A program made the translations under genes and the position numbers. From assembly GCF_040807025.1 (NCBI RefSeq), contig NC_090947.1:7812001-7876000 (forward strand): a stretch of 64,000 bases of DNA, written 5' to 3'. This document shows, piece after piece, positions 1 to 64,000 of this stretch (positions are counted from its first letter, which is position 1; every line of letters starts with the position of its first letter). The notes below the pieces were generated by a model that was not told the DNA's origin, ran no database searches, and saw only the letters and a list, made by a program, of their open reading frames with translations. Source of the DNA: Struthio camelus (Eukaryota; Chordata; Aves; Struthioniformes; Struthionidae).

Positions 1-887
1 TTTCATGAAAATCTCCTAGCCACCTGCAAGGAAGATGCTCAAGCATGCACTAGTGAATCTTCCTGGGAGAGCTGATTTGGAATGCAAAACTGGGGGAAAC
101 CAGTTCTACTCATGGAAGTAGAGGTTTATAAAGAAAGGGGCAAATTTTGCATGCAAGATGCCCTGGGACTACACTAGTATTTCTTAGCCCTGGGTTGAAG
201 AAAGAGTTATAAAGTTTGCAGTGTAATTTGTTCAGTCTATTGTGAGAGTGGTTGTATAGTTGCTCTGATAAAGCTAGAGCTGTTGTGACTTCGATGAGCA
301 TGGGGAATTGCCTGGAAGACAGGTTTATTGGATTTAGGCCTTCTAGCTACACTGGGAGGATGGAGAGAGTTGAGACCGTAGTATTGTCAGGCTGGAAAAA
401 TTTAAGATGGTCATGTTGACTGGTTCTTTAATCCATCAAGATTCATTGCCCTGTCCAGAAAGTGCTTTTACCTGTAGCTCTGTGAAATAAACATTTCCTT
501 CTGCTTTTCGCTTCCTAGAAGGGTTAAAGATAAAAAGGGGTGTTCTCCCCTTTCTTCCTTAACAAAAACCCTCAGAAAGAATAAGGACCTGCCCATTAAT
601 TCCATGAATGTTTCTTGAAAATTTGGAATTGATCAGATGGACAGGTAAGAAGTTACACCAAGAAATAAAGAGTTAAAACTTCAAGAAGGTCCGTACAAGA
701 TCTGTTATACATGTAAGTTGCGCATAGGATGCGGGCTCAGTTGTCTCGTATCATTCAACAAGGAAATTGCTGTCAGGAATCTTGGCTATAGATTACTGCC
801 CAAGTTAACTCCTGTTAGAGTTGAAGGTGCAAGTAATACATTCTTAATCCAGTCCATCCTCCATGACGTTATTTTTCATCTCTTTAG
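1..887 (+). other. NBEAL1: NBEAL1 intron (partial)
   Basis: Non-coding sequence upstream of the first recognisable NBEAL1 exon, ending in the acceptor tctctttag at 879-887. I see no other exon that I can support. A GTAAG-type site near 643 follows an open stretch but could not be tied to NBEAL1. Confidence 0.6.
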
Positions 888-4601
<3,714 letters not shown>

Positions 4602-5881
4602 CTGCTGCTTCCACCTTCTCTCATGGATTCCAGAAAAATGCTTAATCTTTTTGTCACTTTAAACATATCTCTCTACTTCTGGGGTTTGATTCTTAACAAT
4701 CTGTTGAAGATGAAGCTATGGTAGAGGTATAGTAATTTCCATGCATACCTGTGCAAGTTAGCTTGCTTGCATACTTTTCCTTAACCTTGTTGAGTTGGTC
4801 ACAGCAGAATCCTCTCTGAATAGCTGCTAAAACCGTGTTTCAGGGAAACAAACAAACAAAATACCCCAAACCTCCAAGCGCAAACTTGCTAATCAGCTTT
4901 AAATCAAGTGCTATTTATCTTAAAATCTGAATAGGGCTAGATGCTGCTTGATGACTAGGAAGATGTTTGGCTTCGCTTTGACGGCATTGCAATTCCCCAA
5001 CAGTAGACTAGGAGTCCACCAGTTGTGCTGATCTGAAACGGGGATAGCTGACACTAATGGCCTTTTCAGTATGTTTTTGTGTGTGGTGATTTTTTTTTGT
5101 TGTTTTTATTTTATTTTTTGTTTGTTTAGACCAATCCGCTTGTGATTGATTCCTGTAAATGGCAATTGCTGTCTTATTTTGTCTAGTTCCAGTTTTAGGT
5201 TGTTCTGCAAGGAGCATCTGTGTTGCACTACTTGATTATTAGAAATCATTTAAAGTACGGAAATGAATAACTTCAGAGGAGTTGAAGGAGGTGGGAAATG
5301 CTGCTGAGAATTATTTATATTGTTAAGTAGACTAAGACATACACTAAGAAATCCCTTAATATATTTTAGGATCCTGTAGAAAGACAGAGGAAATAATCAA
5401 GTATCCACATTGGTCAAAGATGCTGTTTCCTTAGTAAGGCAACGCCTGCAAACAGACAATAACAAGTTTCCACTGCGGAATCACTTGAACAACATTGCAG
5501 CACAACTTGTACAGCACCTGGTTGTTTCTTGGCTTGGTGTTCACCAAACCAGTTGTTAGCTATATTTTTGTTTCTGGAAAGCAAGCAGGAAAACACATAA
5601 TGGATCCATTTTTAAGATTTCTTTAATACCTTGAAGAAAATAGCAGATCCTTGCATGCACTGTACACAGCAGAATAGGTATGGATTGGATGCTGTTCTTG
5701 GAGAAGACGTTAGTGAACAGTTTTGTTTTAGAGATATGTGATGGTAGAAGAGTGCATGTTTTCCTGTTGTTCTGGCATTTCCACAAAGTAAACGTTAATG
5801 TTTCAAATGATAAGCCCCCTACTGTTGGGAAAGCCTGGTGCTAAAGGGAAAATACTAATTTTTGGATCGAAGTATGAGGTT

Positions 5882-5916
5882 GTATGTGTGTGTCTGTATA
5901 TATCTGTGTGTGTGTG

Positions 5917-5950
<34 letters not shown>

Positions 5951-5957
5951 TGTGTGT
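5882..5957. repeat. TG/TA dinucleotide microsatellite
   Basis: Alternating TG and TA dinucleotides run for about 75 bp in the presumed NBEAL1 3' UTR. Confidence 0.9.
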
Positions 5958-8900
5958 ATTGAAAGAAGATACTATTCCCCTTGCATCTTTTGGGATAAGG
6001 GGAGTATAGATATAAGGCAGAGCTATAAGTGATTGTTAGCTAATACGTTCCCTTTTGGGCTACCCCTTTCTCCCTTCTGCCATTACTTTTCTTTTTCTTT
6101 TTTAATTGTTGTTTTTATTTATTTATGGAAATGAGTGTGTGTTGTATCTTCTATAAATGTTACCACGTATTCCCTGTGGCTGGGGAGTTGTTGAACTACC
6201 TGAGGAATTCCATTAGGCATAATCTCATTTCATTAACTTTTAGCACAATATTTATTAACTTTATAGGAGCAGTAGTACCTCTGCCCCTCACCCCTTTCAG
6301 GGTGATCTTTACAAGCTCTGTTAGTCTCATTACAGCTGCTTTCTTCTCAATTTCTTTAACAAAAAAAGTCCTCCTTAATTATTGATTGTGTGCTCTGTAA
6401 AGAATATTGTGTTTCTTTAACTTTAGTAAATGAAATAATAAATCAGACTAGTGAACAAGTGGCTGCAATATTCTAACTAATCACTGTGACAGACTGGGTC
6501 ATCTGGAAAGTTAGGAGAAGATCAGAAGCATTTCCTTAAGGCACGTGTCAAGACAACTTGTAATTTCCAAAAATTGAAGTGAGGTGTTCTTCAGATTCTG
6601 CGTACACACACACATCCCATACTTTCAAATAAGCTGTAGCGAGGTGAAGTGAAAAATGCTAACCCTTTATAATAGGTTACCTATCCAGTAGCAATACTAA
6701 AGATACTCTGGAAGTACTGAGCATGCGTGTGCAAATCTGCAGTAGGTTTGTCGTTTATGATTGCCTCAAGAAGGGATTGCTGAGGAGCTCTTTAGAGAGC
6801 GCTTCAGGAGAATTCCACCTCTGCACGTGGGATTTTTGTCATGTGGGAAGTCTAAAAAAGCTTGTTTGGGGGCATTGAGTTATGGCTTATGTAAGTGTGC
6901 GTGTATGTACCACTTTTAAGCGCATATATGCGGTTAGGTGTGTATTTCTGCAAGGGAGAAATTAGGATGTTTCGGGCTAGGAGAATCAAGTGTAAAAACG
7001 GAGGAGACAGGTGTTTTGTAATGTTTGGCCAGAATATGGGTTTTCTGTTGTCATGTGCACAGAGAGGTTCACATATGGGTTCAAAGAACCTCTTGCTGTG
7101 TTTTAGGTATGTTTATACAAAAATTGAATTAATGAATGTGTTTAGTAATTTAATATTCAAGAATACTCAATACACCGTGTCAGCTGAAGTAAAAGATAAT
7201 CTCGTCCCAATAAATGGGGATGCCAGAGGTCATGAGGAAGTGCTTTGATGTTTGAATGCCATCATTTCAGTGCTTCACAAGCATTAGGTGATGGTCATAA
7301 CTATCTGGGAATGGTTTAAATGTGGACAGTTGTTGGGCTCTCGAACTTGAGGCTGGTTTGTGCCCTGCAGCAGCAGGAGGGGAAGAACAGGTGAGCTCGG
7401 AGCTGCTTCATGCTCTGTGTATTTATTATTGAGCAGGATGGCAGCATCCATTGTCATTTATTTATTTGTTTTTATCTGGCCCTTGAGGATGAGAGGTATG
7501 TGCTGTCACGCGCTCAGTGCTCTTTCCAGAGCGCCTCTGGAAAGACCCCCATTGGTTTGAAGGTCTGCACTTTGCCTTTATCTAAAACCAGCTTTGAATA
7601 AGATATAGGCAGTAAGTGCAAGTATTAGCTGATATTTTGCTTCTTTCTATTTTAACTTATTTTCTGTAAGTCATCTTGGATTATTTGCTTTTGTTGTTGG
7701 GAGTTTTTCTGAAGAAAACTATTTTTCTGGACAGCTGTTTAGGTTGATTTAATTGTAGTCTGTTATACAGTGCACTGGGAATTGGTGACTTTCTTCAATC
7801 TTTTTTTCTTCCTTTTCTTCAAGGGAATAAAGCTTAGGATGTCACCACATCCTTTTTTTCCATGTTGAACAATACATCGTAGTGAAATAGTTCAAGAACA
7901 AACAAGAATTAAGATTTATTTAGTAAGTATAAGAAGTAAAGCTGTGAGATTAAACAATTCCGATTAAGAATTTGGAATAAACAAGTCTTAAGTGCACAGT
8001 TTCATAACACTACATTTGTCAAGACCATCTTTGGTGGTATTGTCTTACATTTAACCTTTTGGACACCCCAATGATATTTATCAAAGCTGAAATATGCTTA
8101 CCTCTGACACTAAGTAACAGTGTAAATATATGTATCTAAAATAAACTGACTTTCTTAGCATACCTGAATATATACTAGATCAAACAGTTAGCACAGTTAG
8201 AACTTGTATACCAAAGGATGATGCTTAGAAGACATCCCTTCTTTATTTCAAGTATCATGTACTTGTCAAATTTCTCTTCATCTACGTAGGTATAATTCTT
8301 GGTGGTGTTTTTTAGTGGTCTTATTTTTATCGGTAGTGAAGAATCTCATCTAGTCTGTGTGATTTTTGTAGTGTATCAGCATTCGGAAAGTGAAACATTC
8401 GCTGCTGAAGTTAGCATCTGAATTATGTGAGTTATACTGTATCAATCTATTTGTTATCTAATACTCACTCGTAGGATAAGAAACCGTATGTCTTCCATCA
8501 TCCGCATACCTTACCAACACCAGCACAAAATAATAATAATCCTAATCTTCAAGCTAAGCTGTATTTCTCTTGTTGGTTAATGCACGTTGTGGAAATTTCA
8601 TTTTAGGAAGCTTGTTTGATTAGCAAAACAATCTGTAATCTATTTTTTAATCCGCAACATTGATACAAACAAGCTTTTTTCCCCCAGCCTACCTTAGATC
8701 ACACATGTTACCACAAACCAGATGTATCAAAATCTTTACGGGCTTTAAATAGTTGAGAGTTGGCTGTTTTATAAAGATCCTCTTTAAAGCTGTATTTTTG
8801 TGTCCTTAAAGTTAAGTGCAAAGAACTATGTTTCTGCACTGTAAAAATCATGTATGGTACTGGTAGTGGTCCTATAGCAGTTTACGTTAAGATGCCTGCA

Positions 8901-10127
8901 GGAATTAATTTATTTTTATTTACAATGCGCAATAGGTGTTTAATCCTGCCTGGGGCGATGGGAGCGTTATACCTGACTCCGCTAGACCTTGTATCCCTCC
9001 TCCCCACCCTTCCCCTGTTAAGTCCCACCTGGGGATTTTTGTTACTTGAGATTGGAGGAAGTATATACAGCAACCAAACTCTTAAACACTTCTACTGTGT
9101 ATGCATTGTATTTAGTTGGAAGTGTTTATCGATCTACAGGTTACAGTATGGTAGGCAGCTTTAAAGCTAGGGAGGCAGCAGAGGCGGCTGGTGTTCCCAC
9201 CAGCCTCCATAAGCTCCTAAACAGACTCTTTGGAGCCTCCTGCTCTGCGTTGTCACCTAAAGGCACCCCTCTTCCACTGCTAAAGGCACCTTGCTGGCTA
9301 GGTTAGATGCTGAGGCTGGGTGCTGTGAACATTTTCTTTTCTTTATTTGTTTTTTCTTTCAAAGAACTAAAAAAGCTTAAATAGATACGTGATCTTATGT
9401 GAACCTAAGGTCTGATCTAGTAAATACTGTTAAATGAAAGCATTAAGGAAAGGATACATTTAGCTTGGGGATTTTAAGCATGTAGTTGAGTGCTTTCTGG
9501 AATGGGCTCTTCATGCTTTTTGTTTAACAGCTCTGTAGCTTTCAGTTGTAAACGTGACACCTGGTAGTAGTCGGTTGCTTGTGGAAGTTACGCTAAGAAC
9601 TGACTTAAGCTGTACAAACATACGCTCTCTCTGGGCTAGTTATCACACATATTAGCAAAACCTCCACAAAGTCAATATTATAGATGAGTAAAGAAAACGT
9701 TCTCAGACGACGCGTGCCAAAGTGCTGCACTTGTACAAACTAATTTATTTTTCATTCTTCTTGCTGAGCATGAACGTTGTTTCTTGGGGAATGCACAGTC
9801 ATATGTGGTGCTGTAATAAACCAGTGACAGCCCAGTAAGTACCAGGGAGTTAGTGAAAAGGGTGTCTGGTAACAGATTGCATTAATTTGCATAGCTTTAA
9901 AACTGTGCAAATTTGGCTGAGACTGCAGAAATCCAGTCAGTAACGCAAGATGTACTTTCTCCTTTTGAGAGAGTAATAATTATTTTTTTTGCAGTCATAT
10001 GCATGTGAATTCCTTGTGTGCCAATGTCAGACTCAACTGGAGTGTTTGGAAGATGTCTTTCCTTCCATCCCAAGGAGTCAAATTCTTCTAAATTATCTCT
10101 AATACCATTGTTAGCACATGCTTTTTT

Positions 10128-10149
10128 AAAAAAAAAAAAAAAAAAAAAA
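10128..10149. repeat. Poly(A) run
   Basis: Twenty-two consecutive A. A 24-base T run follows at 10579-10602. They may be retrotransposon remnants or simple slippage; no flanking element is recognisable. Confidence 0.85.
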
Positions 10150-11631
10150 GCAAGGAAGAGTTTCTTAAAGGCTACTGCAGTTGATAAAACTAGGTAAAAT
10201 ACTGTCGTCCCCTTCTTCACTATCATAGCCGTCAGATGCCTGAATGCAGAAATGCCTCTTGAGTGGCAGCTTAGCATGCTCTGCACAGGTTACTTTGAGT
10301 CAAGTGCTGTTCTTCCTCTTACTACTGCCAGATGCCAGGTCTTAAACACCCTATAGGTGAGGAACTGTTTCTAGTGTTTAATCAAAGATATCATTTGGTT
10401 GGTTTTAGTTCACGTCCTTTTGCTGTGCATTGCTGGACGAAAACTGGTGGGTTTGTGTTTGGTTTTTTTTTTTCTTTCTTTTAGTGACCACTTACCCACA
10501 TGGCCCAGGTAGAATAGGTGTTTCACCGCTGCTCTTCAGAAGAGAGTTCCTCCAGTTGTGTGTGCTTTCTAGTGTGTGTTTTTTTTTTTTTTTTTTTTTT
10601 TTCCTGCTGGACTTGGGAAACCTGGCAGGTATTTCCCAAGCATAGATCTGTGATTAGACTCGGTGCAGACACAATTTCATAACACATCTTCTGCCCTTGA
10701 AGCATGATTGTCAGTAGAGGTTATGGTTTAAAGCTGCTAAGGTGTCTTGAGTTATAAAACATCCAGTCATATTTATTGTAGGTGTGACTTAGAGGCCTCT
10801 CATTTATTTAACTTCCTATCTAGTCAGTATTTACTCTTGAGGGAGCCATATTTTTTTGCATCGAAGCAACTGTTTAAAATATACTCATGTACCTGACCGT
10901 ACTGCTTTAATCATAAGTAGCTGTATGTGAGCTGTTACTTAAAGCCATGAAAAAATGTTTCAAGAAAAACTTGCTACATGTGTTCTGATTCAACCCTTAG
11001 CTATGCAGGAGCAGCCTAATCTAAGAGTGGAGAAATGCTGCTTTTAAGAATTATCTCCCTTTGGTCAGGCTTTGTTGGAAACTGTGCTGCTACTCGGTTT
11101 TCTTGATTAGGTTAGGTAAGTGAGACACTTGAACATGCTTCAGCATTTGTTTAAATTACTAAAGCTTAATGGGGGTGGGGGAAATAAAAGCCTTACTTAT
11201 AGCAACAGTTAACCATATCTTCTGGTAATTTTTACAAATTGTGCAATTATGTGATTACAAATGGATTTCTAAATGCCAAAAAATGCCTTTCTTTAAAGTT
11301 AAGTGTTAGTTTTGAGGAGTGTTGAAGATATCTAATTTCAAAGATGAGCCTTCAGGCACTGTAAGGAACTTGCTGTTAGTCTTCTGTGCAATATCTTTTT
11401 TCCCTTCTGGGTGCTTTAAGTATATACTGTATGTCTTATTGTTTTGATCAGTATGTTTTAAGAGTGTGTATATTGGCTAATGATGGATTTTTCTGTACAG
11501 CATGATGGAAGATGTTTTAAAATTTTGCACTTTTCTAGGATTTGCAAGTTTGTAACCTAACAATTTTTAAGATGCACACTTTTGTACATAACTAAATTAG
11601 CTTTGTATATATTTAACATGGGTATGAAGCA

Positions 11632-11637
11632 AATAAA
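11632..11637 (+). terminator. NBEAL1: Candidate polyadenylation signal of NBEAL1
   Basis: AATAAA preceded by AU-rich sequence containing TGTATATATTTAAC. It is the last convincing + strand signal before the minus-strand gene remains begin. An inverted copy of the signal lies 26 bp downstream. Confidence 0.45.
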
Positions 11638-11662
11638 AATCATTGAATGCATAAGTTCTCAC

Positions 11663-11668
11663 TTTATT
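11663..11668 (-). terminator. Candidate polyadenylation signal for the minus-strand peptidase E relic
   Basis: TTTATT on the + strand is AATAAA on the minus strand, about 450 bp beyond the last recognisable block of the aspartyl dipeptidase relic. Position and orientation fit a 3' end for that gene, converging on NBEAL1. Function is unproven. Confidence 0.35.
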
Positions 11669-11899
11669 AATAGTGCAAAAATGAAACTAATGGTGCGAGT
11701 ACACTAAATGAACAATTCTTTCATTATGCAGGTAAAGCTAGGCAACAGGAACAACTGACTCAATGTCCTGACTTAATTGTGTTAAGGTAACTTTCTTTGG
11801 TGGGAGAGAAGTTAAAGTGAAGACATGAAGGCACAGATCCTTTCAAACTAAGAATAGCTGCGATTACTTGAGTATGATAATAAAAATTTTGCCCTTGGT

Positions 11900-11913
11900 G
11901 GGGGGGGGGGGGG
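11900..11913. repeat. Poly(G) run
   Basis: Fourteen consecutive G just inside the tail-to-tail zone between NBEAL1 and the minus-strand relic. Confidence 0.85.
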
Positions 11914-12118
11914 CAGCGGCATATCTGGGAAGTGACTAAACAGGTTGGGGAAGAAAAGAGCCCACTATTGCATATTTAAGATCTTCCTTTGTAAAGTGAA
12001 GCCCTTCCACCCACCCTGGGACTAGAAGCATCTCTTCCCTTGCTCCCCATTGCCTTCCCATGTGCTGACTTTTGCTGCAGCATAGGCAAGGCAACAGCTT
12101 TTGGAGGTTACTGTCAGT

Positions 12119-12297
12119 CAGGAGGAAACTGAAATCTGTTCCAGGCTCATGTTCAGTTGGTTTCTTATCTCTGTAACCAAGACAAACAATGCCATAAGCT
12201 TGAACAGGAACTAGGACTACTGTGCTTCCATCTGTTACTAGCAGGGATAGAACAGTCTTTATTCCATGACTAGCAGGGTTTTGACTCCTTCCCTTCC
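12119..12297 (-). pseudogene. Alpha-aspartyl dipeptidase relic, C-terminal block
   Basis: On the minus strand an acceptor-like ATGATGCAG precedes a frame reading G-R-E-G-V-K-T-L-L-V-M-E and then a stop. A second frame picks up L-L-V-T-D-G-S-T-V-V-L and ends K-K-P-T-E-H-E-P-G-T-D-F-S-F-L-L. The ending is the characteristic C-terminus of vertebrate alpha-aspartyl dipeptidase (peptidase E, S51). Between the REG and PTE landmarks there are about 125 bp where the family needs about 78, and the motif CCTGCTAGT occurs twice 32 bp apart, suggesting a small duplication that broke the frame. The second frame runs past the usual C-terminus without a stop for about 60 codons. Confidence 0.7.
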
Positions 12298-13697
12298 CTG
12301 CATCATGGGCTATATGTATTAGATTTCTTAGTAAAGTTCGTATGACTAATAACAGGAACAGGACTTCCCTGGTCCTAGAATTCAACAAATTAGGGTCAAA
12401 GTGGCATCCCCCAGTAACACAGCACAGCCTGACTACTGGAGATGTCCCGTGAATAGTAGCTACAGTTCAGGAAATAAGCAGCAATGGATGCAGTGCCACA
12501 GCACTGCCTGGGATAAGTTGGACTTCCCTCACAGTGCTGGCATACTTCCTGCTCCCTTGGAGCATAAAGCAGTATTTGTATTTTCCCCCAAAAGAAATGG
12601 AGGCAAGGGATTAAGGAACTTCTAACTTGGAGGACACACACTCAGTGCCAGGAGTCTAATAGCAGTCTGTTTTCCTTTCTAGCTGAAGGAGGAGATTCAT
12701 TCAGTCAAATTCAAATGAAGCATTTACCTCAAAAACAGCTGTGCTCCTGTTACTCCTTGCCAGGTGTCTTTGTCTCCTTCCACTAACTGCATCGCACCTT
12801 CCTGCAACCCCTTAGATAGGTGGAAACGTTTTAATATTATTTGCAAGCTATTTGGAAGGCCAGAATGCTTGTCATGAGCCAGCCAATGTTTGAAGTGTAG
12901 CTTTTCATGACTACAAACAATTACAAGATTTTCTCAATCGCCAGTTTCTAACAAAGATGCCAGGACAAAATAGGTGAGTTGCCTTGTTTTAGAAGTTAGT
13001 TTTCTTGTGCGCTTAGTTTAGTTTTGCATTTTAAAGAAGGCTATACAACCCCTTTCAGGAGGAAAAGGGGAGGAAAAAAAAAGGGAGGGGGGGAGAAAAG
13101 GAAAATGTGTTTGTTCCCAAATTCCACTACTCTCTCTTTGGTTCTCGTGTAATCTGCCAAGTGACAGCCAGCTGGGTTTGTTAGTGGACAAACTTTATAC
13201 TTCAAGCTCAGAGTGGGCACAGGGACAGGAAGTTCCCAAGGGAGGGAGGGACCCCAAGTTCCTCCTCACTCAGACATACTGCAATTATACACACACTACT
13301 GTGAATAGGCAAATACATCACCAGCCACCCACGATGATTAAAACAGAAGTATGAATGTATAGGAAGGGGATGTATCCTACCATCTACATGCACACCACCC
13401 TCAACTCGCATGTGCTTTATGGCAGCACCAATTTGTCAAGCCACTGGCCTAGTTAATGTTTTAACAACAGGACTCCAGGCATTTAACATGCAGTATGCAT
13501 TTAATTTGTTCTAATCCATTTTCTACAGGTGATGAAAATCCAGTGTTGAAACTGTTAGCAAGAATGTAATCAGTCTTCCACACCACAGTTCTGTCAGGCT
13601 TGTCAGGTAGGGGAGCCCACACTGAAAGCTAGCAAGGAAGCATTTGAAGTGTTGAGGGCTACAGCTGTGAGCTCCTTGACTGGGAGCTACTACTCAC

Positions 13698-13757
13698 CAG
13701 AACCAGAGGGGTGTTTGGTTCTTCATGATACTGGTGAATTCTTTCTTCTCTTGTCTC
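13698..13757 (-). pseudogene. Alpha-aspartyl dipeptidase relic, exon with ETREERI motif
   Basis: A clean 60 bp exon with acceptor cttcctgttgcag and donor gtgagt on the minus strand. It encodes exactly 20 codons: E-T-R-E-E-R-I-H-Q-Y-H-E-E-P-N-T-P-L-V-L. The E-T-R-E-E-R-I ... H-E-E ... T-P sequence follows the H-M-G motif in peptidase E proteins. This piece is intact in frame and splice sites, so it is exon-derived and not a processed copy. Confidence 0.8.
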
Positions 13758-14690
13758 CTGCAACAGGAAGATTTAATGAGTACAGATTTAGCTGCCCAGG
13801 CAGTAAATTAGGCCTTGGAGCCACCCAAGTACCCTGACACTGAGCAGCTTCACAATGTTAAACAAAGCAGGCACTTCCTCCTCAAGCAGAATGCTTTGTT
13901 TGATGAGACTAACGCACTGAAGGAAGCGGCAGTATTGACTGTAGCGCATCCATTGACTTTACCCTGCATCACTAGCAACTGCTGCAAACTGAACAAACAG
14001 AACCCACACAATCCTAACCCTGAAAAGCCCTGAAAACTCACTTCCATTCAATTCATCCAGTGTTTTTTTTTAAACGCCACCTCTATGCACTCGCCCTCAG
14101 AACAACAGCACTGAAGGAGGTGGCGGAAGCAGGATTCCTAAGATGCGCTCTTCATGAAAGAGGGTGTTGAGCCATGGATTTGCACTGACTAAATATCTGC
14201 TTGTTTGTCCTCAAGTAGGAACTACACTGGAGAATTTCCTTCTGCTAACAGATCTGCCGTATTTCTCGAGAGTTACTGCTGCTGAACTGAGCGACAGAAG
14301 TTAAAGAAATCGAACCAGACGGATTTGTTGGTAAGGAAACAGAGGAACACAGCAGGCACTTGGTACAGCGCAGAGCTTACCCCCTCCTCTCAGGGAAACA
14401 GCAAGAGTTATTCATAGGGAGAGGAGTTTATAGGGAGAGGAATTTTTGCTTATCTGGAGACAAGCAAGCTGATTAAGTGAGCATCTACAACTTCTAAAGT
14501 CTAGAAGCACATCCTGATCCTCTATCTCTTCTTTTGTACTCTTATTCTAAATACTTCTGCTAGCCCTAGAAAAAAAACTTTTATTATAAGGAAGAAAGTA
14601 GTTGGGCTGTTACAAGACATGCACTGCAGAAATTGTGCCCCCAGGAACTGACTCCAAACTTGGGCTATTCAAGCATTAATTTCTCCTTAC

Positions 14691-14768
14691 AGTGGAGGCG
14701 TCCATCTTTGCGCTTGATTGTTAGCGTTTTACTTTCCGCTATGCTAGTTAAACTTGCTTGATCAGTAC
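14691..14768 (-). other. Unassigned exon-like block on the minus strand
   Basis: On the minus strand an acceptor-like ggcactgcag precedes an open frame S-T-D-Q-A-S-L-T-S-I-A-E-S-K-T and on through K-R-K-D-G-R-L-H to a gtaagg donor. I do not recognise it and it matches no part of aspartyl dipeptidase. It may be chance. Confidence 0.2.
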
Positions 14769-15321
14769 TGCAGTGCCAGACAGTACTGTAGATTACTAGG
14801 CATGCTCTCTGCAGGGATACTAGTGTTAGGTATTTTTTACATGGCAGCTTTGCATGCAATTGCAGACTCTCCCTGCTCTGATAGTTCCTCCAGATCTTTT
14901 TAAGTCTCTTGAGGTATGTTTAAATCCAGTCTTCTAGATAGAGTAGCAGACCAACAAGCAAGACAACCTATGGCAGAACTTCGCGGAAACACATTGCATT
15001 GTATTGTGCGTTAAGGTTTGAAGCTTACCCCTTAGTTTTTCTCCAATCCCTTGCCAGGTATGAAGCAACAGTATTTCAGACATTGCAAAGTTTCCGTTTG
15101 TGAAAAACACGTTGTTCTAACCCAGTAATACTGTTGCCAACTCATCACTCAAAGAAGAGCTTGGGGAGGCAGTAAAACATTATATTGCCTCCCTGGGATT
15201 TCCAACTGCACTAGGAAGCAGCTGTTAAACATGTTACAGCTTTGTAAAGCCTGGGAAATGCATGCTATCATTACACCTTTGCATCCTGGTTACTGTATTA
15301 ACTCTGGTATGCTTTACTTAA

Positions 15322-15517
15322 GCCCATTTGAGTGCTTTTAAGATCTGGATCCAGGTAGTGGGGGCTGATGTTAAAAGGAACGAAACCTAGGGCCTGGAGG
15401 GAAGGTGGATAAACAATGGGCGTGTCGTTGGTTGTGCTGGTGGTAGCAACACTGGATCCCATGTAAGAAATTCCATCCCGAAAGACAAAAGTAGCAATGT
15501 AGCATGTAACATCACCA
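15322..15517 (-). pseudogene. Alpha-aspartyl dipeptidase relic, catalytic-region exon
   Basis: Minus-strand frame reading [12 protein letters not shown], then V-A-T-T-S-T-T-N-D, then [12 protein letters not shown] and [11 protein letters not shown] ending S-T-Q-M-G. This is the catalytic heart of peptidase E, a cytosolic serine hydrolase that cleaves N-terminal aspartyl dipeptides. The family has G-S-S-A-G-T-N-V-A-T here, the second Ser being the nucleophile; A-G-T-N is missing, with one or two further residues nearby. The catalytic His of the P-H-Y-L-D motif remains. After M-G the expected phase-0 donor reads ttaagt in place of gtaagt. A dead enzyme is inferred. The right boundary, at a cttcag acceptor, is uncertain. 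Confidence 0.8.
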
Positions 15518-16246
15518 CTGAAGACGGTGTTTTACAGCACCTTCTATCAGTCTCAGAGATCCAACAGTCAGATCAGGCTTAGTCCTTCTAGCTCATTTTG
15601 GTTCTAAATTTATTGGTGAAAGGGTAAGAAACAGAAGAGCAAGAGCTCAGGATCTGAGGTGGGCTAGAGGTTTCAGGACATGTACAAGTCTAGTTTGTGC
15701 ATGTCACAGTTGTCAGAGGACCAACTGCTGGATGTCCTGTGTTCCCAGCTCCGTGACCCCCAACACAAGAGAGAACGTTTAAGGTGGTCACTGAAGACAC
15801 TGGACTTTGCTATTAGGAGAGGAGGGACTTGCCTACATTGCAGTTACAGGAAATACCTCAACTAGCTATAAACTAGCTCCTTAGGAGAGTAGATTAGCTG
15901 AAGCTAAGCACTGCGCTGCCACAGCATCGGCTTAATGGTACTGTGACTAGAGTTAGTTCAGGTTTGAACTATGCTGTACAGTGTGTACCCAAAGAGTGCT
16001 GAGGTCCAGTTAATGCACCAGCCCTGCATTAGCGCAGTCTTTATCGCATCTGTGGCCTTTTGAACTCTTAGACTTGGGACACCATTTCACCTAGACCTGA
16101 AATCATCTTCGATGGGAGCTCTGGATTTAATTCTCTTGATGGGAAAGAGCCAGAATAGTTGCAAGCACCCTTAGACAGCAGCCTTTTCTGAGAAGTGCTT
16201 TTGCTCTGTGTAAAATAGAGCACTGGAAGGTCTTTGTGAATTCTAC

Positions 16247-16323
16247 CTTGTAGGGTTTCCAGAATGAGTTGCTGAAGGCAAGGGGAAGCTGCAGTAGTTT
16301 GGGAAGGAGTCGATCTGCATCAT
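16247..16323 (-). other. Unassigned exon-like block (minus strand, fourth of a chain)
   Basis: Minus-strand frame D-A-D-R-L-L-P-K-L-L-Q-L-P-L-A-F then S-N-S-F-W-K-P-Y-K, ended by a gtagaa donor. Two alternative acceptors (gcttaaag or gatgcag) both give the phase needed to join the block at 16721-16865. I do not recognise the protein. Confidence 0.3.
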
Positions 16324-16720
16324 CTTTAAGCAATGACAGTTTCCCCATCTCACCAGCCAAAGCAGATTATTCAAGGTTTCAAGGGGGAGCAAGGTGGCCT
16401 TGATACCTCGTGTACGTTTGAGAGCTTTCCTACTAGCTACATTCCAGAGAACTTTAAAACCATAGGATATGATCTCTACTCTTACCTGCCTCTTGCACTG
16501 GCACTGTCTGTGGATTACACTAGCGAGTCCTGTGGCGTTCTCGAGGTGTCTCCCTGGCAATCCAAGATGAAAGTCTCCTTGTGTGGAGCAGAAGCCACAT
16601 ATCTTAAACAGCAATTATATGTCTCAAGTATATAAGAAATTGTGCAGTATGGCAGATCCTCTACTAGTCAGAGAACTGGCTAGGTAACTAATTTTTGCGC
16701 AGCTGAAGATAGCTACTTAC

Positions 16721-16865
16721 TGGTCTTCATATCATCAATGAATTGTTGCCTTGAGGTTTTCCAAGAGTCCTCATCTTAGTGCATGAGCTGTTTCAGTTTT
16801 TCCTCTTTCAGCTGAGATTCATACATGGAAAGATCCCACGCAAACATGCAAGTATCTGGATGCTG
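16721..16865 (-). other. Unassigned exon-like block with internal stop (minus strand)
   Basis: Acceptor aaattgttcag and a consensus gtaagt donor bound 145 bp on the minus strand. One frame reads Q-H-P-D-T-C-M-F-A-W-D-L-S-M-Y-E-S-Q-L-K and continues E-E-K-L-K-Q-L-M-H, then a TAA, then D-E-D-S-W-K-T-S-R-Q-Q-F-I-D-D-M-K-T. The Lys/Glu-rich composition and good splice sites look like a real coding exon; the other two frames close early. The TAA in mid-exon suggests decay. Family unknown. Confidence 0.35.
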
Positions 16866-17123
16866 CTGAACAATTTGTAAAAATAGGCTATCTTGAGAGA
16901 ATTGATGCTAATATAATCAAATAGCTATCCAGACTTTGGAGAGGGACCCAAACATTTTCTGGGTTTTTTTTTTTGTGTGCAAGGTGCATTGACTGTCTCT
17001 ATATTAAGACAGCCTAGCTGACCTTCCTTCTTGGCAGCTGGCCTTTTCAAACATATTGTGGCTTGCATAAATCTGCCTGAAATTATATAGCACTTGCCCA
17101 GTTGTACGTTGCTGCGTGAGCAC

Positions 17124-17226
17124 CTTGCTTCTATTCTCTTCCATGGGTGGTGGTGCTTCTCTTTCCTTAATGAGATCCAACAAGCCAGAATGGGCTGCTG
17201 CCTTGAAGGGCTCAATGGCACTTATT
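17124..17226 (-). other. Unassigned exon-like block (minus strand)
   Basis: Minus-strand open frame I-S-A-I-E-P-F-K-A-A-A-H-S-G-L-L-D-L-I-K and E-R-E-A-P-P-P-M-E-E-N-R-S-K before a weak gtgctc donor. Its end phase (0) matches the start of the block at 16721-16865. The acceptor gcgaag was chosen partly to keep phase with the block at 18173-18221, so that link is weaker. Not recognised. Confidence 0.3.
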
Positions 17227-18172
17227 CTTCGCAACTCCAGTCAAGGAGGTACCTAAAGTAAATATACCATTTTCTCACTTACTGTACTAAGTGGCACATA
17301 TGTATGCCAGTCTATTTTTGGTTTATTAGCAGACAACCTGTAGCTTGAATACAAAGTGGGCAACACAAAGGAGGCATCTCAACCTGCAAAATACGGGTTC
17401 TGGACACAGGTCGAATCCTGCACTGCTCCAAAGTGGTATTTCAAATTGAGGGGCTTGTTTCTAAGATACTAAACATCATTGTACTTCCCAAGGTGTTGCA
17501 GTCCCATGTCCGGGAACCTGCTCTAGAAGGACAGTTTGGAGCCTGGCAAGACAAGAGCAGCAAAGACTAAATGACAGCCTACTCTGGCCCCAGACTTCTG
17601 TGCACCACCCTGCAAGGGCGGTCTCAGTGTTTCAAGTACGTTAGAGACCAAGATGTAGGATGAGCTTGGGTGTGTCTCAACAAAAACTTCTGCACAAGAT
17701 CCTGCCCTTCTCATTTGGCCTCAGTTGTGCAGTTGTTACCTCCTGCAGAAAAAAGAATCCAGCTTATTTAACATGCTTTTACCATCTACTTTTAATGAAG
17801 CCCTTACAAACTTGCCACACTCAACGTTTCCTATACTCTATTCAGGGTTGTAACCTACTTTGAACAGCAATAAAGCCAGAAGCTTCAGAAGAATGCCGAT
17901 TTGGCTGGCCACGGGCTCGTGCCCTGAGTCACGCTTGCAGCACTGACATTGGCTGTTTGGCAGGAGATATTGCTTTAATGCCCTAGCATGTGATACTAGG
18001 ACTATGCTCAGTTTGAGCACAGTAGGCCTGAATCCCTTAGACCAGATAAAGTGATAGATTCAGCTTCAAGAATCGTGCTTTTACCTCTGAAGTGCTGTTA
18101 AAATGAATAATTTGAAACTCACTGGAGAAACGGTGCCATTGATAGATCTCACCTATTTCCTTCTTGACTTAC

Positions 18173-18221
18173 CGTTCCTCAGGGTAACGGAAGTACTGTT
18201 TTTTATAGCTTCTAATAACTG
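18173..18221 (-). other. Unassigned exon-like block (minus strand)
   Basis: 49 bp between acceptor caggcctag and donor gtaagt on the minus strand, reading A-V-I-R-S-Y-K-K-Q-Y-F-R-Y-P-E-E. It is phase-compatible with the aspartyl dipeptidase exon at 18320-18394, but that protein should continue with a Gly-rich GGGNTF segment here. It is therefore either from another gene or fortuitous. Confidence 0.3.
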
Positions 18222-18319
18222 CTAGGCCTGACTCCTTCATTCTTGTCTCTGCAGTGCAAGCTTTGAGCAAGACTAAGCCAGTGCCCTGCGTAAGCTCTCA
18301 TCAAGCAAGTAAAGCTTAC

Positions 18320-18394
18320 CTATAAACATTGCTTCAGATTTCCTTACAGCTTCCACTGGATCACAAGATTCATGAATGCTGTCCAGCCCATAAC
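18320..18394 (-). pseudogene. Alpha-aspartyl dipeptidase relic, 5'-most recognisable exon
   Basis: 75 bp with acceptor ttcatttaag and donor gtaagc on the minus strand, reading Y-G-L-D-S-I-H-E-S-C-D-P-V-E-A-V-R-K-S-E and A-M-F-I. This is the peptidase E segment normally read as LDS(I/L)HES.DPVEAVRKAEA.FIG. The splice phase (two bases in, one base out) fits the family Gly codons on each side. It is intact. I could not find the upstream exons encoding the N-terminal half, nor the GGGNTF exon that should follow. Confidence 0.75.
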
Positions 18395-18479
18395 CTTAAA
18401 TGAAAAAATATTTACTTTTGCCAGTTTGGCTTAGAGGAGGGTTTGTCTGTGTTCTCCTTCCCCCCGGCTCCCTGCCACG

Positions 18480-19420
18480 TACGTGTCTTACAAGACAGCC
18501 GGGGAAACTCTACCGCGTATAACGCCGTACCACGCGCAGTCCTGCGCTGGTGCAGGGGCCTGTATCCGGCTGTGCCCAAGCACGCGTTCGCTTTATGGAT
18601 GCGTTTGCTCAGCGTCTAAAAGAGCAGAGGATTGCCCTGAGCAGGTGCAGGCGGAGCGTTACCACCGAGCGAGAAAATTAGCGGTGGGAAGAAGCTGTCG
18701 GTCTTCAGTCTGGCAGAGAGTCGGGGCAGGCTGCGCCAGCGTTGCTCTAGCACGCGTAGTATTAACAACTGGTCTGAAAAACAGTTTTTATGAAGATTAA
18801 GAGGGTCAGCTTTTAAAATTTTCCCTTGCAGGGAGTCAGCAGAGTAGAGGAAGTGCCCGGAGGCCCAAAAGAAGAGGGACGTGTGGCAGCAGCCATCCCT
18901 CCGCCGGCGAAGGAGCCAAGCGCGCTGCCGGAGGAAGCCAACAGCGGATTATCGCTACAGTAAGGGTCCGAAGTTCCCCGGGGTGGTCAGGGGCAGCAGG
19001 CGGGGGCGTCGCCGCGGGCCGCCCCGCCAGGAGCGTTGCTGTTCACCAGGGAAGAGGTGTTGCCTGCCCGAAACGCCGGAGTTGCCCCCCGAGGAAGCGC
19101 TTGCAGCGGTGCTGGCAGCGGGAGAGACGCCCGGCCCGGCCCGGCCCGGCCCGCCCCTTCCTGCCCCGCCGCGGGGCGGAGGCGGAACCGCCGCCGCCGC
19201 CGCCACCGCCCGGCCCGGCTATGCTGGACTTCGCCATTTTCGCCGTTACCTTCCTGCTCATCCTGGTGGGCGCCGTGCTCTACCTCTGCCCGGTAACGCG
19301 GGGTTTTGGCGGCCGGTGCGGGTTTGGGGCCCGAAGACGCGCCTTGTCCGGCTTTAGTCCAAGAGCCGTGGGGAGCGCAGCCGGGCTGGGGGGGCCCGCG
19401 TGAGGCCGGAGCTCAAGGGG
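18480..19420. promoter_or_regulatory. CYP20A1: CpG-rich promoter region of CYP20A1
   Basis: GC- and CpG-dense sequence surrounds CYP20A1 exon 1, with a GCCCG pentamer repeat near 19129-19153. No TATA box is evident. No ATG occurs from 18841 until the CYP20A1 start at 19221, so initiation there is unambiguous if transcription starts downstream of 18841. The minus-strand relic begins just upstream, so the island may once have served as a bidirectional promoter (inference). Confidence 0.7.
19221..19292 (+). CDS. CYP20A1: CYP20A1 exon 1: signal anchor
   Basis: 24 codons starting M-L-D-F-A-I-F-A-V-T-F and ending L-Y-L-C-P, almost all hydrophobic: the N-terminal membrane anchor. Donor gtaacg, phase 0. 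Confidence 0.95.
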
Positions 19421-22400
19421 GCTGATGCGTTTCCCTTTGCTCTTTAGGCCTCTAGGCAAGCGTCAGGGATCCCCGGCTTGGCTCCGACTGATGAGAAGTA
19501 AGTGCTTTCCCTCTTCCCCGCTGCTGCTCGCGTTCAGCCTGGCTGAACGCTGTTCGCGACCCGCCGCCCCCTTTGCGTCCCTCAGGGATGGCAACCTGCC
19601 GGATATCACCGCCAGCGGCAGCCTCCACGAGTTCCTGCTTAACCTCCACGAGAAGTACGGCCCGCTCGTCTCTTTCTGGTTTGGAAGACGCCTGGTGGTC
19701 AGCCTGGGCTCCATTGATCTCCTGAAACAACACGCTAACCCCAACCGGCTGCGTGAGTGTCCTTTGTCTTCTCTTTGATTTGGTTTTGTTCTTTCTGGCC
19801 TTACTGGGCATCAGGTGTCAAAGGCAGCTGGGGTTTCATCCTGTGCAGAAGGAGACTGAGACTGACTTTACAGATGAGGAGATCAAAGTGTGTCTTTGGT
19901 CCTGCTTACTGGCCTTGAATATCAGCGACCAAGAGTCGCTGCTGTCCAGTGGCTATCCGGAAGTGAGTTTCCTTGTGTCTTCTGCCTTCTCCCTACAGGC
20001 AAACATTCCCAAAAAGCATCATCCTCGTTAGTCACTTAAAGCAGCAAGGCAAAGAGCCCGCAGCAGCTTGAAACCTACTTTAAAAGCAGCTTGAAATGTG
20101 ATTTGAGACAAGGAATTTTGTTAAGTTAAGTCTGAGAACAGGTGTGGTGGTCTATAGTACCTCTCTCTTATGGCTCAGTGCGGGGATTTTAAAGTATTAT
20201 TTGCAGAAGTCCCTAAACTTTTGTTTGTCTTTGGGTTGTAGAATTTTGCGCTGGAAACCTCTGGTGATCTTCCAGACTGGGAGATGGTCAGTGGTGCTGG
20301 TGGCTGAGTTAAGGCTTTTAGCCCGAGGGAAGGTACAAGGGGTATTATAATTTAGGTTGTAAGTCTCTTGTGTGAGTGTTTTGCTTCATGACAGGGTAAC
20401 GATTAGTTAACTAAGTTGATGTTTGGGTTTAACCTAATGTTTTTCAGTTTTCTTTTCAGAGTTTAACAAGGTACAGGTTGCACACCCCCCAAATTATTAT
20501 TTCAGGCTGTCCGCGGGCATAGGCAGATACCTCAGCATTGTTTCATGCTGGGGTCGTGAGGGGGAATTTTCCTGTACGGTGGCATGACAGACTCAAAAAA
20601 AATTGGTGATGATCATGGGAGTAAATGAAGATCAATGAGACAAAGCGGTAGCAGTGCCACTCCAGAAGGTGGACACCAATCCTGAAAGATCTGAATGCAC
20701 TCAAGTGTGTGTGGGGGAGAGGGAGCGGTCCCTTGTCAGAGCTCAGAGAAGTGACAGGCCCACAAGCAGACAAGTTCTCAGAAAGGTACCAAATTTTGGA
20801 GGGTACCCAAATACTGGAGAGAAACAAATGCAGTGCCTGGATTTAAATTTAGGAAATGAAGTGACCTAGGCACCTACAGGGTAGTCTGACCTACCTCATA
20901 TGCCAAGGGTTAAATACATTTTGTAAGGAGGGCGATAAATGGGAAACGCGATGAAGTGTGGTCATACCATAATTCTTTGATAATCAACCTTCTAGATGAG
21001 GAGAAGGGGTAGAGATGGCTTTATGTCTGGGTTTGAGTTCAGCGTTTGCTTGGATACCACCTGGGTCATTAGTGAAGCTGGAGGTAATAACGGGATATGA
21101 GAAGCATAAGAGGAAGTGAGGTGGGATTGTGTTGGGAAAGAGAAATGCTGGGCTAGGGAGAGAGGTGAAATAGTTGAATCTGGCACTCCCACTTGTGTTA
21201 GGAGCCTGCTCTGATGGCATTGCGCTGGGACCCCTTGTCAGCGCAGGGAAGTGGCATGGCAGAGCGAGGAGCTGGGTAGCCTGCGGGGCTGGCGTAGCAG
21301 AAATGGGAAGGAGAGAAGTAAGAGCAGGCTGCATTCAGTGTCTGCAGCGTGATATGGCCACGCAGAAAAAAGGGATGCATCAAGTGACGTATTTTCTGTA
21401 GAGAGATGAAAGTACCTAGGCTATTGCACAAGGTGCAAGTGAGCCCAACCTGGAATCCTGTGTGTAGCTCAGAGCCCCTGTGCTCACAGGGATGATTTTG
21501 AATAGAGGAGGTGCAAAGAAAGGCTGCCAGCATGCTCAGAGGAGTGGGGAGCCTGTCCTGCAAGAGGAGCTAGGGAGAGCACGTTTGGCCCAGCAGAATG
21601 AACGGATTAGAGGGGATCTTCAGAAAGGCAGCCACACCAGGCTTGAGAGGGGAGGATGTTCTTGTGTACTGTACCAAATTCAGGCCTGAAAAAAGCAGCA
21701 GTATTACTCACACCAGTGCTTTCCTCTAGCACGGTTGCTCCTCAGAGATGCTCAAACTTATTAGAAGTGAGGAACGTCCTCTCTTACTACTTGTTTTTCC
21801 TGGAGCTTTGTCTGAGACGTAAACAACACATGGCGGTTGAGTGGCTGCAGCAAGACTGTTTTTGTACCTGTTCCTGGTAGGTGGGAGTAGGGGTTGTGGT
21901 AGCTCTCAGCCATGAACTGGCAGAAGGGCATCTTGCAGTTTTGTTGGAGGCATGGCATTGCCCTTATCCCCCCTGTGCACGTAGTGCTCTGGGCCAAGAG
22001 ACAGCCCACTGTGGACTGGGGTGTGCCCGTCACCTGACTCCCCAAGGCCACATGTAAGCTCTTGCACTGTGACTCCTCCTCGGCCAGATGGTGTAAGGCT
22101 GCAGCTGAGGCCAGAGCAGAGCCGCCTTTTGTAAATTGATGCTTGTTGGCCTCCAAGTTTTGAGGTGTTGGGTTTGGCACCAAGTAGTGTAGAAAGCTGT
22201 CCCTCATGTAGGGCACGCATTGCAGGTGTGGATATGCTTATCAGTGAAAGAGAAAGATACGGATAGTGCCCTGAAGTTGAAATTGTATTCATAATTATTG
22301 AGAGGTTCCCAGTGCCAGGACGGTGCTTGTCCTCATGCTTAAAGCTGTTACAATTTCAGTGGAAGTTCTGGCCTCTTAAAGCTCAGTTGGGATTAATTTA

Positions 22401-25400
22401 CAAGGAAAATTCAAAGGAAGTAAAAGTTTGCTACTGGGACTGGCAGTTCCTGAGGGAGACTCTAGGGTAGCAATCCAGACCTGTGAAAGGTGTGAATGAG
22501 AAGGTGGACTAACTCAAGTTTTCCAGAAGCAATGGGTTCAAAATGCTGTGGAAAACTCCTATGAGTTGATGTGGCCTTTTGGGTAGGGACGGTTAGGACA
22601 AAAAACTCATAGGCTGCAAAAGCAGATTGCATGCCACCTCCTTCAGGAAACGGCTGATGCTCTGTCAACACTTATACTTCAGACTGGTGCACACTGAGCG
22701 CTAGAGATGGTGCTGTTAGTCCTGGCCTGCTTGAGCAGCGATATGTACAGGGCAGCTTCAGAGGTCCTTTCCATCTCTGATGTTCAGTTCTGCTCAGCAC
22801 CTGTTTTGGCTATCCAGGGTTTGCTCTTTTCCCTGTGTTTATGTGCAGTGTTATCCAGGACAGCACTCTGAGGTTCTTGTGAGGAAGGAAAGGGTTCCTT
22901 GTAAGTGGCAGAAACAGTCAAAATTTTGATACGCTTCGCTGAAAGGGCTGGAAACGTAATCCTAGAGCTGTTTTCAAGACTAGGGCAAAGCAAGAATTCT
23001 GAGGGAGCATTGGCAGTACAGAGCACGTTCTCCAAGAGAGAGTTTGTGCCTTGTGGAGTCACAAGTCTCCTGTGGCTGAGGAGAAAGAGCCATCTTCCAA
23101 ATGTTATGAGGAAAGGGCGGCCCTCAGCAAAGGGCAACCCGGGCTCTGTGGACCTGGGTTCACAGTGCTGAGCACAGCACTGGCATGGGGCTGCCAGTTT
23201 GCACTAGGGAGAAAGTAAGGAGAAAAAAAAAAAAAAAAAAAAAAAAAGAGTTCACTGCTGACCCAGCAGTTTTCTTTCACACACACCAGGAGAACCTTGC
23301 GATCTTCGCAGACAGTGGTGCACAGCATCTTCTGGCCTCTCTCTCCAAATGTCTCTGCTTGCCAGCTCTGCTGTGTGGTCTTTGCCACCAGCCACATGTC
23401 TTTCTGGCTACCTCATTGCTGTGCCTAGCTCTGCCAGGGCCAGTCAGCGTGGGGTCATGGTGTGATTAGCAGGAGCCACCCCATGGCAAAGTGCCTTGGA
23501 GGAGGAATGGGCGGCAGCAGCCAGAATTGCGTTAACAGCCTGCTCCATGTGCAGAGCCGTGGGTGCCATCTGCCAGGCCACGCAACACCTGCGTGTATTC
23601 CTTATCATTCAAAGTGAGAAAGAGTCTGAGAGAGAGAGCTTTGAAACATTGGAAGGGAAATGGTGTGGGAGAGGAGCATTCAGGCGAGTTGACTGTATTT
23701 CTGCCTCTGCCCTTGTTAGTTGCCTTTGTTTCATTAGCTGGTAAGTCCCCTGCAAGCAGGGATCATCTCTTGTTGGGTGTTTGTCCAGTCACATAATGAG
23801 ACCTTGATCTCAGCTGGGAGTCCTGGACGCATCCATGATAGGTAGAGTCACGTGTCTCTGGCCCAGCCTCGATGTCTTCTGATGCCTCAGAGACGTTACG
23901 TTTCATCTGGGAGAAATAAGAGGCAGTGATAAACAGTGAAAATATCTGTCTTGGAAACCCCCTGATCATTGCTTCTGTATAGTTCTTTAATAATTCTGCC
24001 AGTTCTGCCAGACCCATAGAAAAGTTTGCAGGAAGGGAAAAGCATATGATAGGTCATGCTTCATTGCACAGATTTGCATTTGCCTTGATTCCTAATCTGC
24101 TCTGGCAGATTTATTAAATAGAGGCCCCTGGTGGTGAAATTTAAAGATCTAACTGTAGCCATGGATATGGAAGATGGAGGTAATGTGTTTCTGTCTAATA
24201 TGCACACTGTTGCAAGCATCTGTGTGTAAGAAAGATGGAAAGTTAAATGATGAGAAGTAGAAAACGTTCTGTAGCTTAATGGGGTACTTTTTTCTGTAAG
24301 AGGCCTGCAGCTTCTCTGCTGGAGGCAGTCCTGGCTGAGAGGGGTAGATGTTAGTTTGGGGAAAAGCTCATCAGCAGGGAGCTCAGTGCTCCTAAGAGAA
24401 ATCGTGCAAGAGCAGCAGGAAGTCCAGTTAGGTTTGCAGGGTCTGTATTGTGAGATGAGGAGTGCAGGGAGCAACCTTTGGCTAAGTCTCTGATGCCGGC
24501 TGATGTGTCCTGGTACATAGCTGTGGCCAAGGCAGGAGGGCGCACCAGTTGTCAGGGAGGGGAATGTGCTGGGGAGGCTGTAAGTCAGGCTGGAGGAGAA
24601 GGGGAAGGAGAGTGTGACGCTCACTACTGTGCCTGCGTCGATACAACCAGCCTGCAAGCTGGGGACAAGGTTCCCAGGTACTGCTGCTAACAGCATTGAG
24701 AAGAGCTACTCGCTCGAGCTCTGTTGCGCAGCCAGGAGGCAATCTTTGCAGAGGGAGTTGATGGTATCCTGGCACAGAGAGGAGTCCATACGGGGTCCCA
24801 GCCCACGTGGAGCAAGAGAAGTTAGACACCCCAAAGAGACCGTTCCTGGGGAAAAGCGCCATGCCTTGCTCACGGCCCGGAAATGGCAGTGCCCAAAGGA
24901 CCGCCTGACTTTGCAATGTTTTTTCCTTTATTTGCTTTCAGTGGATCCATTTGAAACAATGCTGAAGTCCTTCTTGAGGTACCAGTCCAGCCTGAATGGG
25001 GATACAGGGGAGAGCCTCCTGAGGAGAAAGCTCTATGAAAACGGTGTGACCAAGTCCCTACAGAGTAACTTTGCTCTCATCCAGAAGGTGAATAACTTTG
25101 CCTTTCTACCGCATAGAAGCTCTCTGTGGCTCGTAGGGGCAAGTTTAGCGGGAGTGATCATGAGGATAAAAGGGGCTGCATTCAAATTAACCCTGAAATG
25201 GTAAGCATCTGAGAGAGAAAGTCATGCTGATGTCTCCCTGCCTGTTCAAACATAGCGTGACTATTTGGTTTCCGTTAGCTCCGGTGGATTAAGGGTGAAG
25301 GGCTAGGCTTGGTGACATTTTTTGCCAAGACCACAGATGGAGTTAAAGATACTGAAGCATCTGGAATCTAGGTTTATTTCCCAGCACAGGAGGGGAGGAG

Positions 25401-28400
25401 TAAAGATGGAGTCCCAACCAGCTGTTGGGACTGCAAACAGATGAAGAACTGTTCTATTGACTGAGTCCAGCAACCAGAACATAACGAGTTTCCCCAGTCT
25501 GGAGCTGGTTTAAGGTTTTTTCTGTGAAAGAGGGAACAAGAGAAAAGGATAGAGCTGTATTAAAGTGGGAAAACCTTGGGGACAGACAGGAGACCAGAGG
25601 CTAAAATGTTACTGTTCAATTTTACCAATATGAGGAAACACTAGAAAGAGCATAGATTCTTTCCATAGCCATGAGAGTGTGGCCACCTTAGGAGCTGGGT
25701 GGGAATGCCTCCAATTTGGAGTATGTTTCCAAAGTAGTTTGTTGAGATCAATGCTAACTTATGATTTCTTCCCTCCTAAGCTATCAGAAGAGTTGCTAGC
25801 CAAATGGCTCTCCCTTCCTGAGTCACAACATGTGCCACTCTGCCAGCACATGCTGGGCTTTGCCATGAAGTCTGTCACACAGACAGCTATGGGGAGCAGC
25901 TTTGAAGATGACCGTGAAGTCATCCGATTCCGCAGGAACCATGATGCAGTAAGTGTCACGAAGAGCCAGGAATCCCTCTGCAACGTTTTTCCAAGCCAAC
26001 AGCATACAGCTTGCATCTGTGTACAGTTCAGCAAGGGATAGCACAAGCTACCACTGACGCTTGCACGCTGAGCTGATTGCTCTAGCCATGAGTGCCCTGC
26101 CTCAGTTGTTGCAAGCTGATGCTATCAGAAAGATTCTGCGGTTAATCTTACTGTCATTAGACTAAGGCTGGGTGCTTAGAAAGGAAATCAGATGCATATA
26201 TCCAATGGCAACTGAGAGGTATTTGGTACATAACTCAGTTCAACTCTCCTGGGAATGCCAGTGAAAATTCTCCTTTCTAGAACTCTTCTGAAGGCTCTGT
26301 GACATTGTGGAGACAGGAAAGTTTGGGGGTGGCCGCATCTGGGGGATGATAAATCTGCTGGTGATAGGGAGAGTAATAACTGGAATGGGGCATGGTGTCC
26401 TAAAAAACAGATGAGTTTCATGTGCAAAGGAAGTCTTTTTTCAATGTTTTAATTTTCCTGAATGAGGAAGCATAAAAGGGTCCCAACAGTCTCTGCGTGT
26501 GGTGAGTGACAGTGCTTTTCTCTCTGTCCTTCTTTCAGATCTGGTTTGAGATTGGGAAAGGTTTCTTGGATGGGTCCCTTGACAAAAACATGACTAGGAA
26601 GAAGCTGTATGAAGACGGTAGGTTCCTCTCAAAATCTCAGACTCCCTCCCCCTCCGCTCTGGTTAACGCATGTAGTTAGCTAGCGTACAGAAGTGCTTAA
26701 TTTGCCCAGCTGTTGTGGCTTTTCTGCAGACAGAATCACAGAATGGTTTAGGTTGGCAGGGACCTCTGGAGATCATCTAGTCCAACCTCCCTGCTCAAGC
26801 AGGGCCCTCTAGAGCATATTTCCCAGGATCACGTCCAGACGGGTTTTGAGTATCTCCAGGGAAGGAGACTCCACTACCTCTCTGGGTAACCTGTTCCAAT
26901 GCTCTGTCACCCTCGCAGTGAAGAAGTTTTTTCTCAGGTTTAGGTGGAACTTCCTGTGGTTCAGTTTCTGCCCGATGCCGGGCACCGTAGATAAGAGGCT
27001 GGCCTCATCCTCTTGACACCCCCGCTTCAGATGCTTGTACACGTTGATGAGATCCCCTCTCAGTCTTCTCTTCTCCAGACTGAACAGGCCCAGCTCTCGC
27101 AGCCTTCCTTCATAGGAGAGATGCTCCGGTCCCCTAATCATCTTTGTAGCCCTCCGCTGGACTCTCTCCAGTAGTGCCATGTCCCTCTTGTGCTGGGGAG
27201 CCCAGAAATGGAGACAGACTTGATTATCCTGCCAGAAGCTACTGCATGTGTCCTCTCTACTTCCACAGGAGATCAGGTATTGCTGTTTCACAGCTGAGCG
27301 ACAAGCCTGCCGTTGTGCAAGAAGTCTGTAGGACTAGAACTAGAGTCTCTGGAGGCTGGAGAGAATTCTAGGAAGTATCGGAGTGTGCTTGCTCCCTTCC
27401 TGGTCTCTTTCCTAGCTTTTGACCTCTGTTAGAGGCAGGCAACTGTGCTAGGTAGAGGCAGATGGAGCCGCTTGTTTCGGCCTGTATGGCCGTTCTTATG
27501 ATGCCCCGTTTGGCAAGTTTGCTGCCAGGCCAACCTCAGTCACTCACAGGCTAGAAGTCAGGAGTACAGAGCTGCAGCTTCAAGGGATACCTTCCATGTG
27601 TCTCCTACATGATATTCCAAGGACACCCAAGATTTTCAGGTCTGTTATGGCAACGCTTGTATTTCTCGCAGTGTTTCATAGTGGGTTTTTTTATTTTTCA
27701 GTTGTCCTATTTTTTCGGTTGTTAATGCTCTTCAGTATTGATTGATAAGGCGTTAAACAAAAGTAGTCTGTATGCAGAACTGAGGATTTCCTTGTAAATC
27801 CTCTAAACCTGATGTTTCCTTCCTTATGTTGCTGGCCCTGTGGGTTTCAGAAGCTTAGATCAAACACTGCCCTGCTGAAGCGGGCTTCCCCACTGGACGC
27901 GTGTTGAGGATTGCTTCTGATTAGTAGTAGGACAACATACTACGACACAAACTCCAGCTAGCGAGGCTTGGTGTTTAAGTGTTGTTGACCTTCCTATGCA
28001 AAGAGGAGAAGAAGAAAGGTAATTCTAAGGTTAAGGGGCTGAATTGGGCCTTGGAAAACCAAGGTTCAGCTCCACCTTAGGCTCCACGTTTCCTTAATAA
28101 TCTTGGACAGGTCATTTATATTGGGTAGCCAGCGGCATCTAGGTCCCTAACTCCACCCTATTCCCACAGCAGCTACTAGGAGTTAGGCATCCGAATGCAT
28201 CTGTGTGAAAATTCTCCCAAGTTTTCCTATGTTCCTTTCTTTATCTATGCAGGCTGTTTAGCATGGAGCCTTTCTCTTGTGCACCATGTTTGTAGAGGTC
28301 CTAGCAAGAGGGGGACTGTCTGTGGTTGGAGGTAACATAACACTTTAGTAATTACAACTCTAGAGGCCGTGCAACTGGTGTTATGTGGTTCACGCCTTTT

Positions 28401-31400
28401 TATGCGGGCTGGTTAAACATGTTATCTGATGGTTCGACACTAGCTGTTATTTGACCTTCCCTTACATGATTTCAGCTCACAAAGTGCCTGTCTTGGTTAT
28501 ACCTATAAGGCTGGCTTTTTTTAGGAGACCTGTCATATTTTGTTCCTACGTTTTCAACTATATTGGAAATATCACCTTCCAGATTTAAACTAACAGGTTG
28601 GCCCAGAGGCTGCTTCTGTGAGACCAGCGGCAGCAGCTGGTCTGAAAATGGGCTTGGGGAGATATAGTCAGTCCTCTGTAGCTCTCAGGATGACCAGGTT
28701 TTAAAATAATCATTTTTCTGTGTGTCCTAAGCTCTGATGGAGATGGAATCCACCTTAAGGAAAGTCACAAAGGAGCGCCGAGGCAAATCATTCAGCAGGC
28801 ATGTCCTCATAGACAGCTTACTGCAGGGGAGCCTCAGTGACCAGCAGGTCTGTGCAGCTGTTATGTCATTACAAAGTAATGAAGTTTTGCTAGATCAGCA
28901 GCTAATTACATTGTAGCCCTTGATTAGTTCCAGTTTTTGCATCTTGTTCAGTCCAGATTCCTTACTAAGACAGTTCTTTCTTTGTTTCTTTCTCCATTCC
29001 TCCAGTCTGTAATTGCATTAGATTTTGGTCGTTTTCCTTGTCTCTGCTTTGTCAGTCGTCTTCACAAGCTAGAAATATACTAGTATTAAGCATCTGTCTC
29101 AAGTGTCATTTCTGTGGAAGCGCTAGAGAGAGTTCAGTTCATTCCTTCCAGGTTTTCTACTCTCTGCACTAAAGGGGTTTCATGCACTCAAGTGAAGGAT
29201 GTGCTGCTTCTCTTTAATCCTTACAGTCTTATGGACTTCATTCCCTGAACCAGATTTTATATCCTAGATTCTGGAAGATACAATGATTTTCTCCTTGGCG
29301 GGATGCGTAATCACTGCTAACTGTAAGTACAGAACGCAGGTAGCTTTCCGTCCTCAGATTCGGCTGTCTAAAAATGTATGTGATGACGTGGGACTTATTT
29401 TAGGCTAACAAAAAGCGATATTCATCATCCTGTTACTCCTGTGCTACAAATATATTAAGGCAGCTAGTTTTACAGCAGGCTCTTGACAACGCCTCACAGT
29501 TAGTGAGTTGAAGCTAAGCTGTGGTTGACAACTTTGCCAGTTTTCAGCGAACCTTAGAATTTCTTCCTGCTGCTTTTTGCTTGGACTTTAACCCCAGCCA
29601 ACTGATGTTAAATTTGATGAAAGAACACCAGAAGATGCAAGCCACAAAGACATTGACCTAAAATAGTTTCTGACATTTGGGAGGGGAATGCTGTTATTTG
29701 ACTAGCTGCTTTGGATTTCTGGGGGATAGGTATGTTCTACATGTGAAAAACTTTCAAAGGAGTTACTTTGGGATTTGTACAAAGATTATGGAAAAAGCAA
29801 ACGAAAAGACAAACTGGACCTGTGTAAACTCTCTGGTAATAGGGGGATGATTTGAACTTAGCCCCGTGATTATCAGGCCCCATACCTCTGCCATGGGGCT
29901 GGAACTCCAAAGAAAACCTCCCAGATGCAGCTGGGTATTAAAGAATGTGGAAAATAAATCTGGCAGCTATGACGATAGACTGCCCCGAGAACGTCCTCTC
30001 CAAGTACCCAGGAAGACTGTTGTTTTTAGGGGAATTGACTCCTCAGAGTTTTCCAGATAGGTCTCATACGCAATTTGAAATGGTAGAAACGTTTGCTTGT
30101 AGCATCCTACATACTTATTTCATATGCAAAGTTTCTTTCTCATTCTGCTATTGAAGATGTCTTTTGAGTACCTCACAAAAGAGATATAGGGGAAACAAGT
30201 GCTGGCCAGCCTGATACAGAGAACTATACTGTTCTTGTCCTTCCTTGTCAGGAGCCCAGGTATTGGCTCTCTGCAGCAGCTGTCTGACATGTGTTGAGGA
30301 AACCTGTAAACAAGGGAATTTTCTGATAGTGTGGCCAAATCAGCCTTTCAGTTGAATGGTTGGTCTAATAACTCTGGTTCCCCAGAGCGGGTGGTTGCTA
30401 GAGTGTCACAGCTGTTTGGTGGGAAAGAGAGACGCTGTGACTGACCGTTTGCTGGGCTGTGTAGTCTCCTTCCCAGAGCTATGAGGCTGCATAGCTTGAT
30501 CTCCTGCACAGCTTTGTCTTGATTCCTTTCCCAGTGTGCACCTGGGCAATCTATTTCCTGACAACCTCCGAAGACGTCCAGCAGAATCTCTACAAGGAGG
30601 TGGATCGTGTTCTGGGGAAGGGACCAGTTACACCTGAGAAGATCGAGCAGCTCAGGTGGGTCCCTTGGAAGGAATGGGAGAGGGATGTTATCCCGGTTAT
30701 CCCCTGAGATGGGGACAGGAGCTCCATGTGTTGGAGGCTGGTACGAGCCTACACTGAGCCAAGAGAAGGCATCCGAAAGCTACTCTGTTTTTTTCCTGGA
30801 AACAGTCAAACCACAGGATGACTTGCAGCACAGACCAAATCTTTGCTATAGGGCTCCAGACAGGTGGACCAGGCTGCTCCCTTCCGAGCGTGTAGAAGAA
30901 ACCCTCTAGGTTCATTTGCAGAGGAAGAGAGCGCAGACTCAGTGCCCTGGCTGCCTGAAAAACACTCTCTGTGCCAAGATAAACCCAGGAGTGTGTGTCC
31001 CATCAGCCACTAGTGAAGCTTGGATGTACCAATGGCTGCACCAATACAACTGAAGCCCTTTAAGGAGGCAGGTTAATTCAGAGTAAGAGTTTGAGAATAC
31101 CATCTTTGTCCTGTTCTCCCTTGAGGGCTCAGGTTGGGAGTTGAGTGGACATTCAGTTTTGGGGCACATATCAGTCATGTGGTATGCTCTGCATGAGTTG
31201 GGGCTTCAGAAGGGAGTAAATGAGAACTGAGATTTCCTCCTGATCTTAGAAGAGGCCACACAGCAAGGATGGGACAAGGACAAATGGCTTATCTCTCCTT
31301 TGGGTGCAGACACTGGTCATGTTGGTAAGTTTTACCTGTAAGATTACGTTTTCAGAAAGGAAGCAAGACGGACTTGTTTCACTGCTGAGAGCTGTCGGGA

Positions 31401-34400
31401 GCCCAGAAGTGGTGGGAGAGCTGTTAATGGAAACAGTGAAGACTGTTTGTCCAATTTTGATAAATGTGTTGGCTACTTGGTAATTTTTGCCTTAAAACCT
31501 TGGGGCCTTGGACAGGAGAAACTGAGAATCTGAATTTCCTACCAATTCTTGGCTGCACCACAGAGCTAGGATGGGTCCTGGGGATGGAAGTTTGTTTTTT
31601 TTTTTTTTTTAAGTTTTGAGGGACATATGAACCACCGCGGTAAATTTTACCCAACAGTTAAGGCTAAGATTAGGGTTTCAGTAGGAAAGAAAGGAATATT
31701 TTAGTTTCTTACAGACTTTGACATTCTTCACAGAAGCAGGATGAAGGGTAACGTTCAGAGAAGCAAATGGATCATGCAGGACACACACACACAAACAGAG
31801 AATTAATTCTGATGGATGTATATATTGGCTACTTAATAATTTTCACCCTTGGGTTAGGATTTCAGGAAGGAAGTCATGAGGACCTGGAGTTCCTGTTGAT
31901 CCTTGTACAGGCCACAGAGTGAGGATGAGAACTGGTGTTTTTGTGGACAAATAGATAACATTCATTTTTCATACCAGTAATGGCCACTCTAAGATGCTTT
32001 TCCCCAGGGTTTCAGAAAGAAAACAATGAGAAATCTGGGTTTCTCACTGATGCTTGCATGTACCACAGAGACAGGTTTGGAGCTGGTGTTAGGAGAAGTA
32101 AACTTGTCTGGTTCATGTCTTGGTTTTCCAAAAGTAGAGGTAATCTTAGTAAGTTTAACAGTTGGAATAAAGTGAGAAGAATTCAAAAAGAAAGCATAGA
32201 AAATGAAATGACAGTGTTGCTGCACGCGAAAAATCTTTCTGAAGGGCCACAGAACTAGGATGATGACGGGTAAAGAGTGTGCCTTTGTTTTCGGTGCATC
32301 TGTTGGCCAATTGGGTAAATTTTATACTTGGGCTAGTGTTAGGGTATCAGTGAAGCAATACTCCTCCGTATGTGGGTTTTCTGCTGCTTTTTGTATGGGT
32401 AAGATGCCTAGGAAAAGGGATTGATGTGTGTATATGCCTTTTTAGCAGGGTTGGTTTGGTTTAAAATCTGGAAAAAGCAGGCTGAATAGAAATGTTGATA
32501 GCCTTCTCTAAAAGCTAATAACTAAACGTTATAATTAAACTGACAACTAAACTGACCGAGACTCACTGGTTGCAGATACTGTCGGCAAGTCCTGTGTGAG
32601 ACAGTGCGAACAGCAAAACTTACCCCCATTGCTGCACAGCTGCAGGAGTTGGAGGGCAGAGTCGACCAACATACTATCCCCAAAGAGGTAGGGCAGTACT
32701 GGGAGCCTCAGGCCACCTTCCCTTCCTGGAGGGGTATCTGTTGTTCGTTCTTCCCTCATAGTTCTTCCAGTGGAGGACGAGGCAGAAAACCATGTCTTTT
32801 GCCACTGTTTAACCTGAGCAGCTGGTCTGTCACTTGACAGTACCATTTACCTCAAAGTTTGCCATGCTGTTCCTCTGTGAAGAGGTTCTGGGAACTCATA
32901 TTCTCTTCCTGAGCAGATTTGTTTCTGGTTTTGGGTCCATCAGGGTTGAAACATCTTTTGAAGGGGTCTCTGAGCTCAGCTGTGCGTAAAAGAGCATGAT
33001 TTCAGCTGATCACGTCCACCCGTATTTCCCACACAGCTTCCATTGCAGAGAATACAGGAGTCTGTACAGACATGCCAGTAAGAGTGGGGTAATGGGTTCA
33101 GGCCCTCTCTGACCACCAACAGTTGCAGCATGGGCCTTGGAATGATAAAATCCTAACCTGTGGGCATAGGAATCTGTGGATGCATACAGCGTATTATCTT
33201 TACAGGCATTTCTAAGCCACCTGTTGAATATGAGTCGTCCATAGAATAATCCTTCTCCAGCAGGGCTGTCCAGAGGTGCCTTTAACTGTGCATTTTTTCT
33301 CACTCTGACATACGTGTTCTAATTTTCTTTGCAGACACTTGTGCTTTATGCTCTTGGTGTGATGCTGCAGGATAGTTCATCTTGGCCTTCACCATACAAG
33401 TATGTAGAATCAGGACCTTTATTACAACGAATTCCTTTCCTTCTTTAATTAATGTTCTTTAGGTCTTACTTCCATGCACAGCCTGTTTGGCTGCAGGACC
33501 TGCCTTAAGCAGGTTTTGGCGATGAAAGGGAGCCTGCAAGAAAATCTGTTTATGAAGATCCTGGTTTGCTTGTCTACATGGTGGGGAGGGATTTGGGGGC
33601 ACTTCAGGTTGTGATCCTCCCAGGCTCCAGTATGTGAGTACATTATAGTTTACAACAGATTTTTCTCTTTTTTTTCTTTCTTTTTTCTTTCCCCCCCTTT
33701 TTTTTTTCTTCTAGACACACAGTGCTTCCCTGGCAAATGCTGGGAAATTCTTTTTAAGGTGTTCTGTGAGAGAAAAACATGATTTGAACGGTTTTGGAAT
33801 CACTGCTTGTCACCATGAATGGTGCAATGGTGCAAGGGAGGAAACATCAGTCAGAAGCCTGGGTTTTTCAGGGGGAAGGAAATGCTGCTCCCTCGTTACT
33901 TCTGCCTGTGAAAACAAAACTGAATCCAGGCCAGTATTCTGGAGGTTAAAGGAAAAAAAAAACTGCTGTAGCTTACTGTGGCCTCCAGGTGGCAAATGTT
34001 AACATCTGTCTGACTTTGCTTAGGCTAGGAAAAAATGTGGGTCAGTTATTCTAGAGAAACGGAAGAGACAGCTGTGCTCTAGGAGAAAGAAAAGAGCCCT
34101 GAGAACAGCATTTGTCATCTCCTGCAAATGTAGCTCTTGTAGAAGGGTCGGGCGTTGATGCACCGATCTGTGAAGGTCTCGCCAGGAGTTGTCCGCTGGG
34201 ATAGGACATGCAGTGTTTGGGGCAGGTTCCCTGGGGCCTCCTGGGAGGGACAGGAGAGGACTGCTGTGTTCACAGCCTCTTTATTACAAGGAGAAGGAGG
34301 GTGGGGTTGTGGCTGAGCCTGGGGCAGGTTTGTATGTGTGTGATGGAGATAGGAGATCAGCGCTTTGTGATCCTTTCACCCGCCTGCTGTACAAAAACAC

Positions 34401-35780
34401 TGTGTATGCCTGTTTGTCCTCCATGTATTTTTTTTTTCTAGACAGCTGCATTTTCTTGCTTGTTAGAACATCTGTAATTTGTCATGTCAGTTCAGCGGGA
34501 ATATAAACTGGATGCTGCCTCTACTGAGGGTCAGCACCAACATGCCTTTTGACTTTAATAGAAGCAGGGCTACAGTTCTTGGGTGTTCAGGCAGAGAGCC
34601 AAAGGCTTGAAGTATAAGCGGAAGAATTTAGCACAAAATGAAAGGGAACTGCCTTCCAGCCATCAAATTGCCTGTTTTTCCTTCTGTAATGCCTTGTGTT
34701 TAAATTGACTGATATTTGATTAGTGTCCTTTTGGTTCCTTGATTATGGGAATCTTATTTTAACTCATGCCAGCCCTGGATGATAGTTTTCTCACAGCCTC
34801 CACCAACCTAATGCTGGAAGCCACTTTTCTCACTTGAATGAGTCACCAGCTTCCCTCCCCCAGCACATCTACATCTACATCCATATCCACATACACACAC
34901 CAGCTGCTTAACAAGGAGGGTGAGGGGCAAGGAGAAGAGGGGAATATTTTTGGAAGCAAGAGAGAGGGAGGCAAATCAGATTGCATGTGCCCTGGGGGAA
35001 CAGAGGGCAGGTAGCAGCAGCATCAGCTCAGCTGTGTGCTCCAGATAAATACCCACTGTTGAGAGGTAATGCCTGTTAGCTCCAGCCCTGGGTCATACTA
35101 ACTCAGTTACTCAGCTTTTGAACCAAGCTGGGACGCAGCTGGCCAGCTTGGAACGTAGACAGAGTGGATGGACAATAGCCTTCACATATGTTTGTGGAAT
35201 TACCCAGCATGGTTTAGATGGAAGAGGCTTTGGATCGATGCTGTTAGCAAATTAGTGAGATTCTGTCTTTCACTGCCCGTTTCTTATTCTCATGTGTGTG
35301 CAAGCATGCCCAGGGGAAGGATCCTGTGGCTGCACAAAAAGCCTCAGTGCATTTTGTCTTTCATAGATTTGACCCTGAGAGATTCAATGAGGAATCGGCC
35401 ATGAAAAATCTCTCCATGTTGGGTTTTTCAGGAAGCCAGGAGTGCCCGGAGTTGAGGTGAGCATAAGGAAAGAGGTCTGTCCGCCCCTCTGTGGTAGAGG
35501 GGAGGAAAGGTCATTTTAGCCTATTCCTGTTACTGCTGAGACAATCTGTCGAAGCTGGCAGTTGTCCTTCAGCAGATTTACATCATAGCAGGATTTTTAT
35601 TCTCGTTCTTCTCCCACCTCCTCCCTCAGGTTTGCCTATATGGTGGCCACAGTTCTGCTGAGTGTTCTGGTAAGGAAACTGTACCTCCATCCGGTGAAAG
35701 GACAAGTCATGGAGACCAAATATGAGCTGGTAACCTCACCAAAGGAGGAAGCCTGGATAACGGTGTCTAAGAGATGTTAA
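19221..35780 (+). CDS. CYP20A1: CYP20A1, orphan cytochrome P450 20A1 (13 coding exons)
   Basis: Coding exons are 19221-19292, 19448-19497, 19586-19752, 24942-25087, 25781-25948, 26539-26617, 28732-28847, 29268-29322, 30535-30655, 32576-32687, 33335-33399, 35367-35456 and 35630-35780. They sum to 1392 nt, 463 residues plus TAA, against 462 in human. All introns are GT-AG and all phases agree. The protein has an N-terminal membrane anchor (residues 3-22, F-A-I-F-A-V-T-F-L-L-I-L-V-G-A-V-L), the K-helix E-T-V-R at 333-336 and a heme-ligand loop F-S-G-S-Q-E-C with Cys 410. CYP20A1 is an ER-type membrane P450 with no firmly established substrate. The segment around residues 275-284 lacks the usual I-helix (A/G)Gx(D/E)T motif, as known for this family. 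The gene appears functional. Confidence 0.97.
19448..19497 (+). CDS. CYP20A1: CYP20A1 exon 2
   Basis: A-S-R-Q-A-S-G-I-P-G-L-A-P-T-D-E, with two bases completed by exon 3 to Lys. Acceptor gctctttag, donor gtaagt. This is the hinge after the anchor. Confidence 0.93.
19586..19752 (+). CDS. CYP20A1: CYP20A1 exon 3
   Basis: Begins D-G-N-L-P-D-I-T and contains Y-G-P-L-V-S-F-W-F-G-R-R-L-V-V-S-L-G, the beta-1 sheet region of P450 folds. Acceptor ccctcag, donor gtgagt, ends in phase 1. Confidence 0.95.
19753..24941 (+). other. CYP20A1: CYP20A1 intron 3
   Basis: 5.2 kb GT-AG intron, the longest of the gene. It holds a 25-base A run at 23223-23247 and no gene I can support. A long minus-strand reading frame at 24061-24696 has no family features. 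Confidence 0.85.
24942..25087 (+). CDS. CYP20A1: CYP20A1 exon 4
   Basis: Encodes D-P-F-E-T-M-L-K-S-F-L-R-Y-Q-S through R-R-K-L-Y-E-N-G-V-T and S-N-F-A-L-I-Q-K. Acceptor tgctttcag, donor gtgaat, ends in phase 0. Confidence 0.95.
25088..25780 (+). other. CYP20A1: CYP20A1 intron 4
   Basis: GT-AG intron with no other recognisable feature. Confidence 0.8.
25781..25948 (+). CDS. CYP20A1: CYP20A1 exon 5
   Basis: 56 codons including Q-H-V-P-L-C-Q-H-M-L-G-F-A-M-K-S-V-T-Q and F-E-D-D-R-E-V-I-R-F. Acceptor ctcctaag, donor gtaagt, phase 0 at both ends. Confidence 0.95.
25949..26538 (+). other. CYP20A1: CYP20A1 intron 5
   Basis: GT-AG intron with no other recognisable feature. Confidence 0.8.
26539..26617 (+). 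CDS. CYP20A1: CYP20A1 exon 6
   Basis: I-W-F-E-I-G-K-G-F-L-D-G-S-L-D-K-N-M-T-R then K-K-L-Y-E-D, closely following the family. Acceptor ctttcag, donor gtaggt, ends in phase 1. Confidence 0.95.
26730..27212 (-). mobile_element. CR1 LINE fragment, 3' end, antisense in CYP20A1 intron 6
   Basis: The minus strand encodes an unbroken reverse-transcriptase C-terminal stretch, with M-A-L-L-E-R-V-Q-R-R-A-T-K-M-I-R-G and later L-F-S-L-E-K-R-R-L-R-G-D-L and F-T-A-R-V-T-E-H-W-N-R-L-P. It ends in the typical CR1 3' tail, which on this strand reads ATTCTGTGATTCTGT. It is a 5'-truncated insertion of about 480 bp. The open frame suggests moderate age. CR1 is the dominant LINE of birds and other sauropsids. 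Confidence 0.95.
27213..28731 (+). other. CYP20A1: CYP20A1 intron 6, remainder
   Basis: Intron sequence between the CR1 fragment and exon 7, with no other feature I can support. Confidence 0.75.
28732..28847 (+). CDS. CYP20A1: CYP20A1 exon 7
   Basis: L-M-E-M-E-S-T-L-R-K-V-T-K-E-R-R-G-K-S-F and on through L-I-D-S-L-L-Q-G-S-L-S-D-Q-Q. Acceptor gtcctaag, donor gtctgt, ends in phase 0. Confidence 0.95.
29268..29322 (+). CDS. CYP20A1: CYP20A1 exon 8: I-helix region
   Basis: I-L-E-D-T-M-I-F-S-L-A-G-C-V-I-T-A-N plus one base. This is the I-helix position, without the acid-Thr pair that most P450s use for oxygen activation. Acceptor atcctag, donor gtaagt. Confidence 0.93.
29323..30534 (+). other. 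CYP20A1: CYP20A1 intron 8
   Basis: GT-AG intron with no other recognisable feature. Confidence 0.8.
30535..30655 (+). CDS. CYP20A1: CYP20A1 exon 9
   Basis: C-T-W-A-I-Y-F-L-T-T-S-E-D-V-Q-Q-N-L-Y-K through G-P-V-T-P-E-K-I-E-Q-L. Acceptor ttcccag, donor gtgggt, ends in phase 2. Confidence 0.95.
31190..32390. repeat. Diverged tandem array, about seven units of 150-186 bp, in CYP20A1 intron 9
   Basis: Two landmarks recur in the same order. Landmark A, roughly GGCTACTTGGTAATTTTTACC then GGTTTCAG, occurs near 31321, 31471, 31641, 31827, 31979, 32136 and 32303. Landmark B, roughly CCACAGAGCTAGGATGGG, occurs near 31255, 31401, 31557, 31728, 31911, 32062 and 32246. Spacings of A are 150, 170, 186, 152, 157 and 167 bp. 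The copies are strongly diverged, so the array is old. Confidence 0.65.
32576..32687 (+). CDS. CYP20A1: CYP20A1 exon 10: K-helix
   Basis: Y-C-R-Q-V-L-C-E-T-V-R-T-A-K-L-T-P, containing the invariant ExxR pair of P450s (E333, R336), then L-E-G-R-V-D-Q-H-T-I-P-K-E. Acceptor ggttgcag, donor gtaggg, phase 0 at the end. Confidence 0.96.
32688..33334 (+). other. CYP20A1: CYP20A1 intron 10
   Basis: GT-AG intron with no other recognisable feature. Confidence 0.8.
33335..33399 (+). CDS. CYP20A1: CYP20A1 exon 11
   Basis: T-L-V-L-Y-A-L-G-V-M-L-Q-D-S-S-S-W-P-S-P then Y plus two bases. Acceptor tttgcag, donor gtatgt. Confidence 0.95.
33400..35366 (+). other. CYP20A1: CYP20A1 intron 11
   Basis: GT-AG intron with a T/C-rich tract at about 33661-33713 and no gene. 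Confidence 0.8.
35367..35456 (+). CDS. CYP20A1: CYP20A1 exon 12: heme-binding loop
   Basis: F-D-P-E-R-F then G-F-S-G-S-Q-E-C-P-E-L, with Cys 410 the predicted axial heme thiolate ligand and F-D-P-E-R-F the usual PERF-like motif. Acceptor ttcatag, donor gtgagc, ends in phase 2. Confidence 0.97.
35630..35780 (+). CDS. CYP20A1: CYP20A1 exon 13 and stop
   Basis: F-A-Y-M-V-A-T-V-L-L-S-V-L-V-R-K-L through E-E-A-W-I-T-V-S-K-R-C and TAA at 35778-35780. Acceptor cccctcag-type (ctccctcag). The end position matches the family C-terminus. Confidence 0.96.
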
Positions 35781-36060
35781 GAGCAAGCAAAACAAAGGGC
35801 TGAAAGTGCCAGCAGTGAAGTTCTGAGCAAGGGCTGTAGAGGGAACCATGCTGGCAGCATGCTGACTCAGCTGAGGAATTTTACATCCCGATTTTGTTAC
35901 CTTCCATGTTCTTTACTACACCCCCTGCTTGGGTATTTTTTCTAACTCAACCAATGGTCATATTAAAGTAGATTTAATCTATATGCTTTCTTTACACTTG
36001 CTTTTGGATCTCTAGCCATAGCCTTGCAAAGGAATCAATAAAACCTTGCAGTGGTTTCTC
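35781..36060 (+). other. CYP20A1: CYP20A1 3' UTR
   Basis: Short 3' UTR after the stop, ending about 20 bp beyond the AATAAA at 36037-36042. Confidence 0.75.
36037..36042 (+). terminator. CYP20A1: CYP20A1 polyadenylation signal
   Basis: AATAAA 257 bp after the stop codon, followed by a GT-rich stretch (gcagtggtttctc) that fits a downstream element. Confidence 0.75.
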
Positions 36061-39000
36061 TATGAACTGTCAGGTGTCAGCTAATCAAAGACCAGGCTCC
36101 TGGTTAGCCCAGCACCTCTCCAACAGCAGCCAGAGCTGGATATGAAACACTGCCACGGGGATCGTTTCTTTCTGGATCCCAGCTAGAAAGACCTTGGAAA
36201 CACAAGGACAAAGTCTTTCTCTCTATATAGGTATTTTTATTCTATCTATCTTTCCTTCCCTTCAGCTACAGCTATAACTGTCAAAAGGAGCAGATATATC
36301 TTGTAAGAAGTGTGTGAGAGTGTGCATGAGAAAGAGAGAAATAAAGTGGGGTGGGAATAGCACCACCAGCTCTTGCTATGTAATCTTGCCATGCTGTGGG
36401 GTTGTAAGAAAAAGGATGACTGGGAAATGCTCGTAAACTAGGAGGAATAAAATTGGTTTGGCCCCTGAGAAAACAGAAGCATCAGTAATAATATAATGAA
36501 ATGAAATAAAACCACAGAACAAAGTCCTGAGAAAGGGATTCTCCGTCCTGGCAGTTCTGAGGGCAGAGTCTAATTTAATCAGCATCAGAAATGATGACAC
36601 ATGCTTGCAAATCATTCAGCATTGGGTCAGCATGAGACTGGTCATGCAAATACTGGAAATGGAGAGTGCTGATTTTATAGCGTTCTGAATTAATGTTGTA
36701 CTTAGTAACTTAAAAGCCTTTCAAAGAATCCTCTTCCTCCTGCGAAAGCGGTGCCAGCCGAAGCAGGTTCACACACCACATGTTCACGTGCTCCTCCCTG
36801 TTTCCTTCTTGCTTGGCCAGAATAGGCCAGCTCCTGAAAGATTTTTCAGAGCCCCCCGAATGGCTTTTGAGGCAGGAGCCTCTTACCCTTTGATGCCAAC
36901 AGTGCTGTTGCCATCGTACCTCCTTTTCAGTTGTGTTCCTCTTCTTTTCTCTTACACAGGATGCCCCTTCTCCGGATCTTGATGAGTCTTTTCCTCATAG
37001 CCTGACTTCTCTGTTAGCTCAAGTTCCTAGCCCCCTTCCCTCTGAAAAGCTGTGTGGTGGGAGCGCTCAGCTCTTCTGGGGTTAACATCTGAGGCCAGCC
37101 TCTGTAGGCACCAGACAAAGAGACTTTTGCTCTTGGGTTTAATGCGTCAGCTCTGCTTTTGGTGGAGCTGTGGGGATTCAGAGACCCCCCCCTCCCTCCA
37201 GTGCAGTGTGCGTTGGAGAGGTAGCACAGAAATGCTCTTCTACTATTTTGTGTTTGCTGGGCAGAAAAGGAATGTTGCACAGTTTAGCTCACTGCCTCTT
37301 GCTTGCATTGGTTTTTATTATGAACTGCAAAAAAAAGCACTTGCTGTTCTGACCTCCGTTTTAACTGAAGGTTGGTCATGTCCCCAGATGGCAATTTATG
37401 TTAAGCTTTGCTTCACTGCTTATGCAAAATGCCTATTTTTCTTGAAGGTTGCAGATGTTTCCTAAACCTTCTGGAGAAATCAGTGTGGTAAAGGATTTTA
37501 CTTTAAAGCATCCTTTGCAGAGGAGGTAAAATGGAAGCTGCCTTCTTGGGAAAAAATGATAGAGTAGCGCTGTCCCTGCTAAGAACCGGACTAGGAATAG
37601 CTGACTTTATCATATAATGGAGTGACTAAGATCTGCTTTCTTGTAGCCACATGGTAGGAGTGAAGCTTCAGACACCAGGAAGCCTTTTCAAAAGTAATTG
37701 TCCAGACTTCTGTTATGCTGTTTCTCTGCCTTGTTTGAGCTGCACCTGTGAACTGCCTTGCAGCAGTTATTCACCAATTACAGGAATCAAAAATGGGAGT
37801 AATTCCATGTAATTTGTTGTGAACTCTCTGTCAGTCTGCACAGGAGTCGCATCCCATGAGACTGCACTCGCAGTCCAGGCCAGTAGCCAAACCTGAGCTA
37901 CAGGAGTCCGAGACTGACACGAGAGAACATGGCCCAATGTACTGGGGAAAGCCAATGATTAGTTTGTGTTTGCTCAGAGTGGCTGTCTTTAAAAGACCCT
38001 GGTTCATCAGTTAAGGAAATATATTGAGCACTGAAAGAAAGGAGAGGAGTAGGATATAAACGCCCAGTGAGGAAGGATCTCTCAAACATTTTTTTATGCA
38101 CTAGGAGTGGCACTGAGGCCATGGCCACATTGTTTGCCAAAGTCTATAAGCTCCCATTTTTTTCTCTTTTTGTATTGGTCATTTCAAACACAGTAAGTTT
38201 CAAGATTTAGTGCAATACTCTTCAGCCCAGCTGTAGCTCCTTTTCTTATGCAGCAAAACTGCTTTTTTGTATGGGAATGCCCAGGGTTCAGAGCTTCCTC
38301 ACGAAGCTATTGGAAGCTTGAAATAGAAGTTTTGTCTCTCCACTTCTCCCTGTTCTGTGTGCAGCGTTCGCTGATTCTTCGGCCCTAAGGAGGGCTTGTG
38401 TGCATGCAATGTCTGAGTCAGAGCCAGCACCATAGCGGGCAACAGATTAAGCAATCTCGGAAGTCTGGTGAGTAGAGAATGGGGTTTTGTCAATCCTGCT
38501 GCTCACAGACCATGCACTAAGCACACTTTTAAGGCCTAGAGATCCCTTCTGGCCATAAAATGGAGTTGGAGGCAGCATTGCAACCTGAGGAAAAGTGCCT
38601 TAGTTTAGAAACAAAGCCAGGAGGGGGAGGTAGTTTTTATAACATAAAAAGTTGTTGCTTTTTATGCTTCAGATTCCTGTTCTACAGCAGAAAGCTACTT
38701 CACAAGTTCCACGGGATGGTTTTAAAAAGCGTGCAGCAGCACTGTCATTTCATTCCCTGGATTTTTACTGTAGAATGAGCTTTTGCAGAGGACCGCAAGC
38801 TGTAACGGAAGGTGAGAGGCTAAATATATCTCTGTGCCTGTGCAACCTGCTGCTGTCAGAAGCAGGCAGCCAGCACAGGCGCTGGGAGCAGTCGGGCCGT
38901 TGCTAATTGATTATCATGGCTGTTTCTGGCTGCCAAAGCCTTACGCTTTTGCCCCTTGCAGTGGTGATTTTCTGAGACAATTGTTGACAAAACTTTGGGC

Positions 39001-41045
39001 AGAGCATCCAGCTTGTTGCAGCTAGCCTTCTCCTACCTCCAAAATAGCCAGGAATGGTGTCACCTCTAGTTCTTAATTAACCTGGGCTGCCTATCGACCC
39101 ATTACTGCAAAGTGGCAATATCTCTCTCCTGTTCCCAGCAGATTAATGAGTTGCTGGTGATGGTTGTGGCATGCAGCTCAGGGCTGAGGACTGTATGGTT
39201 TACTTTCCATCCTGAAATGGAAAGGATTTTCCAGGTCAAGTTCTGGCCTGCTGACTGCAAAACAAAGTGGTGGTTGTTGGGCAGAGTGGGCATTTGCTGA
39301 TTTAAAACATCTTGGGCAGCTCTTTCGCCAGCTCCCCCCTAGCTGTGCAGTTATCATGTGAACCCGGGGCTGCTGGCGGTACAAACTGGGGAAACAACAT
39401 ACCTCTCTCACCTGCACATTTTGTTTGAGAACGTTTTGGTAATGCCACAGTTAACGAGAATTGCCTCCCTTCTTTGTGAGGTGCACACGTTCTTATGCTG
39501 GCAGTAGGCGATATCTGTACAGTCTCACCCGTCAGTCAGGCATGGCTGGCCTTCCCAAGGCTTTTGTTATTGCTGCCAAAAGGATTCTCTGGCAGGGACC
39601 TTTGGATGCAGATACATTCTGATCAGCAGGTTGAAGTCTACAACTTACTGGCTTTCTTTCTGTACTGGGATCCTCTTGTAGCTTTGGGGCAAAACCAGTG
39701 AGGTAGAATAGTATATGCATGAAAGTACTTGGGCATATAGGACTTCACCCACTTTTCTACCCCCTTTATCAAGAGTGACTGGGAGGGGGAAAAAAGGTCC
39801 TAATGAGAAAGCAAATCTTCATCACTAGTGGGTTATGCCACCAGGAAGCAGAACTGTTATGATTATCATGGCAGCTCTTACTGTTTCTTTCCACTTGTCC
39901 GAAGCAGGAATTGCTGGAAAATATTCCAGGCATCTTTCTCTGTAGCCTGAGAGTGGGTACCCATATTGACATCTTTTTCTAGTTGAGCTCAGGACTGTTT
40001 TTTAGCAATCACTCTTCAGCTAAACAAGAGGCCTGTTTGACATCTCTTAGGATTCAATGCCAGGTTTTTGGCAGTAGCAGACGGGGAAGAGGATCTACCA
40101 CATGCAGAAAAGAGAAAAAAAGACAGAAAGACAAAGAAAATGTTCCTCACATATGGAGGGTGGGGAAGGAGAGAAGATAATGTTGCCAAGGCAACATTGC
40201 TTGAAGATAAGTATTTTTAAATCTGTGCGAATTTAGCATTCAAAACACAGTTGTGTTTCCCACAAAAAGATTTAGGGGAGGGCTGGAGTGGAAAAATCTT
40301 TTCCCCTGCTTTTCAGGTCATTCCTTTTCCTTTTACAGAGGAGCCAGAACCCAAGATAAATGAAGTAAGTGTGATTACTCTGATATTAACACTCCTGCAA
40401 AGAAAAGCTTTGTTTCAAGGAGGCAAGAAGCACCGATCACAGTTCTGTATCCACACCAATATCTCTAGCACAAGCATTGATCATCTCTTTAATGAGGAAA
40501 GTAGTTTAACTAGATCAGCTTAGGCCACTAAAGAGTCACAAGGACAAATCTTGCAGCGTTCCAGGCTAAATCCAGTGTAAGTCAGAGCACAAACTTAATT
40601 ATAGTTGATACGCAGATGTCTGAGGGATAGGAGTGGTGATAAGGTAACTGAGGCCTTTGGCTGCGGACAGGCAGAAGACAACACAGGATTCAAAGTGAGA
40701 AGAAATGGCAGAGGAGCCAGGTAAAACTCGGCCCTGGGAACTGTTTTGGTACCCCGTCATGTACAGTGAAACCCTGCTGCAGCTGGGCAAGTGATGCTAT
40801 CCTCCAATGACACTATTAGGCAGGAAACATTTGGTCTTTCTTTGGGGTATCAGTGCTGGGGCCACCACCGAATCTCTGAAGCTTCTGTGCCCAGGTCCCC
40901 ACAGCACTGGGCTCCTTGCTGGCACGCTCCGCTCCCACCTCCCCGCTGGAGCCCGGCAGGTCAGCTCTGTCACAAGCCTGGCACTGAAGACATCCAACGC
41001 TGTGCCTGCTTGGCTGCCAACTTTCTAGTCTCACCAAAAGAGGCC

Positions 41046-41070
41046 TTTTTTTTTTTTTTTTTTTTTTTTT
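41046..41070. repeat. Poly(T) run
   Basis: Twenty-five consecutive T followed by AAAAA. Confidence 0.85.
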
Positions 41071-44000
41071 AAAAACAGACGCTTCCAACTCAGAAATGAC
41101 TCAGACGCTGCAGCAAAGGTAAAGGGATCATCTTCCGTCTTACAGCTTTATAGAAGGCGGCCCTGGGTATCCTTTGTAAAAAGCCAGGGCTTGCTGGGCA
41201 CAGCTATTAGCTGGATTCAATTCTTTAATTTAATTGAACCGAACCAGATGCTCCTACAGTGCTTTGTACCTGCTGGCTTGGGGGCTGTGTTTCAGCAATA
41301 GACTAAATTCCTACAAGTACTTAGTGCTGAGAGCTCTTGGGGAGGGGAGGTTGGGGTGGGATGAGGGTAAAGAGTAGTTATATATAAAAAGAAGATGGCG
41401 TTTCACACAGGAAGGCTGTTGCCCTGACCAAATTGCCCCAGGCCATGAATCCAGGAAAGGAACAAAAATCTGCTGGAACAGTAAGAGGAAAGCAGTAAGT
41501 CATATTTGACCCTTTATCTTTTGGGATGAAAGAAGGGAAGCAAATGAGGGTGTCTGCAAAAGCAAAGATCATATTGTCAGACTGTGGAAATTGGCACCTG
41601 GTAGCAGTGTTTCATATTGGCCGAGACCCAGATACAAAATAAGCAAGGCTACTTTATTCCCCTTGTCATCTTCCCTACGTCTGCATTGGTAAAGCCTACC
41701 CGCAGCGTGGGAAAAAGCTAAATTTCTCACGTCGCTGTTGGATACTCTATTGAGATTCACTATTGTCAGATTTTTAAGTGAGGGACTAATATGCATGCCC
41801 TCACATCATCACTAACATGAAAATACATACTCTGTCTTAGTGGTTCCTTGGAGTGGAAAGCTACTGCCTTGCTCGTGTGGGGTTTGTTAGCTGTGAATTA
41901 CTGATTACGTTATCGTGTTTATTCCGCTCTACCCTTTAAGGCCATTAAGGTATTTTGTGCTGCACACTGATGCTCTCCCTCTATGCGTTTGCCTTAGAGC
42001 TGAACCCTGGGAGATGCAGGCGCTCTGGCATGTCCAATAACAGAAATGCAGCAACTTCAATCCCTGCCCTGCGGGCTTGGGTACTCGGTATGTCATGAGC
42101 TGACTATGCCTCCATCCACGGGTGCTTGTCAGTCGATCTGGCACGATGATGAGGGGGCTCGCAACGCCATAGGCACTGCCTAGCAGGAACTGGGTTGCTG
42201 CTGCGCAGGGGGAAAGACCTGCTGCCGCGTTGTAACATGCAGTGGCGTTCCCGTGTAGCTCTAAGCTTCCACAAACAGCGTTTCCAGGCCAAAATCCCTG
42301 CCTTCGGGCCGCCTGGCTCCCACTTGCCACTGTCCCACGTGTGGGGAAGGGAGGTTGTGCCCTGTGCAGCTGGTTGGCTTGTGACCGTCTCTTGTCTCTG
42401 TGAGGTGGCTGTCCTGCTTCTGCAGACTCTCCCGGGAGCCTGAATGGGGGAAAGGGGCCTTGGGAGGAGAATAACGAGCTGTGTGAGTTAATGGGAGCTG
42501 CCAGAGATGCCTGCAAGAATACACCATTGTGTGTCGTGGAAAATCAGCCACAGTGGGACCAATGGAGCCAAGAGCCCCACAGTCATTGGTAAGGTATTTG
42601 GGAGCAGAGAGGGCATCTCAGGCGCTTAGTCCTTCCACCGTGCAGAGTTCACATTAAATTTGTAGGAACCTGCACCTTCATTTGATGTTGTTGCTCTTGT
42701 AAAAGGCTTGTTAACAGACCGCTCCAAATTAACTCTTAGCCTGAAAACCTTTGTATGACTGTTTATGCTGTGCGATTGCAATGAATGACACTGGCTGTTC
42801 ATATAATAGCCTAGCACAGCGGCACGTAAACCTTAGTTGTGGCTTGTAGGCATTTAAAACCAAATTTTTGAAGCTGCTTAGGTGTTTAGATTTTGAATAT
42901 CCCATTAAGCACCTGCCTGACTATTTAAGTGCCTAGGTGTCTTTGCAAATCTAGTATTGCTGTAATGCAAATAAAAAGGAAATGATGTAGGGGGTTGGCT
43001 GGATCAGGCCTCTGGTTTCATATCCTAGCAGAGATAGCTGGCTAGGGCCTGTGGCTATTTATATCATCATTCATAGTGAACCTCTTTTGTGCTTGAAGCA
43101 CCTTGATGGTGACTTTTACATAGTAGAGATAAAAATTCTGCAAACCTACATCCTGCAGTAGCCTTTATATATTTTATAGCTGTACTGTGCCGGTGTGGTA
43201 AACTGAGCCGAGCCATCACGTTTTCTCAATTACCCTTAAGAACTGGAAATCCTTATCACCTCTGTGTTTCTTTCTCCCACTACTGCACAGGTCTTGAAAT
43301 TGTCGTCACAGCTAAAAATCCTCAATCTGTAAATTAAACTGTGATTTAAGAAAAAAAAATTTACACTGCAGCCTCCTCATAAAGCTCCACCAAGTCTTTT
43401 GCTGATGTGACTCACTCAATTACTCATGTGGGCAGACTTTCAGATAATAAAAGTAGTTAATGGAAAGCAGTGAGAAATACGGCTGGTTCCTGAGGAGTCA
43501 GAGGAGGGGGAAGGCTACTGCGGGTATTTTATCCTAAGCACTGCTAAATTCACAGAGCTTCCAGCCATTTTTTAAGATAAAGATTTCCCCATTCTGTTCT
43601 TTTCTATGTATAAAAAGAGCTCTGAAATAACAGGTTGGCAGTAGAGGAACAAAAGTACAGCAGCTATATGTGCTTGCTCCTCTCCTCCCCTTCCTGCCTA
43701 TTAGAGATGATAGCCAGTGTGTGCCCCGAAATAATCTCTTTATCCTAGTTATGTATACACTTAAACAATACTCAGTACTCTAATGAGCTCTGGATTTCTG
43801 AATCAAGGAGTACAGCTAGCAACTGGCCTAAATGAGCTCTTTTGTTTGAGATGTTACATGTACTGACAAGTTGCAGATTATTCTAGAATAAATAATAGGC
43901 CCTTGAGATTCAGTGTGCTATAGGTCAGGTAATGCAATTACAAGGCAGATTTCAAGGGGACATTTTAGCAAGCGCGTGTTGCAGAAATATGGCATTCTTC

Positions 44001-46954
44001 GAAGCTGGTGAGCCAGGAAGTTATTGAAGAGTAGTAGACCGCCACTTCGATGTGAGAGCTGGCTTAGGTAGTGAAATTGGATGCATATGATGGCGTCAAA
44101 GGGAATTACAATTAAGGCAACGCTAGAACTAGTGGAAGCAGATAAACTCACCGGAGCCGAGGGCGTTAGCAAAGCAACCGAAACAGTTAACTCGTGGTTG
44201 CGTGGCTCTGAGGCTGCCAGATGTTTGAGGGATGTGCCACTGCAAACGTCGGTGCAGCCCTTTCTGACACCAGCGACGGGGGTGAAGAGGGAGAGGACGT
44301 GATCGTGTGCTCATTCCTCGTGCAGGATGAGCTGTGAGGGAGATCAAGGCTTGACTTTTAAAATAGAGCTTCTGGCACAGAGAAGCAGTGCCTGGGTGTT
44401 GAGGCTGTGGACCTAAGTAAGCAAGCTGTCAGATTATATTTAGTGAATATACACTGCAGAGAAATGCAGAGAGGGAAGGAAGGGAACTAATGCATAGCTG
44501 GGCTCCACGGGTATTGAGCCTACAGAGCAAGGAGCGAGGCTGTTGAGAGAGGATGAATTGCCTTGGTGTTCCCGATTCAAATAAATCTGTGTGAGGCCCG
44601 GGAGCTACACAGACCTGCATGATTACTTTGAACAGTGGAGCTCAGCTTTATTTATCCTTCGGTAATGGTGCAGCCCCAGACTGGGTTAGGTGAAGGGCCA
44701 CCAACCTATGGCCTTCGAGCCGTTCACCTCCGGCCCCGTGCTGGGGTTGTCTCCCACAGCGATCCCATTCCCTCGCTGGGGAAGCAGGAGCAATAGGGGC
44801 TCTAAAACCAATGTCAGAGCTGCTGTACCCCACAACTGCACACCCAACTGAGCCCCAAACCCACTAGAAACTGGTTAGCTAAGGTTGGCATCTCCAAAGC
44901 AGGTCAGATGCCTGCTCCATTTAAATTTGGGGGTGTGAACACCTCACTCCATTGTGGTCTTTGGAAAGTCTGGTCCTAAAAAGACAAAAATGGGAAAAAT
45001 TCCTTAGCCCTGTATGAGACAGATCAAACCTCAGGTGTTGATGCATGATAGTCAGTCACTTGGGTCCTATCATACATTCCAGTGTTCCATCCTCTCCTGC
45101 ATCTCTGCCTGCCCAGGAGCCCATGTCCCAAGTGCAGTTGGCTGGCCCGATCTGGGATTCAGCTGCCGGAGGAAAGGAAGGTGTGGCATGTACAATTTTC
45201 TTGAATATGCCTCACACAGTAGGCTCTTGCATCATATCCAAGGTGACAGATCTGTCTCATGACCAGATTCCTGCTTTCATCACAGGTCCCAAGATAGAGG
45301 ATTTCATGCACATGAGTTGAGAGGTCTGCTGATATATAGGGAAAGAGAGAAGCAACTTACCTCGTACAAGGAATCTGTGCCAGAGCTGTGGAGTGACCCT
45401 AGATTACCTGAGAACCAGGTCAATGCTTTAACTGCTAAAGCCAATCTTCTGCTGATCTGCAAGGAGTTTGCAAAGCACACCAAGGCAGGACTGGCACTGT
45501 AAGTACTCTGAGGGGAGAGACGGAGAAACAATTTTGCCTAGCTAACTGCTAGTTTTGTGGGGTGACAGGTACCCACTGGTAACACTACAGGCCCACAGAG
45601 ACCTTTCTGTTTTTACTCTCCTCTTCAAGGAGGAGAAGAGAAAAAAGTCAAATCTGACCTCCTCTATCAAGATGAGGTGATGGAAGGAGAGGCTGTCTTT
45701 GGAGGGACTCAAGTAAAATGCTTTTAGGCCAACACGTGTATGTCCACTGTCACTATGCAGTTTCCTGGTCATTCATGGGTAGGGAGACCCGCTGCAGGTA
45801 CAGCAAGGGAGATACGGGGGAAGCAGAGGGTCAGTACTGTGATTCACTGTGCTTTGAGAACAGATGAATTTTGGTCCAGTGCAGAAAAACTTAAAAAGCC
45901 TTCCAGAAAATACTGGGGTAAAAATGCTCCCTTTTTAATATTGAGTATCATATTAAAAAATCAAAAAACCTCTAAACAGAACTACAAAAACTATGTTAAC
46001 AATGTTAGGCTCACTGGTACTCAGAAGAAATGGTTAGGTGGGAAGAAGCAGGTCATAGCTGAGGTTTGTTTTGTTTTGTTTTATTTTATTTTATTTTTTG
46101 TTGGCGTGCAAAGGATTGTTAAGGCTAGCGTTTGAATAACCTGAGTAATTCCCATGTGACTGCTGTTTGCACTGTGTCTCTCCACCAGAGCAAGTTGTGT
46201 GGGAAAGAGGGAGTATGTCCTGCTCCTGCGTTTTTTACCTACCCCAAATTCCTAAGTAGCAGCCCAGGCCCCAGGAAACCAATGCAAAAACACTCAGAGA
46301 TATCAGCGAGGCCAGGATTTCATGCCCGTAGTCTTTAGTGGGGAATTCAAGTGCAGAACGCAGAACTGGGTCACCCTCTGCCTTTGGCTCTGCCAGCTTA
46401 CACGGGGGAGGAATTTGGCCCATTGCGTTCAAAACGACGCAGATTTGAAATGCTGGCTTTTCTGTTACAGCTCTGTCCTGTGGGAATGCATGCACCCTGC
46501 ATGACACACCATTTAAAAGTACAAAATCTAGGTTATAGAAAAACAGAAATCCAAAACACAGATTCTTCTTAAGAGCATAATGAGTTGCATCCCTTGCTGA
46601 TATATTTATAAACAGTCTTCATGAAGGAGGGAAGCTAGCAGATGAGATGTTAGAATCAAAATACAGCGACAGGAACAAATTCTACTTGCAAGTCTTTTCC
46701 ATGTAGCTCTGCATTTTGAAGAACTTGGAAGGTGACTGAGTGTTTTCTGGTGTCGTGGAGCAGGGTTTGCCACTTTCAGATTTTCGAGACAGGAGCATGT
46801 GTGTTCAAGCTCTTAGTGAACTATTTCTCTGAACTCCTCTCAGTTATTATTACAGGTCACTGCAACCATTCAGTCCTCTGCTCTACACACAGTTGTTTAG
46901 AAACATTACTTGAAATAAGCATCATCTTCAACCTCACCCTTTGAGAGTGCATGC

Positions 46955-46958
<4 letters not shown>

Positions 46959-47004
<46 letters not shown>
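46959..47004. repeat. (TG)n microsatellite
   Basis: About 23 uninterrupted TG units, followed directly by CACACACA, so the flank can pair with the repeat. Confidence 0.95.
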
Positions 47005-47005
<1 letters not shown>

Positions 47006-50000
47006 ACACACAATCTAGAAGCTGGTTAAAACGAGCTGGCCAGCTACACTGGTATAGTTACATAGAAACACCTTCATGCTTCATGCATAGCTCACACCAG
47101 ATCAGGGTCAACGCTGCCCCAGTCCTAACAGTCTCTCATGGGCCTTCAGTGTCTGCACCTTTTACTCAACAATGGGAGTCACTTATGGATCCTGGTCTCT
47201 CGCCTGGCCCTGGCCACGTATCGCATCCCTGTTCTTCATCAGCCTGGGCAAGTGTCGTTCTTGCTTTTCTTCAGAGGGAGAAAATCAGGGTACTGAGGCT
47301 GTGACTTTGACTAGTTTGTAGCAGGATGGGTATCAGAGCTGAGGCTGTAACTCTTTCCTGCTAAATGCTCACATGATCCAGAGATGTCTCTGCCTTTGAA
47401 ATAAATGCGTCCTTTAAAGTGCCTCTCAGAGGAGTCAATGCAGGGAGGCCTGCCTGCCTTCTGCACATAAATATTCTGTGAAACCAGTTTCATACTGAGA
47501 CGGGTGAAGCTGCTGCGACTGATGGGGAGACATTAGTCTCCATCTCCTGCTAGTCAGTACTGCATCACTGAGATTCGTGCTGCTACCATTACAGTCAAAA
47601 ATAGCTGTGGGTGAGAGAGCGAGCTGAAATGCTTCTAAGTGTTAGCCAGACTGGAGGACAGAGCAGTCAGGAGAAGAAGAGAGCGCGAACTGCAAACTGT
47701 GATAGTGAACAGAAGCTGTGCAAAGAGGAGCTGCCTTTGCAGCCTAGCGAAAGGGGATTACTCGACCAGATGTGTGATGGAAGCAGAAATGATGACTTCA
47801 TGCATGTATTGATTTATTACCCTTTCCAGGCTAGGGAGTTAAGCTAATTCCAGGAACAACACATTTTTTTGGTGTCTCCTCAGAATATGCAAGGACCTAA
47901 AACTTTTTTAAAAGGATCATGCGGTTAAAGCATGATTACAAACAGGACAGGAGTAAAAAAGTTCCAGAGGCCAAGTTCCTAGAGTCATGTGAGTACCTAA
48001 AAATCTGAACTTTCATCAAAAGCAGGAAGAAACGGAAACCCTAGAGAAAGGTTTTAACCCTTGTAGCTGCAAAGAAAACTTGCAAATGTGAACAAAGTAT
48101 AACTAGGCCAGTGACATCTGCTAGAGTCTGTAGTGAGCCTGAATCGAGTTGAGAGAGGATGAATTTTCCTCTGCAGCATAGTGGAGCATTAACTCCACAA
48201 TCTTCTCTTTAGGGTCTGTCTCCTCAGCAGGCAAATCAGACCTTGTCTGAGGGTGCCACAAGGGTCAGGACAGGGTGGGAAAGGAGTGGCAGTTGGTTGA
48301 GTTGGCACCTTGGAAAGGGAATACTGGTAGGAAAGAAAAACAAATTAGAGCTGTTTCTTTTTTTTTTTTCTTTTTTGTTTTCTTGCCCCTGGAGCGTTTG
48401 TTGTTTAAACCCTTGAAGGAGACTGATGAGCAACTGTGCTTTGTGCTGGCTTCTCCTCTTTGAGAGCATTTGTTGTCTGTTTTCTTTTAAAGTCTCAAAT
48501 GTTGGAAAGAGATCATTAGTTTTCTTCTTTAGCCTGACCTCTTCCTCTCTTGGAGAGTTTCTCCTCTTGTACTGGCTGTGTCCTCACACAGTGCTGTGTT
48601 GAAATCAGGTTCAAGAGAAAACTTGAACTCCTAGGAAAAAAGCTTGATATTTCGAATGAGACATGCCCTAGAACAGTAGGGCTGAATCTCTGCAGCATGT
48701 CCTGTCCCTCTGTGGAGGTGCTATGGGACGTCAGACGTCCATCGTGTACTGCCTCTGTCTGTGGGGTTTCTGAAACACCCCCTGAACAGTTACGGCAAAT
48801 ACTGCCATGAGATGTAAACCACCCCAAAAGTGACTTTTCCTACCGTTTGTGCAGAAAGCAATCTACCCCGTAGCACCTTCTCATGAGCAAGAAGGTTTTT
48901 GGTGGTTGCAATCTCGAGCGCCCAGCAAACTGCTGAATGCCCAAGGAAGGAGGAGACTGCAGCTGTAGGGTCGGGGGGTTTCAGTCTGTTTTACAGTGAA
49001 GACTGGAGGCTGAGTGTTTAAGACGCCTGAGGAGCCTGACACCATTTGTCGCAAGTGTTGGATGTATAGGAGGTGCGTTTTGTGCCGTGCCTTGAGGGCA
49101 CCCCTGACACTAGGGAATAACCTTGGGAGTTAAATGCATCTCACTCTGCTATTAGCTTCAAGTGCTTTGGATTATTAGACTAGCAAAGATCTGCCATCCA
49201 GCCAGAGGTGTATGCAGGCATTATCTGGAGCGGGCAGGATGGCTCAGCAATGTCTTTGCTGGGAGAGTGGAGTTACATAAGCTACAAACTATTTTCTTCA
49301 ATCCCCCGATTTCTCCTCCCACCCCCATGCCCCCTGTAAATGTTTCCTGATGGCTGAGTAAGAGGGCCTGGGTCTATGCATATGGTCAGTGTGCGTGACC
49401 ATATGTTCAGCGTCAGTGTCCAGCTGTTCTTTGTCCTTTGCGCAGCTGTAAATTTGTTAGGCTCCATGTGATGCAGCAAGCATGGGGATTTTCAGCTTTT
49501 CTTTCCACTTTTTACAAAATGTGAGAAGTTTTTTGTTAAGGGCAAAAGTCTCAGAAATGCGAACCTCTTAAAACTAGAGCAGAGCTATTTACACAAGAGT
49601 ACAGAAAACCTGCTACAGTATGCCAGCGATCTGACCTGGTCATCTGTCTAATGGGATGTTAGCTCACATAACCCAGATGTAGTGACTGTGCTGTTCAGGT
49701 TTCCGTATAGGAAAGAAAATGGAAGAGGCTTGTAAATGCATGCGTTCATTGTGATGTCTCACTGTGGTGCCAAAAATGTGCGATGGCCTTTGAGCGACTC
49801 CATTACCACTTTTCTCTAATTAAAAATTGGTTATTCAAACTGTGGGACACGCACAAGGTGCCCAGCTGTGAGATTGATTGCACACGATGAAACAATTTAC
49901 TCGTCTCTGCAAGTTTTTGTGAGCAGTCGCTCCCTTGGGTGACTGGCAGAGGTAAAACATAATGTGTGGGGGGGAACTCAGCAGCATACTGGTCTCCCTG

Positions 50001-50428
50001 TGCTTTCGGGCTCCACCTCCAGTTGAGTGTCTCCCACTAGGTGCTTACCTTTCTATTGTATGGTGATTGCACAGTATGTTTAGGAGGAAAATGCATTTGC
50101 TTCCCAGCCTTAAAGCTATTGTGCTAAGGAGGAAAATGTTGCACAAAAGCATTAAAAAGAAAACAACTTGGAAAAGTCAAAGTGTGTAATCGTGCAACTA
50201 AGGCTGGGGGAGTTAAAAAGCTTAAAATTACTTTAGCACATCACTTCACTTGACAGATGGGAACTCATTTATGTAAATTTAGGGAAGTGGTAGTTGGATT
50301 CAGTTGGTCTAATTTAAACACTATTTCCAATTATTTTTTGTACGTGTAGAGAGGATTATAGGATGGTCATTGCATTGACAGCAGGGCTCTTCATATATAA
50401 ATTTAAATCAATCAAAGACTACTCTGGT

Positions 50429-50451
50429 AAAAAAAAAAAAAAAAAAAAAAA
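50429..50451. repeat. Poly(A) run
   Basis: Twenty-three consecutive A in intergenic sequence, with no recognisable retroelement body upstream. Confidence 0.85.
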
Positions 50452-53117
50452 GTGAACATGCTGCGATAGCAAGCACCTAATTATGGAGGCAGGGTAGACC
50501 AGCTACTGTGGTGAACAGGGGCGTGCGCACATATCTCAGATGGTCCGTTTCATTATACCCTAAAAATCACTGGCAGGGCCGCTGAGAGGTCAAGAGGCGC
50601 CTGACCCATGGACGGGAGCTCCCTGTGAAAACGTCTGCTGACGCGGAGCGTGGAGCTGGCGGCAGATGGGCCCTTGCAGGTTTCCACGGAATGCAGGCCC
50701 TGGAGACACCCAAAAGCGCAGAGAGATGACACAATTAACAGTTCCCCCTCCCTGCAACCTGGTGCTACTAATTTGAGTTAAAACACATAACAGCCTCTTT
50801 GGAAAATCTTCCCCTTAACATCTTGACAGCTTTCTCCTTTTGCCAAGAGAAGGAGCAGGTTTACAACCGTGGGGAGGTGCCACATGACAGCTTGACTTGA
50901 CACCTGAGAAGTAAATGAACGAGGGAAGGGAAGCCTCAGCTTGCTTCCAGCCTGGCACAAATGCAGTGCCCTGGGAACGTGGGTGCGAGTAACTACCGGA
51001 GCCACAGCAGGGCCAGGTGCGACCCAGGGGAGTCCAACCTGAAGCAAGCGTGAGGAGGGAGCACGAGGCCCGGTACCTCAGTGTGAAAGCGTTACTCATT
51101 GGCAGGAGGCCCAAGGGAAGGCTGAGGCCTGGCAACGGTGGACTCTTGGAGGCGTGGGACGAGGCTCGGAGCTCCACACCGTACAGCAGCACCTTGCGGG
51201 TTGATCTCGGCTGACTTTTCTCCCCTGAGCCTCTGCAGCAACGGGTTGGTTCAGCTCTCTCAAAAGGTGGGTAGCAATCACTAGAGGAACTGAGAGTTTA
51301 TTCTTTGATTACAAGATGATCAACATTTTTGGAGGTGTAACTCATGTTTTTCAAACCTTGAAGGAGAGGGTACCAAGAACAAGACTACACAGCACTCAGT
51401 TCATCAGTCCATATAATTTTAGGGCAGCGAGCACCAGAATCCCCTGCGGAGAGCACTGGGAGGCCTAACACCACAGCAGCGCAGCTGCCTGAAGCATGCA
51501 CGCTGTTGAGGAATGACTCCCCCCCCCACCCCCAAGTGCATGTCATGGCACAGGGTCCCTGTCAGGGTGTTTTGTGATCCCAAAATCTCTCTGTGAAATT
51601 AGACTACTACAGCTGCAAAATATGAATGTGTCTCGGCACAACTGCCTAAAGAAAAATTGAAACACACAATTAAGTAGCTGAAGTTGTAAATTTTAACCCA
51701 CAGGAGAAAAAATGAGAGAAAAATGCTTTGCACATGAGATTTTCAAAGCAGTGTTAACGAACGCTGAGCCTGACTCATCCTTCACATGGGAGAACCTTTG
51801 CAAGCTAAGAGGAAGATGTCTTCAGGCAGACATCCCTCAGGGCAGGGATTTCTATCTCGTTTCTCTTTTAAGGGAAGAAACTTAAAGGGCTGGCCCCAAA
51901 GACTGCATGTTTGTTGACTGACCCCACCAAGTGTTTGGGATCTATCTGTAAGTCTAGAAATCCCCTGGAGGATAGATGGATGCCTCTGGGCCAGCGTTCA
52001 ATGCAGAATAACCCTTCCCACAATGCCAGGTTGGTGCACTAGCCCTGGATCTTCTCTACTTGGTGTCTACCAAGTGTCATGCTATCATGTCAAAGTGAGG
52101 GATGTCATATAGCCCAGGGCTGCCCTGCAGTGGCAGCAGGGGCTCTGTGGAACCTCATGGGAGCATGAGATGAGTAACCACAGCTGCTAATTCATTTCCA
52201 AGAGGGAAATGACCTCCCTTGAGAAAGCTGGGAGGCTTTAGCTGAGGGTGCTGATCCCTTCCTATGTAGGAGAAAGGTTGCTGTTAGGTGCTTGCTGAGA
52301 GAATTCAGTAGGGCATTCAACTCTTCAACATTGTTCTAAGGGTAGGCATTTTCATCACAGTTTTAGAGATACTGAGGGACTTGCCTAGGACATAAAGGAA
52401 GTCAGTGTTAAAGCCAGGAACTGACCAAACAGACCTCCTAACTCATGACTTCAGCACTCTGCTTTAGCCATGGCTGTCCTTTCTCTCTGTTTCAGCTGAC
52501 CTTGGATTATACACTTTCCTCTGTTAAAGTTGAAAAGCTGACTACTTGGAGGCTGAGAATTTACCCTTCCTCTTGCCCCTGTACAATAGCTGCTTTTCAC
52601 ATGGAATCTGCACAAAAGAAACATTTTGTTCTTCCTCTGCTGATCAGAAGAACTGAGCAGCAGTTACGTTAAAAGCATAAGGGTCTGACCCTAGCACACA
52701 TTGTATTCAAAAACAAAGCTTCTCTTGATATCAGTGGATGTGGAATTAGACCTAGGCTCTGGAAGAGTGCTGCTAGCAAGTTGCTGTTAAGTAAATTAAT
52801 GCAAAATGATAAAAAAGGCTAAGGCTTCATAAAATGAAAATGCAGATTAGAAGCGCTTAGCAAACAAATGCTATTTTTAAGGGTCCCCAAGTCACAAACT
52901 TGAGGGGAGAAAGTTCCAGGCCAGTCTATTTCAGCATATTCCTGATCTGAAGCACCTCAGTTGCCTCATTAACCCCACGCTGCCGAAGTCCGTGAGTGAA
53001 ACCAGCACGTGTTTTTTTTTTTTCAGGTCGTGCCGACCCTGGCCAACAGCTGCGCCCACCCCGGCGGGGGGGTGACACAAACCCAGGCCCTCGTCTTCTA
53101 CCTCCAGCCGGCTGTGA

Positions 53118-53768
<651 letters not shown>

Positions 53769-55567
53769 TGAGGGGAGAGGGGCGGGCGTTGGGGCAGCCC
53801 CCCGCTTGGCAGGGTGGCGGCGGCCCTCACCGCCGTTTGTCGGGGGCCGCCGCAGCTCCCCGGGGGGGCGGCGGGGTCGAGCCGTCGTCCCGTGTCCCCC
53901 CCCCCCCCCCCCGGCGATGCTGGCGGCGGGCGGGTGGCACCGGCTGCCGCTGCTGCCGCCCGAGGAGGGGGAAGGCGGGTTCGCCTCCAGAATGGGCTAC
54001 CCCGGCGTGACACGGCGTTTAAACGTTTCGTTGGTTTCTAAATTAAAGTCCTTCCACTTCGTGAGCGTGCTGCTGGATGTTTATTTCAGATTTTTTCCCT
54101 CTCCCGTTCCCTTCCCACCTTTCCCTCTCCTTTGGTGACAGCAGCGACATGACGTGATAAACCGAGGGGATATTCGACCCCTTTAAATTTAGTATTTGCG
54201 CTTGTTAGTCTACAGCACGCTGACATAATTTTTAGTTGGGATCTGCCTGTCGGTTCATATGTTTCCCTTTGCAAGCAGGGCTGCGGTATTCAAACGGGTG
54301 GGCAGCTGCCAAGTGATGAGTGCAGGATGAAAGCTTGGTACAGTAGGAAAGATACTGAACTAGGGGCAGAGAGACTGAGCAGAAGTTGTTACTGCAGCGT
54401 ATGATTTTGCAGTGACCCCCGAGAGGTAGGGTTGGTGGGAGGACTCTTTGCTGGGAAGAGAAACCAGGTTTAGTCTGTTTACTTGGATAGCGGTACCGAG
54501 GCCAAATTAAGAGAGTTCCCCCTGAAAACCCCGTCAAACAAAACCCCAAAACGATAACAAAATTAGCGGAAGTTAGCTCCTAAGAACGGCCTGGATGCAT
54601 AGAGAAGAAAGTAGGGGGACGTAGATTTGTGGTGTCAGTGCTGAAAGATGCGCACAGGTTTCCAGTTTTATTTTTGTTTTTAGTCCCCTAAGTGGAAAGT
54701 GCTTGTGTGTTTCCAAAGGGCAAGTAGGGATAAGAGCTGTGATTAGATTATTTTATCGGTGAAGAAGGAAAAGACTATTTAACCAGTGACAAGGGACTAG
54801 GTAAAATGTCACAGTAAAGAAGCTCAAACTGTTTCTTATAAATTGGTGCATAACCATCCTTCTTTCAGAGAGAGAGGATTTTGCATGTGTTAGGTCACTT
54901 AGAAAACGTGTTAGTTACAGTGAAATTGCATACGTATACTTTATTATGTAAGTAGTAACATTCCATATGTTGAATGAACGTCACTTGCATTTGTAAAGAA
55001 AAATATGTTAAAATATTTTATTACTGCTGTAATCTGACATGTATGTTTTAAAATTTATGCTTTTTTAAAAAATGGGAAACTGATTTTTCTGGAAAAAGAG
55101 ACAGGAGTCTTGGAAGGCTGAAACTGGTAGGAAGAGGGAGATATGAGTGGTTTTTTTTTTTTTTTGTTCTCTCTTTCTTTGACCTTCTTGAGCGTTCTTC
55201 CTATAAGCAGAGGATTATAAAATCCATATCCAGCAGCTCCACTTGTATTGTTTTAATAGATACCACAGAGGAGGACAGTGCTGTGCTGTTTTGTGCAGAT
55301 ACAAAACAGAAAAAAAAATGGTTCTTGCCCCAGACAGCGTACAATCTAAGAATAGCCTAAAATAATAGGATACAGACAGATGGTGAGTAAAGATGAATGA
55401 GACACTATTGGTAAGCCTGATGGATTCTGGCCACCACGCAGCAGGACCCTGACTGTTGCCAGTTCATCCAAACATCATGACGATGGAGAGCTTTCAAGGG
55501 GGGCTAGAAGGAAAGAACAAAACTGCGTTATGAGCGTCGGCTGTGAAGTGCAGTGTGGGTCACAGTA

Positions 55568-55609
55568 TGAAAATGGGGGTGGGGGGTGGAGGTGGAGGTG
55601 GGGGGTGGA
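55568..55609 (+). repeat. G-rich GGGGTGGAGGT repeat
   Basis: Short imperfect repeats of GGGGGTGGAGGTGG on the + strand, able in principle to form a G-quadruplex in the nascent ABI2 intron. Confidence 0.6.
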
Positions 55610-58488
55610 GGTCCCCAGCCAACTGGAGATAGGTTTTGGGCCTTTTGGTATTGACTGAGAAACCACAGTGAGGGGTTATTCTTGAGAAGAGTTCCAACTT
55701 GAAGGCCTTCTGGATTTAGTAGACCCGAGTGTCCTTGTAACAAATCTACCAGGGAACCCTCCCCACACTCGTGGTGTCTCTTACCAAAATTGCATAAACT
55801 CTCGATACACAAAGCTGTCTTTTTTTTTTTCCTCTTAAAAAATGGAAAAAGGTAAATGAGTATAATTAACAGCATTGCTAGTTTTACCTCTAAGAGTACT
55901 TATTATTCCACAATTATGTCCAAATTGCGTCCAGAAAAGTAGCCTTGCGTTTTGTGCTGAAGATGGATGGACTTGTGATTGCATGCAACTGTGTGGAGAG
56001 TAATCTCCCCAAAAGTCATGTAGCGAGGAGGGATTAATTCTACTGCAATCTTGCAGTGTTTCATTGTTGACGGAAGTTTTTTGTCATGGATATTCTTGAG
56101 ATCTCTTAGAGGAGGCTCAGAACATGACAGATCTGAACTTGATCTGTTGAATGGTAGGCAGTACAGTGATTGGGGCATTGAAGTCCTATCACATTGACCT
56201 GTATTTGTCGGTAGAAAAGCTGCTCCCTTTTTCTATACCGGTTGGTGCTTTGAGGTTTTTGTGGTTTTACTTTTAAGTACAGAAATTGCTGCAAAAGTCA
56301 GTAGTGGCATAGGTCAGTCTAATAAAGAATTGGAAGTATAGTGCAAAGGTGAATGTCATTTTTCCCCTTTAGCAGTATCGTAGCATCTTCAGAATAATCA
56401 AGCGTGTAATCTCTTACATATGGGAATTGCTAGTTCATAGCAGTAGAGCTGCGATTGCAGCTCGTTTGACCTGTTCATATGAAATGAAAAGTCCATTCTT
56501 TGAAGTCTTGGCAGTGTTTGATTAAGCAAATTGTGATTGATACTTATTGAGCTTGATTACTACAGCGAGAAGGGGGATGTTAAATACGTTGTTATCCTTC
56601 CCGAGAATCTGTGATACAGTGGTACTTCAGAGCACATCAACTTAAAAACTTACAACAAATGAGTGGGAAGCACAGCAAATATATAATAAATGGAATTGCA
56701 GAAATGAAGTAAGAAGGCTACTGTTTTGGCAAGAAAAGCTTTTCTCATTTTTTGCTCTTGAACAAGGCTTATTCTTTTTTAAGTTTTCTTACTCGGTTAA
56801 GTCAGTCTCCCAGCCCTCCAGCCAAAAAATTACCTACTAAGGTGATATGTTTTTAAAGAGGCACTACTCTCTTAAAGAGGAAAATAAATTGATAGAACAA
56901 AAACTTAAAGAACTTCTCCACTTACATAGTACAGCAATTATTTTAATAACTTTTTTATGATTATGATTTTACTTGAAATAGGAATAGCAATAATTCAGTT
57001 CTTAAAATAAATGCATAAGTTGTTCACTTTAATTTGCTTATATTGCTACAAAAGTCCAGTAACTTTTCTTACAGAAAGTTTTTATTCTTCTAGTAACTTG
57101 GAGAAATCATAGTTACTTTTATGTCATAACTTTTTTTTTAAGAAAAGAGGAAAACGTGTTTAGGAGGATGTTTTTATTTAGGAGGGTGTTTTTGTTGGAG
57201 CTGACACAATGTCAGTCAGAGGTTAAATTTTATACTGTCTGCTGAAAGCATTACGTTCTAATGCTGTTGTCTGTTACCAGGTTGAATCCTAGTCTTAACT
57301 GTGCAACAGAGTATTTCTATAAAATTTCTGTGAAATTTGATTATCTGATGTACTTGATATAAAAAGATGCAGTTACATGTTATTGACTTATCTGAGTCTT
57401 TCATAAAGCACAGAGAATAGTTATACTGGTCAGTGTGCCATGTTTACATAATTTTCATGTTCCTGCGCTATTTTTGATCAGGAGTATCCTAAAAAGTCTG
57501 AGTTTTGATGGTCTAAAAAAAACCCCACCCTAAATAATTATGTTATATGCACATCTCATTACTACTATACTCAAGTAAATTCCAGCATTATCTTTGCCTG
57601 TGCGCTTTCTTAGCACTTATACTGTATAAGCCTCTTCTGGAATAATCTTTTGTTTCTTTCTCATGATCATCACTCTTTTAAAAAAAACAGCTTTTCATTT
57701 CATGCAGCGCATGTAGCTTTCTAGAGTAACTGAATGCTTGCATGTATTAACTCATTTTTGAAAAAGAATCAGAAAAAATTATTAGTTGGAGCCTTTTGCC
57801 CAGTAAGTATCTAGCAGAAACAGATTTAAAAAGGGGTTGGGGGAGAGGAAGAGAAAAAATAAGAAGAAAAAAGTCCTGCCGGCAAAGCTTGCCTGCAGAA
57901 TTGAGTGAAAAGCCAAGCCTCCATGTCCTGTCCAGCTTTCAAAAGGAGCCCTGGGATTTCTGTCTGCTGCGCTCTCTAGATTCTTCTAGCAGGCTCTGTG
58001 TTTCTTAGTCTTTCAACAATATGATGCTTTACTTGTCAACTATAGTGACTGGAAAAGAAGAGTGAGCTTCCAGTTCTCGTGACTTCATAGTCTTCAGGTT
58101 GCCATGGCTGTACTGAGTTTTATTTGCCAAACTAGCCTTCTGGTATTTATGAGGGAAAGGATGGGAAGTAGATCTTTATTCCTGTTCTTGAATATTCTGT
58201 CCTCCTGAGTATTAGAAGTACCAGCCTTCAGCCCCTGCAGATAACTTTGTTTAAATAGGCATAAAGGTGAAAGCTATTTGATTCTAAGCAATTTTATTAC
58301 AGTCCACAGATTGATCTGTTTCATACTTGTTACCCACATACCTATTACTTTTACTATGATTTTCTTAGCAAAACAAGTAGCTGTAGCTTTGGAAACATCT
58401 TCTCATAAGTTGGGCAAAAGAATAGAGCATCTATTAACATATGGAAGGCTTTTTGCAACTGTAAAGAGTAGAAAAGTAGCTTTCATTA

Positions 58489-58517
58489 CCCCCCCCCCCC
58501 CAAAAAAAAAAAAAAAA
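58489..58517. repeat. Poly(C)-poly(A) junction
   Basis: Thirteen C directly followed by sixteen A. This is a likely slippage hotspot or sequencing-sensitive site. Confidence 0.85.
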
Positions 58518-61500
58518 GGGAATTAAATAGCCCAGACCACTGTGGAGGAAAACTTCTACCTCTGGATTTTTTCTAAATTACAGAAATAGTGATCCTTTAC
58601 AAATAAACTTTAATATGACGATTCTGCTGAGTTGCTTATAATGGCCTGTATCATACGCTTACTTATGTAAGTATATGTGGAACTGCTGGCAAATTCGTTT
58701 ATGAACAAGTTTGAGAAAGATCTTTGTTCTCTTTTATGGAGATGAAGTGTGGATCACCTTAACAGAAAGACAACTGAACTGGATTTTTTGAATTTACTTA
58801 GTAATCAGAACTGTAGGTTGTCAGGATTTTCAACCTTTCTGTTCCCTACGTTTGTTTCTTTTATAATCCAGCTATGATGAAGAGTTTGTGAAGCTTAGTG
58901 TTGATGGAAGGCTTGTTCTGCACACATGAAAGTAGGTATTGATGAGCTCCAGGGAATATTGGTCCAGAAGTTCAGAGTGATACTGACTAATTAAAACTCC
59001 TAAAAACGTATTAGGAAACTGGCAAAATGATGATAATGGATATATGGACATACCTGCTTATAGTATCTCACTCATAAGTGCAATGAGTGTTTTATAATGC
59101 ATAGGCATATCTCATCTACCGGGTTACATTAGGGTTTCGTAAAAACGTGATTTAAAACTGAAGTAATATACCTGAGGGAATATTACTCCAGTACGCTCTT
59201 TTGGCAGTGGCATTTATTTACGTTTGTTATTATCACTGAAATCCAACGCTTAAGCTGTGCAAACTAAGCTTAATGATTACCAAAACTGTACGTGGCCACT
59301 GTTTTTCTAATATAAAGGAGCGATGCTTTCTGCAGATTTGCAGTAGCTGGCTAAGTAAGTGAAGGTCTCATTACTTTCTTCAGTGTCTTCCCTCTGATGC
59401 TCTCTCCTGTTCAGTCTGCAGATTACTTACAAGTGATTTCACAATCTGTTCCCTTTTCTCTGCATTCCCTTCAGGTGGAAGGTTTTTTTTTTGTGAAGGA
59501 AATAACTGGATGATGGACTGTGGTCCAGCTGCTAGTAATAGTAGTAATGATCTTTATGAGTTCTTTTACTTGCTCTGTTCTTCCTTCCCTTTTGCCCACT
59601 GTGTCACCAAGTGCCTAGCCTGTGATAATTTAAAGGAAGGTTGGCAAATGCTATTGCTTAGAGGGGAATGTTATCTAGCTTCCATGTTGTGTTATCAGGA
59701 TGTGCAAAACAACCCTCCTTCTGAAGTGACACTAAATATTTTTAATATTTATGACAAAGTTAGAAGTAAGTTTCTTTGATTTGAATTCTCTAAAATAAAA
59801 TTCCAGAGTGGTATTTCAGTGGCAAGATATGCCTGCCCAGTTGTAACTGTATTAAAAGCTTGCACAAATTGTTACTGTGTGTCTGCTCTATGCTCAAGGT
59901 TTACAGGGAGCTTTTTGGCCTGTAAGTTTTGTGAGGATCATCTAGGTATAGGGCCATCTTGTCTATTTTCTTTTAAGTCGGTTAGTGTAGCTGGTAAAGT
60001 TGGTGAAGTATTTATCACTCAACCACTGTACTTCCCCTTGCATTAACTGTGCTGTGTTTCGCCAGGAGAGCTAATGTAATGCATTTAATAGTGTCACAAG
60101 TTCAAATTGGGGTTCAGGAAGAGTAAGATTGATTCTCTGTTAAGTGCATGTGGAAGTAGCATGAGTGATTTTTGTCAGTGGTAATGGGAATTGCTAGTGA
60201 TGATACTATATAAATGTGAAAATAGAATTTATAAATATGCAACTTGTTATTAAAAAGAAAGCAAATCTGGTAACATTAAATGGTAGTTAAAAGTGGAATC
60301 TAGTAGTTCTGTTCCGTAGTTTATTTCCTGATGGTAGTTATTGAATAATATTGATCAAAAATTGTAATGCAGAGTAGCAAGCTTCTGCGTCCTGCACTTA
60401 ACAAGCTGTCTGAAATTTACAGCCTGTTCCTTGTATTTTATTTGCACGTGCAGTCATTAATCTTTGTGGCTTAGTGCTGTAGGTTTTAAGGTAGGAAGTG
60501 GTGCACCACGATGGTGTACCATCTAAGAGGAGACCTTTTCCAATAAGTGCTTACCAGCGTAAGATTTTTTCACTCGCTTGTGTTGAGCAGAATATTTATT
60601 GGAGAAGAAAAGAGATTTATGTTAACTACCATGTTTTGCAACAAATTTTCAGTGGCATCTAAATACCAAGCTGCTGGCCCATTTTTGCTGGACTTTGTTT
60701 TCGGATATTATGTTTTGACAATTAATTGTTTAACTGCAACTAACTTCTTGCTTAGTAATCTACATTCTGTAAATTTTGCTGGATGCCCTCAACTGGAATT
60801 TTAGTTATTGCACTACTCGTGTATGAAGCGAAACTATACATCGGTAGATGAAGCATGTAATGGTAGCACACCAAATTTAGGTGCATTTCCTCTTTTCAGA
60901 GTAGGCAATTTTTGCTGAAGTGAATGAAATAACGTGCCCTTGCAAATGAGTTGTGGCTTTTCAGTGAGAAATTTTAATTTTCTGGTTCCCAGCTACAACT
61001 GGCAAGTAGCACTATCAAATTTGTAGTGTTATACTCTGAATTATGGATTCTATATATGCTGTCCCTTTTTTCTGTAGCTTATGTCCCAGTAGATGTCATT
61101 GTAATATCTATTCTTAGAGGTCTTTCAGTTTGAAATACAAGTGCTTGTTTTATTATTTTTTGCTTACTGTTACTGTAGTGAGGTAGTTGGTTTATGCTCA
61201 GTGAGTTGCAGGGTGAGGGACTAGTGTTACTTGGTTTGGGGTTTTGTAAGTCGTCTTAGGTTGGTTATACACATAGCCGATGCTGGTTTTGTGCTAAGCT
61301 CATAAATGAAGTATAATATTTTTTCTTAAAGTTTAAAACTGTTCTAGCTAAACGTGAATGTTTTTATTAGGGTAACTTGTAACGTCATTATGAGTTTACT
61401 GCTCAAGTACGTATGAATTCTGTCACAAACGTCTTGGGAATAATTTTTGGGCTTTTTGTCTATCTGGTTGCTGTTTTGTTGACGTTAACTTATACTGTAG

Positions 61501-61551
61501 ATCATATCAGGTTTTTAAAGCTATCCTTTGAGAAGATCATATCATGACTAT

Positions 61552-61737
61552 TAAATTGCAACTTCAGCGGGTATTATCAACAGATTCGAGAGAAGCCTGA
61601 GCCATTGCTGTTTGAAGATGCTTATTTCAATCTGCATGCCATGATTATCAAAATGCTTTATTCTTCTCAGTTTTCAAACAGATGTTTATACAAACATAAA
61701 TATGTAAACTTCAAAGAACTGTTTCTTATATTGTGAA
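61552..61737 (+). other. Open block with downstream AATAAA in ABI2 intron 1
   Basis: A frame of about 60 codons without an early Met includes Y-Y-Q-Q-I-R-E-K-P-E-P-L-L-F-E-D-A-Y-F-N and L-H-A-M-I-I-K-M-L and ends at TGA. It is followed by U-rich sequence and AATAAA at 61794-61799. It resembles a cryptic terminal exon, but its frame does not join ABI2 exon 1 at the nearest acceptor. Not recognised; may be chance. Confidence 0.15.
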
Positions 61738-64000
61738 CTACTGTCAATTTTTTTTGTATATCTACCATCTGCCGTAGTATGAATTCTGTTGGAAATAAAA
61801 GATAAAGCAAGCTGAAGATCCTGGTATTTGACTTGTTACGGGAAGAAGGAAATGGGTAGGCAAATTATTGGGAGATGGATGCACCTCACTAGAATGCAGA
61901 CATTCTTTCGTTCTTTTTGGTCAACGTTTCTGGTAAAGGACTAAGATAAACCTTGCAAGAATTTCTGTGAGGTTTTGGTTTTTGGTGTTAGTATAAAAAT
62001 AGGTTGACTGTATTCGGGGAAGGGGAAGGTAGTTTACACTTACATTTTAAGAGCTGAAGGAAATCTTTCCAGCATACCTACCTAGAATAAAGATTAAGTA
62101 CATTTCACTTTTCAGTGGCTTATGATAGGAGGGTGTAAAAAACATATTTACTTGCATGTCAGTTTTGAATATAACGTTTCATTGATGAGATTGAGGGTTT
62201 CGGACAGACTGGCCCAGTGTTTCCAGCAGTGGAGGCCAGATAGGAAGTTTCTCTTTGTCCAGTGCGTTGTTGACTGGGTGGCTATGGCAGTGGCTCTAAA
62301 TTTTGTGCTGTGCATGGGAATACTAAGCCATTCACATTCTGAGACGCGCGAAGGCCTTCCCTAATAGGCTTGTCCCATGTTGAAGGGTTGAGATTGGATG
62401 GGCTGCCTGCTGGACCATCCTGAAAAAGATTTAGATTTATAAACTCACATTTGTAGATTTAAAAACTCACATTTAAAGTAGCTGAGTAAATGAATTCTTA
62501 CTCTTACCCACCTAGAAACCTTTAGAATGTAACATGGTAAGAAATTAAAGCAGTGCCTCCCAAAAGCTGCAAATACAGGCTTTGCTGCTGTTGGGATGGT
62601 CAGGGATGGCCCCTCAGCTCGTCTCATGTCTCTGCTTCTATTTCTGCCTGTATCCCTGTGCCTAGTCCGTTCCTTACTGATCATTGATGAGCTGGTCCAG
62701 GTAGCTAAACTGTCAGAAAGCTAACAAGGACAAGAAAAAATCACTGAGTTTGCTCAGTGAGAGTGTGAAGCCAAGGAGGAAGTGGGGATGAAGTAGGGAA
62801 GGAGTGGGACCATCCCTGCTGAGGACCGTGAGCTGTTAGACTGACTCTGATAAGATAGGAGTGAAGTTCTTCAAGACATTCGAGCATCAGACTCAGTTAT
62901 TTCAATCTGTTGCTCAGTACCAGTGATGCTGCTTGAGCCGGAAGGTTAGTAGTGAAAATGTTAATATTTCTTTTTTCTCTTTTCGGTTCTATTGGAAACT
63001 GAGCAGTAGGGGCAGACAGCTGTTAAGCAGGGCAGGATCGTGCAAAATAACCTTAAGGAAATATGTGACTTTTGAAAGCAGAATTAGTGCTTATCTTTCT
63101 ATGTAGTTTGTGTCACAGAACAATCAAATTAAGTCTTGTAGTTGCTGCTGCTCCTCTTAGCAGACAGGGATATATAAACATAGCTTAAATAGTATTGTTT
63201 TTAGCCTATTTTTTCTTCGAAGAGAAAATTTCAGTCTGTTCCACAAACAAAATATGAAGCTGTTGCTGAGTGAGTAGTATAGTATGAATTCAAGGTATAT
63301 TAAAATGCCTTGATTAGTTTTAGTCATAATTCCAAAATAGTATGTGTTTACTGAATATGCAGTACAAATTCTCATAATGATATTGAAGTGTGTCCTACTA
63401 CTGTAAGTTTGAGGGGTACTAGATGTTGCTAAGTTTGCAGTTTTCTCTTTTTTTGAGCAGCTGGTAAGTTTGTAAGTTGGCACGAGAAGTAGAGCTGCTT
63501 TATGTGAGAGAGGCAGAATATTTGCTGCAGAGTGCAAGTATTTGTACTCCACATAAGTTTGTTGAATTAAAAAATAATCTGTGGGAACTTGTGGAGAGTG
63601 TAAATGTGTTCAATATTCCAAGTTAATTGGCTATCTTGAATTAGTTAACATACGTTTATCTGTTTTAGGGGAGATGAGCATGAAGAATCTGTCCATAGAG
63701 AGACTTATACCCCTCCACCCCGGTTATATAATGGAATACTAAAGACACTATGCCATAAGTAAATGTAAAGTTTACAGTCATTTTCACTGTGCATAAATAT
63801 ATCTGAAAGGAGAAGCAGTACAAGCAAAAGAACAATCCTCCACCCCCCACACCACTACAAACAAAATAGGAGGCTGAGAGGGATGACGGACATCGGAGAT
63901 ACTGAATAATCTTCATATGAGTAGGACCTGGAAAAGGGGGCTGTTATCTCTGAGAGAAAGTATAAAATAAAAGAATATGCAAATAATGTTATGAACCAGG

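Follow-up and report, generated by a model that had tools for sequence, protein, structure and literature searches.

A decayed alpha-aspartyl dipeptidase gene, very probably a unitary pseudogene, beside CYP20A1 in the ostrich

Layout of the locus

The window, by which we mean the whole stretch of DNA analysed, is 64,000 bases long and was taken from Struthio camelus (parent assembly 1.45 Gb, 262 contigs). The globins of the assembly agree with that source. Four tandem beta-type globin genes are 82-95% matched to the middle exon of a chicken query, and the adult beta chain equals PDB 3a59_B/3fs4_B, which we take to be ostrich haemoglobin, at 146 of 146 positions. For the alpha chain the six highest rows are fused double chains (two matches of about 208 bits each in the two alignments displayed), and the best single chain is 3a59_A at 305.6 bits, ahead of the next at 277.6. 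Exon remnants of a family S51 peptidase lie on the minus strand of the window between the presumed NBEAL1 on the left and the presumed CYP20A1 on the right; five of them (A, C, D, E and F) are clear and one, at the N-terminal end, is probable. The layout is as follows, with residues numbered as in the frog enzyme that served as tblastn query (7c9b residues 6-239, renumbered from 1).

Near 1595-2020, plus strand: presumed 3' end of NBEAL1
11939-12118, minus strand: read-through past the homologous C-terminus, no in-frame stop
12119-12170, minus strand: exon F, residues 218-234 (DKKPTEHEPGTDFSFLL), acceptor AG intact
12728-12810, minus strand: exon E, residues 190-216 and the first two bases of an arginine codon, with identity at 18 of 28 residues
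13698-13757, minus strand: exon D, residues 170-189, open, 15 of 20 residues identical (75%)
15322-15517, minus strand: exon C, open frame, covering the catalytic core as far as residue 169
17684-17742, minus strand: candidate remnant of the exon for the GGGNTF segment, with a good acceptor in phase 1; it encodes GGN before an in-frame TGA and is not significant
18320-18394, minus strand: exon A, residues 60-85 (GYGLDSIHESCDPVEAVRKSEAMFIG), open frame
19073-19132, minus strand: probable N-terminal exon remnant, frog residues 15-34, 9 of 20 residues identical, in a stretch of 72% GC
19221-19223, plus strand: start codon of the presumed CYP20A1, which is arranged head to head with the dead gene

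We take the left neighbour to be NBEAL1, the right neighbour CYP20A1 and a further gene ABI2, and the human order (NBEAL1, CYP20A1, ABI2) is that of the window, the dead gene excepted. The NBEAL1 candidate region gave no usable match to Pfam or PDB. For the exon that follows the start of the presumed CYP20A1, the Pfam p450 score was 21.5 bits, below the cut-off of 22.8, and several P450 chains matched weakly, the best at E 0.025. Sequence like exon 1 of the presumed ABI2 occurs in a GC-rich stretch at 53500-53720 on the plus strand. The CYP20A1 ATG and the probable N-terminal remnant sit on opposite strands with a gap of 88 nt, forming a tight head-to-head pair (19073-19223).

Homology, exon structure and copy number

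The original prediction proposed a search of this DNA with a frog or fish dipeptidase: tblastn of the frog enzyme against the window gave five strong minus-strand matches, colinear with the protein, at E 3e-19 to 2e-4, against a best of E 2.4 in the reversed window. These were the exon A region (residues 49-85 at 18431-18318, E 4e-9), the exon C region (residues 96-169 at 15525-15322, E 3e-19), exon D (residues 170-189 at 13757-13698, E 2e-4), exon E (residues 190-217 at 12810-12727, E 1e-5) and a piece containing exon F (12325-12119, E 3e-5), whose good part covers residues 217-234. We take PDB entries 7c9b and 7ffp to be from Xenopus laevis and 1fy2 to be Salmonella PepE. The five clear exons keep the Xenopus residue at 104 of the 147 sites compared, and their segments run in the same order; the S51 core motifs TTND.PIV, PH, ETRE and EG are shared with Salmonella PepE. 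The X. laevis enzyme is UniProt Q91642, according to the available part of PMC11078827.

Further support came from shuffle tests and profiles. Dinucleotide-shuffled versions of each exon's expected location never scored as well as exons D, E or F (0 of 500 for each), nor did shuffles of exon A itself (0 of 200), while exon C was assessed by E-values alone and by itself matches 7c9b at 7.4e-17. Exon C also matched Pfam Peptidase_S51 (PF03575) at 32 bits against a cut-off of 23.9, which supplies the profile similarity on which the original prediction had staked itself; of the four pieces submitted it was the only one to match, with no Pfam family found for pieces A and D and the block 12119-12274. 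Judged on these matches, the locus belongs to peptidase family S51 by descent. The probable N-terminal remnant scored 50 against a best shuffle of 41 (0 of 500 as good), though tblastn across the whole window gave it an E of just 0.25. Another candidate N-terminus, KHLLLISRS at 19507-19481, had an E of 29 and was rejected, being read as antisense to a CYP20A1 splice donor.

Exon boundaries could be placed at most of the remnants. Exon A has an intact AG acceptor and an intact GTAAG donor, with phase 1 at both ends; its tblastn match extends upstream beyond the exon, which starts only at residue 60. Exon D lies after TTGCAG and before GTGAGT, both sites intact and both ends in phase 0. Exon E, in phase 0 after CTAAG, runs up to a GTAAAT donor and stops two bases into an arginine codon whose third base is supplied in exon F after the acceptor TTACAG. 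For exon C, 15322-15477 is certain and the upstream 40 nt are likely; a 16-residue stretch within these 40 nt scores 11, and 147 of 127,900 window positions, itself included, are as good. Its acceptor has two readings. The acceptor may be intact, as the CAG at 15518-15520, which is consistent with the additional 40 nt; alternatively, the GG directly before the DGISYMG codons would represent a lost acceptor.

The four blocks first described at this locus were therefore correct in part, three of them holding up. The block at 18320-18394 and that at 13698-13757 stand, as does 15322-15517 with the certain and likely portions just given, but in 12119-12297 true homology is confined to 12119-12170: the remainder (12297-12171) matches poorly, a clean TTACAG acceptor ends just before 12170, and 12171-12297 reads best as intron. 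The order of the blocks was right, as shown by the colinear tblastn matches, but exon E at 12728-12810 had been omitted. The claim of several intact GT-AG sites was sound, with canonical introns D-E and E-F and both sites of exon A intact.

Introns D-E and E-F are canonical GT-AG, preserve the frame and have compatible phases, which marks this as a native split gene and not a processed copy. Gaps of hundreds to thousands of bases separate the five clear exons, and the fused exons expected of a processed copy are not seen. Searched against the whole 1.45 Gb assembly at up to E 10, the frog enzyme gave four matches, all at this locus (C, A, E and F), with exon D not among them and with E-values of only 0.6 for exon E and 0.9 for exon F; the S51 profile found one place, which is this locus. 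These searches, which work exon by exon and are not exhaustive, on an assembly that may be incomplete, showed no second S51 copy. With its introns kept and every match in the assembly at one place, the notion that this is a duplicated or processed copy, with a working gene elsewhere, is barely credible. The original reading of a native gene that was lost, as opposed to a processed copy, thus agrees with the colinear exons, the two phase-compatible introns and the lack of any other assembly match. The locus is disabled, bears introns and has no other copy in the assembly searched, as a unitary pseudogene should.

Lesions in the gene

Compared with Xenopus, the ostrich copy has lost the larger part of the N-terminus, the GGGNTF segment, a stretch of six residues just past the catalytic serine, the donor site of exon C and the stop codon. 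No recognisable coding sequence was found for frog residues 1-14 and 35-59. The GGGNTF segment is identical in frog and Salmonella and is a feature of working S51 enzymes, but the exon for residues 85-113 that should contain it was not found at significance in the A-C intron, where 85 of 500 shuffles did as well. Its sole trace is the candidate with GGN followed by TGA, which starts at 17742 and ranks second by score among 237 AG sites.

Exon C lacks six residues relative to frog, AGTN directly past the nucleophile serine and two more further on (12 + 6 = 18 nt). The Ser-Ala-Gly of the enzyme (GSSAG in frog, GWSAG in Salmonella) is consequently absent, and the ostrich sequence runs GSS then VAT. 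The donor of exon C is TTAAGT, a single base off GTAAGT (TT for GT). A GTAAAG is present on the minus strand at 15312-15317, 4 nt past the ruined donor; splicing there would lengthen the exon by 4 nt and break the frame. Past the end of the homology the frame stays open to 11939 with no stop codon, although this could reflect a C-terminal extension peculiar to birds. Other catalytic features persist: the triad His, which we assign to PHYLD (exon C), and Glu, which we assign to GLQEG (exon E), are kept, and the Ser codon survives too. A catalytic triad of Ser-His-Glu is described for the frog and Salmonella enzymes in the available part of PMC11078827.

All lesions are judged relative to the Xenopus enzyme, the sole eukaryotic query and one distant from a bird, and this, together with an exon C acceptor readable as intact at 15518-15520, is what could be said for a functional gene whose missing exons are mis-assembled or have diverged beyond recognition. 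We regard that as highly improbable, as the missing parts include GGGNTF, identical in frog and Salmonella, and as a deletion adjoins the nucleophile and the donor reads TT. On the strength of these sequence features, the gene has very probably lost its capacity to produce the enzyme.

Age and lineage of the loss

Sites identical between frog and Salmonella were altered in the ostrich copy at 16 of 59 positions compared (12 substituted, 4 deleted), against 27 of 88 other sites (Fisher P 0.71), hence there is no sign of invariant sites being protected, as they should be in a working enzyme; the comparison is calibrated on frog and Salmonella alone. The 145 codons of the five clear exons nevertheless contain zero stops and zero frameshifts, and each of the two exon C deletions has a length divisible by three, which is a little tidy for old neutral decay.

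In favour of a locus that still yields a shortened, catalytically dead S51-like protein with a new role, 145 codons stay open across five exons, both deletions keep the frame and two introns are intact. Such a protein would, however, lack a recognisable start exon and most of its N-terminal portion, its exon C donor is lost with the frame-shifting GTAAAG nearby, and its invariant sites are unprotected. We consider it very improbable. Instead, we are confident that the locus is a unitary pseudogene of a multi-exon vertebrate alpha-aspartyl dipeptidase (PEPE/AAD, S51), which decayed in place, probably on the ostrich or palaeognath lineage.

A joint fit to the substituted invariant sites (12 of 55 undeleted) and the lack of stops gave roughly 0.10-0.12 neutral substitutions per site, on the assumption that frog-Salmonella identical sites were fully kept until the loss. 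The lack of frameshifts (with an assumed 0.08 indels per substitution) taken with that of stops favours less than about 0.08 per site, and the exons were detected because they are preserved, which biases the age estimate towards youth. Palaeognaths evolve at around 1-1.5 substitutions per site per billion years. At that rate the joint fit would put the loss at roughly 70-110 million years ago, a rough guess that errs on the high side.

We suggest that a single native S51 gene once stood head to head with CYP20A1, with which it may have had a promoter in common, and was then left to decay. The enzyme would have been lost through an unrecognisable start and N-terminus, a ruined GGGNTF segment, the deletion after the serine, the lost exon C donor and the absent stop. 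Other dipeptidases would presumably cover Asp-X dipeptides, as we infer must happen in placental mammals.

The zebra finch degradome study, in the available part of PMC2865498, reports the gene as present in chicken and zebra finch and absent from eutherians, and a duck muscle proteome table includes an alpha-aspartyl dipeptidase fragment, R0LNL3 (PMC12523418); neither source, in the part available, gives a genomic position. Presence in chicken, zebra finch and duck points indirectly to a loss on the ostrich or palaeognath line, and a loss there, independent of that in placental mammals, is likeliest. The eutherian absence of PEPE concerns the same enzyme lost in amniotes but in a separate lineage, and the gene is reported there as absent, whereas here remnants are still found (PMC2865498, available part). 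More speculatively, and in our view doubtfully, the loss could be an early one on the palaeognath stem around 70-110 million years ago, in which case ratites and tinamous would all be without an S51 enzyme while neognaths keep it; this would be a second independent loss in amniotes, possibly triggered by a change in the promoter shared with CYP20A1.

A parallel is offered by STK33, described as a unitary pseudogene in neognath birds in the available part of PMC4509753, which likewise fell into decay at its own locus in one of the two groups, palaeognaths and neognaths. The direction is opposite: on what these sources report, it is a palaeognath-like genome that has lost an S51 gene recorded in neognaths. 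In the literature searched, where broader topics were covered by top matches only, we found no published report of an S51 dipeptidase as a bird pseudogene. This kind of pseudogene is familiar; the ostrich S51 loss as a particular case is one we have not seen in print in that literature and regard as new. An egg-laying bird without the enzyme would be a natural knock-out, useful for probing what alpha-aspartyl dipeptidase does in birds.
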